From assembly GCA_903789595.1 (NCBI GenBank), contig CAIFEZ010000024.1:1-54953 (forward strand): a stretch of 54,953 nucleotides of DNA. Reading direction: 5' to 3'. Positions 1-54,953 of the stretch are shown piece after piece. A model generated the notes under the pieces. It was not told the DNA's origin. It searched no databases and saw only the letters and a list, made by a program, of their open reading frames with translations. The stretch's first letter is position 1. Every line of letters begins with the position of its first letter. The translations under genes were made by a program, and so were the position numbers. Origin of the DNA: an uncultured eubacterium 1-6 (lineage in GTDB: Bacteria; Bacillota; Clostridia; Lachnospirales; Lachnospiraceae).

Positions 1-70
1 TAAATTCTTGTTTAACGGAGAACAAGGACTCCTCTGGAGTATAAAGATAAAGTGAAAAGGAGTTGATTTT

Positions 71-3000
71 ATGTCAGGTTTTTACACCGAAGCAGACTAT
101 GAAAATACGATCATAGAGCTGTTCGAGAATATAGGCTGGCGGCATGTCTACGGTCCGGATCTGGACCGGGATTATCACGATCCGCTATATGAAGAGGAGT
201 TGGACGATGCAATCCGCCGTGTCAATCCGAATATGCCGGAAAACGCCATTCATGAGGCACTCTTCAAGCTGAAGAACTTTGAAAATGCCGATCTTGTACA
301 GAAGAATGCTGTCTTCATGGATTACATACAGAATGGGGTCGAGGTGCGCTATCTTGTCGGAAGCGAGGAACGCTCCGGCATTGTCTATCTGGTTGACTAC
401 AAAAATCCTGATAACAACTCCTTTGTCATAGCCAATCAGTGGACCTTTATCGAGAACAGCAACAAGCGCCCGGACGTCCTTCTCTTTCTGAACGGTTTGC
501 CAGTTGTACTGATGGAGCTCAAATCTCCTTCACGGGAGGAGACTGGCGCATCAGAAGCTTATACACAGATCCGCAACTATATGCATGAGATCCCATCCAT
601 GTTCATTTATAACTGCATCTGTGTCATGAGCGACCATCTGACGAGCAAGGCTGGAACGATCACTTCCGGCGAAGACCGGTTCATGGAGTGGAAAACGAAG
701 GACGGGAGCTATGAGAACACGCAGTACGCGCAGTTTGATACGTTCTTCGAGGGCATGTTCCAAAAGGAACGGCTGCTTGATATCATCAAGAATTTCATCT
801 GCTTCTCCAACGAGGGGTTGAAGCAGTTCAAGATTCTCGCCGGATATCACCAGTATTTCGCAGTTCGCAAGGCTATTGAATCCACAAAGAAAGGCATGGC
901 AACTGACGGTAGAGGCGGTGTGTTCTGGCATACACAAGGCAGTGGCAAATCCTTGTCGATGGTGTTCTATGCTCATTTGCTGCAGGAGGCACTGGACTCG
1001 CCGACCATCGTTGTCATCACTGACCGTAATGATCTAGATGATCAGCTTTATGGACAGTTTGCCAAGTGCAAGGATTTTCTGAGGCAGGACCCGATTCATG
1101 CGCAAAGCCGGCAGAATCTGAAAGAACTGCTCGACGGCAGGAAAGCGAACGGCATCATCTTCACCACGATGCAGAAATTTGAAGAATCCCATGAGCCGCT
1201 TTCCGAGCGGCATAACATCATCGTCATGGCAGACGAGGCACACCGTGGGCAGTATGGTTTAAAGGAGAAGATAGACTCCAGGACCGGTGAAATCAAAATA
1301 GGAACCGCTCGGGTAATCCGTAACAGTTTGCCGCATGCAACTTACATCGGGTTCACAGGAACGCCGATTGCCCTCAAGGACAGAAACACGCGTGAGGTTT
1401 TCGGTGATTATATCGACATCTATGATATGACGCAAGCAGTGGAGGACGGCGCAACTCGCCCGGTCTACTATGAAAGTCGTGTAATCAAATTAAAGCTTGA
1501 CGAAAATACACTTGCCTTGATTGATAAAGAATATGACATCATGGCAGAGAACGCCGATCCGGATGTCATCGAGCGAAGTAAGAAAGAACTCGGCCAGATG
1601 GAGGCCATTCTCGGGAATGATAAGACCATCGAATCTCTCGTAAATGACATCCTTGATCATTACGAGAATTACCGTGAGAACCTGCTGACCGGCAAAGCAA
1701 TGATTGTCGCTTATTCACGCCCGATTGCTATGAAGATTTACAAACGGATTCTGGAGCTGCGTCCGGCATGGACGGACAAGGTCAAAGTTGTGATGACGAG
1801 CTCCAACAAAGATCCGGAAGAATGGGCACAAGTCATCGGCAATAAGCGGCACAAAGATGAGCTCGCCGCAGAGTTCAAGGATAACAGCAGCCCTTTCAAA
1901 ATTGCCATCGTTGTAGATATGTGGCTGACAGGATTTGACGTGCCTTCGCTTGCCACAATGTATATCTACAAGCCGATGAAGGGCTATAACCTGATGCAGG
2001 CCATTGCTCGCGTGAACCGAGTCTTTCAGGACAAGGAAGGCGGCCTGATTGTCGACTACGTCGGGATTGCTTCGGCTCTGAAGGAAGCAATGAACGATTA
2101 CACGGCGCGTGACCGTAAGAACTACGGGGACACCGATGTCGCGAAAGTAGCATATCCGAAATTCCAGGAAAAGTTGTCTGTATGCCGCGATCTGTTCTAC
2201 GGTTTCGATTATTCGGATTTCTTGCACGGTAGCAATTTTGCACGTTCTAAGGCTATCAGTGGCGCAGTGAACTTTATCGTTGCCGTTGATAAAGAAGATG
2301 ACCGGGATACATTCCTGAAGGAATCCCTAATGCTGAAACAAGCACTTTCCCTCTGCTCTTCTCTTGCAAGAGAGGATGAACGACTTGAAGCAGCATTCTT
2401 CGAATCTGTCCGCGTACTGGTGAACAGGCTTACAAATCAAGGTGAAGGAAAGAAAATATCCTTGCCAGAAATGAACGCCCGTATCAATAATCTCTTGAAG
2501 GCGAGTATCCACAGCGACGGCGTAATCAACCTGTTTCAGGATGTGAACGGTGAGTTTTCTCTCTTTGATACAAAGTTCCTTGAAGAAGTCGCAAACATGA
2601 AGGAGAAGAATCTCGCCGTTGAACTTTTGAAGAAGCTGATTGCGGAACAGGTCGTCATATTCAAACGTACGAATGTCGTCAAGTCTGAGAAGTTCAGTGA
2701 GATCATGCAGCAGGCGATGAACCGCTACTTGAACGGGATGCTGACGAACGAGCAGGTTATTGAGGAACTCCTGAATCTAGCAAAGCAAATACAGGCGGCG
2801 CAGAAAGAAGGCGAACAGCTTGGACTGACCGCGGACGAACTAGCTTTCTATGATGCCCTTACTAAACCGCAGGCAATCAAAGATTTCTACGAAAATGAGG
2901 AACTCATAGCTATCACGAAAGAGCTGGCAGATACTCTCCGAAAGAACCGCACCATCGACTGGCAGAAGCGAGATTCCGCCCGTGCCAAAATGCGTATGCT

Positions 3001-3205
3001 AATCAAACGACTTCTGAGGAAGCACAAGTACCCGCCGGAAGGCATGGATGACGCTGTCCAGACAGTGATGACACAGTGCGAGCTCTGGGCAGACAATAAC
3101 GACATGGAAGACCGCGTAACGTCTTATTCAAACCGGTTGAATCAATATGTGAATGAGACTGATAGCTATGTAGCAGAGCAAAAGTCGGGATATGACAAAC
3201 AATAA
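71..3205 (+). CDS. hsdR: Type I restriction enzyme R subunit (HsdR)
   Basis: This is the ATP-dependent translocase and nuclease subunit of a type I restriction-modification complex, which cuts DNA lacking the host methylation mark. The 1044-residue length is normal for the family. An N-terminal PD-(D/E)xK nuclease is visible with D135 and E149-x-K151. A superfamily 2 helicase follows, with Walker A TQGSGKS around 288-294, DEAH at 388-391 and a GFTGTP motif III. The start ATG has an AAAAGGAG ribosome-binding site 7-8 bases upstream. The gene ends 12 bases before the DUF262 gene, so the two are probably co-transcribed. Its matching hsdM and hsdS may lie upstream of the window, because the M and S genes downstream resemble partners of the second, different HsdR at 10584. 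That pairing is inference; the family call is firm. Confidence 0.95.
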   Translation: MSGFYTEADYENTIIELFENIGWRHVYGPDLDRDYHDPLYEEELDDAIRRVNPNMPENAIHEALFKLKNFENADLVQKNAVFMDYIQNGVEVRYLVGSEERSGIVYLVDYKNPDNNSFVIANQWTFIENSNKRPDVLLFLNGLPVVLMELKSPSREETGASEAYTQIRNYMHEIPSMFIYNCICVMSDHLTSKAGTITSGEDRFMEWKTKDGSYENTQYAQFDTFFEGMFQKERLLDIIKNFICFSNEGLKQFKILAGYHQYFAVRKAIESTKKGMATDGRGGVFWHTQGSGKSLSMVFYAHLLQEALDSPTIVVITDRNDLDDQLYGQFAKCKDFLRQDPIHAQSRQNLKELLDGRKANGIIFTTMQKFEESHEPLSERHNIIVMADEAHRGQYGLKEKIDSRTGEIKIGTARVIRNSLPHATYIGFTGTPIALKDRNTREVFGDYIDIYDMTQAVEDGATRPVYYESRVIKLKLDENTLALIDKEYDIMAENADPDVIERSKKELGQMEAILGNDKTIESLVNDILDHYENYRENLLTGKAMIVAYSRPIAMKIYKRILELRPAWTDKVKVVMTSSNKDPEEWAQVIGNKRHKDELAAEFKDNSSPFKIAIVVDMWLTGFDVPSLATMYIYKPMKGYNLMQAIARVNRVFQDKEGGLIVDYVGIASALKEAMNDYTARDRKNYGDTDVAKVAYPKFQEKLSVCRDLFYGFDYSDFLHGSNFARSKAISGAVNFIVAVDKEDDRDTFLKESLMLKQALSLCSSLAREDERLEAAFFESVRVLVNRLTNQGEGKKISLPEMNARINNLLKASIHSDGVINLFQDVNGEFSLFDTKFLEEVANMKEKNLAVELLKKLIAEQVVIFKRTNVVKSEKFSEIMQQAMNRYLNGMLTNEQVIEELLNLAKQIQAAQKEGEQLGLTADELAFYDALTKPQAIKDFYENEELIAITKELADTLRKNRTIDWQKRDSARAKMRMLIKRLLRKHKYPPEGMDDAVQTVMTQCELWADNNDMEDRVTSYSNRLNQYVNETDSYVAEQKSGYDKQ

Positions 3206-3217
3206 AGAAAGGTAAAT

Positions 3218-5290
3218 ATGGACGCAACGAAGGGAAATATCTACACGATTTTAAATGGCAACAAACAATTTCTTATTCCTGTTTATCAGCGATATTACAG
3301 TTGGGAGGTTAGTCAGTGTGAGCGCTTATGGAATGACATCGTTGATATGCAGAAAAAAGGTAAAGAAGGCCATTTTGTAGGCTCAATTGTAAATATTGCA
3401 GAGCAAGCTATGCCTACTGGAGTTCAGAAATATATGATTATTGACGGTCAGCAGAGAATCACCACTATGACCCTTTTGCTTATTGCTCTCCGCGATTATG
3501 CTCTTGCACATACTGATGACAAGACCATCAACGCAAATCGGATCGATAATATGCTGCTCAAGAACGAATACGAGGAAGACAATGAACGGTACAAGTTACT
3601 CTTGACGGAAACTGATCGGGATATTCTGATTGACCTTGTAGAAAAAAAGCCGATTTCAACTGATGTCACATCAAGACTTTTAACAAATTATAAGTTCTTT
3701 GAAGACCAGATTGAAAAGAAAGAACTCCTTCCTGCTGAGATATATGAATCTGTTGGGAAATTACAGATCGTAAACATTACTCTTGATCGAACAAAGGATG
3801 ACGCACAAGCAATATTTGAAAGCTTGAACTCAACTGGTAAAGAATTGTCTGAATCCGATTTGATTCGAAATTACGTTTTGATGGGATTGGAGCCCAAAGA
3901 GCAAAAGTCTGTTTATGAACATTATTGGAGACCGATGGAGCTTCTCTTTGAATATGAGAAGCAAGATCAGGTAATGGATCGATTCTTCCGGGACTATCTG
4001 ACTATGAAACTTGGCAGAATCCCAAAGCAAGACCATGTATACGAAGAATTCAAGGCATATCATCTGAACTGCGAATTTTCAACTATTGAAGAACTGTGTC
4101 AAGATCTTCTTGCATATTCAAAATACTATACCGACATGGTCTTCCGCCGTAGCAGCAACAAAACTTTGAAAACGCTTTATTCAGATATTAGTGAACTTCG
4201 AATGGAGGTTGCTTACCCATTTTTGCTTAAAGTGCATAATGATCAAGCTGAAGGAATCATCACGGAAGACCAACTTGCAGAGATCCTTGAAATGTGTATC
4301 AGTTACGTATTCAGAAGGAATATCTGCGAGATTCCAACGAACTCTTTGAATAAGACCTTTGCGACTATGAAAAATGAGATAAGGCTGGATGATTACATGA
4401 ATTCCATCAAGGCGTTTTTCATTCTTCGTGACGATTATAAAGTGTTTCCTGATGATGAAAGATTTGCCGCCGCTTTTAAGACTAGAGATGTTTATCATAT
4501 GCGCCAGCGGAATTACCTGCTCAGCCATCTGGAAAATTATGAAAATAAATCTCCGATCATCATTGAGAATTACACGATAGAACATATCATGCCTCAAAAT
4601 CCGAAGCTGGATGATGATTGGAAGCACAACCTTGGACCGAACTGGAAAGAAGTGCAGAAGAAGTATCTTCACACAATCGGGAATTTGACTCTCACAGCAT
4701 ACAATTCTGAAATGAGCGATAATCCGTTCATGGAGAAAATGGATATGGAAGGTGGCTTTAAAGAAAGTGCACTCAGGCTGAATTCCTATGTCGTGAAGCA
4801 AACCACATGGAATGAATCTACCATTGAGGAGAGAGCTTCAATACTTGCTGAAAGAGCCAAAAAGATATGGGCTTATCCACAATTAACACCAGCAGAACTT
4901 GCTCCATATCAGGTTGAAGAGAAGCCTGTTCAGAAATATGGCCTTGAAACCTACGGTATAAATGTTTTCACAAAGACTTTGTTCGAAATGCTCGACAAGC
5001 GCATTATAAATCTTTCGCCGGATGTGAAACGCGAATTCAAGAAGCTTTACATTGCATATAAGCTGGATACTAATTTTGTTGATGTTGTAGTACAAAAGCA
5101 GCGACTCAGGATTTCTCTGAATATGAAGTTCTCGGAAATTTACGATCCAAACAATATGTGCCGTGATATTACGGGGCTTGGACGCTGGGGAAACGGCGAT
5201 GTAGAACTTTACTTTGAACATACATCTGACATTGACAAAGTAATGGAACTTGTGGAACAGTCCTACCGTTTGCAGGCAGATGAGGATTAA
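3218..5290 (+). CDS. DUF262 / DUF1524 (HNH) / DUF5655 nuclease, GmrSD-like
   Basis: The 690-residue protein is a predicted modification-dependent or defence-associated nuclease. Its N-terminal DUF262 domain (about 10-240) shows the QRYYSW segment and the DGQQR nucleotide-handling motif at 76-80. The central part holds the HNH-type DUF1524 signature: an IEHI motif with His456, followed by GNLTL near 488. The last ~110 residues (about 577-690) match the DUF5655 layout often found at the end of such proteins. GmrSD and BrxU proteins of this architecture restrict glucosylated or otherwise modified phage DNA. Here the gene sits between hsdR and hsdM, so it may widen the protection given by the type I system. 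Codon use is more AT-rich than in the flanking hsdR genes, which hints at separate acquisition. Family assignment is strong; the substrate is unknown. Confidence 0.88.
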   Translation: MDATKGNIYTILNGNKQFLIPVYQRYYSWEVSQCERLWNDIVDMQKKGKEGHFVGSIVNIAEQAMPTGVQKYMIIDGQQRITTMTLLLIALRDYALAHTDDKTINANRIDNMLLKNEYEEDNERYKLLLTETDRDILIDLVEKKPISTDVTSRLLTNYKFFEDQIEKKELLPAEIYESVGKLQIVNITLDRTKDDAQAIFESLNSTGKELSESDLIRNYVLMGLEPKEQKSVYEHYWRPMELLFEYEKQDQVMDRFFRDYLTMKLGRIPKQDHVYEEFKAYHLNCEFSTIEELCQDLLAYSKYYTDMVFRRSSNKTLKTLYSDISELRMEVAYPFLLKVHNDQAEGIITEDQLAEILEMCISYVFRRNICEIPTNSLNKTFATMKNEIRLDDYMNSIKAFFILRDDYKVFPDDERFAAAFKTRDVYHMRQRNYLLSHLENYENKSPIIIENYTIEHIMPQNPKLDDDWKHNLGPNWKEVQKKYLHTIGNLTLTAYNSEMSDNPFMEKMDMEGGFKESALRLNSYVVKQTTWNESTIEERASILAERAKKIWAYPQLTPAELAPYQVEEKPVQKYGLETYGINVFTKTLFEMLDKRIINLSPDVKREFKKLYIAYKLDTNFVDVVVQKQRLRISLNMKFSEIYDPNNMCRDITGLGRWGNGDVELYFEHTSDIDKVMELVEQSYRLQADED

Positions 5291-5342
5291 CCTTTTAACG
5301 ATAGCCATACAATTTAACGATTACAGAGAGGGGGTGTCGCTT

Positions 5343-6407
5343 TTGACTACAGCTCATGAAAACGTACATCAGCGCTGGGCCGTAAGTGCGCCCTTTTCTG
5401 CTGCGCAAAAACAAAGAAAAGCCCGGAAATCAAGCGGCTTCCGGGCTATAAGCACATGTGGGCATTGTATCAAAGATAGAGTCTTAATAGATCCCGCCTG
5501 CGGCACCTCGGGTTTCCTTGTCGCTGTTGGTGAGTATGAAAAAGAACATCATAAAGAGGAAATCTTTTTTGACAGGGCGAAGAAAGACCATTACATGAAT
5601 CACATGTTTCATGGCTATGATATGGACCGGACGATGCTTCGTATCGGCGCCATGAATATGATGACGCATGGTATTGACAACCCATATATCGAATATCGAG
5701 ACAGCCTGTCCGACCAGAATCCAGACCGGAACAAATATACACTGATTCTGGCCAATCCACCGTTTAAGGGGAGCCTTGATTATGACATTGTTTCGACAGA
5801 CTTGCTCCAGCTTTGCAAGACAAAGAAGACAGAATTACTCTTTGTGGATCTGTTCATTCAAATGCTGAAAGTCGGAGGCCGGTGCGCATGCATCGTTCCG
5901 GATGGGGTTCTTTTTGGATCTTCGAAAGCGCATCAGGCAATCCGCAGGGAACTCATTGAAAATCAGAGACTGGAGGCGGTGATCTCTATGCCCTCCGGTG
6001 TATTCAAGCCATATGCAGGCGTATCTACCGGAATTCTGATATTTACGAAAACAAATCATGGCGGTACCGATAGCGTCTGGTTCTACGATATGAAGGCAGA
6101 CGGATTCAGCCTGGATGACAAAAGGACGCCGACAGAAGAAAACGATATTCCGGATATTATAGAGCGTTTTAAGCACAGGGATCAGGAGATGAACCGTGAG
6201 CGTACGGAACAGTCTTTCATGGTGCCAAAGCAGGAAATCGTTGATAATGGATACGATCTTTCCATTAACAAGTACAAGAAAGTAGAATATAAACCTGTGG
6301 AATATCCGCCGACAAGCGAGATTCTGGCCAGTATCCGCAGCCTGGAAACTGAAATTACAAACGATCTGAATGATCTCGAAAAGATGCTCGCTGATGCGGG
6401 AAATTGA
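5343..6407 (+). CDS. hsdM: Type I DNA methyltransferase HsdM, N-terminally truncated
   Basis: From about residue 48 onward this is a normal N6-adenine methyltransferase. Motif I DPACGTSGF starts at residue 50 and motif IV NPPF is at 138-141, followed by the usual HsdM C-terminal region. The N-terminal helical domain and first strand of the fold (roughly 150 residues in full-length relatives) are missing. They are replaced by about 47 residues of unrelated, basic sequence. The TTG start is chosen because AGAGAGGGGG lies 8 bases upstream and the encoded MTTA resembles the usual HsdM start. An ATG at 5250 is also in frame but lies inside the upstream gene. The replaced stretch contains a terminator-type hairpin that points the other way. 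The protein is probably inactive or needs a partner for its missing domain; that is inference. It overlaps the start region of hsdS. Confidence 0.85.
   Translation: MTTAHENVHQRWAVSAPFSAAQKQRKARKSSGFRAISTCGHCIKDRVLIDPACGTSGFLVAVGEYEKEHHKEEIFFDRAKKDHYMNHMFHGYDMDRTMLRIGAMNMMTHGIDNPYIEYRDSLSDQNPDRNKYTLILANPPFKGSLDYDIVSTDLLQLCKTKKTELLFVDLFIQMLKVGGRCACIVPDGVLFGSSKAHQAIRRELIENQRLEAVISMPSGVFKPYAGVSTGILIFTKTNHGGTDSVWFYDMKADGFSLDDKRTPTEENDIPDIIERFKHRDQEMNRERTEQSFMVPKQEIVDNGYDLSINKYKKVEYKPVEYPPTSEILASIRSLETEITNDLNDLEKMLADAGN
5427..5454 (-). terminator. Terminator-like hairpin on the minus strand inside hsdM'
   Basis: The inverted repeat AGCCCGGAA ... CTTCCGGGCT is followed, on the minus strand only, by TTTTCTTTGTTTTTG. 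That is the form of a rho-independent terminator for leftward transcription. No leftward gene exists here, so this looks like a fragment of foreign DNA fused in place of the 5' part of hsdM. Confidence 0.6.
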
Positions 6408-6424
6408 TGTTTGTGGGGATTATG

Positions 6425-7537
6425 ATGGAATATATAGCGCTTAATGATGTTTGCAAGATTAATATGGGGCAATCTCCAGAATCAAGCAGTTACAATGATA
6501 TAGGCGATGGGATTCCTTTTTTTCAAGGTAACGCAGATTTCGGAGAAAGGTATCCGGTTACGAGAGTGTGGTGTAATGCACCAACAAGGATTGCAAATGC
6601 AGGCGACATTCTGATATCGGTTAGAGCGCCGATAGGCGCCCTAAACTTTGTGCGGGAACAATGTTGCATAGGACGTGGCTTGGCTGCACTAACACCAGAT
6701 CAAACAAAAATCTCATCTGAGTTTGTATACTGGCTTTTGAAGGGAAAGAATGCAGAGCTTAACAGTAAGGGAACTGGAAGCACATTCAAGGCGATAAGTC
6801 GTAAGGTGCTTGAAGAGACGTTGGTTCCTAATGTGAGCTTTGAACAGCAACGTGCTTGTGCGATGAATCTGGAAAAGGTAAATTCAATTATTCAGTTGCG
6901 CAAGCAAGAGCTTAAAAATCTGGACACCCTCATGAAAGCCCGATTTATCGAGATGTTTGGAAATGAGCAGAGGAAGGTGAAAATGAGAGAGATCTGCTCG
7001 ATTATTACAGATGGGACGCATCAACCGCCAAAGTTTGTGGACGAGGGTATACCATTTATTTTTGTTTCTAATATCACTGGGAATGAGGTTACATATGATG
7101 CTGAAAAGTTTATTGATGAGAAAACTTACGATGAACTGATCAAGAGAACCCCACTTGAGATTGGAGATGTGATTCTATCGACAGTGGGTTCATATGGGCA
7201 TCCAGCGGTAGTAAAAAGCGACAGAAAATTTTTGTTTCAGAGGCATATTGCTTACCTTAAACCGAAGAGAGATGTCGTAAACAGCGAATACCTGCATAGT
7301 GCAATTCTTTCGGCAGGTGTCCAGCGACAGATAGATGAAGGTGTAAAAGGAATTGCGCAGAAAACACTGAACTTATCAGCGATAAAGGAATTGTCAATTC
7401 CACTTCCGTCTATGAGAGCACAAGAAGAATTTGTAATCTTTAAAGCTCAGGTCGACAAATCAAAAGTTGCCGTTCAGAAGTCACTAGATGAGACGCAGGT
7501 TTTATTTGATGCTTTAATGCAGAAATATTTCGGGTAA
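6425..7537 (+). CDS. hsdS: Type I specificity subunit HsdS, two target-recognition domains
   Basis: HsdS chooses the bipartite DNA target of the type I complex. The 370-residue protein has the standard plan: a first recognition domain (about 1-150), a conserved helical spacer with the sequence LKNLDTLMKARFIEMFG around 160-178, a second recognition domain, and a conserved C-terminal helix ending in LMQKYFG. I place the start at ATG 6425, where MEYIALNDV resembles other family starts and GTGGGG lies 7 bases upstream. An ATG at 6407 overlapping the hsdM stop is a possible coupled start. The spacer and C-terminal helix recur in the second hsdS half at 8974-9594, in the same orientation, with a different domain between them. 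The gene probably shares a transcript with hsdM'. Confidence 0.92.
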   Translation: MEYIALNDVCKINMGQSPESSSYNDIGDGIPFFQGNADFGERYPVTRVWCNAPTRIANAGDILISVRAPIGALNFVREQCCIGRGLAALTPDQTKISSEFVYWLLKGKNAELNSKGTGSTFKAISRKVLEETLVPNVSFEQQRACAMNLEKVNSIIQLRKQELKNLDTLMKARFIEMFGNEQRKVKMREICSIITDGTHQPPKFVDEGIPFIFVSNITGNEVTYDAEKFIDEKTYDELIKRTPLEIGDVILSTVGSYGHPAVVKSDRKFLFQRHIAYLKPKRDVVNSEYLHSAILSAGVQRQIDEGVKGIAQKTLNLSAIKELSIPLPSMRAQEEFVIFKAQVDKSKVAVQKSLDETQVLFDALMQKYFG

Positions 7538-7580
7538 AATAAAGGTATCAGTGGATTTGAGGTGAATTGGCCGGTGATTT

Positions 7581-7600
7581 GCCTCCTTGATGAAGGAGGT
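7581..7600 (+). promoter_or_regulatory. Hairpin covering the recombinase ribosome-binding site
   Basis: GCCTCCTT at 7581-7588 can pair with AAGGAGGT at 7593-7600 (one G-U pair), leaving a four-base GATG loop. The 3' arm is exactly the Shine-Dalgarno sequence of the recombinase gene that starts 8 bases further on. The pairing would hide the ribosome-binding site and keep recombinase translation low. No T-run follows, so it is not a standard terminator. Confidence 0.6.
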
Positions 7601-7608
7601 ATATCAAA

Positions 7609-8577
7609 GTGGAAGAGAAAATCGTAAGGATCGTCAACGAGATGGCGGAGGTGCTGAATGCATCTCAATTGAGAAAGCTGCAGGAGGTGCTTTTGAAAGA
7701 ACTGTGCCAAGAAAGCCGAATGGGAAAAGCAACGACTAATGAAGAGTATCTTCAGATGTTTCTCAATGCCAAGAAGATCGAAGGATGCTCTGAGCGGACG
7801 ATACAGTATTACCGAGTTACGGTGGAACGTTTTTTGAAAGTGGTTCAGAAGCACATTCGGAAAGTGACGGCAGAAGAGATACGGCAGTACTTGGTTGAGT
7901 ATCAGTCCGTGAATAATTGCAGCAAAACGACGATGGATAATATCCGTAGAAATTTATCCAGCTTTTTCTTGTGGCTTGAAGAAGAGGACTATATATTAAA
8001 AAGTCCGATGCGTAAGATCCATAAAATAAGAGCACCCAAGATTGTCAAAACGATAATTTCCGATGAGGAGATTGAAAAGCTCAGGGATGCATGCACAGAG
8101 ATACGAGATCTGGCGGTGATAGATTTGCTGTATTCGACAGGTATCCGGGTCGGAGAACTGGTACGGTTAAACAGAAAGGATATCGATTTTAGCGAACGGG
8201 AATGTATCGTCTTCGGTAAAGGCGATAAAGAACGAAAGGTGTATTTTGATGCCAGGACGAAAATCCATCTGCAGCAGTATCTGGAATCCAGAACCGACAG
8301 TAATGAAGCACTGATCGTAGGGGTGAATGCGCCATATGCCAGGCTGAACATCCGGGGAGTAGAGATCCGGCTCCGGGAACTTGGTCGAAAGGCAGATATT
8401 GAGTGTATACATCCACACAAGTTCAGAAGGACCATGGCTACGAGAGCAATTGACAAAGGAATGCCGATTGAACAAGTGCAGAAAATCCTTGGACACTCAC
8501 AGATTGATACTACCATGCAATATGCCATTGTCAGCCAAAATAACGTAAAGGAATCACACAGAAAATATATCGCATGA
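7609..8577 (+). CDS. Tyrosine recombinase (XerC/D type) next to hsdS
   Basis: This is a 322-residue site-specific recombinase that breaks and rejoins DNA through a 3'-phosphotyrosine. A SAM-like core-binding domain lies at about 45-135. The catalytic domain shows Arg180 (in STGIRVGEL), His270 and Arg273 (in HPHKFRR), His296 (in LGHSQ) and the nucleophile Tyr305 (in TTMQYA), so all key residues are present. The start is GTG at 7609, with AAGGAGG 8 bases upstream inside a hairpin. Recombinases in this position in gut Firmicutes and Bacteroidetes rearrange hsdS domains and switch methylation specificity, and that is the likely job here. A deleted second copy lies at 9646-9803 behind the second hsdS half. 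Confidence 0.92.
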   Translation: MEEKIVRIVNEMAEVLNASQLRKLQEVLLKELCQESRMGKATTNEEYLQMFLNAKKIEGCSERTIQYYRVTVERFLKVVQKHIRKVTAEEIRQYLVEYQSVNNCSKTTMDNIRRNLSSFFLWLEEEDYILKSPMRKIHKIRAPKIVKTIISDEEIEKLRDACTEIRDLAVIDLLYSTGIRVGELVRLNRKDIDFSERECIVFGKGDKERKVYFDARTKIHLQQYLESRTDSNEALIVGVNAPYARLNIRGVEIRLRELGRKADIECIHPHKFRRTMATRAIDKGMPIEQVQKILGHSQIDTTMQYAIVSQNNVKESHRKYIA

Positions 8578-8594
8578 TGTTTTTAGAAGAGGTG

Positions 8595-8867
8595 ATGTAT
8601 ATGATGTATCCGTATATGACATTTAGTGATGATACAGAAGTGACTCATTCACCATTAAGAGATAATGGAACGGTGAATGTCTATATTGAGACACCAACCG
8701 ATACGGGGTTTAAGAGCCTTACATGTACATTACCGGAATATGCATGGGATAATAATGGTTACAGTGAAGACGAATTAAAGCATTGGAAAGAATATGTGCA
8801 AAATAATGTACATATTATCATGGAACTGGCCAGAGACGGAGGCTTTGCCAATGCCTCAGCTGATTAA
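8595..8867 (+). CDS. Small hypothetical protein preceding a DUF4160 fragment
   Basis: This acidic protein of about 90 residues has no motif I recognise. The recombinase stop overlaps an upstream in-frame ATG (8574). The start at 8595 or 8601 is preferred because GAAGAGGTG lies just before it. The C-terminal 17 bases overlap the DUF4160-type ORF that starts at 8851, so the two are translationally coupled. Small partner proteins are commonly encoded directly before DUF4160 proteins, sometimes proposed as toxin-antitoxin-like pairs. A function cannot be given from sequence alone. The pair is embedded between the two hsdS-recombinase units. Confidence 0.55.
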   Translation: MYMMYPYMTFSDDTEVTHSPLRDNGTVNVYIETPTDTGFKSLTCTLPEYAWDNNGYSEDELKHWKEYVQNNVHIIMELARDGGFANASAD

Positions 8868-8973
8868 AATAGGTCCGTATATTGTTTATTTCTGGTCGAA
8901 CGAAGGCTATCCACAAGAACCAGTACATGTGCACGTTAGAGAAGGAAAGCCATCCGCAACTTCGTTCTTGTAA
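8851..8973 (+). pseudogene. DUF4160-type ORF, cut off at the hsdS repeat
   Basis: The 40 codons begin MPQLIKIGPYIVYFWSNEGY and continue with HVHVREGKPSAT, the typical N-terminal half of DUF4160 proteins (normally about 80-100 residues). The frame stops at TAA 8971-8973. The very next codon begins the hsdS-like sequence ARFVEMFG in the same reading frame. The break coincides with the short sequence shared by both hsdS copies. The gene was therefore probably truncated when the second hsdS half was joined here. Confidence 0.65.
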
Positions 8974-9594
8974 GCCCGATTTGTCGAGATGTTTGGGGAT
9001 CCTGAGCTGAATCAAAAAAGTTATAAAAAAGAGCCGCTGTCAAAGCATGCTGAGGTGATTGTAGGATATCCGTTTCAGAGCGCTGATTATTCAGATAAAG
9101 GCATCAAAATTGTTGGAGGATACAATCTGATGCAAGGGTTTATCGACTGGGATAATAGTAAGTTTTGGCCTAATTCTGACGGATTTGAACAGTATTTGCT
9201 CCAGGACGAGGATATTGTTATGGCAATGGACCGTCCATGGGTAAACGGTGGGTTTAAAATTGCGGAAATAGATATTTCCCATGTGCCTGCATTATTAATT
9301 CAACGGACTGCTTGCATACGTGTTAAGGATATAGAAGAGAAGTTTTTGTTTTCATTGTTAAACAGCCCGTGGTTTTTAGAGCACTGCAATGTTACAGGGT
9401 CGCTGGTTCCGCATATTTCAAATAAAGATATCAACAGTTTTGAAATAATTTTGCCACCAGCTGATGAGCAAAGAGCGTTCTCGGATTTTGTCCATCAAAT
9501 CGACAAATCAAAAGTTGCTGTGCAGTCGGCATTAGATAAAGCACGACTGTTATTTGACAGTCTGATGCCTGCAATATTTTGGATAATATGTTGA
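8974..9594 (+). pseudogene. Second hsdS half: alternative recognition domain, no own first domain
   Basis: The reading frame begins with ARFVEMFGDPELNQ, the conserved spacer of HsdS. It continues through a recognition domain unrelated to either half of the upstream gene and ends in the conserved helix DKSKVAVQSALDKARLLFDSLM. The final residues are frameshifted near 9567: one extra base turns an expected QYFG end into PAIFWIIC. The first in-frame ATG is at 8989. It has the shape of a silent specificity cassette, and recombination with 6425-7537 through the shared spacer or C-terminal sequence would give HsdS a new target half. It could also be made as a half-subunit, but no good ribosome-binding site is visible. 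Confidence 0.8.
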
Positions 9595-9645
9595 GCTGCA
9601 GGCTGGTGCAGGATGATGGTATACAGCGAACAGGAGTACGTCATC

Positions 9646-9803
9646 ATGGAAGAAAAACTGGTCAACATTCTAAATGAAATGGCAGAGCTATAGACAAAGG
9701 CGTGCCTATAGAACTGGTATAGAAGCTTCTGGGACATTCTAAAATCGATCAATATGCGATCGTGAATCAGAATAAAGTCAAGACTCACATCAGAGATATA
9801 TAG
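9646..9803 (+). pseudogene. Remnant of a second tyrosine recombinase
   Basis: The stretch begins with codons for MEEKLVNILNEMAEL, matching the first residues of the recombinase at 7609. It jumps straight into the C-terminal end, with segments matching IDKG.PIE.VQK.LGHS and QYAIV.QN.VK, and stops at 9803. About 260 internal codons are missing, and a stop follows the N-terminal part, so no recombinase can be made. It shows that the unit [hsdS 3' half + recombinase] was once present twice in tandem. Confidence 0.8.
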
Positions 9804-9859
9804 CTTAAAAGGCAACTAAATGTTTATCTGGTTTGTATTTGAGAAAGGATATATTTGAT

Positions 9860-10470
9860 ATGGACGAAATCATTCAGTATAAAAAATCAGATAATTTTAT
9901 CGGAGATGTCTGCCATATTATTGATGATGCTCAACGTTTTGCTTATCAGGTCGTAAATACTACTCTTGTCCTCCGTAACTGGTATATCGGAAAAAGAATA
10001 GATGAGGAGATTCTTTCCGGACAAGATCGGGCAAAGTATGGAGCTGAAATCATTCAGAAATTGGCTTCTAAACTGACAAAAGTATATGGTAAAGGTTATT
10101 CAACGAGGATCCTCTACCAATGCCTACGTGTTTATCGGATGTTCCCTTCAATTGTGAACGAGGCAAGTGCACAATTGAGGAATGGAGAGAAAGTGAACGA
10201 GCCTCGTTCACAATCTGAGATTCTTTCATGGACACACTACAGAATACTAACACAGGTCGAGGATAAAGCCGCTCGGGATTGGTATGCAAAGGAGACCTGC
10301 ACGCAAGCGTGGAGTTTACTACATTGATCTCGTATTCTACAACTATATTTTAAAGTGTTTTGTCCTTATTGATTTGAAAACAAATAAGATCACACAACCA
10401 AGATGTCGGACAAATGGATATGTACATCAGAATATACGATGAGCTGAAGAAAGTCAAAAATAATCTATAA
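9860..10470 (+). pseudogene. DUF1016 (YhcG-type) nuclease gene, broken
   Basis: Codons from ATG 9860 encode a DUF1016 N-terminal domain (a segment with NWYIGKRIDEEIL and YSTRILYQCLR). This frame ends at 10327. Remnants of the C-terminal nuclease domain follow in other frames: VYYIDLVFYNYILKCFVLIDLK near 10305-10375, then QDVGQMDMYIRIYDELKK up to the stop at 10470. At least two frame changes and an internal deletion are needed to link them. Intact relatives are nuclease-like proteins found in defence islands and next to type I systems. Confidence 0.78.
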
Positions 10471-10583
10471 CTCCTACCAACGGCGGGAGGAACCAATCAA
10501 ACAAAATGACCTCAGTCGGGTTACGATCGGCAATGTGCGGAGAATTTTTCGCAATATTACAGGGAGAAAGAGGGGCTTCTCTC

Positions 10584-13500
10584 ATGACAAATTTTGATTA
10601 TTTGAATTCGGAACCACAATTTCATACCTTTGCACCGGTGGCTATATCGGCAGAGAAGATTGCAGTGATTGATCCGTCCGCGGGCATTATCAATTGCCGT
10701 CGGGCAATGGAATTTGCTGTCAAGTGGATGTATTCCGTTGACAAGGCTCTTGTCATGCCATATCAGGATAATCTGGTCACGCTCCTTCATACAGAAGAAT
10801 TCAAAGATCTGATGGATGATAGTCTCTGGCGGCGCCTTGATTTTATCCGTCGAATGGGAAATCAGGCAGCACATACCGGAAAACCGGCGACGCTGGATCA
10901 GGCAAAACTGTGCCTGAAAGATCTGTTCCTGTTCATGGATTTTGTCTCTTATTGCTATGGAGAAAATTATCAGGAACATAAGTATGATGAATCGCTGCTG
11001 GAACAGCCTGTGCAGATCTCGGAAGACGTAACAGAGTCTAAAGGATTATCAGATGCAGCGGAAGTTGACCTGAGAGCGCTGATTGAAGAAAACAAGGCAC
11101 TGAAAGAGGAGCTGACAAAGCGCCGGGAAGAACAGGCACCGGATTATGTTACAAAACCGCTTGATCTCTCTGAATTTAAAACCAGAAAGATTTACATCGA
11201 CTCTCTGCTTGTGGATGCCGGCTGGACAGAAGGAAAAGACTGGCTGAATGAAGTTGAGCTTGACGGGATGCCAAGCGTTTCCGGCAAGGGGTATGCAGAC
11301 TATGTGCTCTATGATGATGCACATCGTCCGCTTGCGGTTATAGAAGCAAAGCGTACCTGCGTGGATGTATCCCAGGGACGTCAGCAGGCAAAACTATACG
11401 CCGATATTCTGGAAAAGCAGTATCACAGGCGGCCGGTTGTATTCCTGACAAACGGCTTTGATACAAGAATTGTGGATGGGCAGTACCCGGAAAGACCGTG
11501 CGCAGCCATCTGGTCCAAACGTGACCTTGAGAAATGGTTTAATCTTTTGTCTATGCGGACAAGTCTCCGGAACGTGGTTGTCGATAAGCAGATCGCGGGA
11601 CGCTACTATCAGGAAGCCGCGATTAAAGCAGTCTGCGACAGTTTTGATAATAAGAACCGCCGGAAAGCACTGCTTGTCATGGCGACCGGTTCCGGCAAAA
11701 CAAGAACTGTCATAGCACTGTGTAAAGTGCTGATGAATGCCGGGTGGATCCGCAATATTCTCTTCCTTGCAGACAGAACTTCACTCGTTGTGCAGGCAAA
11801 ACGGAATTTCGTAAATCTCCTTCCGGACCTTTCCTGCAGCAATATTACGGAAGAAAAGAATAACTGCGGTGCGCACTGCATTTTCTCCACCTATCAGACC
11901 ATGATCAATCTGATTGATGAAGCAAAGGATGAAGAAGGCAAGATATTTTCCTGCGGTCATTTCGATCTTGTGATCTGCGATGAGGCACACCGCTCTATCT
12001 ACAATAGATACAGAGACATTTTCAATTACTTCGATGCACCGCTTGTCGGCCTGACTGCGACACCGAAGGATGAGATCGATAAGAACACCTATGAAGTCTT
12101 TGACCTTGAAAATGGCGTACCGACTTATGGATATGAGCTTGCGCAGGCGGTAAAGGACGGATATCTGGTCGATTTTCAGTCTGTGGAGACAACACTGAAA
12201 TTTATCGATCATGGTATCGTTTACGATGAGCTGTCGGATGCGGAAAAAGAAGAATACGAGGAAGATTTTATTGATGAAGATGGAAATCTTCCGGATTCCA
12301 TCGCTTCTTCCGCATTAAATACCTGGATCTTTAATGAGGATACCATCCGGAAAGTCCTGCAGACTGTCATGACACAGGGCCTGAAGATCGATTATGGTGA
12401 AAAAATCGGAAAGACGATTATATTTGCCAAAAATCACGCGCATGCAGAAAAGATCCTGGAAGTGTTCCACAAGGAATATCCGCATCTGTCGGATGATTTT
12501 GCCAAGGTAATTGATAACCGGATCAATTATGCCCAGAGCGCGATTGATGAGTTCAGTGATCCGCGGAAGCTGCCGCAGATCGCCATTTCGGTTGATATGC
12601 TGGATACAGGTATTGATGTGCCGGAGATTCTGAACCTTGTCTTCTTCAAAAAGGTCATGAGCAAGGCAAAGTTCTGGCAGATGATCGGACGTGGAACAAG
12701 ACTCTGTCCGGGACTTGTGGATGGCAAAGATAAAGATAAATTCTATATCTTTGATTTCTGCGGGAATTTTGAATTCTTCCGGATGAACAAGGGAAAGCCT
12801 TCCGCTAATCAGATCGCGCTGCAGGGTGCAGTTTTTAACCTGGAATTTCAGATCGCATATAAGCTGCAGACGCTGGAAAATCAGACACAGAGAGTAAAAG
12901 CATATCGGGATAAATTAGTCACAGTTATGAGCGGCAAGGTAGCCGAGCTGAACCGGGAAAACTTTGCCGTCCGGCAGCATATCAGGTATGTGGATCTTTA
13001 TTCCAGGCCTGAGGGATATCAATCGTTATCTTATGAAGATACGTTGCTTGCAAAGGATGAGCTTGCGCCGCTGATTCTTCCGGATCCTGATCCGGCAGGC
13101 AGCGTCCGTTTTGATGCGCTGATGTACGGAATAGAACTGGCGTATCTTTCGGGAGAGAAGTATGCCAGAGCCCGGAAAGATCTTCTGAAGCACGTCAGAG
13201 CGCTGGCTGATATTGCCAATATTCCGGCGATTCAGGGAAAGTCTGAGCTGATTCGACAGATTCTCCATACGGATTATCTGGAGAATGCCGGCCTGGATGA
13301 GCTTGAGAAGATCCGGCAGGAACTGCGCGACCTGATGGTATACATACAGTCGAAGTCTGTGCGCTATGATACGAATTTTACCGATGATATTCTGAACATG
13401 GAAATCCATAAATCCGAACTGGATGATGGGGAGCTTGCCAATTATAAAGCAAAGGCTGAATTCTATATCCGAACGCATCAGGATATGATCACGATTGCGA

Positions 13501-13892
13501 AGCTGAAAACCAATCAGCCATTAACGGCAAACGATGTCGGGATTCTGGAAGAAGTGTTATGGAGTGAGGTCGGCACCAGGGAAGAATATCAACAGGAATA
13601 CGGTGATAAACCGCTCGGTGAATTTGTTCGCAGCATCGTCGGCCTTGATATGAATGCGGCAAAGGAGGCATTCTCAGCGTACCTGAATAATGTTAATCTT
13701 GACAGCCGTCAGATTTATTTTGTCAATCAGATCGTCGAGTACATTGTGCACAATGGAATGATGAAAGACCTCTCCGTTCTGCAGGAAGCGCCATTCACAG
13801 ATCACGGAAGCATTGTGGAAATTTTCCCGGATCTGAATGTGTGGATGGGTATTCGGAAAATAATCGAACAGATCAATGCGAATGCAGCTTAA
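10584..13892 (+). CDS. hsdR: Second type I restriction subunit HsdR with N-terminal DUF4145
   Basis: This 1102-residue R subunit belongs to a different HsdR branch (EcoEI-like) from the gene at 71. An N-terminal all-helical DUF4145 domain (about 5-135) carries a HEPN-like R-x6-H pattern in RMGNQAAHTG. A PD-(D/E)xK nuclease follows with D239 and E254-A-K256. The SF2 motor has TGSGKT at 368-373, DEAH at 466-469 and a LTATP motif. The start ATG 10584 is chosen over an upstream in-frame ATG at 10506 because AGAGGGG precedes it and the family begins with this segment. The truncated hsdM and hsdS upstream are the closest candidates for partner subunits. With hsdM damaged, restriction without protection would be toxic, so the complex is probably inactive. 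That last point is inference. Confidence 0.92.
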   Translation: MTNFDYLNSEPQFHTFAPVAISAEKIAVIDPSAGIINCRRAMEFAVKWMYSVDKALVMPYQDNLVTLLHTEEFKDLMDDSLWRRLDFIRRMGNQAAHTGKPATLDQAKLCLKDLFLFMDFVSYCYGENYQEHKYDESLLEQPVQISEDVTESKGLSDAAEVDLRALIEENKALKEELTKRREEQAPDYVTKPLDLSEFKTRKIYIDSLLVDAGWTEGKDWLNEVELDGMPSVSGKGYADYVLYDDAHRPLAVIEAKRTCVDVSQGRQQAKLYADILEKQYHRRPVVFLTNGFDTRIVDGQYPERPCAAIWSKRDLEKWFNLLSMRTSLRNVVVDKQIAGRYYQEAAIKAVCDSFDNKNRRKALLVMATGSGKTRTVIALCKVLMNAGWIRNILFLADRTSLVVQAKRNFVNLLPDLSCSNITEEKNNCGAHCIFSTYQTMINLIDEAKDEEGKIFSCGHFDLVICDEAHRSIYNRYRDIFNYFDAPLVGLTATPKDEIDKNTYEVFDLENGVPTYGYELAQAVKDGYLVDFQSVETTLKFIDHGIVYDELSDAEKEEYEEDFIDEDGNLPDSIASSALNTWIFNEDTIRKVLQTVMTQGLKIDYGEKIGKTIIFAKNHAHAEKILEVFHKEYPHLSDDFAKVIDNRINYAQSAIDEFSDPRKLPQIAISVDMLDTGIDVPEILNLVFFKKVMSKAKFWQMIGRGTRLCPGLVDGKDKDKFYIFDFCGNFEFFRMNKGKPSANQIALQGAVFNLEFQIAYKLQTLENQTQRVKAYRDKLVTVMSGKVAELNRENFAVRQHIRYVDLYSRPEGYQSLSYEDTLLAKDELAPLILPDPDPAGSVRFDALMYGIELAYLSGEKYARARKDLLKHVRALADIANIPAIQGKSELIRQILHTDYLENAGLDELEKIRQELRDLMVYIQSKSVRYDTNFTDDILNMEIHKSELDDGELANYKAKAEFYIRTHQDMITIAKLKTNQPLTANDVGILEEVLWSEVGTREEYQQEYGDKPLGEFVRSIVGLDMNAAKEAFSAYLNNVNLDSRQIYFVNQIVEYIVHNGMMKDLSVLQEAPFTDHGSIVEIFPDLNVWMGIRKIIEQINANAA

Positions 13893-14152
13893 AATGAAAT
13901 GATATTTTGAAATAAAAATCGCAATTGCAGACTGTGGGTTTTGTACCGGTTTGTTGTGATTTTGTTGCAAAAGAGGACCCTTTTTTGTCAAACCTGGGCC
14001 TACTCAAAACGTTTCGCTTTTGATATAATGAGTTACAGTAAAACACAAAAGCGCCGAAAATAAAGGAAATCTCGAGATTCTAAAGAAACTTTTGGCACAA
14101 AATTTTGTAAGGGCTTTTACTTATTTTACACGCGTGTAAGGAGGGTTTTCAG
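13893..14152 (+). promoter_or_regulatory. Leader of the rhamnose operon: -10 box and two palindromes
   Basis: A TATAAT box lies at 14024-14029, with only a weak -35. Two perfect palindromes follow: AATCTCGAGATT at 14069-14080 and TTACACGCGTGTAA at 14126-14139. The second overlaps the ribosome-binding site of rhaB (GTAAGGAGGG). A protein bound there would block both transcription and translation, so it is a good operator candidate. The regulator is not in the window. Confidence 0.5.
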
Positions 14153-15574
14153 ATGACGTATTATGGGGCATTGGATTTTGGCGCATCCAGCGGGCGCATG
14201 ATGCTCGGATGGCTGGAGAATGGCAAATTCCAGCTGGAAGAGGTTCATCGCTTTGAAAATGGGATGGTGAAGAAGGACGGGGAACTCTGCTGGGAGTTTG
14301 ACCGGATTTTCAACGAAGTCAAGATCGCTTTGAAAAAGTGCAAGGAAATCGGGAAGATGCCGAGCTATGTGGGTGTGGATACCTGGGGCGTTGATTTTGT
14401 CCTTCTGGACAAGGACGACAACGTTGTGGGCAACACGGTTGGATACCGTGACCACCGGACAGACGGCATGGACGATGAGGTGTATAAGATCATTTCTCTT
14501 GAGGATCTGTATGCCCGCACCGGTATTCAGAAGGCGATCTTTAATACGGTTTATCAGCTTATGGCGGTAAAGACAAAGCATCCGGAGTACCTGGAGAAGG
14601 CGGAGACACTCCTTTACGTGCCCGATTATTTCCACTATCTTCTTACGGGACAGAAGGTGAACGAATATACGGAGGCTACCACCGGTCAGCTGATCAATGC
14701 GGCAACCTGTGAGTACGACTGGGAGCTGATTGACAAACTCGGATATCCGAGACGCATCTTCCAGAAGCTTGTGATGCCGGGGACAAAGCTGGGGCATATC
14801 CGCCCGGAGCTTGCCCGGGAGATCGGATACGATTTTGAAGTCGTCGTTCCTTGCACGCATGATACGGGCTCAGCGGTACTTTCGGTGCCGGCAAATGACG
14901 ACGATTTCGTGTACATCAGCTCCGGAACCTGGTCGCTGATGGGAGTGGAACGAAAAACGGCCGATACCTCGGCCAAGAGCTGCGCGCTGAACTTTACGAA
15001 TGAGGGCGGCTATGATCACAGATTCCGCTACCTGAAGAATATCATGGGCCTGTGGATGATCAATTCGGCGCGGCATGAGGTCAATGACAAATACAGCTTC
15101 CCGCAGATCGTAGAGATGGCTGAGGCGGAGAAGGACTTCCCGTCCCGTGTAGACGCAAACGACGAGAGATTTCTTTCCCCGGACAGCATGATCGGTGAGA
15201 TCAAGAAAGCGTGCGAGGAGAGCGGGCAGAAGGTTCCGGAGAATTTCGGACAGCTCGCGACGCTTATTTACACCTCGCTGGCAGAGTGCTATGCGAAGAC
15301 GGAGAAAGAGCTCGAGGAGGCGAATGGAAGAACCTATTCCAGAATTCACATTGTCGGAGGCGGCTGCAACGTGGATTACCTGAACCGCCTGACGGCAAAA
15401 GCAACCGGCAAGGAGGTACACGCCGGACCGAACGAGGGAACTGCCATAGGCAATATCACCGCACAGATGCTTGCCACAGGAGTCTTCCATTCGGTTGAGG
15501 AAGCGCGGGAGAATATTCATGAGTCGTTCGGCATTAAGGTGTACAGCCCGGAGGGAGAGCTGATTTCGGGCTGA
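14153..15574 (+). CDS. rhaB: Rhamnulokinase
   Basis: The enzyme phosphorylates L-rhamnulose at O1 with ATP, the second step of rhamnose breakdown in the cytoplasm. The 473-residue protein has the FGGY kinase fold. The N-terminal phosphate loop reads DFGASSGR at about 8-15, the sugar-site segment GVDTWGVDF lies near 75-83, and the second-domain ATP segment ISSGTWSLMG lies near 258-267. A clear AAGGAGGG site precedes the start. rhaA follows 88 bases later in the same direction. The usual aldolase gene (rhaD) does not follow in this window, so rhamnulose-1-phosphate cleavage must be encoded elsewhere or use another aldolase. Confidence 0.95.
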   Translation: MTYYGALDFGASSGRMMLGWLENGKFQLEEVHRFENGMVKKDGELCWEFDRIFNEVKIALKKCKEIGKMPSYVGVDTWGVDFVLLDKDDNVVGNTVGYRDHRTDGMDDEVYKIISLEDLYARTGIQKAIFNTVYQLMAVKTKHPEYLEKAETLLYVPDYFHYLLTGQKVNEYTEATTGQLINAATCEYDWELIDKLGYPRRIFQKLVMPGTKLGHIRPELAREIGYDFEVVVPCTHDTGSAVLSVPANDDDFVYISSGTWSLMGVERKTADTSAKSCALNFTNEGGYDHRFRYLKNIMGLWMINSARHEVNDKYSFPQIVEMAEAEKDFPSRVDANDERFLSPDSMIGEIKKACEESGQKVPENFGQLATLIYTSLAECYAKTEKELEEANGRTYSRIHIVGGGCNVDYLNRLTAKATGKEVHAGPNEGTAIGNITAQMLATGVFHSVEEARENIHESFGIKVYSPEGELISG

Positions 15575-15662
15575 GGGACCGGGCGAAAGCAGATCGTGCC
15601 CGGGAAGGATCTGGCGTCTCGTCAGATCGGTAAGTGAAAGGAAACAGGAGGAATAAGCAGAG

Positions 15663-16934
15663 ATGGCAACAGTAAAAGAAAGATATGCAATCGCAAAGGA
15701 ACAGTATGCGGCGATCGGAGTTGACACAGATGCCGCAATTGAAAAATTGAAGGACATACCGGTTTCTCTGCATTGCTGGCAGGGAGACGACGTTCACGGT
15801 TTTGATTCAGACGGTCAGCTGACCGGCGGAATTCAGACGACCGGCAATTATCCGGGAATCGCGAGAACACCGGAGGAGCTGATGGCCGATATTGAAGAGG
15901 TGATCAAGCTTGTTCCCGGAAAGGTGAAGCTGAATCTTCACGCCAGCTACGCGATCTTTGAAAAGGGCCAGAAGGTGGACCGTGACAAGATTGAACCGAA
16001 GCATTTCCAGAAATGGGTAGATTTTGCGAAGAAGCATCATATGGGAATTGACTTCAATCCGACCTTCTTCTCTCATCCGTGTGCCGGCGCTGACGGAATG
16101 AACCTGTCCAGCGCGGATGAGGGTGTCCGCAAGTTCTGGATCGAGCACGGAAAAGCATGTATCCGGATCGCAAACTATTTCGCGGAGCAGACCGGAGAGG
16201 TGTGTGTGATGAATATCTGGACCGGAGACGGACTGAAGGATGTTCCGGCAGACCGGATGGGCCCGAGAATGCGGTACAAGGATTCCGTTGATCAGATCCT
16301 TTCTGAGCCGTACGATTTCAACAAAGTAAAACCGTGTCTGGAGTCCAAGGTGTTCGGAATCGGCGTTGAGTCATTCACTTCCGGATCCTCGGAATTCGCT
16401 CTGACCTACGCTGCTTTCAACAAGGATAAATTAATTCCGCTTATGGATAACGGCCATTATCATCCGACGGAGGTCGTATCCGACAAGATCCCGGCGCTGC
16501 TGACGTTCTTCCCGGAGATCGCTCTGCATATCACCCGTCCGGTTCGCTGGGATTCCGACCATGTTGTGCTCTTTGACGATGAGCCGAAGGAAATGGCAAA
16601 GGAGATCGTTCGCAACGATGCGCTGGGCCGCGTACATATGGCGCTCGATTATTTCGACGCTTCCATCAACCGTGTATCCGCATGGGCGGTCGGCTTCCGT
16701 ACCTGGCAGAAGTGCCTGCTGAATGCACTGTGCCTGCCGAATGAGCATCTGAAAGAGCTTCAGAACGCAGGAAACTTCACGCAGCTGATGATCGACCAGG
16801 AGGCGGACAAGATGCTTCCGTTCGGTGACATCTGGGCATACTACAACGAGGTATGCGGTGCACCGCAGGAGGGTAAGGAGTACTCCGCCGAGGTCGCAAG
16901 ATATTGGGACGAAGTTCAGAGTAAACGCGGCTGA
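15663..16934 (+). CDS. rhaA: L-rhamnose isomerase
   Basis: RhaA converts L-rhamnose to L-rhamnulose using divalent metal, the step before RhaB. The 423-residue length is the family norm. The beginning shows the SLHCWQGDDVHGF segment that contributes to the metal and sugar site, followed by the conserved GIDFNPTFFSHP and DNGHYHPTEVV segments. The gene is preceded by an AGGAGG site and forms an operon with rhaB. A strong terminator follows at 17057. Confidence 0.97.
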   Translation: MATVKERYAIAKEQYAAIGVDTDAAIEKLKDIPVSLHCWQGDDVHGFDSDGQLTGGIQTTGNYPGIARTPEELMADIEEVIKLVPGKVKLNLHASYAIFEKGQKVDRDKIEPKHFQKWVDFAKKHHMGIDFNPTFFSHPCAGADGMNLSSADEGVRKFWIEHGKACIRIANYFAEQTGEVCVMNIWTGDGLKDVPADRMGPRMRYKDSVDQILSEPYDFNKVKPCLESKVFGIGVESFTSGSSEFALTYAAFNKDKLIPLMDNGHYHPTEVVSDKIPALLTFFPEIALHITRPVRWDSDHVVLFDDEPKEMAKEIVRNDALGRVHMALDYFDASINRVSAWAVGFRTWQKCLLNALCLPNEHLKELQNAGNFTQLMIDQEADKMLPFGDIWAYYNEVCGAPQEGKEYSAEVARYWDEVQSKRG

Positions 16935-17056
16935 AAAGCAGGCGAAGCAAGGAAACGCAAGCCTGTGCACGGAACTGTTGTTCGAACATGACAAAAGATG
17001 TAAAATTGAGCAAGAAATCCGGCCATAGAGCCGGATAAATGATAAAATCATGAAAA

Positions 17057-17091
17057 GGACTTCCAATCATTGTGACTGGAGGTCCTTTTTT
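17057..17091 (+). terminator. Rho-independent terminator after rhaA
   Basis: GGACTTCCA pairs with TGGAGGTCC (one G-U pair) around an 11-base loop and is followed by TTTTTT. AAAA on the 5' side makes it weakly bidirectional. Confidence 0.85.
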
Positions 17092-17268
17092 GAATGAGAA
17101 AGCTCCGACCGGCTCTGTATCTGTAACAGTGCTTTTATCCGGCCTTTCCGGTCTTGACAGGATGCTTTTTTTCCTTCAGAATGAGCATCGTTCGCTCGTA
17201 AAATCATTATGAGGAGCCTTGGAGCCGAAGAGCCCGGGACTTCTGATATCGAGAGAAGAATACGTTCT

Positions 17269-17322
17269 CGAGATTGAGGTGCTGACTCGAAATTGAGGTG
17301 CTTAGTCGTTATCATTTATAAA
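17269..17322 (+). promoter_or_regulatory. Tandem 19-base repeat overlapping a promoter
   Basis: Two adjacent 19-base units (17269-17287 and 17288-17306) share 17 bases, with the core ATTGAGGTGCT. The second unit contains the -35 TTGAGG (17293-17298). After an 18-base spacer comes the -10 TATAAA (17317-17322). Repeats sitting on a -35 suggest a transcription-factor site controlling the phosphatase gene. Confidence 0.5.
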
Positions 17323-17341
17323 AGGAAGACAGGAATTTGAT

Positions 17342-18118
17342 ATGAGATTATTACTGATCAGACATAGTGACCCGGATTATGTACAGGATACGTTGACGGA
17401 AAAGGGAGACAGAGAGGCAGAGCTTCTGGCCGATCTTCTTGCCGGAGAAAAGATGGACGATATCTATATGTCCCCCATGGGGAGGGCACAGAAAACCGCA
17501 TCCTATACGCTGGACAGACTTGGCAAAACGGGAAAGACACTGGAATGGCTGCATGAATTCGAATGCAGAATGGATATCAATCATTCAGATATTCTGAAGA
17601 AAGCCTACCCGGATGCGCGAAAACTGGAAGACGGGACTTTGGCGAGGGGGATACCCTGGGACATGCTTCCGTCATCCTTGATGGGAGATCCTGCCTATCT
17701 GGACCCCATAAAATGGAGAGAAAGCCTTGTGGCGCAAAACAGTAATATGACGGAGGTATATGACTGGGTGACAGGAGAGCTGGATCGTCTGCTGGAAGGA
17801 TACGGATATCGGAGAGAAAACGGATGCTATCATGTGAGCCGGGAATCGAGAAAGACTGTCGCATTCTTCTGCCACTTCGGGGTAAGCTGTGTGCTGCTGT
17901 CACATCTGTGGAACTGTTCTCCGTTCATTCCGTGGCATTTCCTGGGCATGCAGCCTTCATCTGTGACAGAGCTCGTGACGGAGGAAAGAGAATCCTGTAC
18001 GGCGATCTTCCGCGCGCTGAGGATCGGAGATATCTCACACCTGAAGGCGGGTCACGAGGAGCCTTCTTTCATGGGACGCTTTTGTGAGGTTTATTCGGAC
18101 ATGTCACAGAGACACTGA
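17342..18118 (+). CDS. Histidine phosphatase family protein
   Basis: The 258-residue cytoplasmic protein belongs to the phosphoglycerate-mutase-like branch of histidine phosphatases. The catalytic RH pair is at residues 7-8 (in LLLIRHSDPD), an MSPMGRAQKT segment provides the second arginine, and the late catalytic histidine is in FFCHFGVS. The family covers cobalamin-pathway phosphatases, phosphoglycerate mutases and sugar phosphatases, and the substrate cannot be told here. The protein is longer than typical alpha-ribazole phosphatases (about 200 residues). A cobalamin riboswitch lies just downstream, but its transcript starts after this gene, so a link is only suggestive. Confidence 0.85.
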   Translation: MRLLLIRHSDPDYVQDTLTEKGDREAELLADLLAGEKMDDIYMSPMGRAQKTASYTLDRLGKTGKTLEWLHEFECRMDINHSDILKKAYPDARKLEDGTLARGIPWDMLPSSLMGDPAYLDPIKWRESLVAQNSNMTEVYDWVTGELDRLLEGYGYRRENGCYHVSRESRKTVAFFCHFGVSCVLLSHLWNCSPFIPWHFLGMQPSSVTELVTEERESCTAIFRALRIGDISHLKAGHEEPSFMGRFCEVYSDMSQRH

Positions 18119-18282
18119 AGATGCCGGCAGCGCGGAAACTGCAGCGGGTCACAATGCTTTTAAAGGGTGAATGGCAACCGGACTGTTAATTCCTTACCCG
18201 TCAGTCATGAATAATCATGAATGTGTGAACCGCAAATGCGAAAAGTTTCAATCAGACAGATGTGAAACGTTTCATTCCGGTC

Positions 18283-18311
18283 TTGACAATCGTAACGATC
18301 TGTCATATGAT
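18283..18311 (+). promoter_or_regulatory. Consensus sigma-A promoter of the riboswitch RNA
   Basis: TTGACA at 18283-18288 and TATGAT at 18306-18311 are separated by exactly 17 bases. Transcription would start near 18318, just before the P1 stem of the riboswitch. Confidence 0.85.
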
Positions 18312-18329
18312 AATTGACGTGTATAAATT

Positions 18330-18508
18330 CTATATCAGCTTTTCAGGTGAGGCCTTCATAAGGTCTGAGAGGGAACCAGGTGAGATGCCTGGACGATCCG
18401 GTCACTGTATACGGGGAGCGAGATGCAGATGCCATTGTATGTCCGCACATATGAGAAGGCGCATTGAACATGGATCCGTGAGTCAGGAAACCTGCCTGTG
18501 AGGTATAG
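18330..18508 (+). ncRNA. Cobalamin (vitamin B12) riboswitch
   Basis: The conserved core is present in order: GGGAA at 18371, a CAGGTG ... CCTGG hairpin, CACTGT at 18403-18408, GCCATTG near 18431, AAGGC near 18455, and the B12 box GTGAGTCAGGAAACCTGCC at 18478-18496. The P1 stem pairs CTATATC (18330-18336) with GGTATAG (18502-18508). Such RNAs bind adenosyl- or methylcobalamin and turn off the downstream gene. No recognisable cobalamin gene follows. Confidence 0.9.
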
Positions 18509-18770
18509 GTTAAAGCTTCCGAGCAAGGCTTTCATTTTATGAGATATGGAATGTCTGAACGAGTAATCACTCCGCCAGAGACCTGGAGCAGGATTTATGC
18601 ATGGTTTTACGGCAGGGTGAGATTCTTCAGAGCACGCCAATGTTTTATCGTACCATTTCCTCCGCAACAGATGGCTGACGATTTTCCGCAGAACAGAAGC
18701 TGTTCTGGAGTTCCCGCCCCTCTTGTTGAGTAAGAATGATAAAGTCGTAAAAGTAAAGCAGAGATGACAG

Positions 18771-18794
18771 CGTCCTTGAAGGGGCGTTTTTTTT
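18771..18794 (+). terminator. Terminator of the riboswitch transcript
   Basis: A short GC-rich hairpin (CGTCC ... GGGCG, one G-U pair) is followed by eight T residues. It ends a transcript of about 475 bases that begins at the promoter at 18283. Confidence 0.75.
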
Positions 18795-18822
18795 GTGCCT
18801 TCCTTCGGTTGTCTTGTATCTT

Positions 18823-18904
18823 TTGACAAAAAGAGATATACTTGCTGTAGAAATGAGTGCGAAGATGGTATTTTCAGAATAGTCATTTTTTTTTTGGGGG
18901 GGGG
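18823..18904 (+). promoter_or_regulatory. Promoter and T10-G9 tract before the EAL protein
   Basis: TTGACA at 18823-18828 is followed after 17 bases by a poor -10, TGTAGA, which has an extended TGC in front. The predicted leader then contains ten T (18886-18895) directly followed by nine G (18896-18904). Homopolymers of this length slip easily during replication, or can be a sequencing artefact. Confidence 0.5.
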
Positions 18905-18960
18905 CAGCCAACGGACTGGTTGACCCGATTCGAAGAAGAGAGAATTTAGGAGGCGGCGAG

Positions 18961-21900
18961 ATGAGCGATGCCTTATTTGAATTTTCCGATGCTGAAAAAC
19001 AGGTTCTGGAGGATCTGCCGGGCGCAGTTGGGGTGTACCAGATTATCAAGGGTAAGATTGTCCCCGTGTATCTTACGGAAAAGTTTCGGGAATTATTCGG
19101 TTACGAGACAGAAGAACAGGCGATGGATTCCGTGCGCAGGGATCCTTACCGGTACGCCCATCCGGACGATGCCGCCAGAATAGCCGAGTGCGGGTATCGA
19201 TTTGCGCGTGAAGATGCGGAGTATGATGTCGTTTTCCGGAGCAGAAAGCGGCGGCATAGTGAATATCATATCATTCATTCTACAGGCAGACATGTGTGGA
19301 AAAACGGAACACGACTTGCCTATATCTCGTATACGGATGAGAGCCGGATTCTGAACAGAGACGCAGAGGAAGGACGGCATTTATCAGAGGCTTTTTGTCA
19401 GAGAATATCGCTGGAAAATGATCTGCATCAGAATCAGTTCGATGATCTGACCGGTCTTCCGATGATCGGACGCTTTTTTCAGAGCGCGCCGGTTGAGATT
19501 CGTGAGATTCGAAAGCGGGGCGGAATTCCTGTCATCCTTTGGATGGATTACAGCAAGCTGAGGGAATATGATGCCCTGAACGGTTTTGAGAGGGGAGATG
19601 TTCTGATCCGCGGACTGGCCTGGCTGATCCGGGAGCAGTTCGGTGTTCGAAACACGGCGAGATTTAACAGCGATTATTTTGTGGTGTGCACGGAGCGGGA
19701 AGGACTGGAGAATCGTCTTCGTCATGTTTTCCAAGGAGCCGGAAAGCTGAATGAGGGGAATTCCAGGCCGGTTGCGGCAGGCATCTATGTGATGCAAGAG
19801 GAAGAGACCGCACTGGCAGCTGCAATTGATCGGGCAAAGATTGCCTGTGACTCCCTGGAGGAACCGGCGCATTCGTCGTTTGCATTTTTTGACCAGGAAA
19901 TGCAGGACAGGGCGAGATTCCGACAATATGTGCTGGAGAATTTTCACACGGCTATGGAGCAGGGATGGATACAGGTGTATTATCAGCCGGTGGTCCGGAC
20001 GGTGACCGGGAAGCTCTGCGGGGCAGAGGCCCTGTGCCGCTGGATCGATCCGGTATATGGGATGATTTCGCCGGGACAGTTTATTCCTGCGCTGGAGCAG
20101 GAGGGACGGATATGCGAGCTGGATTTCTACATGGTGGAGCAGGTCTGTCGATATGGGCGGGAGATCATACAGAGCGGAGAGGAGATCGTGCCGGTATCCG
20201 TAAATCTTTCCCGAAAGGATTTTCGGGATCCGAAGCTGGCCGACAGGATAGAGGATCTGGCGAGAAAGTATGAAATCCCGAGGGAACTTCTGAATATCGA
20301 GATTACGGAAAGCGCGTTCATCCGTCATCCGGAGCAGTTGGAATATCATATCCGACAGTTCCATGAGCTTGGATTTCAGGTGTGGATGGACGATTTCGGC
20401 ACGGCGTATTCTTCGCTGGGTTCTTTGAAGGATCTGAAATTCGATGAGCTGAAGATTGATATGAGCTTTCTGAGCACTTCGACGGATAAGGCGAGAAGGA
20501 TTCTTACGTCGGTTGTCGATATGGCGAAGAAGATCGGAATCCAGACGCTGGCGGAAGGAGTGGAGACGGAGGCACAGTACAAGTTCCTGAAGAGGATCGG
20601 ATGTGAAAAGGTTCAGGGCTATTGGTTCGGAAAGCCGATGGACAAGGACTCCTTTGGACGGCACTGCCGGATGAGGCAGATGGAAGCGGAGCCGCTTCGC
20701 CTGCGGAACTATTATGATAAGGTAAGCCGGATTGATTATCAGACGGATCTGCCGCTCTGTGTCATTGAGGATGACGGCGTAAGGATGCGGCAGCTGTTTA
20801 CAAATGAGGCCTATCAGAAGGTTCTGCGGCGGGATCACATTTCGGGAATTGACGTATGGCTGGAAGAGGTGAACGGGGACAATAATCCGATCCATGCCTT
20901 CCACCGGCAGTACGCCAATGAACAGCTGAGAAAGCTGCGGGGGCCACAGGTGATCACCTACCCGTCCGGCGATCATTATATGGAGCTGACCGGAAATGTC
21001 GTCACGCATTATGAGGATTGTTATATCTATGCGATGAATATCCGCTATATTCAGCTCAATACGATGTCGGAATATCAGAGAAAGGCGTTCTATATTCAGA
21101 ATATCTATTATCTGTGCAGCGATATCGCTGTCCTGGATCTTGAGAAAAAGACCATGTACGGCCTGAAATCCTCGGATTCCGCCCTGCCGATCGGATCCGG
21201 AGGAAAAAATATTGATTTAATAGATGGAGTAAACGGATACAACGAACAATTTGTGTATCCGCCGGACCAGGAGCGCTTCCGGCTGTTTTACGATCCGGAG
21301 TCACTGGAAAGGAGAATGCGGCAGAACCGGGAACAGGACCTGACAGGCTTTTTCCGGAGCAGAACGGGAGAGGCGGAGTACCGCTGGAAGCTACATATGA
21401 TCATGCCGGTTCCGAAAACCGATTTTCAGCAGTTTCTGTCCATTACCCTTCCGGTGGCGTTTGATCAGGAAACCCTCCGAGAGATTCGGAAAGAGATCGA
21501 GGCAGACGGAATGCAGCTTTCCGATCAGCCATTGGCGGAGGACGATGAGATCACAGAATCTTTGCTCTGGAGGAATCTGGAAGCCTATGCACAGGGGATG
21601 TATTTCTGGAAAGACAAAGAGCGCAGATTCAAGGGTGCGAGCCGGAGCTTTCTGGATTACTACGGATTCCGTTCACCGGATGAGATCCTTGGAAAAACGG
21701 ACGAGGATATGCACTGGCATGTTGAGCCGAAAGCGTTCCGGAAGGATGAGTTGAATGTCCTTCAATATGGAAGGATCGTAACACTTGTGCAGGGAAAGTG
21801 CATAGCCAGGGGAAAGCAGCGGGCGATTCTGGCAAGCAAAATGCCGATCTACCGGGATGGACGGATCATCGGACTGCTGGGGACTTTTTTTGACGCGGAC

Positions 21901-22419
21901 ACGATGATGCGCCTTTTGAACGAGCGGTATCAGTCGGTATCGGTGGACAGTAAAACGGAGCTTCTGAATACGAGGGGAGTATCCGAAAGTCTCCGGGATT
22001 ATCTGGAAACGCTCTGGACGCAGAATACGGAGTTTGCGCTGCTGCAGATTTTTATCCCGGAATATGAGGCCTTTCAGATCAGGTATGGAGAAGATGCCGG
22101 CAGGATATTGCTTCATTCTGTCGGCGATACGCTTTGCAGGATTTTCGGCAAAGAATGTTCTGTCGGAAGACTGACCGGAAGCTACTTTGCGATTCTGACA
22201 CAGGATGCGGATCTGAAGCGTCTACAGACGGCACGGACGAGAATACAGGAAGATATTGCAAGGCTGCGGAAGGCAGGAGATTGGAACTGTGCGCTGACAG
22301 CGAGGGTGCAGGTGACCGTGATGAACCAGAAGAATGCCGGCCGGGAGATCTACGCCAAGAATCTGAACCACATGTGGGCCGGTCTGGGCGGCGCCTTGCC
22401 GGATCCAGGATCTGCTTGA
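18961..22419 (+). CDS. EAL c-di-GMP phosphodiesterase with PAS and two degenerate GGDEF domains
   Basis: This 1152-residue cytoplasmic signalling protein probably hydrolyses cyclic di-GMP. An N-terminal PAS-like domain (about 15-130) is followed by a GGDEF domain whose signature has decayed to NSDYF at 236-240, so cyclase activity is unlikely. The EAL domain (about 320-570) is intact: E356-A-L, N415, E450 (in ITE), DDFG at 477-480, K498, AEGVE at 531-535 and Q552. Two further sensor-like regions (about 600-850 and 870-985, the latter PAS-like with an FRSPDEILGKTDEDM segment) lead to a second degenerate GGDEF fold with LTGSYF near 1070. The start has an AGGAGG site. No membrane segment is seen. 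The degenerate GGDEF domains may bind GTP as regulators, which is known for other EAL proteins. Confidence 0.9.
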   Translation: MSDALFEFSDAEKQVLEDLPGAVGVYQIIKGKIVPVYLTEKFRELFGYETEEQAMDSVRRDPYRYAHPDDAARIAECGYRFAREDAEYDVVFRSRKRRHSEYHIIHSTGRHVWKNGTRLAYISYTDESRILNRDAEEGRHLSEAFCQRISLENDLHQNQFDDLTGLPMIGRFFQSAPVEIREIRKRGGIPVILWMDYSKLREYDALNGFERGDVLIRGLAWLIREQFGVRNTARFNSDYFVVCTEREGLENRLRHVFQGAGKLNEGNSRPVAAGIYVMQEEETALAAAIDRAKIACDSLEEPAHSSFAFFDQEMQDRARFRQYVLENFHTAMEQGWIQVYYQPVVRTVTGKLCGAEALCRWIDPVYGMISPGQFIPALEQEGRICELDFYMVEQVCRYGREIIQSGEEIVPVSVNLSRKDFRDPKLADRIEDLARKYEIPRELLNIEITESAFIRHPEQLEYHIRQFHELGFQVWMDDFGTAYSSLGSLKDLKFDELKIDMSFLSTSTDKARRILTSVVDMAKKIGIQTLAEGVETEAQYKFLKRIGCEKVQGYWFGKPMDKDSFGRHCRMRQMEAEPLRLRNYYDKVSRIDYQTDLPLCVIEDDGVRMRQLFTNEAYQKVLRRDHISGIDVWLEEVNGDNNPIHAFHRQYANEQLRKLRGPQVITYPSGDHYMELTGNVVTHYEDCYIYAMNIRYIQLNTMSEYQRKAFYIQNIYYLCSDIAVLDLEKKTMYGLKSSDSALPIGSGGKNIDLIDGVNGYNEQFVYPPDQERFRLFYDPESLERRMRQNREQDLTGFFRSRTGEAEYRWKLHMIMPVPKTDFQQFLSITLPVAFDQETLREIRKEIEADGMQLSDQPLAEDDEITESLLWRNLEAYAQGMYFWKDKERRFKGASRSFLDYYGFRSPDEILGKTDEDMHWHVEPKAFRKDELNVLQYGRIVTLVQGKCIARGKQRAILASKMPIYRDGRIIGLLGTFFDADTMMRLLNERYQSVSVDSKTELLNTRGVSESLRDYLETLWTQNTEFALLQIFIPEYEAFQIRYGEDAGRILLHSVGDTLCRIFGKECSVGRLTGSYFAILTQDADLKRLQTARTRIQEDIARLRKAGDWNCALTARVQVTVMNQKNAGREIYAKNLNHMWAGLGGALPDPGSA

Positions 22420-22444
22420 CAAATAAAACCTTCGTTATTATGAT
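22416..22444 (+). promoter_or_regulatory. Promoter of the valS T-box leader
   Basis: TTGACA (22416-22421, overlapping the end of the EAL gene) and TATGAT (22439-22444) are 17 bases apart, a near-consensus sigma-A promoter. Confidence 0.85.
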
Positions 22445-22494
22445 TAACAGGAAATATTTGTGCCGGGCTTGTACGGCGCAAGAATAGCTTTAAA

Positions 22495-22775
22495 GACTGT
22501 GAAGAAGAGGAGTACGCACAAAGGCGCCGACAGAGAGGGTTTCAGATGCTGAGAGAAATCCGGGTTTTACCTGTGCGGAAGGTAGCTTCCGAGTCGGAAT
22601 CCTGAGGATACGGAGGGGTACTCCGGGAGATCGCCAGGGATTCCCGCCCGATCCCCGTTACCGGATGAAATGAGGCATATATGTTTCCGTTTTGAGCGGA
22701 TAGATATGTGAAGCAAGGTGGTACCGCGATAAGATCGCCCTTTGCACAGTATGTGCAGAGGGCGATTATTTTGTT
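22495..22775 (+). ncRNA. T-box leader, valine-responsive
   Basis: This leader reads uncharged tRNA-Val and controls valS. The base of stem I pairs GACTGTGAAG (22495-) with CTTCCGAGTC (ending 22595). An AGTA loop-E motif sits opposite a specifier loop containing the valine codon GTA (22582-22584). The T-box sequence AAGGTGGTACCGCG is at 22715-22728. The terminator hairpin ATCGCCC ... GGGCGAT spans 22734-22766 and is followed by a T-rich run. The whole 391-base gap before valS is this leader plus its promoter. Confidence 0.95.
22734..22775 (+). terminator. Terminator of the valS T-box
   Basis: A long stem of about 15 base pairs (ATCGCCCT, TGCACA and their complements) is followed by TATTTTGTT. 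It forms when tRNA-Val is charged and is replaced by the antiterminator when the tRNA is uncharged. Confidence 0.9.
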
Positions 22776-22810
22776 ATCTCACTTTTTCAAAAAACACAGG
22801 AGGATTATGA

Positions 22811-25465
22811 ATGAGTAAGGAGCTTGCCAAAACCTACGATCCGAAGGGCATCGAGGATCGTATTTATCAGAACTGGATGGACAAGGGATATTTTCACGCG
22901 AAGGTGAACCCGGACAAGAAGCCGTTCACCATCGTCATGCCGCCGCCAAATGTCACCGGTCAGCTGCATATGGGACATGCGCTGGACAATACAATGCAGG
23001 ATATTCTGATCCGTTACAAGAGAATGCAGGGATATGAGGCGCTCTGGCAGCCGGGCACCGATCATGCGGCCATCGCGACAGAGGTCAAGGTCACCAACAT
23101 GCTGAAGGACAAGGGAATCGACAAGCGTGAAATCGGCCGGGAAGAGTTCCTGAAGTACTGCTGGCAGTGGAAGGACAACTACGGCAGCCGTATCATGAAG
23201 CAGCTGCGCAAGCTCGGATCCTCCGCGGACTGGGACCGTGAGCGCTTCACCATGGACGAGGGCTGCTCGAAGGCGGTCGAGGAGGTGTTCTGCCGGCTCT
23301 ATGAGAAGGGATGGATCTACAAGGGCAGCCGTATCATCAACTGGTGTCCGAAGTGCCAGACCTCTCTGTCGGACGCGGAGGTAGAGCATGTGGACCAGGA
23401 TGGATTCTTCTGGCACATCAATTATCCGATCGTGGGAGAAGAGGGACGATTTGTCGAGATCGCGACCACCCGTCCGGAGACGCTTCTGGGCGACACGGCA
23501 GTTGCGGTAAATCCGGACGACGAAAGATACAAGGATCTGGTGGGCAAGATGCTGAAGCTTCCGCTGACAGACCGTGAGATCCCGGTGATTGCAGATGAAT
23601 ATGTGGATAAGGAATTCGGAACCGGATGCGTGAAGATCACGCCGGCGCATGACCCGAATGACTTTGAAGTGGGAAAGCGTCACAATCTGGAGGAAATCAA
23701 TATTCTGAATGATGACGCGACGATGAATGAGAAGTGCGGCAAGTACGCGGGAATGGACCGCTACGAGGCGAGAAAAGCTATGGTGAAGGATCTGGAGAAT
23801 CTGGGGCTTCTGGTCAAGGTGGTTCCGCATACGCATTCGGTAGGAACCCATGACAGATGTCACACAACCGTTGAGCCGATGATCAAGCCGCAGTGGTTCG
23901 TGCGCATGAAGGAGATGGGACAGGCCGCACTGGAGGCGCTGAATAACGGCGAGCTGCAGTTCGTTCCGGAGAGCTACGGCAAGACCTATACGCACTGGCT
24001 GGAGAATATCAAGGACTGGTGTATCTCCCGTCAGCTGTGGTGGGGTCACCGGATTCCCGCGTATTACTGCGAGGACTGCGGAGAGATGGTTGTGCAGCGC
24101 GGCGGAGCGCCCGCGAAATGCCCGAAGTGCGGCGGAAGTCATTTCCGCCAGGAGGAGGATACCCTCGATACCTGGTTCTCGTCCGCGCTCTGGCCGTTCT
24201 CTACGCTCGGCTGGCCGGACAAGACGCCGGAGCTGGAGTATTTCTATCCCACCGATGTTCTCGTGACGGGGTATGACATCATCTTTTTCTGGGTCATCCG
24301 CATGGTATTCTCGGCGATTGAGCAGACCGGCGAGGTTCCCTTCCATCACGTGCTGATTCACGGTCTGGTCCGGGACTCTCAGGGAAGAAAAATGAGCAAA
24401 TCCCTCGGAAACGGCATTGATCCCATCGAGGTGATCGACAAATACGGCGCGGACGCGCTGCGTCTGACGCTCATGACCGGAAACGCGCCGGGAAATGATA
24501 TGCGATTCTACTGGGAGAAGGTTGAGGCGAGTCGCAACTTCGCAAACAAGGTATGGAATGCTTCCAGATTTATCATGATGAATCTGGGCGATACGGTAAT
24601 CCCGAAGGAGATGGATCCGGCAAGATTTGACTATGCTTCCCGGTGGATTCTTTCAAAGGTGAATCAGCTGGCGAAGGATGTCACGGAGAACATGGACAAA
24701 TACGAGCTTGGAATTGCGGTGCAGAAGGTCTATGATTTTATCTGGGAGGAGTTCTGCGACTGGTACATCGAGATGTCCAAGCCGGTACTCTACAGTGAGA
24801 ACGAGGAGGAGAAGCTCCCGGTTCTGTGGACGCTGAAGACCGTTCTTTCGGAGGCGCTGAAGCTTCTGCATCCGTTCATGCCGTTCATCACGGAGGAAAT
24901 TTACTGCACGCTGAATCCTGACGAGGAATCTGTCATGATCTCTCCGTGGCCGGTTTATATGGAAGAGCGTCACTTTGAAGAGGAGGAATCGGCCATTGAG
25001 CTGATGAAGGAGGCCGTCCGCAGAATCCGCGACGTGCGGAGCTCTCACAATGTTCCGCCGAGCAAGAAGGCGAACGTCTTCATTGTCTCCGGAGATGAGG
25101 ATGTGCTGAAGAAGTTCAGAGAGGCCCAGTCCTTCTTCGGAACGCTTGCTCACGCGGAGAGCGTTTCTCTGCAGAAGACGAAGGAGAACATCGACGACGA
25201 TGCCTTCTCAGCGATCATACCGGGAGCGGTGATTTACATCCCGTTTGCGGACCTGATCGACATCGACAAGGAGAGAGAGCGTCTGACGAAGGAAAAGGAA
25301 CGTCTCACGAAGGAAATCGCCCGTTCGAACGGAATGCTCGGAAACGAGAAGTTCCTTCAGAAGGCTCCTGAGAAAAAAGTACAGGAAGAGCGGGACAAGC
25401 TTGAGAATTACAGACAGATGATGGCCCAGGTCGAGGAGCGCCTGGCACAGCTGGAGAAAAACTGA
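22811..25465 (+). CDS. valS: Valyl-tRNA synthetase
   Basis: ValS charges tRNA-Val with valine in the cytoplasm. The 884-residue protein is a class I synthetase. The HIGH motif appears as HMGH at 53-56 (within [13 protein letters not shown]), and KMSKS is at about 527-531. A CP1 editing domain lies between, and a zinc-binding segment with CEDC and CPKC is near 420-440. The C-terminal anticodon-binding domain ends in a coiled-coil arm (about 815-884) that is typical of ValS. The start follows an AGGAGG site and is controlled by the T-box upstream. The sulfatase gene starts 4 bases after the stop. Confidence 0.99.
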
Positions 25466-25469
25466 GAAT

Positions 25470-27560
25470 ATGAAAAGAATCGTGTTCGGACAGAAGGATA
25501 ACGGGAACAGGAATGACACAGGATGTTTGGACGGAAGGGGAAAAAAGGCGGACCGGGAAGCGCTGGTCCGTCTGATGAACCGTTTCTCGGTGCCGCTTCA
25601 GGCACTGTGGTGCTGCATTCTGTATTTCATCATGGAACTGATCTCGAGACGCTCCTTTCTCGGAGCGTGGAGATACATGACAGGCAGTCCCCTTGTCTTT
25701 CTGTACAACGCGCTTCTGATCTTTACGACGATGTCGGTGGCGTTTCTGGTGCGAAGGAGAGTCTGGGTCAGGGTGTTTGTCTCGGGATTCTGGTTTGTCC
25801 TGAGCCTTGCGAACGGTATTATTCTGTCGAACCGTGTCACGCCGTTTACGGGGCAGGATCTGAAGCTTCTGGGAGACGCGAAGAAGGTCGTGACCGAATA
25901 TATTCCGCCGGTTCTCTTCGGCCTGATGATTGCCGGTCTTGCTGCCGGAATCTTTTTCCTTGTCCGCTATTTTTTCCGGGCGCCGAAATATCAGGGCAGA
26001 CGCAGCTGGTTCGCGGACATCGCGGTCGTCGGCGGGAGCGTTGTTCTGCTGGCCCTGTCCACCGAGCTCGGCATTCATACAAGAATCCTGTCCGGTTATT
26101 TCGGAAATCTTGCACTGTCCTATCAGAACTACGGATTTCCGTACTGCTTTTCGGTGACCGTTTTCGACACCGGCATGAACCGGCCGAACGGATACTCCGA
26201 GAAGCTGATCAGCTACATCGAGAAGGATGAAGACGAAAAGCTTCCGGCATCCGATACGGAGGGAGCGGCGGATACTAACCTCATCTTTCTTCAGCTGGAG
26301 TCTTTCTTTGATCCGGAGACGGTGGAAAGCCTGAAGATCTCGGAGGATCCGATCCCTTATTTCCACGAGCTTCAGAAGAAGTATTCCTCGGGTATGCTCA
26401 AGGTGCCGGTTGTGGGAGCCGGAACGGTCAACACGGAATTTGAGGCGATCACCGGTATGAGCCTGGCCTATTTCGGCGCGGGAGAATATCCCTACAAGAC
26501 GGTCCTGAAGAAGGAGACGGTGGAGAGCATTCCCTTTGATCTGAAGCGGGTGGGCTACAGCACGCACGCGATCCATAACAACGAGGCTTCTTTCTACGGA
26601 AGAAACACAGTCTATCCGAATCTCGGATTTGACACGTTTACCTCCGAGGAATATATGCCGGATATCACCGACGTCACGGAGACCGGATGGGTCAAGGACC
26701 ACATTCTGACGGCGGAAATTCTGAAGGCTCTGAATTCTACGGACGGGGCGGACTACGTGTATACGGTCTCTGTGCAGGGACACGGTGATTATCCGACGGA
26801 GCCTTTGATCAGTGATCCGGAGATCACGGTGACCGGGGCGGAGAAAAAGGAGCAGAACAACTATTCCTGGGAATATTACTGCGAGCAGATTCATGAGATG
26901 GATCAGTTCATCCGTGAGCTGACAGACGCGCTTGAGGACTATGACGAGCCGGTGGTTCTGGTGATGTACGGGGACCACCTGCCGACGATGGGATTGAAGC
27001 AGAGCGACGTGAAGGGCTGGAACCTTTACCGGACGCCCTATGTCATCTGGGACAATATGGGCCTTAAGAAGGTGGACAAGAATCTTGCCGCCTATCAGAT
27101 CGGCGCCGAGGTTCTGAAGAGACTCGGGCTGTACGACGGGACTCTGGTCCGATATCACGAGGCAGAGCGGGGAGACCGGTACTATCAGAGCAATCTGGAG
27201 GTCATGCAGTATGATATGCTATACGGAGACCGATACGTGTATCACGGCATGGACACGTTTGCGCCCACCGACATGAAGATGGGCACAGAACCGATTCGCG
27301 TGCAGCGGATTGTGAAGTCCGGAACCGCTGAGGAACCGCTCTATTATATCTACGGGCAGAACTTCACGGCGGCCAGCAGGCTGGAGGTTAACGGCGAGAT
27401 GGTGAAGGACACGGTCTATGTCAGCGACAGCCTTCTTCTGGCGCAGGGACTGCAACTCACGAGCTCGGACGAAATCAGTATCGCTCAGAAAAGCGATACC
27501 TCGAATGAGATTCTGTCGGAAACGGACCAGAAGCCGCTTGCGTTATATTTGGATGATTGA
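25470..27560 (+). CDS. LtaS-family membrane sulfatase-fold phosphotransferase with C-terminal TIG-like domain
   Basis: The 696-residue membrane protein has five predicted transmembrane segments in the first ~200 residues (around 40-60, 75-95, 103-120, 145-167 and 182-200). An extracellular alkaline-phosphatase-type domain follows (about 268-580). Family catalytic features are visible: a metal-binding Glu in QLESFF, the nucleophile threonine 322 in TVNTEFEAITG, and MYGDHLP near 490. Relatives build polyglycerolphosphate polymers or transfer phosphoglycerol to surface glycans. The last ~90 residues (YYIYGQNFTAASRLEVNG and onward) look like an IPT/TIG immunoglobulin-like domain, which standard LtaS lacks. 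It lies between valS and folC and overlaps the folC reading frame slightly. The exact substrate is not known. Confidence 0.87.
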   Translation: MKRIVFGQKDNGNRNDTGCLDGRGKKADREALVRLMNRFSVPLQALWCCILYFIMELISRRSFLGAWRYMTGSPLVFLYNALLIFTTMSVAFLVRRRVWVRVFVSGFWFVLSLANGIILSNRVTPFTGQDLKLLGDAKKVVTEYIPPVLFGLMIAGLAAGIFFLVRYFFRAPKYQGRRSWFADIAVVGGSVVLLALSTELGIHTRILSGYFGNLALSYQNYGFPYCFSVTVFDTGMNRPNGYSEKLISYIEKDEDEKLPASDTEGAADTNLIFLQLESFFDPETVESLKISEDPIPYFHELQKKYSSGMLKVPVVGAGTVNTEFEAITGMSLAYFGAGEYPYKTVLKKETVESIPFDLKRVGYSTHAIHNNEASFYGRNTVYPNLGFDTFTSEEYMPDITDVTETGWVKDHILTAEILKALNSTDGADYVYTVSVQGHGDYPTEPLISDPEITVTGAEKKEQNNYSWEYYCEQIHEMDQFIRELTDALEDYDEPVVLVMYGDHLPTMGLKQSDVKGWNLYRTPYVIWDNMGLKKVDKNLAAYQIGAEVLKRLGLYDGTLVRYHEAERGDRYYQSNLEVMQYDMLYGDRYVYHGMDTFAPTDMKMGTEPIRVQRIVKSGTAEEPLYYIYGQNFTAASRLEVNGEMVKDTVYVSDSLLLAQGLQLTSSDEISIAQKSDTSNEILSETDQKPLALYLDD

Positions 27561-27574
27561 GAGGCAATCTTAAA

Positions 27575-28975
27575 TTGACATACGATGAAACAGTAGATTA
27601 TATTGAAAGCATTCCGAAATTCACCACCAAGACGTCCCTTGACCATACACGGCGGATTCTGGACAGGCTCGGCCATCCGGAAGAGGGCATGAAGATCATT
27701 CATGTGGCCGGAACAAACGGGAAGGGCAGCGTCTGTGCCTATCTGAATTCCATGCTGATGGAGGGAGGATACAGGGTCGGGCTTTTTACCTCGCCTCACC
27801 TGATCCGGATCAATGAGAGATATCAGATCAACGGGGAAACTGTGAGCGATGCGGTATTCACTGATGCCTTCGACAGGGTGATGGCAGCGGCAAAGCTGAC
27901 CATGGCGGAGGGGGATGCGCATCCGACCTACTTTGAGACCTTGTTTCTGATGGGGCTTTTGATTTTCCGTGAGGAGCAGGCGGACTATACGATTCTGGAG
28001 GTTGGAATGGGAGGAAGGCTGGACGCGACCAATGTGATCCGCCGTCCTCTTGCCTCGATCATCACCTCAATCAGTCTGGACCACACGGAATATCTGGGGG
28101 ACACGATCCCGAAGATCGCCGCCGAGAAGGCGGGAATTATCAAGGAAGGCGTCCCGGTGATTTTCGACGGACATGACCGGGAAGCCGCCGGGGTGATCCG
28201 GAGACGCGCGGAGGAGCTCGGCGCTCCGTGCTTTGAGCTGACGCCCGGGATGTATCATGTGGTGCAGACGTCGAAGAAGGGAGTCACCTTTGATCTGGAA
28301 CTGCGTGCACAGCAGGCGGCATCCTGCCGCGGTGCGGACGGGAACGAAGAGTGCAGCAATGCCGGGAGAACAACCCCGGATTTCGCTTTGGCCGGATTTA
28401 TGCCGGACGGCAGGAAGACGGTACGTCTCGAAATCCCGCAGATCGCGGAGTATCAGATGATGAATGCTTCTCTCGCTTTTTACACGATGGAGCTTCTGGA
28501 AAAGGATCACGGGATACCGGAGGAAATGCTGGCGGCGGGCCTTTCGAAGATGCAATGGCCCTGCAGGATGGAGACGGTGCTTCCGGACGTCGTCATTGAC
28601 GGCGCGCACAACGCGGACGGAATCGCCGAATTCGTCAGAACGGTGGAGCACTTCCATAAGGATCAGGAAATCACACTGCTTTTTTCCTGCGTCCGCGACA
28701 AGAGGTACCAGGATATGATCCGGGAACTGGTGGAGGGAATCCGTCCGGACCGTGTCATAACGACCCGGATCTCCGGTTATCGCGAGGTCTCCGAGGATGA
28801 GCTTGCAGAGCTGTTCCGGGATGACGGAGCGGAGGCGGTCTTCTCGGAGCCGTCGCCGGAGCGTGCCTTTGATCTGGGGCTTGCCCTGAAGGGAGACGGC
28901 ATGCTCTTCTGCGTCGGGTCCCTGTATCTTGCGGGAGAGCTGAAGGCTTATCTGAACGACGCAAGAAGAAACTGA
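27575..28975 (+). CDS. folC: Folylpolyglutamate synthase / dihydrofolate synthase
   Basis: FolC adds glutamate to dihydropteroate and then to folates, keeping them in the cell. The P-loop GTNGKGS lies near residue 45, with the Mur-ligase-type central domain and the DGAHN segment in the C-terminal half. I prefer the TTG start at 27575, which has GAGAGG ten bases upstream and gives the usual MTYDETVDYI beginning. An earlier TTG at 27557 overlaps the previous stop. The 466-residue length is slightly above the family average because of a variable loop near residues 240-270 rich in Gly, Asn and Arg. Confidence 0.95.
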   Translation: MTYDETVDYIESIPKFTTKTSLDHTRRILDRLGHPEEGMKIIHVAGTNGKGSVCAYLNSMLMEGGYRVGLFTSPHLIRINERYQINGETVSDAVFTDAFDRVMAAAKLTMAEGDAHPTYFETLFLMGLLIFREEQADYTILEVGMGGRLDATNVIRRPLASIITSISLDHTEYLGDTIPKIAAEKAGIIKEGVPVIFDGHDREAAGVIRRRAEELGAPCFELTPGMYHVVQTSKKGVTFDLELRAQQAASCRGADGNEECSNAGRTTPDFALAGFMPDGRKTVRLEIPQIAEYQMMNASLAFYTMELLEKDHGIPEEMLAAGLSKMQWPCRMETVLPDVVIDGAHNADGIAEFVRTVEHFHKDQEITLLFSCVRDKRYQDMIRELVEGIRPDRVITTRISGYREVSEDELAELFRDDGAEAVFSEPSPERAFDLGLALKGDGMLFCVGSLYLAGELKAYLNDARRN

Positions 28976-29074
28976 GGATCTGCCTGAGGGCAGTGAACAA
29001 AAAGAAGAGGAAGAGAACTGACGGGAACCATCCGGGAAGCGCGTGTGATCCCGTCGGAAAGGAGCGGATTCCGG

Positions 29075-29236
29075 ATGCTGGATTATGACGAGGAGCTGAA
29101 AAAGTTCAAGCCGAGTCTTGACGTGGAAAATGTCGAGGACGCGATAAAAAATCAGGATCTGACAGACATTGTCGATCTTCTCAGAGAACTGGAACGCAAT
29201 CAGAGGAATTCTTCGAAGACAAAAAAGGAGTCGTGA
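29075..29236 (+). CDS. Small conserved-type hypothetical protein
   Basis: This is a 53-residue acidic, helical protein (MLDYDEELKKFKPSLDVENV at its start) ending in a lysine- and serine-rich tail. The ATG at 29075 has AAAGGAG ten bases upstream; an in-frame start at 29045 has none. The stop touches the start of the TPR gene (TGAATG), so the two are coupled. Its helical, charged nature suggests an adaptor or structural partner of the TPR protein, but no function can be assigned. Confidence 0.7.
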   Translation: MLDYDEELKKFKPSLDVENVEDAIKNQDLTDIVDLLRELERNQRNSSKTKKES

Positions 29237-30865
29237 ATGATTTTCGGCCAAGATATAGCGGAGCGGCTGTCGAGAAGCTATTATAATCAGGGACTTGATA
29301 TGGCCCAGATCCGTGACCTCACCGGCGCGGTTGACAAGCTTCGCATCAGCCTGCAGTTTAATAAGAATAACATCCAGGCAAGAAATCTTCTCGGGCTGGT
29401 ATATTACGAGATGGGGGAGGCGGTTTCCGCTCTGAGCGAATGGGTCATCAGCGCCAATCTCCGGCCGGCAGGAAACGATGCCGCCAATTACATCCAGAAT
29501 CTCCGGTCGGATCCGAAGCATCTGGAGCAGCTGAATCAGACGATCCGCCAGTACAATGAGGCATTGAGGTCCTGCAGAGAGGGAAATGACGACATCGCCG
29601 CGGTTGAGCTGAGAAAGATTGTCAGCCGCAACCCGAAGCTCGTCAATGCGTACCTTTTGCTCGCGCTGATCGAGATCAAGGACGGAAAATATTCTCACGC
29701 GAGGAGGATGCTGAAGCGGGTGCTCCGCATCGACCGGCTGAATCCATCCGCGCTCCGCTACCTGAAGGAAATCGATGAGGCGGCGGGCACGACCACGACC
29801 GTGGACATCCGGACCCGTGACAGGCGAAGAAGCCGGAAGAAGAATGAGGGCGCGGATGAGGATCTGCAGCAGAACGCAGCAACGAAACAGATGGCATTTC
29901 GGGAAAGGCCGGCGTACCTGACTCTGGTCAATGTGCTCTTCGGCGTTCTGATCGGGATTGCGGGAGCCGCCTTTGTGGTGGGACCTGCGATACGGAAGAG
30001 CTACAGCGAATCCGCAAATTCCAGAATCACGGAATATACGACGACGATCGCCGCGCAGCAGAGCAAGATCAATGATCTTCAGCAGCAGGTCGATGCTTCA
30101 ACCAGCTCGGTGAGCACGGCAAAGGACCAGGTGGCCGATCTTCAGTCAACGGAGCAGTCCTACGACAATCTCCTTCAGGCCTATGTGGATTACCAGAAGG
30201 GGGATTATGAGTCTGCGGGAGACGCCTTCGCCAAGGTGGACAATTCCCTGCTTTCCACTGAGGCAAGCGAGATCTATGATTCGATAAAATCCGATCTTCA
30301 GAGCCAGGCATACAGCTCCTATGTGACGCAGGGGCAGACTGCGTTCTATCAGGAGAATTGGGCGGACGCCGTGTCCTATTTTGAGAAGGCGCTGGCGCTG
30401 ACCGATTCCTCCTCCGATACCGATAACTATGAGGTGATGAATCTCCTGGCGCAGGCCTACGCAAATAATGGGGATACGGACAAGGCAATCGCGGAATATC
30501 AGGCGATCATCGACGCAAATCCGGACACGCGCAGGGCAGAATACGCGGAATATGCCATCACCAATCTGGGAGGAACGTACACGACGTCCGGATCCGGGAC
30601 GAGCCAGAGCGGAACGGCGGCGGATACTGCCGGGACTGCGGATACCGCAGATACGGCAGGAACTGCAAATACAGCGGGCACTGCAGATACGGCAGGAACA
30701 GCGGCTGGCACTGCCGGGACAACAGCTACGGCGGGTACGCAGAACAGCGGCTACATTGACGCGGACGGCGACGGTATACCGGATGACACCGGGACAGCAG
30801 GAACAGCAGGGACAGACATTGCCGGTGCAGGCACTGCCGGCGGATATAATGGAGCTGCCGGCTGA
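29237..30865 (+). CDS. Membrane-anchored TPR protein with Thr/Ala/Gly repeat tail
   Basis: The 542-residue protein has N-terminal TPR-like repeats (about 10-175), a basic linker, one transmembrane helix at about 226-250 and a coiled coil (about 264-305). Further TPR units follow (about 310-440), probably outside the membrane. From 452 the sequence becomes a low-complexity repeat of TAGTADTA type. It includes a calcium-loop-like segment DADGDGIPDD at 508-517, then ends in more Thr-Ala-Gly. The start directly follows the stop of the small gene and has AAAAGGAG upstream. TPR proteins of this design usually serve as scaffolds, often in cell-envelope or division complexes. The neighbours folC and murB do not settle the role. 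Confidence 0.85.
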   Translation: MIFGQDIAERLSRSYYNQGLDMAQIRDLTGAVDKLRISLQFNKNNIQARNLLGLVYYEMGEAVSALSEWVISANLRPAGNDAANYIQNLRSDPKHLEQLNQTIRQYNEALRSCREGNDDIAAVELRKIVSRNPKLVNAYLLLALIEIKDGKYSHARRMLKRVLRIDRLNPSALRYLKEIDEAAGTTTTVDIRTRDRRRSRKKNEGADEDLQQNAATKQMAFRERPAYLTLVNVLFGVLIGIAGAAFVVGPAIRKSYSESANSRITEYTTTIAAQQSKINDLQQQVDASTSSVSTAKDQVADLQSTEQSYDNLLQAYVDYQKGDYESAGDAFAKVDNSLLSTEASEIYDSIKSDLQSQAYSSYVTQGQTAFYQENWADAVSYFEKALALTDSSSDTDNYEVMNLLAQAYANNGDTDKAIAEYQAIIDANPDTRRAEYAEYAITNLGGTYTTSGSGTSQSGTAADTAGTADTADTAGTANTAGTADTAGTAAGTAGTTATAGTQNSGYIDADGDGIPDDTGTAGTAGTDIAGAGTAGGYNGAAG

Positions 30866-30893
30866 GGAGGCTGAAGGGAGACCAGTTACATAT

Positions 30894-31808
30894 ATGGAGA
30901 AAAAAGCAATTGTTGATATAGAGCGGATTGTCGGGACGGATCATGTATTTCCGGATGAACCGATGTCACGTCATACAACCTTCCGGATCGGCGGTCCGGC
31001 GGATCTTATGGTCTGTCCGACGTCGGGAGAGGCGGCGGCGGAAGCTCTGAGATACTGCCGTAAGCAGGGGATTCCCTGGTTTATCATCGGCAATGGAAGT
31101 GATCTTCTGGTCAGTGATGACGGGTACCGGGGCGTGATTGTCCAGATCGATCAGAATCTGCAGGACGTTCATACGGAGGGCTGCGTCATCCGGGCGGAAG
31201 CGGGAATCCTTCTGTCCAGGCTTGCGGCAGAGGCCAGAGACCATTCGCTGACCGGTCTGGAGTTCGCCTCGGGTATTCCCGGAACGCTCGGGGGAGCCTG
31301 CACCATGAATGCGGGAGCCTACGGCGGCGAGATGAAAAATGTGGTGAAGTCGGTTACCGTTCTCGATGAAAATCTGGTGGTCCGCACGGTTCCGGTCGGG
31401 GATCTGGATCTCGGCTACCGACACAGCAGAATCATGGACCAGAGATGGATCGTTCTGGAGGCGGAGATCGCGCTGACGAAGGGCGACAGAGACAGGATCG
31501 CCGGCAGAATGAACGAGCTGCGGGAAGCGCGTGTCACGAAACAGCCGCTTGAATATCCGAGCGCCGGCAGCACCTTCAAGCGGCCGGAGGGTTATTTTGC
31601 CGGCAAGCTCATCATGGACGCGGGGCTGTGTGGATTTCGGGTGGGAGGCGCACAAGTCTCGGAAAAGCACTGCGGCTTCGTCATTAACCGCGACCATGCG
31701 ACGGCAGAGGATGTGAGAGAGCTGATCGCGCAGATACAGCAGCGTGTGTGGGATAAATTTCAGGTACATCTGGAACCGGAGGTCCGCTTCCTGGGATTTG
31801 ATGACTGA
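30894..31808 (+). CDS. murB: UDP-N-acetylenolpyruvoylglucosamine reductase
   Basis: MurB reduces the enolpyruvyl group to give UDP-N-acetylmuramic acid, using NADPH and FAD, in cell-wall precursor synthesis. The 304-residue protein shows the FAD segment HTTFRIGGPAD near residue 25, the GNGSDLL loop near 70, and the catalytic serine region SAGSTFKRPEGYFAG near 225. I place the start at ATG 30894, where MEKKAIVDIE fits the family; AAGGGAG lies 13 bases upstream. A much longer open frame upstream is only a by-product of the neighbouring repeat DNA. An ATG at 30849 is a possible alternative that would overlap the TPR gene. Confidence 0.97.
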   Translation: MEKKAIVDIERIVGTDHVFPDEPMSRHTTFRIGGPADLMVCPTSGEAAAEALRYCRKQGIPWFIIGNGSDLLVSDDGYRGVIVQIDQNLQDVHTEGCVIRAEAGILLSRLAAEARDHSLTGLEFASGIPGTLGGACTMNAGAYGGEMKNVVKSVTVLDENLVVRTVPVGDLDLGYRHSRIMDQRWIVLEAEIALTKGDRDRIAGRMNELREARVTKQPLEYPSAGSTFKRPEGYFAGKLIMDAGLCGFRVGGAQVSEKHCGFVINRDHATAEDVRELIAQIQQRVWDKFQVHLEPEVRFLGFDD

Positions 31809-31880
31809 GAAAGAAGCATAGGAGTTGATTTTGTAATCGTATCAGATCTGAACAGAGCAGATCGGAAAGGATGCAGGCAG

Positions 31881-32765
31881 ATGGAAGAACTGGAACTCGT
31901 TTTTGTAACCGGCATGTCTGGCGCGGGGAAATCAACGGCGCTGAAAATGCTTGAGGATATGGGATATTTCTGTGTGGACAATCTGCCTGCCTCTCTGATC
32001 GGAAAAATGATCGAGCTGACCGTTGACGGAGAAGAGGGTAGAATCCACAAGGTGGCGATGGGCGTCGATATCCGAAGCGGAAGCCTGACGGAGGTCCGTG
32101 ATGTTCTTCAGGACCTCCGGGAGAAGGGCATCCGCTACAAGATTCTGTTCCTGGATGCGGACGACAGCACCTTGATCAAGCGTTACAAGGAGACGAGAAG
32201 AAGCCATCCCCTCGCGAAAGGCGGCAGGGTGGAATCCGGAATCGCCAAGGAGAGAGAGCAGCTGGAAGAACTGAAGAAATCGGCTGACTATATACTGGAC
32301 ACCAGTCAGCTCCTCACCAGAGAACTGAGAACTGAGCTGGAGAAAATTTTTGTTGAGGATGAGAACTTCAAGAGTCTCATGGTCACGATCCTCTCCTTCG
32401 GATTCAAGTACGGCATTCCGGCAGACTCTGATCTCGTCTTTGATGTCAGATTTCTGCCGAATCCGTACTATGTGCCGGAGCTGAAGCACCTGACCGGAAA
32501 GGACCGTGAGGTTCAGGATTTTGTCATGAAATACGATGTGTCGAAACAGTTCATCGAGAAGCTTGTAGATCTGGTACAGTTCCTGATTCCGAATTATATC
32601 GAAGAGGGGAAGACGCAGCTCGTGATCGCGGTCGGCTGTACCGGCGGCAAGCACCGTTCCGTGACACTTGCCGAGGAGCTGTATCACCGGCTGGGCAGCA
32701 GCGGGGAATACGGTCTCCGGATCGAACACCGCGACATCGACAAGGATGCCGCGAGAAGGAAATGA
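31881..32765 (+). CDS. rapZ: RNase adapter / nucleotide-binding protein RapZ (YvcJ family)
   Basis: The 294-residue P-loop protein has Walker A GMSGAGKS near residue 11. The family's conserved C-terminal domain contains VGCTGGKHRSV, typical of a phosphate-binding loop. In enterobacteria RapZ guides RNase E to the GlmZ small RNA. In Firmicutes the YvcJ protein has ATPase/GTPase activity and less defined roles, linked to competence. It is followed by whiA and crh as in Bacillus. The gene between rapZ and whiA in Bacillus (yvcK/mgfK) is absent here. Confidence 0.95.
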   Translation: MEELELVFVTGMSGAGKSTALKMLEDMGYFCVDNLPASLIGKMIELTVDGEEGRIHKVAMGVDIRSGSLTEVRDVLQDLREKGIRYKILFLDADDSTLIKRYKETRRSHPLAKGGRVESGIAKEREQLEELKKSADYILDTSQLLTRELRTELEKIFVEDENFKSLMVTILSFGFKYGIPADSDLVFDVRFLPNPYYVPELKHLTGKDREVQDFVMKYDVSKQFIEKLVDLVQFLIPNYIEEGKTQLVIAVGCTGGKHRSVTLAEELYHRLGSSGEYGLRIEHRDIDKDAARRK

Positions 32766-32772
32766 TGAGCGT

Positions 32773-33744
32773 ATGTCTTTTTCCGGAGAGGTAAAAAAAG
32801 AGCTGATCGGGCAGGCGGGGCCGGCCAGGCACTGTCAGATCGCCGAGCTTGCGGCGATTCTCATTTTCTGCGCGACCGTGACGACAACGGAGAACGACGA
32901 TTTTCAGATCATTTTCCGCACCGAGCATCTCGATGTGGCAGACAAATATCTGTCGCTTCTGAAGAAAATCTTCCACATCCGCCCGGAGCTTGTCAGGGTC
33001 GAAGACAGAAGGCGAAAAAAGACAGATCTGTACCAGATCATCGTCGAAGACAGGGAGACCGCGGTTCGGATTCTGCAGGCGGTCCGGTTTCTGGATGAAA
33101 GAGGATGCATTGCCGACAGCGTTCCGATCAGCGGGCAGGTCATTCTTCAGAGAACCTGCTGCAAGAGAGCTTTCATCAGGGGCGCGTTTCTGGCAGGTGG
33201 TTCCATCAGTGATCCGAACACATCGTATCATCTGGAGATTGTATGCGCCACGGAAGAGCAGGCTTGCGGGGTCAGAGATATCCTGGAGATGCTGGATGTG
33301 GATGCCAGGGTCGTTCAGAGGAAGAAATATCAGGTCGTCTATGTAAAGGACAGCCAGCAGATTTCCGATCTTCTGGGTATGATGGGAGCGAATTCTTCTC
33401 TCCTTGCGTTTGAGAATATCAGGATCGTGCGCGGGGTGCGGGGAAATGTGAATCGCCAGGTCAACTGCGAGACGGCGAACATCAACAAGACGGCGACCGC
33501 GGCGGCAAAGCAGATCGCGGATATCCGGCTGATCCAGGAGCGGATCGGACTTTCCAATTTACCGGAAGCCCTTGACGAAATGGCTAATGTTAGGTTACAA
33601 TATCCGACAGCGACTTTATCTGAGCTTGGAAAGCATCTCAGCTCTCCGGTGGGTAAGTCAGGGGTCAACCACAGATTAAGGAAGATCAGTATCATTGCTG
33701 AGGACCTGAGGGAGAAACAAGGAGGCAATTTTCAGGATGGTTAA
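32773..33744 (+). CDS. whiA: DNA-binding protein WhiA
   Basis: WhiA is a homing-endonuclease-fold protein with a C-terminal helix-turn-helix, and it affects cell division and chromosome organisation in Firmicutes. The 323 residues show the N-terminal WhiA domain, a LAGLIDADG-like core segment (RGAFLAGGSISDP near 138) and the C-terminal helix-turn-helix (LSELGKHLSSPVGKSGVNHR near 285-304). The start ATG 32773 has a weak AAGGA upstream. The 3' end overlaps crh by 8 bases, so both are made together. Confidence 0.96.
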   Translation: MSFSGEVKKELIGQAGPARHCQIAELAAILIFCATVTTTENDDFQIIFRTEHLDVADKYLSLLKKIFHIRPELVRVEDRRRKKTDLYQIIVEDRETAVRILQAVRFLDERGCIADSVPISGQVILQRTCCKRAFIRGAFLAGGSISDPNTSYHLEIVCATEEQACGVRDILEMLDVDARVVQRKKYQVVYVKDSQQISDLLGMMGANSSLLAFENIRIVRGVRGNVNRQVNCETANINKTATAAAKQIADIRLIQERIGLSNLPEALDEMANVRLQYPTATLSELGKHLSSPVGKSGVNHRLRKISIIAEDLREKQGGNFQDG

Positions 33745-33994
33745 AGATAATGTTACAATTCAGATTTCCAGCGGACTTGAGACCAGGCCGATCGCTATGC
33801 TGGTTCAGGTGGCAAGTCAGTATGAGAGCAGCATTTATCTTGAGAGCGGTACAAAGAAGGTAAATGCAAAAAGCATCATGGGAATGATGACATTGGGCCT
33901 GGATAACGGCGAGAATGTGATTGTAACTGCTGACGGCGCAGATGAGCAGGAGGCAATCCGAAACATCCGCAGCTACCTCACACAGGACAAGTGA
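33737..33994 (+). CDS. crh: Crh-like HPr paralogue without the phosphorylatable histidine
   Basis: The 85-residue HPr-fold protein keeps the serine site (VNAKSIMGMMTLG, the Ser46 equivalent). The active histidine of HPr (GLHARP) is replaced, reading GLETRP. Crh of Bacillus has the same kind of change and works only in catabolite repression, after HPr kinase phosphorylates the serine, not in sugar transport. The gene follows whiA directly, as crh does in Bacillus. AGGAGG precedes the start within whiA. Confidence 0.9.
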   Translation: MVKDNVTIQISSGLETRPIAMLVQVASQYESSIYLESGTKKVNAKSIMGMMTLGLDNGENVIVTADGADEQEAIRNIRSYLTQDK

Positions 33995-34049
33995 TACGAG
34001 CTTATTTTTCAGCCGGGGCGCCTTTCCGGCATCACGAAGATAGAAAAAA

Positions 34050-34087
34050 GAGCTTCTGATTCGAATACGGATCAGAAGCTCTTTTTT
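34050..34087. terminator. Bidirectional terminator between crh and mecA
   Basis: GAGCTTCTGAT pairs with ATCAGAAGCTC around an 11-base loop. The hairpin is flanked by AAAAAA on the left and TTTTTT on the right, so it ends transcripts from both the crh side and the leftward mecA gene. Confidence 0.92.
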
Positions 34088-34099
34088 CTTTCATGTCAG

Positions 34100-34906
34100 T
34101 CAAAGCTGTGAAAGCCTGTACAGCGCGTTTGACGGAATCAGGGCGGTGCCGTGCTCCCGCAGAAAAGCTTCGCCGGCTTCATCCACGGTACTGCAGGTGC
34201 CGTACTCACTCAGAATATTGCAGGTCCGGTAAAAATCTACCGGGGACATTCCGGACTGATGCAGAATCAGCTCGTAATTATCCTGCTCCGCCTCGGTCTT
34301 GTAAAGGGAATTGGATCCCTTATAGAAATTGTGGACCGCTCTGGACGCGGAAATGACATCGTCAAGGCTTCGGAACTGAAACACCTGTATGAGCTTCTTC
34401 GGAAGCAGGTCATTCACATCCGGCTTCTGGGAGTCTGTCTGGGATCCGCCGGCGGAAGGAGCGGCTGTGCTGCTCTTTGCCGTGCTGGCGGCGGAGCCGG
34501 ATTTTCCGGAGTCACCGGCGCTCTTTCTTCTTGCCTCGAATAGCCGGTCAAAGAGCTCGGACAAGGTTGCCATGTCTCCTGTCGAATCAGAGAAAAGACC
34601 CTCGCCCAGGGAGTCATTCGGCTGGGTGAATTTCGAGAATCTGCTGTCCAGCTCCTCCGGGTCTTCCACCTTCGTGATTATCAAAGTCAGACTTTCGGAA
34701 GAGGTGGGGATCGCTTCGATCATCAGAGGTGAGTTCCCGAAATCGAAACCGACTTCGTAGTGCGCCTCTCTCATCATATCCTGAAAGAGTCTGCGCGATT
34801 TATCGGAACCGTATGCGAGCTCGCTCAGCCGGATATTGCGGCTGGAAAGATCTTCACTCGTTAAAATACAGCGGATTTTATTTTCGCTTATTTTTTCGAT
34901 TTTCAT
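34100..34906 (-). CDS. mecA: Adaptor protein MecA
   Basis: MecA brings substrates to the ClpCP protease and controls regulators such as competence factors. The 268-residue protein has the N-terminal substrate-binding domain (start MKIEKISENKIRC), a Ser/Ala/Gly-rich flexible linker (about 135-165), and the C-terminal ClpC-binding domain with the conserved FRSLDDVISASR and YELILHQSGM segments. The start is at 34906, where AAAGGAAG precedes it; a longer frame to 34996 has no support. The gene is transcribed leftward from its own promoter. Confidence 0.93.
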   Translation of the reverse strand: MKIEKISENKIRCILTSEDLSSRNIRLSELAYGSDKSRRLFQDMMREAHYEVGFDFGNSPLMIEAIPTSSESLTLIITKVEDPEELDSRFSKFTQPNDSLGEGLFSDSTGDMATLSELFDRLFEARRKSAGDSGKSGSAASTAKSSTAAPSAGGSQTDSQKPDVNDLLPKKLIQVFQFRSLDDVISASRAVHNFYKGSNSLYKTEAEQDNYELILHQSGMSPVDFYRTCNILSEYGTCSTVDEAGEAFLREHGTALIPSNALYRLSQL

Positions 34907-34928
34907 CTCATCACTTCCTTTCAGCCAC

Positions 34929-34958
34929 AGTATATACCACACCCTGAAAAAATGTAAA
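34929..34958 (-). promoter_or_regulatory. Promoter of mecA
   Basis: On the minus strand, TTTACA (34958-34953) is followed after 18 bases by TATACT (34934-34929), 22 bases before the start codon. Confidence 0.7.
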
Positions 34959-35452
34959 GTGGTTCGGATATTTCTGCTTGTGCAATATACCTGCATTATG
35001 TATAATATTCATACATGAAACGCATCGGGGACGTGAGGAAAAGAGGTGGTCCTTATGTACCGGTCTGACGTGTGCTTTGTCAGAGATTAAGCGGATGTTT
35101 CTGTCCGCAATCTGAGTTATATTTCTTTCTTATTTCTTATTCTTCCAAGGCTGCATTCCGGCAGATTCCTGTTCCTGCCCGGCAGAATTTCATCTTTCAT
35201 TTCAAGGCGGCCGTGCTGCGGAAGAATCCCATTTATATTTGCAGTTATTCAGCACATCATAATTTCATTGCGAAAGAGTCCGGTGTTTCCTTTCCGTGAT
35301 GGATTGCTGTATTTGGAGCTGGGAATCCCGGCAGATTCCCTGACTTCCGGAATATTCTGAGAGTACCGTTCCCGGCGGTTTCATGCGCGAGAAGGAAACA
35401 CCGATGCTGCTGGCAGTAATGTTCGACATTTTTGGAGGGGGAAATCTATTTG
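34959..35452 (+). other. Intergenic region between mecA and a small ORF
   Basis: Apart from the mecA promoter at its left edge, I see no gene, repeat or strong hairpin in this ~490-base stretch. Short ORFs in it lack ribosome-binding sites. The right end carries GGAGGGG before the next ORF. Confidence 0.5.
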
Positions 35453-35680
35453 ATGTGTGACGAGAGAGCAATGATGAGTGCATCGGAGTCGGAGCTCTTC
35501 CAGTGGGAGGAGAAGGGGTGGAAGCTGTATCTGGACAATCATCCCAGCAACCCGATTCTGATAGAGAACGCGAAGGCAAATGCTGTTCATGAAGGGGGAT
35601 GTTACATGCCGGATTTCTATTATGATCCGGCGACCGGAGAGAAAATGCTCAACTATAATCTGATTCAGGGCGAATCATAA
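35453..35680 (+). CDS. Small hypothetical protein
   Basis: The 75-residue acidic protein starts MCDERAMMSASESELFQWEE and has no motif I recognise. The ATG has GGAGGGG 12 bases upstream. Aromatic and acidic residues are spread throughout, and no membrane segment or signal is present. The last coding bases are duplicated immediately after the stop. It stands alone between mecA and the GH18 gene. Confidence 0.55.
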   Translation: MCDERAMMSASESELFQWEEKGWKLYLDNHPSNPILIENAKANAVHEGGCYMPDFYYDPATGEKMLNYNLIQGES

Positions 35681-35718
35681 TATGCTCAACTATAATCTGA
35701 TGCAAGGCAAATCAGAAT
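35645..35718 (+). repeat. 37-base tandem duplication at the end of the small gene
   Basis: Two adjacent 37-base copies (35645-35681 and 35682-35718) begin ATGCTCAACTATAATCTGAT and differ at only a few positions. The first copy encodes the last residues and stop of the small protein; the second lies after the stop. Confidence 0.85.
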
Positions 35719-35744
35719 ATACTGCGAGAAACTGAATATGGAAC

Positions 35745-35870
35745 GGCGCAGAGGGAATCTCCCTGACTGGAGGACCGCTGTGCGCCATGGAAATGAGCCT
35801 CACCGGCAGCGTTTTTGTCAATGAGAGATACCCGACCGTATCTGCGCGTCCGGAGGAGGCTCTTTTCTTC
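35745..35870 (+). other. Two structured hairpin units, the second ending in a T-rich run
   Basis: The first unit is closed by GGCGCA (35745) and TGCGCC (to 35786), with an inner AGGGA-ATC-TCCCT hairpin. The second is closed by GAGCCTC (35795) and GAGGCTC (to 35862), with an inner AGATAC ... GTATCT hairpin, and is followed by TTTTCTTC. The second is probably the terminator of the small gene. Its branched form is unusual for a plain terminator. Confidence 0.5.
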
Positions 35871-35884
35871 TGCAGGTGCTTTCC

Positions 35885-35913
35885 TTGCCATGGACTTGTT
35901 AACATGTTAAAAT
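35885..35913 (+). promoter_or_regulatory. Promoter of the GH18 gene
   Basis: TTGCCA (35885-35890) and TAAAAT (35908-35913) are 17 bases apart, about 50 bases before the start codon. Confidence 0.75.
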
Positions 35914-35961
35914 AATTCCGATTTTGAAAATTACGTCTGTCTGAGACGCGTGAGGTCTTAT

Positions 35962-37650
35962 ATGTCTAATTCGCGAAGAAGAAGCAGGAGAGGGAAGCGT
36001 TCCCTTCTCCCTGCTGTTATTTTTGCTGCTGTTGGTATTCTGATCATCGGAACGGCCGCTTTTATCTACAATCGTCATTCCTTTACCTATGATCAGATGG
36101 ATCTGAATTCCTACTTTGGTCTTGCATCCGAGAAGGAGGCGGCGCTGGTTGTGGATGATGCCGTTCTGGAGACCAAAGGCCTGGTGAAGAATGACCAGGT
36201 GTATGTCGATTATAATACCGTGGAAGAGTATCTGAATCCGGGATTTTTCTGGGAGAGCGGCAGCGGGAAGCTTCTGCTCACACTTCCGGACGGCACGAAA
36301 ACCTGGACGCCGGATGACGGAAGCGGCGCGGTGCTGAAGGATGGAGATACGGTATATATCTCGGCGGACTGCATCGGCGAGAATTCCGACTTTGACCTGG
36401 AAGTATATCAGAATCCGTGGCGGGTTGTCGCCAGAACCAAATGGACGAATCTCACCGCTGAGACCGTGACGAAGGATGATGTCATCCGCTTCCGCGGCGG
36501 TCCGAAGAGCGATGTCCTGACCAGTGTGAAGGAAGGCGACGTTGTTGTTCTGACGGGCAACGCCGATGAGTGGTGCCAGGTATCCACGAGCGACGGGTTT
36601 ATCGGATACATTCTGAAGTCAGAGCTGAAGACGGCTCCCGAGGGAACCATTCAGCATACCACAGACTCCAGGTTCGTTTTTGACCACAAATTCGCGGATC
36701 ACAAGATCAATCTGGCGTGGCAGTACTGCAGTGAGAATGACGACGGAACGGGTTCCTTCACAGAGCTGACGAAGGACGCGGAGGGATTGAACACCATTTC
36801 TCCGACCTGGTTCAGTTTTTCCGATGAAAAGGGCAATCTGACTTCGTATGCCAATGCGGAATATGTGAACATGGCCCATAACGCGGGACTCGAGGTATGG
36901 GGCTGTCTTCAGGACGTGGGCGGAAGCAAAGCGGATATCGGAACCATCCTGATGGACGGCGACAGCCGTGCGTCCGTGATCGGACAGCTGATACAGGCTG
37001 CGGAGGACACGGGAATGGACGGAATCAATATCGACATTGAGACCGTCACAGAGGAGAATACGCCGCAGTACCTGCAGTTCCTGAGGGAGCTCTCCGTTGC
37101 CGCTCATGAGAAGAACCTGATCGTTTCCGTTGATAATTATGTCCCGGTATATACCACATATCTGAACAGAGCCGAGCAGGCGAAAACGGTGGATTATCTC
37201 GTGATCATGGGATACGACGAACACACCGCCGGCTCCGATGAGGCAGGTTCGGTCGCTTCCCTTCCTTTTGTAAAGCAGGGCATTGAAGATACCCTTGCGG
37301 AGGTTTCCGCAGATCAGGTGATCAACGCAATTCCTTTTTACACGAGAGGCTGGACGACGGTGTCCGGAGAGGCGCCTTCCAGTGAGGCATTCGGCATGGA
37401 CGAAGCGGACGAGTGGGTGAAGTCTCTCGGCATTCAGACCAGTTGGGATTCGAAAACCGGTCAGAATACCGGAAGCGTCACTGTAGGGGAGGAAACCTAC
37501 AGCATCTGGCTGGAGGATGAAAAGTCAGTCGAGGAAAAAATGAAGCTGATCCGCAAGGCGGATCTTGCCGGCGTTGCCGAATGGAGGCTCGGGTACGAGC
37601 GGTCTGATGTGTGGAAAATCATCAGCAAATACCTTGACGATATGGAATGA
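35962..37650 (+). CDS. Membrane-anchored glycoside hydrolase family 18 protein with SH3 domain
   Basis: The 562-residue protein begins with a basic stretch and one transmembrane or signal-anchor helix (about 18-38), so the body is outside the cell. Residues ~55-150 form a copper-amine-oxidase-like N-terminal region, and an SH3b domain follows (about 155-220). The GH18 barrel has the signature DGINIDIE, with catalytic Glu360. Relatives such as SleL/YaaH hydrolyse N-acetylglucosamine links in peptidoglycan or cortex. The start ATG 35962 has GTGAGG 6-7 bases upstream; a GTG at 35950 is a possible alternative. The next gene is divIVA, which fits a cell-wall or division theme. Confidence 0.9.
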   Translation: MSNSRRRSRRGKRSLLPAVIFAAVGILIIGTAAFIYNRHSFTYDQMDLNSYFGLASEKEAALVVDDAVLETKGLVKNDQVYVDYNTVEEYLNPGFFWESGSGKLLLTLPDGTKTWTPDDGSGAVLKDGDTVYISADCIGENSDFDLEVYQNPWRVVARTKWTNLTAETVTKDDVIRFRGGPKSDVLTSVKEGDVVVLTGNADEWCQVSTSDGFIGYILKSELKTAPEGTIQHTTDSRFVFDHKFADHKINLAWQYCSENDDGTGSFTELTKDAEGLNTISPTWFSFSDEKGNLTSYANAEYVNMAHNAGLEVWGCLQDVGGSKADIGTILMDGDSRASVIGQLIQAAEDTGMDGINIDIETVTEENTPQYLQFLRELSVAAHEKNLIVSVDNYVPVYTTYLNRAEQAKTVDYLVIMGYDEHTAGSDEAGSVASLPFVKQGIEDTLAEVSADQVINAIPFYTRGWTTVSGEAPSSEAFGMDEADEWVKSLGIQTSWDSKTGQNTGSVTVGEETYSIWLEDEKSVEEKMKLIRKADLAGVAEWRLGYERSDVWKIISKYLDDME

Positions 37651-37691
37651 GCATCCGCTGTGCGTGAACGGCAGGGAAAGAAATCTGCGAT

Positions 37692-37785
37692 TTGAAATCC
37701 TGCAGTGCTGTGCTATACTTTATTTGCGCGGGTTCACGCGAGAACGAAGCAATATCGAGATAAAACCGCGAAGCGCGTTTTATCT
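37692..37785 (+). promoter_or_regulatory. divIVA promoter and leader hairpin
   Basis: TTGAAA (37692-37697) and TATACT (37714-37719) are 16 bases apart. The leader then contains AGATAAAAC-CGCG paired with CGCG-TTTTATCT (37758-37785) around an AAG loop, with one bulge. CATTTTC follows, so the hairpin could act as a weak attenuator before divIVA. Confidence 0.55.
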
Positions 37786-37828
37786 CATTTTCTAATATGG
37801 GAGTATAAGATCAAAGGGGGTAACCGCC

Positions 37829-38491
37829 ATGGCCGAAAACGAAGAATTATTCAAGACGACTGCGTTTGGAGGATACGATAAGGACGATGTGCAGGCTGAA
37901 ATTCAGCGCCTGAAGGATAACGCCTATCAGGAGAAAAGCAAGGTGATCCGCGATCTTGCGGATGCGAAGAAAGCCCTTGCCGCGAAGGATGATGAGATTC
38001 GGGAAAAGGACGCGAAGATTGCGGAACTTCAGGATGCGCTGGACGCGCGGGATCAGGAAATCGTGAAGATGGAGAAGACCATCCGCGAGAAATATCAGTC
38101 CTATATAGACAACTACGATACGATCGGAAGCCTGATCTATGAGGCAAAGATCCGCGCAAAGCAGATCGACCGCGAGACCGAAGCCGAGAAGCAGAGAAGA
38201 ATCTCGGAGGCTGAGACGGAAGCGCGGAAGATTCGTGACGAAGCGCAGGAAGAGGCACAGAAAACCCTTGCGGGCGTGCAGAAGCAAGTCGATGAGATTA
38301 ACCGCGAAGGAAAGCAGCAGTACGAGGCTGTTCAGGAGGAGCTTGCGAATGTCGTCGAGATCTTCAACCGCGTGCAGAAGCAGTTCATGAATTCCTACAA
38401 GGCGATTCAGGATATTGTGAATGAGAACCCGGATATGGGTGACAGCTGTGATGCCCCGCTTCGCGAGGATGACTATGAAGGATGGAAGTGA
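37829..38491 (+). CDS. DivIVA family coiled-coil protein
   Basis: DivIVA proteins bind curved membrane at poles and septa and recruit division or wall factors. This 220-residue protein has the N-terminal DivIVA segment with FGGYDKDDVQAEI near residue 13. A long coiled coil follows, rich in Ala, Lys and Glu, up to about 200, and the tail is acidic. It is shorter and more divergent than Bacillus DivIVA. AAGGGGG lies before the start. Its last 10 bases overlap the next gene. Confidence 0.85.
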   Translation: MAENEELFKTTAFGGYDKDDVQAEIQRLKDNAYQEKSKVIRDLADAKKALAAKDDEIREKDAKIAELQDALDARDQEIVKMEKTIREKYQSYIDNYDTIGSLIYEAKIRAKQIDRETEAEKQRRISEAETEARKIRDEAQEEAQKTLAGVQKQVDEINREGKQQYEAVQEELANVVEIFNRVQKQFMNSYKAIQDIVNENPDMGDSCDAPLREDDYEGWK

Positions 38492-39558
38492 ACCGATCCA
38501 TGTGCACAGAAAAAGCAAAAATTGTCAGGATGACGGAAGATCATCTGGATATGGATGCGCTCCGTGAGGCCGGAAGAATACTGAAATCGGGAGGCCTTGT
38601 GGCATTTCCTACGGAGACGGTCTACGGACTCGGGGGAAACGCCCTGGATCCGGAAGCCTCGCGCAGAATATATGCGGCAAAGGGAAGACCCTCGGACAAT
38701 CCGCTTATCGTACATATTGCGGATCTTGAGCATCTGTTTCCGCTGATCCGCGAGTTTCCGGACGGCGCAAGAAAGCTGGCGGAGAGATACTGGCCGGGAC
38801 CGCTGACCATGATTTTCCGGAAGACCGATCTGGTTCCCTATGAGACGACGGGCGGCCTTGACACAGTGGCGGTCCGTTTCCCCGACAACGCGATCGCCCG
38901 GGAGATGATCCGTCAGGGAGGCGGTTATGTAGCCGCACCGAGCGCAAATACTTCCGGAAGGCCGAGCCCGACGCTTGCCAGTCACGTGGAGGAGGATCTG
39001 GGTGACAGGATTGATATGATCATTGACGGAGGCCAGGTGAATATCGGGCTGGAGTCCACCATCGTGGATTTCAGCGAGGGACATCCGGTCATCCTCAGGC
39101 CGGGCTTTCTGAATCAGGAAATGCTGGAGAAAGTCATCGGTGAGGTCACCGTCGATCCGGGCATTATGTCAGAGAACGTTCATGTACGGCCGAAGGCACC
39201 GGGCATGCGATACAAGCATTATGCGCCGAAGGCGGATCTCGCGATTGTAGAAGGAGAGCCTGAGGCTGTTTTTTCAAAAATCCGGGAGCTTACCGGAGAG
39301 AGGCTTTCCGAGGGATACCGCGTCGGTATCATCTGCACGGAGGAAAGCCGCGGCAGGTATACAAAAGGTGATATCCGGTGTATCGGAAGCAGGGCTGATG
39401 ACAGGACGATTGCGCACCATCTCTACGAGATCCTGCGGGATTTCGACGCGGACGGCGTCGACTACATCTACACAGAATCTTTTGAGACACCGAGAATGGG
39501 ACAGGCGATCATGAACCGCCTGATCAAGGCTGCCGGACATGAGGTTATCCGGGCGTGA
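38482..39558 (+). CDS. tsaC: L-threonylcarbamoyladenylate synthase (Sua5/TsaC type)
   Basis: The enzyme makes threonylcarbamoyl-AMP from threonine, bicarbonate and ATP, for the t6A37 modification of ANN-decoding tRNAs. The YrdC domain (about 20-215) shows FPTETVYGLG, KGRPSDNPL and the SANTSGRPSPT loop. The C-terminal Sua5 domain (about 230-350) is present, so this is the long Sua5 form. The start at 38482 overlaps divIVA; an ATG at 38500 is an alternative. mtaB in the same window acts on the same modified base. Confidence 0.94.
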   Translation: MEVNRSMCTEKAKIVRMTEDHLDMDALREAGRILKSGGLVAFPTETVYGLGGNALDPEASRRIYAAKGRPSDNPLIVHIADLEHLFPLIREFPDGARKLAERYWPGPLTMIFRKTDLVPYETTGGLDTVAVRFPDNAIAREMIRQGGGYVAAPSANTSGRPSPTLASHVEEDLGDRIDMIIDGGQVNIGLESTIVDFSEGHPVILRPGFLNQEMLEKVIGEVTVDPGIMSENVHVRPKAPGMRYKHYAPKADLAIVEGEPEAVFSKIRELTGERLSEGYRVGIICTEESRGRYTKGDIRCIGSRADDRTIAHHLYEILRDFDADGVDYIYTESFETPRMGQAIMNRLIKAAGHEVIRA

Positions 39559-39930
39559 CAGGCCGGGGACATGAGCCGGAAGGCATGGTATACGATTGGC
39601 AGCTTACTGTTCACAGTATATCTGAAAGGCAGAGATTTCACATCCCTGTTGCCATTCGCAAACTGGCTGTAACAAAGTTTTATCCTTTTTTATTGAAGCT
39701 GCGGAACTCCTCAGGCGCGAGCGCCTTCGTCAAACAGTCCTCGCTATTCATTCAACGAAAAATTTATGGATAAAACTTCTAACAGCCAGTAATGCTCAGG
39801 CAAAGGGTGCTGTGAAATCGTTGCCTTGTCAGTTGTGCGTGAACAGTAACATTGGCAGTACAGGCACATATAAGATACAGACACGTACAGATCAACGCAG
39901 GCATGGTGCAGAAAGGGAGAATGGGAAAAA
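39559..39930 (+). other. Intergenic region with dispersed repeat A1
   Basis: This 372-base gap contains the full-length family A repeat at 39607-39846 and no gene. The remaining ~80 bases hold the rpiB ribosome-binding site (AAAGGGAG). Confidence 0.7.
39607..39846 (+). repeat. Dispersed repeat family A, copy 1 (full length)
   Basis: The 240-base non-coding element has imperfect terminal inverted repeats. The left end reads CTGTTCACAGTATATCTGAA and the right-end complement starts CTGTTCACGCACAACTGACA; both ends share GATTTCACA. Inside is a second inverted pair (GGCTGT..AAGTTTTATCC and GGATAAAACTT..ACAGCC) around a GGCGCGAGCGCC core. Copy 2 at 42440 lies in reverse orientation, and copy 3 at 50057 lacks the interior. 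Confidence 0.85.
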
Positions 39931-40365
39931 ATGATAGCACTTGGATGTGACCACGGCGGTTATGAGCTGATGCAGGAGGTGAAGGCGCATCTGGAAGAAA
40001 AGGGAATCGAGTACAAGGATTTCGGATGCTTCAGCGAGGAGTCGGTTGATTATCCGGATTATGCCCATAAGGTAGGACACGCCGTTCAGGACGGAAGCTG
40101 TGAGAAGGGAATTCTGATTTGCGGCACAGGCATCGGCATTTCGATCACGGCAAATAAGATGAAGGGGATCCGCTGTGCTCTCTGCACAAATGAGTTTATG
40201 GCGAGAGCAACCAGAGAGCATAACGACGCCAATATTCTCGCGATGGGCGGAAGAGTTACAGGACCGGGCGTGGCGTGCGGAATCGTGGACGCGTTCCTCA
40301 GCACTCCGTTCTCCGAGGGGGAGAGACATATCCGCAGGATTCGCAAAATTGAGGAGGAAGAGTAA
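39931..40365 (+). CDS. rpiB: Ribose-5-phosphate isomerase B
   Basis: RpiB interconverts ribose 5-phosphate and ribulose 5-phosphate in the pentose phosphate pathway. The 144-residue RpiB/LacA-type protein shows the N-terminal ALGCDHGGYELM segment and the active-site loop GTGIGISITANK, with the cysteine preceding it (ILICGTG). upp follows 65 bases later in the same direction, making a small nucleotide-related cluster. Confidence 0.97.
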   Translation: MIALGCDHGGYELMQEVKAHLEEKGIEYKDFGCFSEESVDYPDYAHKVGHAVQDGSCEKGILICGTGIGISITANKMKGIRCALCTNEFMARATREHNDANILAMGGRVTGPGVACGIVDAFLSTPFSEGERHIRRIRKIEEEE

Positions 40366-40430
40366 AAAGCCGGAGAGACAGTTATCCATGTTCGGGCTGC
40401 AGTTACGCATAAAAATGGAAAGGAAGAAAA

Positions 40431-41060
40431 ATGGGAAAAGTTATTATTATGGATCATCCGCTGATCAAACATAAAATCGGAATCATCCGTGAGGAAAGCA
40501 CCGGGACCAAGGAATTCCGTGAGATTATATCCGAGATCGCCATGCTGGAGTGCTATGAATCGACACGCGGGCTTTCGCTGGAGGATGTGGAGGTTCAGAC
40601 GCCGATTACGAAAACGACCGTTCAGAGGCTGGCAGGCAAAAAGCTTGCGATTGTGCCGATCCTCCGTGCGGGACTTGGCATGGTTTCCGGTATTCAGACG
40701 CTGATCCCCGCCGCGAAGGTCGGCCACATCGGCATGTACAGGGATCCGGAGACGCTTCAGCCGGTGGAATACTACTGCAAGCTTCCTACCGACATCGAAG
40801 AACGTGAGGTTTTTGTGGTAGATCCGATGCTGGCGACCGGTGGCTCTGCCTGCGACGCGATCCGTCAGCTGAAAAAGCACGGCTGCCAGAATATCCATTT
40901 TCTCTGCATCATCGCGGCGCCTCAGGGACTGGAGCGTCTGCAGAAGGAACATCCGGATGTTTCCATTGTGGTCGGCGCGCTGGATGATCATCTGAACGAA
41001 CAGGGATACATTGTACCCGGACTCGGCGATGCGGGAGACCGCATCTTTGGTACAAAGTAA
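40431..41060 (+). CDS. upp: Uracil phosphoribosyltransferase
   Basis: Upp salvages uracil by joining it to PRPP to form UMP. The 209-residue protein is of standard length. It shows the PRPP-binding motif [11 protein letters not shown] near 130 and the C-terminal uracil-site segment [21 protein letters not shown] site precedes the start. Confidence 0.98.
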
Positions 41061-41171
41061 GCGGCTGCAGAGGATATATTGTGCCACAGACGGTATGAGC
41101 TGCGAATTCCCCGCGTATAGGAGGCCGGCCGAGACCGGATCTGCGCAGAATTTTCGGCAGCGGGAGAGAAT

Positions 41172-41660
41172 ATGTCAGATAAGCGAAAAGACTATATTTC
41201 CTGGGACGAGTATTTTATGGCGGTCGCCAAGCTGGCCGGCATGCGGTCAAAGGATCCGAATTCCCAGGTCGGGTGCTGCATTGTAAGCCAGGACAACAAG
41301 ATTCTGTCGATCGGATATAACGGATTTCCGAGAGGATGTTCCGATGACGCCTTTCCGTGGGCCCGGAACAATGATGACCCGCTGAAGACCAAGTATGTCT
41401 ATGTGACGCACAGTGAGCTGAATGCAATCCTTAATTATCGCGGAGGAAGTCTGGAGGGCGCGAAGCTCTACGTCTCTCTTTTTCCGTGCAACGAGTGCGC
41501 GAAGGCGATCATTCAGGCGGGGATCCGCAAGGTAATCTACGATGACGACAAATATGACAAAACACCTTCTGTCATAGCGTCAAAAATAATGTTTCAGGCG
41601 GCGGGAGTTGCGTTCGAAAAATACAGATCGTCAGGCAGAACACTCACAATCCGTGTGTGA
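41172..41660 (+). CDS. Deoxycytidylate (dCMP) deaminase
   Basis: The enzyme converts dCMP to dUMP for thymidylate synthesis. The 162-residue zinc protein shows the catalytic motif HSELNAI near 78 and PCNECAK near 104 (a PCxxC zinc motif). ComEB-type relatives are of similar length. GGGAGA lies before the start. With upp it forms a pyrimidine-related pair. Confidence 0.94.
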   Translation: MSDKRKDYISWDEYFMAVAKLAGMRSKDPNSQVGCCIVSQDNKILSIGYNGFPRGCSDDAFPWARNNDDPLKTKYVYVTHSELNAILNYRGGSLEGAKLYVSLFPCNECAKAIIQAGIRKVIYDDDKYDKTPSVIASKIMFQAAGVAFEKYRSSGRTLTIRV

Positions 41661-41845
41661 GGAAGATGGGGACACAGTCCCGAGAGGAGGGGCGCGCCTG
41701 CGATGCGATAACCTTCGCAGACGGCTGCCGGAAAGCCGGATGAGATATATGGCGTATGACGCGGCACCCTGTCAGAGAATCAGATTGCCAGTGCGAGGAC
41801 AGGCACAGGTTTACCGACATTATAACAGAGCAGGAGGATACGAGT

Positions 41846-42211
41846 ATGGTCCGCAAAGAGAACGTTACTTATGTAGAAGGTCTTGCAGGAGGCAGAGGAA
41901 GAGCGAAGGTTTCTCATATCGTGTCGGAGGAGGAGCTGATGGGGCATGGCAGAATGTACGCAAAGGTCACGCTTCCGCCGGGCGCGAGCGTAGGCTGGCA
42001 TCAGCATGTGCGCGACACAGAACCCTACTACATTCTGAAAGGTCACGGAGACTTCATTGATAATGACCACAGAGTTTATCATGTGGGAGCCGGAGATGTC
42101 TGCGTGATCGAGGTCGGACAGTATCACAGCATCGAGAACAATTCGGACGAGGATCTGGAATTTATGGCTCTGATCTACAATGAGACAGGGTATCTGAACG
42201 ACAGACAGTGA
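41846..42211 (+). CDS. Cupin domain protein
   Basis: The small, 121-residue single-domain cupin carries the metal-binding motif 1 as GWHQHVRDTEPYYILKG and motif 2 as GDVCVIEVGQYHSI. It keeps the usual histidines and a glutamate, so it can bind a metal. The start ATG 41846 has GGAGG 8 bases upstream; the longer frame from 41756 is not supported. Such cupins can be small enzymes or sugar-binding regulators, and no substrate is evident. Confidence 0.88.
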   Translation: MVRKENVTYVEGLAGGRGRAKVSHIVSEEELMGHGRMYAKVTLPPGASVGWHQHVRDTEPYYILKGHGDFIDNDHRVYHVGAGDVCVIEVGQYHSIENNSDEDLEFMALIYNETGYLNDRQ

Positions 42212-42305
42212 CAGATTGATTCTCAGCTGCGCCCACACAGAATATTATCGGAAGCATGACAGGTGATGCATGCGTGCACTTGCGTGACATTATATATGGA
42301 AAAGC

Positions 42306-42350
42306 AGCAGGCCGGAGCAGACAAAATACTGTGACGGCCTGCTTTTTCTT
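42306..42350 (+). terminator. Terminator after the cupin gene
   Basis: AGCAGGCC pairs with GGCCTGCT across a loop of about 20 bases and is followed by TTTTCTTT. AAAA on the left suggests partial bidirectionality. Confidence 0.8.
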
Positions 42351-42439
42351 TACGCGCGCTTCGCGGCAGGCAAACTAAATTCGGACAGGATCCGGAAACG
42401 CTGTCATGTTTTCTTTACGCGCGCTTCGCGGCAGGCGAA

Positions 42440-42685
42440 CTGTCGCTTCACCCATAACTGATAAGGCAAGGATTTCACAGCACCTTTGTCTGAGCATTAC
42501 TGGCTGTTAAAAGTTTTATCCGTAATTTCTTCATGAAGTGGATAGCGAGGACTGTCTGACGAAGGCGCTCGCGCCTGAGGAGTTCCGCAGCTTCATAAAA
42601 TCAGGATAAAACTTTGTTACAGCCAGTTTGCGAATGGCAACAGGGCGGTGAAATCCCTGCCTTTCAGATATACCGTGCTCATACC
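42440..42685 (-). repeat. Dispersed repeat family A, copy 2 (inverted)
   Basis: This is the reverse complement of copy 1 over its whole length, including the ends, the GGATAAAACTTT and AAAGTTTTATCC arms and the GGCGCTCGCGCC core, with scattered differences. It joins repeat B1 directly. Confidence 0.85.
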
Positions 42686-42776
42686 TGTTGCCTTCGAAAT
42701 CACATCCAGTCTCTTACGCACGCTTCGCGTGCGGCGAGCCTGTCTGTGTTTTCGAAGAGCTTATGCAGTAAAAGTG
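42681..42776 (+). repeat. Dispersed repeat family B, copy 1
   Basis: This hairpin-forming unit starts CATACCTGTTGCCTTCGAAA and ends GTTTTCGAAGAGCTTATGCA. CTTCGAAA-T-CACA pairs with TGTG-T-TTTCGAAG, and a smaller GCACGC-TTC-GCGTGC hairpin lies inside. It ends two bases before the -35 box of hrcA. Confidence 0.8.
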
Positions 42777-42777
42777 G

Positions 42778-42806
42778 TTGACAAAAAAATGATGAGGTGC
42801 TATCTT
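42778..42806 (+). promoter_or_regulatory. Promoter of the hrcA-dnaK operon
   Basis: TTGACA (42778-42783) and TATCTT (42801-42806) are 17 bases apart, and CIRCE follows immediately. Confidence 0.8.
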
Positions 42807-42818
42807 ATCTGATAGGCA

Positions 42819-42845
42819 TTAGCACTCTGCAATTTAGAGTGCTAA
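42819..42845 (+). promoter_or_regulatory. CIRCE operator
   Basis: A perfect TTAGCACTC-N9-GAGTGCTAA inverted repeat, the binding site of HrcA, starts 13 bases after the -10 box. HrcA represses the operon until heat stress. Confidence 0.98.
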
Positions 42846-42908
42846 CAAACCGGCGGAAGAACAGACACTGCCGGAAAAATCCTCAGCAGGAAGAAAGGAG
42901 CCAAGGAA

Positions 42909-44003
42909 ATGGGAGAAGATTTGGATGAACGAAAAAGAAAGATTCTCAAGGCCATTATCCAGACGTATCTGGAGACAGGAGAGCCGGTCGGATCTCGGAC
43001 AATTTCCAAATATACAGACCTGAATCTGAGCTCCGCGACCATCCGAAATGAGATGTCGGATCTGGAGGAGATGGGGTACATTATTCAGCCGCATACCTCT
43101 TCCGGACGAATCCCCTCTGATAAAGGGTACCGGCTATATGTAAACGACCTGATCCAGAAAACAAATCAGGATGCCGAAGTGCAGACGCTGATGATTCAGA
43201 AGACGGACCGTATGGAAAAGATCCTGAAGCAGGTCGTGGATGTGCTGGCACAGAACACAAACTATGCGACAATGATTGCAGGGCCGTCCTATCATCAGAA
43301 CTCTCTGAAGTTTATCCAGCTGTCACGGATCAATGACAAACAGCTTCTTGCGGTGGTAGTGGCACAGGGAAATCTGGTGAAAAACCAGATGATTGATCTG
43401 AAGGAATCCATCGATGAAGATGAGATATTGAAGCTGAATCTGCTTCTGAACAATGAGCTGAACGGGAAGACCATCGGTGAGATCAATCTGGATATGATCA
43501 CCAGAATGAAGCAGCAGGCAGGCATTCACAGCGAGGTCATCAGCAGCGTGATCGATGCTGTGGCGGAGACCATCCAGCCGGGAGACGAGGACGTGCCGAT
43601 CTATCTCAGCGGTGCGACAAATATCTTCGATTACCCTGAGCTCGCAGATTCCAAGAAAGCCAAGGAACTGATGACAGCCTTCGGAGACAAGAAGGAGCTG
43701 GCCGAAATGATTCGGGAAACGGCCCCGGGCGAGGAGTCATCAAACGGAATCACCGCTTATATCGGAAATGAGTCTCCGATACAGAGCATCAAGGACTGCT
43801 CCGTTGTCACAGCGAACTACAATCTGGGCAACGGCATGAAAGGTACGGTCGCCATTGTGGGTCCGCGAAGAATGGATTACAAGAAGGTAGTGGAGAATCT
43901 GAAACAGCTGAAGACCCAGATGAATGCACTCTTCGGAAACGGCGACGCCAAACTGGAGGGGTCAACCGGGCAGGACGTTATTGACAGTCACAGTGAGAAT
44001 TAG
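42909..44003 (+). CDS. hrcA: Heat-inducible transcription repressor HrcA
   Basis: HrcA binds CIRCE and represses chaperone genes; GroE helps keep it active. The 364-residue protein starts with a winged helix-turn-helix (about 1-75, with VGSRTISKYTDLNLSSATIRNEM) and continues with the HrcA effector domain, ending in a GPRRMDYKKVVENL segment. AAAGGAG precedes the start. As the first gene of hrcA-grpE-dnaK-dnaJ it is autoregulated by the CIRCE upstream. Confidence 0.98.
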   Translation: MGEDLDERKRKILKAIIQTYLETGEPVGSRTISKYTDLNLSSATIRNEMSDLEEMGYIIQPHTSSGRIPSDKGYRLYVNDLIQKTNQDAEVQTLMIQKTDRMEKILKQVVDVLAQNTNYATMIAGPSYHQNSLKFIQLSRINDKQLLAVVVAQGNLVKNQMIDLKESIDEDEILKLNLLLNNELNGKTIGEINLDMITRMKQQAGIHSEVISSVIDAVAETIQPGDEDVPIYLSGATNIFDYPELADSKKAKELMTAFGDKKELAEMIRETAPGEESSNGITAYIGNESPIQSIKDCSVVTANYNLGNGMKGTVAIVGPRRMDYKKVVENLKQLKTQMNALFGNGDAKLEGSTGQDVIDSHSEN

Positions 44004-44160
44004 CGGGTGTTCATCCGGCGGCCGGCAAATGGCCGAAAAGTACAGATGAATCAGCGATTCGGCAATATGGCACGGATACATCAGAAAATCAGCATAGAAG
44101 TATAGAAGTACAGATGCATCGGCGCATCTGTTGAGACAGAAACAGAAAGGCGGGACAGAC

Positions 44161-44913
44161 ATGGCAGATATGAAAAAAGGCACACAGACTTCCGTAGAAA
44201 CCGGATCGGAAGCCGGCGGGAAAGAAGCCATGAAGAGGGAAGATATGAAAGAAGAAAGCAGAAAGACAGAAGCACATACAGCGGACACTGATACTGCGTC
44301 GGAGGAAACGGCAAGACCGGAAACCGGCTCTCATAAAGCAGAAGCCGGAGATCAGAATGACGCCGGAACAGAGAAGAACGGAACAGCTGACGCAGAAGAA
44401 AAACAGGATGGAGCAGAGAAATCTGACTCCGGGAAAAACAAAGAAGAGGCAAAGAGCTCCGGTTTCGGCAAAAAAGTAAAAAAAGACAAGAAGGATGAGA
44501 AGATTGAAGAGCTCACCGACAGACTGCAGCGGCAGATGGCAGAGTTCGACAATTTCCGCAAGCGTACTGACAGAGAGAAATCCGAGATGTTCGACATGGG
44601 CGCGAGGGATGTCATCGAGAAGATCCTGCCGGTTGTCGATAATTTTGAGAGAGGGCTCGCAGGAGCGGATGAATCGGACCCCTTTGTGCAGGGCATGAAT
44701 AAGATCTACAAGCAGATGACCAAGATTCTGACAGACATGGGCGTTGAGACCATCGAAGCGGAGGGAGCTGAGTTCGATCCGAATCTTCACAACGCGGTTA
44801 TGCATGAAGATAATCCGGATGTCGGCGAGAACATCATCACACAGGAACTTCAGAAGGGATATAAGTATAAGGATGTCGTGGTACGTCACAGCATGGTGAA
44901 GGTAGCCAACTGA
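44161..44913 (+). CDS. grpE: Nucleotide exchange factor GrpE
   Basis: GrpE releases ADP from DnaK. The 250-residue protein has an unusually long, charged N-terminal extension (about 1-110, rich in Glu, Lys, Ala and Thr). The GrpE coiled coil follows (EFDNFRKRTDREK), then the beta-domain with VETIEAEGAEFDPNLHNAV. The start ATG 44161 has AAAGGCGGG upstream; a TTG at 44131 is not favoured. dnaK follows after 38 bases. Confidence 0.96.
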   Translation: MADMKKGTQTSVETGSEAGGKEAMKREDMKEESRKTEAHTADTDTASEETARPETGSHKAEAGDQNDAGTEKNGTADAEEKQDGAEKSDSGKNKEEAKSSGFGKKVKKDKKDEKIEELTDRLQRQMAEFDNFRKRTDREKSEMFDMGARDVIEKILPVVDNFERGLAGADESDPFVQGMNKIYKQMTKILTDMGVETIEAEGAEFDPNLHNAVMHEDNPDVGENIITQELQKGYKYKDVVVRHSMVKVAN

Positions 44914-44951
44914 CATTTGAGGAAAGAAGATCCGATCAGGAGGAATAAATT

Positions 44952-46832
44952 ATGGGAAAAATCATCGGTATTGACCTTGGAACAACAAACAGCTGCGTAG
45001 CCGTTATGGAAGGCGGGAAGCCGACCGTTATCGCGAACGCGGAAGGAAGCCGTACGACTCCGTCCGTTGTCGCATTCACAAAGACAGGAGAGCGTCTGGT
45101 AGGCGAGCCGGCAAAGCGTCAGGCAGTTACAAACGCGGATCATACGATCTCGTCCATCAAGCGTCACATGGGCTCCGATTACAGAGTCACCATTGACGGA
45201 AAGAGCTACACCCCGCAGGAGATCTCCGCAATGATTCTGCAGAAGCTGAAAAGCGACGCAGAGGGATATCTGGGAGAAAAGGTGACAGAGGCTGTCATCA
45301 CCTGCCCGGCATACTTCAACGACGCACAGCGTCAGGCCACAAAGGACGCAGGTAAGATTGCCGGCCTCGATGTAAAGCGAATCATCAACGAGCCGACGGC
45401 GGCTGCCCTGGCTTACGGGCTGGACAATGAGAAAGAGCAGAAGGTTATGGTATACGACCTCGGCGGCGGCACCTTCGATGTTTCGGTCATCGAGATCGGC
45501 GACGGCGTCATCGAGGTACTGGCTACCGCCGGCAACAACCATCTGGGCGGCGACGATTTCGATAAGAGAGTTGCCGACTATATCGTAAGTGAATTCAAGA
45601 AGCAGGAGGGCATTGACCTTTCCGGCGACAAGATGGCAATGCAGAGAATCCGTGAAGCGGCAGAGAAGGCGAAGATCGAGCTTTCTAGCGCGACTACCAC
45701 GAACATCAACCTTCCGTTCATCACCGCAACGGCTGACGGCGCAAAGCATCTGGATCTCAACCTGACAAAGGCAAAATTCGACGAGCTGACCGCAGATCTT
45801 GTGGAAGCAACCGCAGAGCCGGTTAGAACCGCTCTGAATGACGCGGGTCTTACCGCATCCGACCTTTCGAAGGTGCTTCTGGTCGGCGGTTCCACACGTA
45901 TCCCGGCGGTACAGGACAAGGTAAGACAGCTGACCGGACATGAGCCGAGCAAGAACCTGAACCCGGATGAGTGCGTGGCAATCGGCGCGTCCATTCAGGG
46001 CGGCAAGCTTGCCGGAGACGCGGGAGCCGGAGACGTGCTTCTGCTCGATGTCACACCGCTGACCCTTTCCATCGAGACCATGGGAGGAATCGCAACACCG
46101 CTGATTCCGAGAAACACCACCATCCCGACAAAGAAGAGCCAGATTTTCTCCACCGCTGCGGACAATCAGACGGCAGTGGATATCAACGTTGTACAGGGTG
46201 AGCGTAAGTTCGCCAGAGACAATAAATCCCTCGGTCAGTTCCGTCTGGACGGAATCCCGCCGGCAATGCGCGGTGTTCCGCAGATCGAGGTAACCTTCGA
46301 TATCGACGCGAACGGTATTGTAAACGTATCTGCAAAGGATCTCGGAACGGGCAAGGAGCAGCACATCACGATCACTTCCGGATCGAGCATGAGCGATGCG
46401 GAGATCGACAAGGCAGTCAAGGAAGCCGCGCAGTACGAGGCAGAGGACAAGAAGAGAAAGGATGCCGTAGATACCAAGAATGAAGCGGATTCCACGGTAT
46501 TCCAGGTAGAGAAGGCTCTGAAGGAGGTCGGCGACAAGGTTCCGGCGGATCAGAAGAGCGGCGTTGAGGCGGATCTGAACGCACTGAAGGATCTGCTGGC
46601 AAAGGCACCGGCGGACGGAAGCCTGACCGACGCGCAGGTAACGGACATCAAGGCGGCGAAGGAGAAACTGATGAATTCTTCACAGGCTCTGTTCACCAAG
46701 ATGTACGAGAACATGCAGCAGAATCAGGGCGGCCCGAATCCGGGCGCAGGCGCAGGCCCGCAGGGCGGCAGCACCGGTGCAGGCAATAACGGCGGTGACG
46801 ACGTTGTAGACGCAGATTACAAGGAAGTCTGA
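44952..46832 (+). CDS. dnaK: Chaperone DnaK (Hsp70)
   Basis: DnaK binds unfolded peptides in an ATP-dependent cycle. The 626-residue protein shows [17 protein letters not shown] at the start, the [11 protein letters not shown] and [14 protein letters not shown] ATPase motifs, and the linker and beta-sandwich ([16 protein letters not shown]). The helical lid ends in a Gly/Gln-rich tail with the final DADYKEV. CAGGAGG precedes the start. The length is typical of clostridial DnaK. Confidence 0.99.
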
Positions 46833-46936
46833 ATCGGATTGCAGGAGACGGAGATGTTCCGGTCCCGGGCTTTGCCCGTCAGGACCGGAACTCGTTCTCT
46901 GAATTTCGAAACAGAAGCAGATTGTGAGGAAAACCA

Positions 46937-48094
46937 ATGGCTGAAAAGAGAGACTATTACGAGGTCCTGGGGGTTGACAGGAATGCGGATGAGGAAACCA
47001 TCAAGCGGGCGTACCGTAAGCTTGCAAAGAAATATCATCCGGATATGAATCCCGGAGATAAGGATGCGGCTGAGAAATTTGCGGAGGCCAGTGAAGCGTA
47101 TTCCGTTCTGAGTGATCCGGACAAGAGAAGACAGTATGATCAGTTCGGCCATGCTGCCTTTGAAAATGGCGGCGCAGGCGGCGCCGGTGGTTTCGGAGGC
47201 TTTGACTTCAATGACATTTTCGGTTCCGGCGGATTCGGAGATATTTTCGGAGACATTTTCGGAGGGGGCGGAAGAAGCAATGCAAACAACGGCCCGAGAA
47301 GAGGGGCTTCTCTGAGAGCTGTCGTTCATATTTCTTTTGAAGAAGCCGTGTTCGGCTGCAAGAAGGATATTGAGCTGACGCTGAAGGACACCTGTAAGAC
47401 CTGCGGCGGTTCCGGCGCGAGACCCGGCACCTCACCGGAGACCTGCCCGCACTGTCACGGAACCGGCCAGATCCGGCAGACGCAGCAGAGCATGTTCGGC
47501 ATGATCCAGAATATTCAGACCTGTCCGCACTGCGGCGGAACCGGAAAAATCATCCGTGATAAATGTCCGGACTGCCATGGAAGCGGATTCACCTCCTCCA
47601 GAAAGAAAATTCAGGTGGATATTCCGGCCGGAATCGACGACGGACAGAGCATCCGCATCCGTGACAAGGGAGAGCCGGGCGTGAACGGCGGTCCGAGAGG
47701 AGATCTGCTGGTGCAGGTTGCGGTTGCCGCTCATCCGATTTTTCAGCGCGACGGCGTGGATATCTATTCCTCGGCACCGGTCAGCTTTGCACAGGCGGCA
47801 CTGGGCGGGGATATCCGTCTGAACACCGTGGACGGTGATGTGGTGTACACCGTGAAGCCGGGAACGCAGACCGGTACGAGAATCCGTCTGAGAGGAAAGG
47901 GCGTTCCGTCGATCCATAATAAAAATGTCCGCGGCGATCATTATGTGACTCTGATCGTGCAGACGCCGACCGACCTTTCCAGAGAAGCAAAGGAGCTTCT
48001 GAAAGAATTCGATGCCGCAAGCGGAGGATCTCTGGGAGACGAGGGGGAAGAGCCGAAGAAGAAGAAGGTAAGATTCGGACGAAAAAAAGAGTAA
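46937..48094 (+). CDS. dnaJ: Chaperone DnaJ (Hsp40)
   Basis: DnaJ delivers substrates to DnaK and stimulates its ATPase. The 385-residue protein has a J domain with YHPDMNPGD (HPD motif), a Gly/Phe-rich region (about 75-115), and four CxxCxGxG zinc repeats ([32 protein letters not shown]). The C-terminal substrate-binding domains and a basic tail follow. It is the last gene of the heat-shock operon, which a terminator follows. Confidence 0.99.
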
Positions 48095-48102
48095 GCAGCT
48101 CA

Positions 48103-48176
48103 CTGTTCGCGCAAAGCATAAGGCTGCCGCACCGGCCTGGCAAAGGCTGGTACGGCAGCCTTTTTTACGCGAACAG
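48103..48176 (+). terminator. Terminator after dnaJ
   Basis: GGCTGCCG-c-ACC pairs with GGT-a-CGGCAGCC (48122-48160) and TTTTTT follows. An outer pair, CTGTTCGCG (48103) and CGCGAACAG (to 48176), could extend the structure. Confidence 0.92.
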
Positions 48177-48227
48177 CGAGCCGCAGCCGAATGCAAAGTA
48201 TTCGTGTGGGGCGAGAGCAAATACTCC

Positions 48228-48256
48228 TTTTCAAAAAGAAAAAATGCGGTTATACT
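48228..48256 (+). promoter_or_regulatory. Promoter of prmA-rsmE
   Basis: TTTTCA (48228-48233) and TATACT (48251-48256) are 17 bases apart, about 70 bases before prmA. Confidence 0.6.
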
Positions 48257-48326
48257 GCAAGAGATGAAGATGGCACGGAACGGCGTGTAAGAAGGCAGAT
48301 TCGCCGGTGTATGAGAGGATATTGAG

Positions 48327-49286
48327 ATGAAGTGGAAGAAATACCGTTTGAAGACGATTGAAGATGCGGAAGATATTGTAATCGCAACGCTCTATGACTG
48401 CGGCATTGAGGGCGCCGAGATTGAGGACAAGAAGCCTCTGACCAGGGAAGAGAAGGAACAGATGTTTGTGGATATTCTGCCTGACCTGCCGGACGATGAC
48501 GGCGTCGCCTATCTGAACTTTTATCTGGACCCGGAGGAGACCGACACGGAGGCTGTCCTTCAGAAGGCGAAGGAGGCTCTGGAAGAGCTGCGGTCCTACA
48601 CCGATATCGGCGCGGGAACCATTGAGGAGTCCGAGACGGAGGATAAGGACTGGATCAACAACTGGAAGCAGTATTTCAAGCAGTTCTATGTGGATGATAT
48701 CCTGATCATTCCTTCCTGGGAACAGGTGAAGGAGGAGGACAGGGACAAGATGATCCTCCATATTGATCCGGGCACCGCTTTCGGTACAGGCATGCATGAG
48801 ACGACACAGCTGTGCATCCGCCAGCTCCGGAAATATGTAAGGCCGGGGATGGAGATCCTGGATGTCGGGACGGGAAGCGGAATCCTCGGAATTGTCGCGG
48901 TCAAGTTTGGAGCGGGTCACGTGCTCGGAACTGACCTGGATCCCTGCGCAGTGCCTGCCGTTGAGGACAACAGGAAGGCAAACGACATCCCGGACGGCGC
49001 CTTTGACATGATCATCGGCAACATGATCGATGACAGCGGAACACGGGACAGAGCGGGATATGAGAAGTATGACATCGTCACGGCAAATATTCTGGCGGAC
49101 ATTCTGGTTCCGATGACGCCTGCGGTTGTGCCGGCGATGAAGAAGGGCGGACTTTACATTACCTCCGGAATTCTGGAGGATCAGGCCTGGAAGGTCCTGG
49201 ACGCCTGCCGGGCGGCGGATCTTGAGATCGTGGAGCAGACGCAGCAGGGCGAGTGGGTATCAATTACCGCGAGAAAGCCGGACTGA
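48327..49286 (+). CDS. prmA: Ribosomal protein L11 methyltransferase
   Basis: PrmA trimethylates ribosomal protein L11 with S-adenosylmethionine. The 319-residue protein has an N-terminal substrate domain (about 1-115), a GTAFGTGMHETT linker segment, the SAM-binding motif DVGTGSGILGI near 182, and TANILADIL near 255. Its position between dnaJ and rsmE is common in Firmicutes. Confidence 0.96.
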   Translation: MKWKKYRLKTIEDAEDIVIATLYDCGIEGAEIEDKKPLTREEKEQMFVDILPDLPDDDGVAYLNFYLDPEETDTEAVLQKAKEALEELRSYTDIGAGTIEESETEDKDWINNWKQYFKQFYVDDILIIPSWEQVKEEDRDKMILHIDPGTAFGTGMHETTQLCIRQLRKYVRPGMEILDVGTGSGILGIVAVKFGAGHVLGTDLDPCAVPAVEDNRKANDIPDGAFDMIIGNMIDDSGTRDRAGYEKYDIVTANILADILVPMTPAVVPAMKKGGLYITSGILEDQAWKVLDACRAADLEIVEQTQQGEWVSITARKPD

Positions 49287-49301
49287 GACAGGGGCGGAAA
49301 T

Positions 49302-50042
49302 ATGTACAGATTTTTTGCGGACCGTTCACAGATTTCAGACGGTCTGGTTCATATTACGGGAGAAGATGTGAATCATATCCGCAATGTGCTGCGGATGCGT
49401 CCGGGAGAGACGGTTCTGATCTCCTGCGGAGATGAATGGGAATATACCTGTGAGGTAGATGCTCTGTCCGAGGAAGAGGTAACCTTAAGGATCGTGGATG
49501 CGCAGCGTCCCGGAAAAGAGCTCCCCTCGAGGATTTTTCTGTTTCAATGTCTGCCCAAAGGTGATAAAATGGAGACCGTTGTTCAGAAAGCGGTCGAACT
49601 GGGCGCGTATTCGGTGATTCCGGTTTCCTCCAGACGGTGTATCATGAAGCTGGACGCGAAAAGGGCGGCGCAGAAGACGGCCCGCTGGAACAAGATCGCG
49701 GAGAGCGCTGCCAAGCAGTCGAAGAGACTCATCATTCCGAAGGTCCGTGATATCATGACATTCGGTGAGGCTCTGGAATTTGCCGGGAATCTTGATGTTC
49801 GGCTGATGCCTTATGAAATGGAAGGCGGAATGGAGAGAACCAGATCCGTTCTGTCCGATATCCAGCCGGGGCAGTCTGTCGGCATTCTGATCGGCCCGGA
49901 GGGAGGGTTCGACGAGCAGGAAGTGGAGGATGCGAAAAAAAGCGGATTTACGACAATTACCCTCGGAAAGAGAATCCTCAGAACGGAAACCGCGGGGATG
50001 ACGATGTTGTCGATCCTGATGTATCTTCTGGAACGGGACTGA
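49302..50042 (+). CDS. rsmE: 16S rRNA (uracil1498-N3)-methyltransferase
   Basis: RsmE methylates U1498 of 16S rRNA in the assembled 30S subunit. The 246-residue SPOUT-fold enzyme has an N-terminal PUA-like domain (about 1-75). The knotted C-terminal part carries IGPEGGFDEQEVE near 198 and LGKRILRTETA near 222. GGGGCGG precedes the start. The preceding gene prmA is only 15 bases away. Confidence 0.97.
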   Translation: MYRFFADRSQISDGLVHITGEDVNHIRNVLRMRPGETVLISCGDEWEYTCEVDALSEEEVTLRIVDAQRPGKELPSRIFLFQCLPKGDKMETVVQKAVELGAYSVIPVSSRRCIMKLDAKRAAQKTARWNKIAESAAKQSKRLIIPKVRDIMTFGEALEFAGNLDVRLMPYEMEGGMERTRSVLSDIQPGQSVGILIGPEGGFDEQEVEDAKKSGFTTITLGKRILRTETAGMTMLSILMYLLERD

Positions 50043-50056
50043 ACAGAAATATATAA

Positions 50057-50153
50057 GTGTTCACGGAATATCTGAAGGGCAAAGATTTTGCAGCCGGCAA
50101 TGCTCAGGCAAAGGCGCTGTGAAATTCCTGCCTGATCAGTCAAGTGTGAACAG
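50057..50153 (+). repeat. Dispersed repeat family A, copy 3 (deleted interior)
   Basis: This 97-base copy keeps both ends of family A (GTGTTCACGGAATATCTGAA at the left and CAAGTGTGAACAG at the right) but lacks the internal palindrome of copies 1 and 2. It has the size and terminal inverted repeats of a MITE-like derivative. It lies between rsmE and the cysteine desulfurase gene. Confidence 0.75.
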
Positions 50154-50177
50154 ATAAGTTACGGAAAGAACAGAAAA

Positions 50178-51335
50178 ATGGAAGCATATCTTGACAATTC
50201 TGCGACCACCCGCTGTTATGAGGAGGTTGCGGATATCGTGAGAAAAACGATGCTGGAGGATTATGGGAATCCTTCTTCTATGCATCAGAAGGGCGTTGAT
50301 GCGGAGAAATACATCCGGAAAAGTACTGAAATTCTATCCGGTATTCTGAAGGTGAAGCCGGGGGAGATCTATTTTACCTCCGGTGGAACGGAATCCGACA
50401 ACTGGGCGTTGTTCGGGACGGCTCTTGCGAACAGGCGCAGGGGCAGACGGATTATTACGACTGCGATCGAGCATTCGGCGATTGCCGCTCCGGCTGCGGC
50501 GCTGGAGGCGATGGGCTATGAGGTTGTCAGGCTGCCTGTCGGCAGAGACGGCGTTCTGGACATTCAGGATCTGGCGAATGCCATGACAGAGGATACGGTT
50601 CTGGTGTCGGTCATGATGGTGAACAATGAGATCGGTGCCGTGGAGCCGGTGGCGGAGATTGGTGAGATGCTGCGAAGCAGATATCCGGATACCTATTTCC
50701 ATGTCGATGCGATTCAGTCCTTCGGAAAATACCCGATCTGTCCGAAACGGATGCACATTGACATGCTTTCCGTCAGCGGCCACAAAATCCACGGCCCCAA
50801 GGGTTCGGGATTTTTATTTATCGATCAGCGGGTGAAGATCAATCCGCTGATTTACGGGGGCGGACAGCAGAACGGCATGCGTTCCGGAACGGACAATGTT
50901 CCGGGAATCGCGGGGCTTGGCACTGCCGCAGCCAGAATCTGCGCTTCGCTGAAGGAAAACGCGGAGCATATGTACAGTCTGAAGGAACGCCTGGCAGAGG
51001 GCGTATCGGATCTGGGGAATATCTATATCAATGGTCCGTCGGATCTCCGGAAGGGCGCCCCGCACATTCTGAACATTTCCTTTCAGGGAATCCGCAGCGA
51101 GGTGCTCCTGCACACGCTGGAGTCCAGGGGAATCAGTGTATCGGCGGGAAGCGCATGCTCCAGCCACAGGCGGGGAGGCAGCGCAACAATGGAGGCAATT
51201 CATGCGCCGCGGGAGATCATGGAGTCCTCGGTGAGGTTCAGCTTTTCCGAGCTGACGACGATGGAGGAGATTAACTACACCGTTCAGGTTCTGCATGAGG
51301 TGGTGCCCGGGCTTCGGAGATTCACCAGAAAATGA
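50178..51335 (+). CDS. Cysteine desulfurase (NifS/IscS family)
   Basis: The PLP enzyme takes sulfur from cysteine and passes it on as a persulfide. The 385-residue protein shows the PLP lysine in SVSGHKIHGPKG near 203 and the catalytic cysteine in SAGSACSSHRRG near 325. thiI follows 75 bases later, so it very probably supplies sulfur to ThiI for 4-thiouridine in tRNA, as the adjacent desulfurase (NifZ) does in Bacillus. Confidence 0.95.
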   Translation: MEAYLDNSATTRCYEEVADIVRKTMLEDYGNPSSMHQKGVDAEKYIRKSTEILSGILKVKPGEIYFTSGGTESDNWALFGTALANRRRGRRIITTAIEHSAIAAPAAALEAMGYEVVRLPVGRDGVLDIQDLANAMTEDTVLVSVMMVNNEIGAVEPVAEIGEMLRSRYPDTYFHVDAIQSFGKYPICPKRMHIDMLSVSGHKIHGPKGSGFLFIDQRVKINPLIYGGGQQNGMRSGTDNVPGIAGLGTAAARICASLKENAEHMYSLKERLAEGVSDLGNIYINGPSDLRKGAPHILNISFQGIRSEVLLHTLESRGISVSAGSACSSHRRGGSATMEAIHAPREIMESSVRFSFSELTTMEEINYTVQVLHEVVPGLRRFTRK

Positions 51336-51410
51336 GGCGCGGCGCGAATTGTGATGCGTCGGCTCATCGCGCAGATATGCGGGTGTATAAAGCAGAAGAG
51401 GAAAAAATTT

Positions 51411-52601
51411 ATGTATCAGGCATTTTTGATTAAATACGCGGAGATCGGCATTAAGGGAAAAAACCGGCATCTCTTTGAGGACGCGCTGGTGCACCATATT
51501 GTCAGAGCTCTGAAGAGAGTGGACGGCACCTTCGAGGTCACCAGGGAGATGGGCAGAATCTATGTCCGGGCGGATGGAGACTTTGATTATGAGGGCGCCA
51601 TCGAAGCACTGAAGACTGTGTTCGGTATCGCGGGCATCAGCCCGGTTCTGATCATCGAGGATATGGATTATGACAATGTCAAGGCGCAGGTCGCGGCGTT
51701 TGTGAAAGCTGTCTATCCGGAGGGAACCCCGAGAACCTTCAAGGTCGTCGCGAGAAGACCGAACAAGAAGTATCCGCATGACTCCATGGAACTCAATGCC
51801 GATCTGGGAGAGGCTGTTCTTCTCGGCTGTCCCTGGATGAAGGTTGATGTCCACAATCCCGATGTGGTGCTTTCGGTGGAAGTGCGGCAGAGCGTTTATG
51901 TCTACTCCGAGACCATTCCCGGACCCGGTGGAATGCCCGTGGGATCGAACGGAAGCGCAGAGCTTCTGCTCTCCGGAGGAATTGATTCTCCGGTCGCGGG
52001 GTATATGATCGCAAAGCGCGGCGTGAAGATTGACGCGGTGTATTTCCACGCGCCGCCGTACACCAGTGAGCGCGCAAAGCAGAAGGTCGTGGATCTGGCA
52101 AAGCTTGTCGCCAGGTATGCGGGACAGATCCGTCTGCACATTGTGAACTTTACGGATATCCAGATGGCGATCTACGAGAAATGTCCGCACGAGGAGCTCA
52201 CGATCATCATGCGGAGGTATATGATGCGGATAGCGGAGATTTTTGCGGAACAGGACGGAGCGCTCGGACTGATTACCGGAGAGAGCATCGGTCAGGTGGC
52301 CAGCCAGACGGCGCAGAGCCTGCTGTGCACCAATGCGGTGTGCACGCTTCCCGTTTACCGGCCGCTGATCGGCTTTGACAAGCAGGAGATCGTGGACCGG
52401 GCACAGCAGATCGGGACCTTTGATACATCGATCCTCCCCTACGAGGACTGCTGTACGATTTTCGTGGCAAAGCATCCCGTAACGCATCCGATTCTGAAAG
52501 TTATCGAGCGCTCGGAGCACAAGCTGGATGATGTTATCGGTCCGCTCATGAAGGAAGCGGTCGAGACGACCGAGACCATCGTGGTGGATGGGGAAAATTA
52601 A
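51411..52601 (+). CDS. thiI: tRNA 4-thiouridine synthase ThiI (without rhodanese domain)
   Basis: ThiI adenylates uridine 8 of tRNA and exchanges its oxygen for sulfur. The 396-residue protein has the N-terminal ferredoxin-like part (start MYQAFLIKYAEIGIKGKNR), a THUMP domain (about 60-165) and the PP-loop LLSGGIDSPVAG near 184. The C-terminal rhodanese domain of the enterobacterial enzyme is absent, the usual form when a dedicated desulfurase sits beside it. The start ATG 51411 has AGAGGAAA upstream; a frame open from 51351 is not supported. Confidence 0.96.
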   Translation: MYQAFLIKYAEIGIKGKNRHLFEDALVHHIVRALKRVDGTFEVTREMGRIYVRADGDFDYEGAIEALKTVFGIAGISPVLIIEDMDYDNVKAQVAAFVKAVYPEGTPRTFKVVARRPNKKYPHDSMELNADLGEAVLLGCPWMKVDVHNPDVVLSVEVRQSVYVYSETIPGPGGMPVGSNGSAELLLSGGIDSPVAGYMIAKRGVKIDAVYFHAPPYTSERAKQKVVDLAKLVARYAGQIRLHIVNFTDIQMAIYEKCPHEELTIIMRRYMMRIAEIFAEQDGALGLITGESIGQVASQTAQSLLCTNAVCTLPVYRPLIGFDKQEIVDRAQQIGTFDTSILPYEDCCTIFVAKHPVTHPILKVIERSEHKLDDVIGPLMKEAVETTETIVVDGEN

Positions 52602-52605
52602 GATA

Positions 52606-52655
52606 CAGAGGTCTCTTACACACGCTTCGCGGCAGGCGGGCCTGCCTGCGTTTTC
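52606..52655 (+). repeat. Dispersed repeat family B, copy 3 (partial)
   Basis: Only the right half of the family B unit is present, from GTCTCTTACACACGCTTCGC to TTTTCGAAGAGC. The left arm that would pair with TTTCGAAG is missing. Confidence 0.7.
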
Positions 52656-52766
52656 GAAGAGCCGGTTAGGGTGTTTATTGTATAAGCTGCGCGTCGCTTC
52701 GCACTTCGTGCTTTCGCGCCGCTACAGGTATTCGCGTTCTCGCGGTGTTTCACACCGCTCCACGCT

Positions 52767-52860
52767 CATACCTGTTGCCTTCGAAATCGCATCCAGTCTC
52801 TTACACACGCTTCGCGGCAGGCGGGCCTGTCTGCGTTTTCGAAGAGCTTATACAATAAAA
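52767..52860 (+). repeat. Dispersed repeat family B, copy 2 (full)
   Basis: It aligns with copy 1 at 42681 along its full length. The outer stem reads CTTCGAAA-T-CGCA with TGCG-T-TTTCGAAG: the A-T pair of copy 1 is a G-C pair here, a compensatory change. It abuts the leftward HPr terminator. Confidence 0.8.
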
Positions 52861-52901
52861 AAAGAAGATGCGGGAGCGCGTTTCACGTTTCCTGCATCTT
52901 C
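52855..52901 (-). terminator. Terminator of the leftward HPr-like gene
   Basis: GAAGATGC pairs with GCATCTTC (52864-52901), with inner GGGA-type pairing. On the minus strand a run of T (52863-52855) follows. Confidence 0.85.
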
Positions 52902-52948
52902 CGGATTGTCCCGCCACTTTCGATATATGGCGGATCATGTTCAGAGGA

Positions 52949-53188
52949 TTACTGCTCGATCAGATACGGTTTAAGAACCTCCATGACAGACTCGAGCTCG
53001 GAGCCTTCTGTGTGAATGTTCAGATCAATCGGTTTGGAAAGATCAAGGCTGAAGATACCCATGATGGACTTTGCGTCGATGACGTATCTTCCAGACACAA
53101 GATCAAAATCAAAGTCAAACTTCGAGATTGCGTTTACAAAGTTCTTTACTTTATCGATTGAATTTAATGAAATCTGTACCGTTTGCAT
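52949..53188 (-). CDS. HPr-fold protein without active histidine
   Basis: This 79-residue protein aligns with HPr over its whole length and keeps the serine segment as IDAKSIMGIFSLDL. The first helix region, where HPr has its phosphorylatable histidine, reads NSIDKVKNFVN, so it cannot carry phosphate from enzyme I. GGGAGG precedes the start. Proteins of this kind are common in clostridia next to unrelated genes, and their role is not established. It is the second such paralogue in the window besides crh. Confidence 0.85.
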   Translation of the reverse strand: MQTVQISLNSIDKVKNFVNAISKFDFDFDLVSGRYVIDAKSIMGIFSLDLSKPIDLNIHTEGSELESVMEVLKPYLIEQ

Positions 53189-53277
53189 TTTATATCCTCC
53201 CTTTTATATCGAAATTGCAGTAGTTTTCTTTAGTATTCGCTTCAATAATCTTAATGGTAAACAGGAGAAAAGTCAAG

Positions 53278-54591
53278 GTGTCAAGAGGAAAAAAGGCGGC
53301 TCTGCACAATCTGGGATGCAAGGTGAATGCCTATGAGCTGGAGGCTATGCAGCAGATGCTGGAGAAGGCCGGATATGACATTGTGCCCTTTGAACCCGGC
53401 GCGGATGTCTATGTGATCAATACATGCACGGTGACCAATATTGCAGACCGGAAATCAAGGCAGATGCTGCACAAGGCAAAGAAAATGAATCCGGACGCGA
53501 TCGTGGCGGCTGTGGGCTGTTACGCGCAGGTCAGAGGAGAGGAGCTTGAGAAGGATCCGGCCATTGATCTTGTTATCGGAAGCAACCGCAAGGAGGATCT
53601 GATCCGGGAACTGGAGCAGTTCGGGAGTAGCGGAGAGAAACAGCTTGACACAAGCGACTGGTCTGTGGACCGTATGTACGAGAATCTGCAGATCGACCGA
53701 ACGGAGGAGCATACGAGGGCATTCATTAAGGTACAGGACGGCTGCAATCAGTTCTGCAGCTACTGTATCATTCCCTACGCAAGAGGCCGTGTCCGCAGCC
53801 GGAAGATTCCGGATGTGAGGGAAGAGGTTGTGAGGCTTGCATCTTCCGGGGTTCGGGAGATCGTCGTGACGGGCATTCATCTGTGCTCCTACGGACGGGA
53901 CATGGGAGAGGGAGAGGATCTGGTGGCTCTTCTTCGCGCCATTCATGATGTTGAGGGAATCGAGAGAATTCGTCTGGGATCCCTCGAGCCCGGGTCGATG
54001 AGCGAGGACGTAATTCGAAGCCTCAGCGGAATGCATAAGGTATGCCCGCATTTCCATCTCTCCTTACAGAGCGGCTGCGCCAGGACGCTCCGGAATATGA
54101 ACCGCCACTATACACCGGAGCAGTTTATGGAAGTGGTCCGGCTTCTGAGAAAGTACTATGAGCATCCTGCGATTACGACGGACATCATAACCGGCTTTCC
54201 GGGCGAGACAGAGGAGGACTTTGAGGAATCCAGAAGATTTGTGACGGATGTGCATTTTTTTGAGACACACATCTTCCCGTACTCCCGAAGAGAAGGAACC
54301 AGGGCGGCCGCAATGAAGGATCAGAATACGGAGGCGGTCAAGAAACAGCGGGGAGCGGTGCTCCGGGAGACAGATCTCCGGCGCAGAAAGGAATTTCTGA
54401 ATTACTATATCGGAAAGCCGGTTGAGGTTCTGTTCGAGGAGAGGATTGAGATGAACGGCAGAAGCTATTGGACGGGTCACGGAAGAGAATATCAGAAGAT
54501 ACTGCTCGCCGATACCAGAGACCTCACCAATCAGATGCTGGTGGTTATGCCGCAGTCGATTGTGTCGGAGGAGTATCTGCTCTCGGTCTGA
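53278..54591 (+). CDS. mtaB: tRNA t6A37 methylthiotransferase MtaB
   Basis: MtaB turns t6A37 of tRNA into ms2t6A by adding a methylthio group. The ~437-residue radical-SAM enzyme has three cluster cysteines in the N-terminal domain (LGCKVNAYE, NTCTVT, VGCYAQ), the radical-SAM motif CNQFCSYC near 155, and a C-terminal TRAM domain. I prefer GTG 53278, because AGGAG lies 10 bases upstream; ATG 53254 has no ribosome-binding site. It complements the Sua5/TsaC gene in the same window, which starts the t6A pathway. Confidence 0.95.
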   Translation: MSRGKKAALHNLGCKVNAYELEAMQQMLEKAGYDIVPFEPGADVYVINTCTVTNIADRKSRQMLHKAKKMNPDAIVAAVGCYAQVRGEELEKDPAIDLVIGSNRKEDLIRELEQFGSSGEKQLDTSDWSVDRMYENLQIDRTEEHTRAFIKVQDGCNQFCSYCIIPYARGRVRSRKIPDVREEVVRLASSGVREIVVTGIHLCSYGRDMGEGEDLVALLRAIHDVEGIERIRLGSLEPGSMSEDVIRSLSGMHKVCPHFHLSLQSGCARTLRNMNRHYTPEQFMEVVRLLRKYYEHPAITTDIITGFPGETEEDFEESRRFVTDVHFFETHIFPYSRREGTRAAAMKDQNTEAVKKQRGAVLRETDLRRRKEFLNYYIGKPVEVLFEERIEMNGRSYWTGHGREYQKILLADTRDLTNQMLVVMPQSIVSEEYLLSV

Positions 54592-54953
54592 AGGCGTTCT
54601 GAAGCCGTTTGATCAGGAGCGGCAGCCGTCCGATCACGAATGGCAACCGGCTTGCCAATCGCGGATATCTGGTTTATAATGAATCATTACGAGTGTTCGG
54701 ACACCTGTGGAATATGCGGAGGCGCACGTCAGAGAGCGGTCCGCAGGATATGCGGGATATCGTGGAGGCAGCGGCACAGGTTTGAATCGGCAAATATGGA
54801 GACTGGTCACGGCATGCCTGAATGGCAAGGATGCAAAGCTTTTAAAGACGGTTATAATCGGGCAAAGGTATGCCTGATTTGCCGTTTCGGCGGCGTGCAC
54901 CAATGTCATGCAGTTAAGGAGGAGAAAAACCACGATAAAAAAATACGATGTTA
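54592..54953 (+). other. Leader region at the window end with a strong promoter
   Basis: TTGCCA (54652-54657) and a perfect TATAAT (54675-54680) are 17 bases apart. About 235 bases of leader follow, including GTGT-TCGG-ACAC and other short hairpins. AAGGAGGAG then appears at about 54916, near the window end. The coding start (the codons for IKKYDV follow AACCACG) is cut off or uses an unusual codon. No known riboswitch was recognised in the leader. Confidence 0.5.

Follow-up and report, generated by a model that had tools for sequence, protein, structure and literature searches.

A conserved, structured RNA beneath a cobalamin riboswitch in Bilifractor and its relatives, a candidate anti-Shine-Dalgarno regulator

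Introduction

To our knowledge, only a few riboswitches control non-coding RNAs. RNAs that sequester ANTAR proteins possess two nearby stem-loops with hexaloops bearing A at position 1 and G at position 4, and small RNAs of the LhrC type carry CU-rich loops. As reviewed (PMC8079631), a B12 riboswitch of Listeria controls AspocR, a non-coding RNA antisense to pocR, LhrC-type RNAs of Listeria pair with Shine-Dalgarno (SD) regions, and the Listeria SAM riboswitch fragments SreA and SreB act in trans on prfA mRNA. The same review describes Rli55 (PMC8079631). RNAs of this Rli55/EutX kind carry a B12 riboswitch and act by sequestering EutV, an ANTAR protein.

The unit described here lies on contig C24 of a genome of 3.66 Mb in 66 contigs, within a stretch of 54,953 nucleotides that was analysed as a whole (the window). 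The closest named relative of this genome is Bilifractor porci (Lachnospiraceae), a cultured species represented below by genome G008, and Bilifractor has been reported as a putative rumen acetogen genus (PMC12449052). Compared with AspocR, the window RNA is alike in that a cobalamin aptamer precedes a non-coding RNA, with a predicted terminator between the two in relatives; it differs in lying between two annotated + strand genes, neither antisense to a regulator gene nor beside pocR, and in being about 480 nt long with a conserved folded domain. With Rli55/EutX it shares a riboswitch-controlled RNA lacking a gene, but it has conserved CU-rich loops and no ANTAR double hexaloop. Like the LhrC-type RNAs, its body has a CU-rich, anti-SD-like motif that is predicted to be unpaired and could pair with an SD sequence, but it carries a metabolite aptamer, and as far as Rfam shows the body is unrelated in sequence. 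The likeness to SreA and SreB would be the use of a riboswitch RNA in trans; there the cut riboswitch itself acts, whereas here a separate conserved body stands 3' of the aptamer. By analogy the window RNA seems to combine AspocR, whose RNA is under the control of a switch, with an anti-SD RNA of the LhrC kind, and we class it as neither, because antisense and ANTAR features were looked for and not found.

Here, we describe a comparative analysis of this locus. At the level of sequence, we present evidence for an aptamer, a conserved promoter, a conserved non-coding body, helices D and F, and a lock on the 5' end formed by the pairings P0 and P1. Furthermore, we show that six relatives have a predicted terminator between the aptamer and the body, which a script found in five of them and the eye in the other.

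Results

A cobalamin aptamer in a unit without a conserved protein gene

The unit (window 18319-18796) combines a promoter, a full cobalamin aptamer and a terminator, and holds no conserved protein. Its features and neighbours are as follows.

17342-18118, + strand: annotated histidine phosphatase gene, upstream neighbour
18283-18311, + strand: promoter TTGACA-17-TATGAT, 11 of 12 consensus matches, by itself within chance
18328-18513, + strand: cobalamin riboswitch aptamer, Rfam RF00174, model positions 1-189 of 189
18513-18531, + strand: P13-like hairpin AAGCTT-CCGAGCA-AGGCTT, read from the sequence
18539-18733, + strand: open reading frame of 64 aa
18356-18886, - strand: open reading frame of 176 aa opposite the RNA
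18769-18796, + strand: intrinsic terminator T2, 3' end of the RNA, from a terminator scan, with T2-like elements in relatives
18961-22419, + strand: annotated PAS/EAL/GGDEF protein gene, downstream neighbour
22490-22745, + strand: T-box leader before valS, 94.8 bits, barely above the cut-off of 93

A preliminary description of this DNA had proposed a complete B12 riboswitch unit with its own promoter and terminator but no gene, and this is confirmed. The window aptamer scores 91.9 bits against RF00174 (E 1.5e-21, cut-off 31.5), clearly more than chance, and 17 other loci score 79-107 bits. Rfam thereby confirms the aptamer at 18 of 19 loci; at the remaining one, in G014, the 5' part of the aptamer falls on a different contig and the match comes from DNA alone. 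The aptamer is predicted to be of the adenosylcobalamin (AdoCbl) type. The hairpin at 18513-18531, which we take to be P13, has counterparts by eye in G015 (AATCTT/AAGATT) and G007 (GACTA/TAGTT). The window genome contains four more cobalamin riboswitches (L001, L003, L004 and L005), none of which, by eye, has the platform described below, and in G709 (L126) a second aptamer-like stretch (GTCCGGTGAAAGTCCGG...), seen by eye and below Rfam cut-offs, lies about 200-300 nt past the RNA body.

The promoter is the sole sigma-70-like site, and 18769-18788 the sole terminator-like site, between 17800 and 19300; each alone is within chance for that interval (2.0 and 1.1 expected in shuffles). TTGAC is kept at the matching position upstream of the RNA in 13 of the 14 relatives listed, the exception being G172. 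Judging from the -10 box, the transcript would start near 18319. Behind the body, a script found a hairpin followed by a T-run (-8.6 kcal/mol or lower) at 12 of 18 loci, the T2-like terminator being undetected or weak in G015, G097, G709, G172, G264 and G234.

Upstream, a rhamnulokinase-like (FGGY) gene and rhaA precede the histidine phosphatase gene, and the PAS/EAL/GGDEF gene is followed by the T-box and valS. Ahead of the PAS/EAL/GGDEF gene, a T-run followed by a G-run (window about 18887-18905) could be slippage-prone or an assembly artefact, and a Clostridiales-1 RNA (RF01699, 77.3 bits) lies at 52682-52851 on the - strand.

The RNA body is conserved in eight genera

Of 16 Bilifractor genomes, 8 share a conserved stretch of approximately 270 nt 3' of the aptamer, that of the window among them (G000, G003, G006, G007, G008, G011, G014 and G015). 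The stretch is also recognisable in 11 genomes of seven other genera, giving 19 loci in eight genera. The Bilifractor loci came from a DNA search of 61 genomes with the 512-base unit as query, in which only matches extending past the aptamer were counted; in the alignment, long conserved blocks continue beyond the aptamer. Loci in other genera were found with aptamer-free models or a motif, and each was then linked to an aptamer by Rfam. Model R1, covering 129 positions behind the aptamer, matched 7 of 397 family genomes, five of them beyond Bilifractor (G097, G406, G309, G264 and G157); the sequence-only model R2 matched 8 of 392 order genomes, adding G707, G709 and G234; and a motif search matched 8 of 397 genomes, adding G067, G385 and G172. 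Matches with no aptamer were dropped, namely G320, G600 and G633 for R2 and G223, G380 and G320 for the motif. Since the searches sample species and apply strict filters, these carrier counts are lower bounds. Between 18500 and 18830 the body has no Rfam match at E<=1, and no account of this RNA was found in the open-licence literature searched.

The body folds into helices maintained by compensatory change

The predicted elements of the fold are listed below.

18319-18330, + strand: P0 5' strand GTGTATAAATTC, at the inferred transcript start, partner 18591-18602
18327-18336, + strand: P1 5' strand ATTCTATATC, partner 18543-18552, 10 pairs in the window
18543-18552, + strand: P1 3' strand GATATGGAAT, pairs with the P1 5' strand
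18553-18582, + strand: hairpin E, GTCTGAAC..GAGTAATCACTC..CAGAGAC, present in the unconstrained fold
18591-18602, + strand: P0 3' strand GGATTTATGCAT, pairs with the P0 5' strand
18615-18644, + strand: helix D 5' arm (GGGTGAGATTCTTCAGAG...), from the arm-swap test
18647-18682, + strand: hairpin F, arms 18647-18657 and 18670-18682, loop containing TTTCCTCCGCA, from the arm-swap test
18656-18666, + strand: seed 1, TTTCCTCCGCA, anti-SD-like, from the conservation of CCTCCGC
18682-18693, + strand: seed 2, TTTTCCGCAGAA, flanked by hairpin F and the 3' arm of helix D
18692-18719, + strand: helix D 3' arm (..CTGTTCTGGAGTTCCCGCCC), from the arm-swap test

At all 18 loci examined, which leave out G014 as it has no 5' end, the first bases of the RNA (GTGTATAAATTCTATATC) can pair with two stretches 3' of the aptamer, forming P1 and P0; P1 is weak in G234 (-5.5 kcal/mol). 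Next along the RNA come hairpin E, then a stretch in which ACGGC is conserved, then helix D, which closes a loop that contains hairpin F and both CCGC motifs. The sequence at the position of hairpin E is changed in G309 and G157 and, by eye, still self-complementary.

In an arm-swap test, which involves no hand-picked pairs, the 5' arm of each locus was paired both with the 3' arm of the same locus and with those of all the others. Own arms gave -32.3 kcal/mol for helix D against -20.1 for swapped arms, and -9.2 against -4.4 for hairpin F (15 loci, permutation p<=5e-5 for each), whereas six flanking control pairs given the same treatment yielded p values of 0.19-0.89 (14 loci). Four of the 19 loci were omitted, the near copies G011, G003 and G006 and the motif-less G234, and close relatives render the test conservative. 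The test shows that compensatory changes have kept helices D and F paired while their sequences varied. The unconstrained fold of the window RNA includes P0, E, D and F; its energy is unexceptional, both for the whole RNA (z -1.55, 8 of 100 shuffles as good) and for the body (z -1.40, 16 of 200).

The preliminary description had also pointed to a perfect 8-bp hairpin (18689-18707) ahead of the terminator. The sequence exists as described, but the hairpin overlaps the 3' arm of helix D, is missing from the unconstrained minimum-energy fold and costs 1.8 kcal/mol when forced. It occurs in 4 of 18 bodies (G000, G011, G003 and, with altered but paired letters, G014), the remaining 14 bodies with the motif having at most 5 bp at this position; it is a local alternative that competes with helix D, and within that subclade it may represent a second state of the RNA. 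In a further alternative, hairpin C, part of 18553-18582 is base-paired to the beginning of helix D. In an RNAalifold consensus, 2 of its 22 pairs are changed on both sides; by eye it is longer, terminator-like and ends in a T-run in G007 and G015, and is unformed in G309. We rejected it as the main structure and retain it only as an alternative. Pairing of GGCAGG with the B12 box was likewise rejected, being lost, by eye, in G097.

Two anti-Shine-Dalgarno-like motifs recur in the body

CCTCCGC (CCUCCGC in the RNA) is present in 18 of 19 bodies, the exception being G234. In 13 it lies within the loop of hairpin F; in G709, G707, G067, G385 and G172 that loop is occupied by the related motif CCGCA, with CCTCCGC standing 3' of F. 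No gene behind the RNA needs seed 1 in cis. The second CCGC motif is found in 17 of 19 bodies, all except G264 and G234. The seed letters TCCGCA recur, by eye, in a hairpin loop of the aptamer (window about 18445) at several loci and are missing there from the G006, G008, G309 and g53 loci.

Terminators and genes around the body

In G264, G709, G707, G385 and G172, a script found, between aptamer and body, a hairpin (-9.6 to -14.7 kcal/mol) with at least 6 T after it; a like terminator is seen by eye in G067, where the script picked another hairpin. Behind such a predicted terminator, the body stands at the position that a regulated gene would have. The script found none at this place in Bilifractor, the window included, or in G097, G406, G309 and G157.

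We listed the next gene at all 19 loci as the next open reading frame that is 100 aa or longer and lies over 120 nt past the conserved motif. A valS-like gene on the same strand is next in eight (G003, G006, G008, G014, G015, G097, G406 and G172; checked by NCBIfam for the first five and for the window's own valS, and by eye for the last three), an EAL/GGDEF gene in G000 and G011, a gene on the opposite strand in three (G309, G157 and G707), and another same-strand gene in G007, G264, G709, G067 and G385. In G234 a 92-aa cysteine-rich zf-like (PF04071) gene with the SD sequence GAAAGGAG lies directly behind a related platform. The locus is thus partly syntenic with a variable next gene, and G234 looks like a cis version. 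Two observations concern the neighbourhood: the B12 RNA adjoins valS in several relatives, the valS of the window carrying a T-box leader, and in G007 (L032) the RNA lies ahead of a serine-acetyltransferase-like gene, an HbpS-like gene and pdu dehydratase genes.

Candidate targets

PduC, of the B12-dependent diol dehydratase, is encoded by each of the 8 Bilifractor genomes that carry the RNA and by 2 of the 8 that lack it (G004 and G005), but by only 1 of the 11 carriers in other genera; the association is confined to one genus, so shared ancestry may explain it. The ribosome-binding site (RBS) of pduC reads TTGCGGAG in G000, G003 and G011 and not in G015, G006, G008 or G007; ATGCGGAGGA precedes pduD in G006 and G008, and G015 has neither TTGCGGAG before pduC nor ATGCGGAGGA before pduD. 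We rejected pdu as a general target, since the link fails outside Bilifractor and the complementarity is patchy. In the window's own genome there are 10 distinct TTGCGGAGN{0,1}AAA sites, one being the RNA itself, and pduC is the only one recognised among them with a start codon at SD distance. A genome-wide search by seed was abandoned because too many SD sequences match: each genome has 23-59 sites at which GCGGAGGA precedes ATG (5-16 for a reversed-pattern control), so that complementarity alone is weak evidence.

The sole genome whose seed reads CCGCTTAA is G157. Its variant seed ATCCTCCGCTTAA is a perfect complement, over 13 nt, to the ribosome site of a 4Fe-4S protein gene, a locus chosen because it matched, and likewise a perfect complement to the ribosome sites of fchA (11 nt), folD (11 nt) and a metF-like gene (9 nt), gene names being from Pfam. 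That genome has four TAAGCGGAGG sites, of which one belongs to the RNA itself and two coincide with ribosome sites. No more than about 6 kb separates fchA and folD from the RNA, and their cluster includes a gene for a RACo corrinoid-activation protein. The C1-pathway genes of G157 are the best lead to putative targets.

As a control, the loop of each genome was compared with the loops of other genomes on the same genes, and overall the own loop matched no better. The own maximum against the cross mean was 9 against 9.17 (G000), 9 against 9.75 (G309), 8 against 8.5 (G097) and 7 against 7.0 (G015); the own loop was clearly better in G157 only (13 against 10.4), and at the fchA site of G157 the loops of some other genomes match better (12 against 11). 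The WL-cluster genes of G000, G172, G385, G067 and G709 have no own match of at least 8 nt. Because this control is not favourable overall, pairing in trans is something that we infer.

Discussion

Comparison of sequences shows the RNA beneath the B12 aptamer to be real, conserved and structured. The preliminary description had suggested a B12-controlled small RNA and named conservation of 18510-18770 in relatives as a check; that conservation is found, and the idea gains support from the conserved body and from compensatory change in D and F. The unit may well be a trans-acting, anti-SD small RNA controlled by a B12 riboswitch rather than a leader, a reading that we regard as about evenly balanced between right and wrong. 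The 5' AdoCbl-type aptamer would set how much of the approximately 270-nt downstream RNA is made or kept. In that RNA the long closed helix D would display the hairpin F loop and an adjacent single strand, both CU-rich and anti-SD-like, which could pair in trans with the ribosome-binding sites of mRNAs. In the most likely direction, the full RNA would be made without B12 and would repress translation of mRNAs for corrinoid-needing or linked C1-pathway products, and with B12 the RNA would be cut short. Weighing against this reading are the loop control, unfavourable overall, the many SD matches, the ordinary fold energy, the lack of an inter-domain terminator at the Bilifractor, G097, G406, G309 and G157 loci, and the small number of family genomes in which a search of limited sensitivity found the RNA. 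We infer that the unit is transcribed and responds to the ligand; the sign proposed for the response draws on the terminator-bearing relatives and on the general behaviour of the class. In the window, which has no inter-domain terminator, B12 may act through the stability of P1 and P0 or through hairpin C.

Alternatively, the unit could be a riboswitch acting in cis, whose anti-SD loop and terminators control the next gene (zf-like, serine-acetyltransferase-like/pdu, EAL/GGDEF, MATE-like or valS), so that the standalone look would be that of long leaders. The G234 platform directly ahead of the PF04071 gene is consistent with this, as are G007, where the next gene past a terminator opens the pdu region and has an RBS with a 10-nt complement to the loop, and the window and G011, where an EAL/GGDEF gene follows on the same strand, about 165 nt past the terminator in the window. 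However, the next gene differs among loci and is on the opposite strand in 3 of 19, a T-box leader intervenes in the window, G003, G406 and G172, and conservation stops at helix D, not at a gene; we consider the cis reading rather unlikely. Equally improbable, in our estimate, is a B12-controlled RNA that binds a protein and not mRNA, such as a regulator with a liking for CU-rich loops, as a functional analogue of EutX/Rli55. The domain is compact and conserved and its two loop motifs are invariant, which would suit a protein as well as RNA pairing, and the negative outcome of the loop control points the same way; against it, the letters of the loop resemble an anti-SD sequence, and ribosome sites that match the G157 variant lie near the RNA. 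Moreover, a scan of 19 bodies for the tandem ANNGNN hexaloop hairpins of ANTAR-sequestering RNAs (stems of at least 4 pairs, gap of at most 25 nt) found them in none, which leaves unsupported the Eut-type sequestration to which the preliminary description had likened the unit.

The same description had offered a decayed operon leader, which without present function we hold to be very improbable. The window has no B12-related-looking gene behind the RNA, and Bilifractor has no terminator between aptamer and body, both of which speak for decay, but the body is conserved, D and F show compensatory change across eight genera, and the aptamers are intact. A cis leader may nevertheless be the origin of the RNA, because G234 carries a related platform in cis before its zf-like gene. 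Least credible of all, and rejected as a candidate, is a small protein or leader peptide: the 64-aa frame at 18539-18733 is open, but it has no Pfam match, and in the 11 sequences having the corresponding ATG the frame runs from 3 to 91 aa and is shifted.

Returning to the reading of a trans-acting anti-SD RNA, we tentatively extend it, with somewhat less confidence than we place in the reading itself, to a class of small RNAs spanning the gut Lachnospiraceae, in which a B12 riboswitch would directly control an anti-SD RNA acting in trans, born from a G234-like cis platform by the freeing of its anti-SD arm. Such RNAs would match corrinoid-dependent or C1/acetogenic metabolism to the available cofactor. 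The step from a cis switch to a trans regulator may be illustrated by G234. Conservation across eight genera with a folded body makes this RNA a phylogenetically deep example, in gut commensals, of a riboswitch joined to a non-coding RNA. If the pairing with mRNAs is true, B12 would control other genes at a distance, and a single vitamin could set how far many genes are translated, with no regulatory protein involved.
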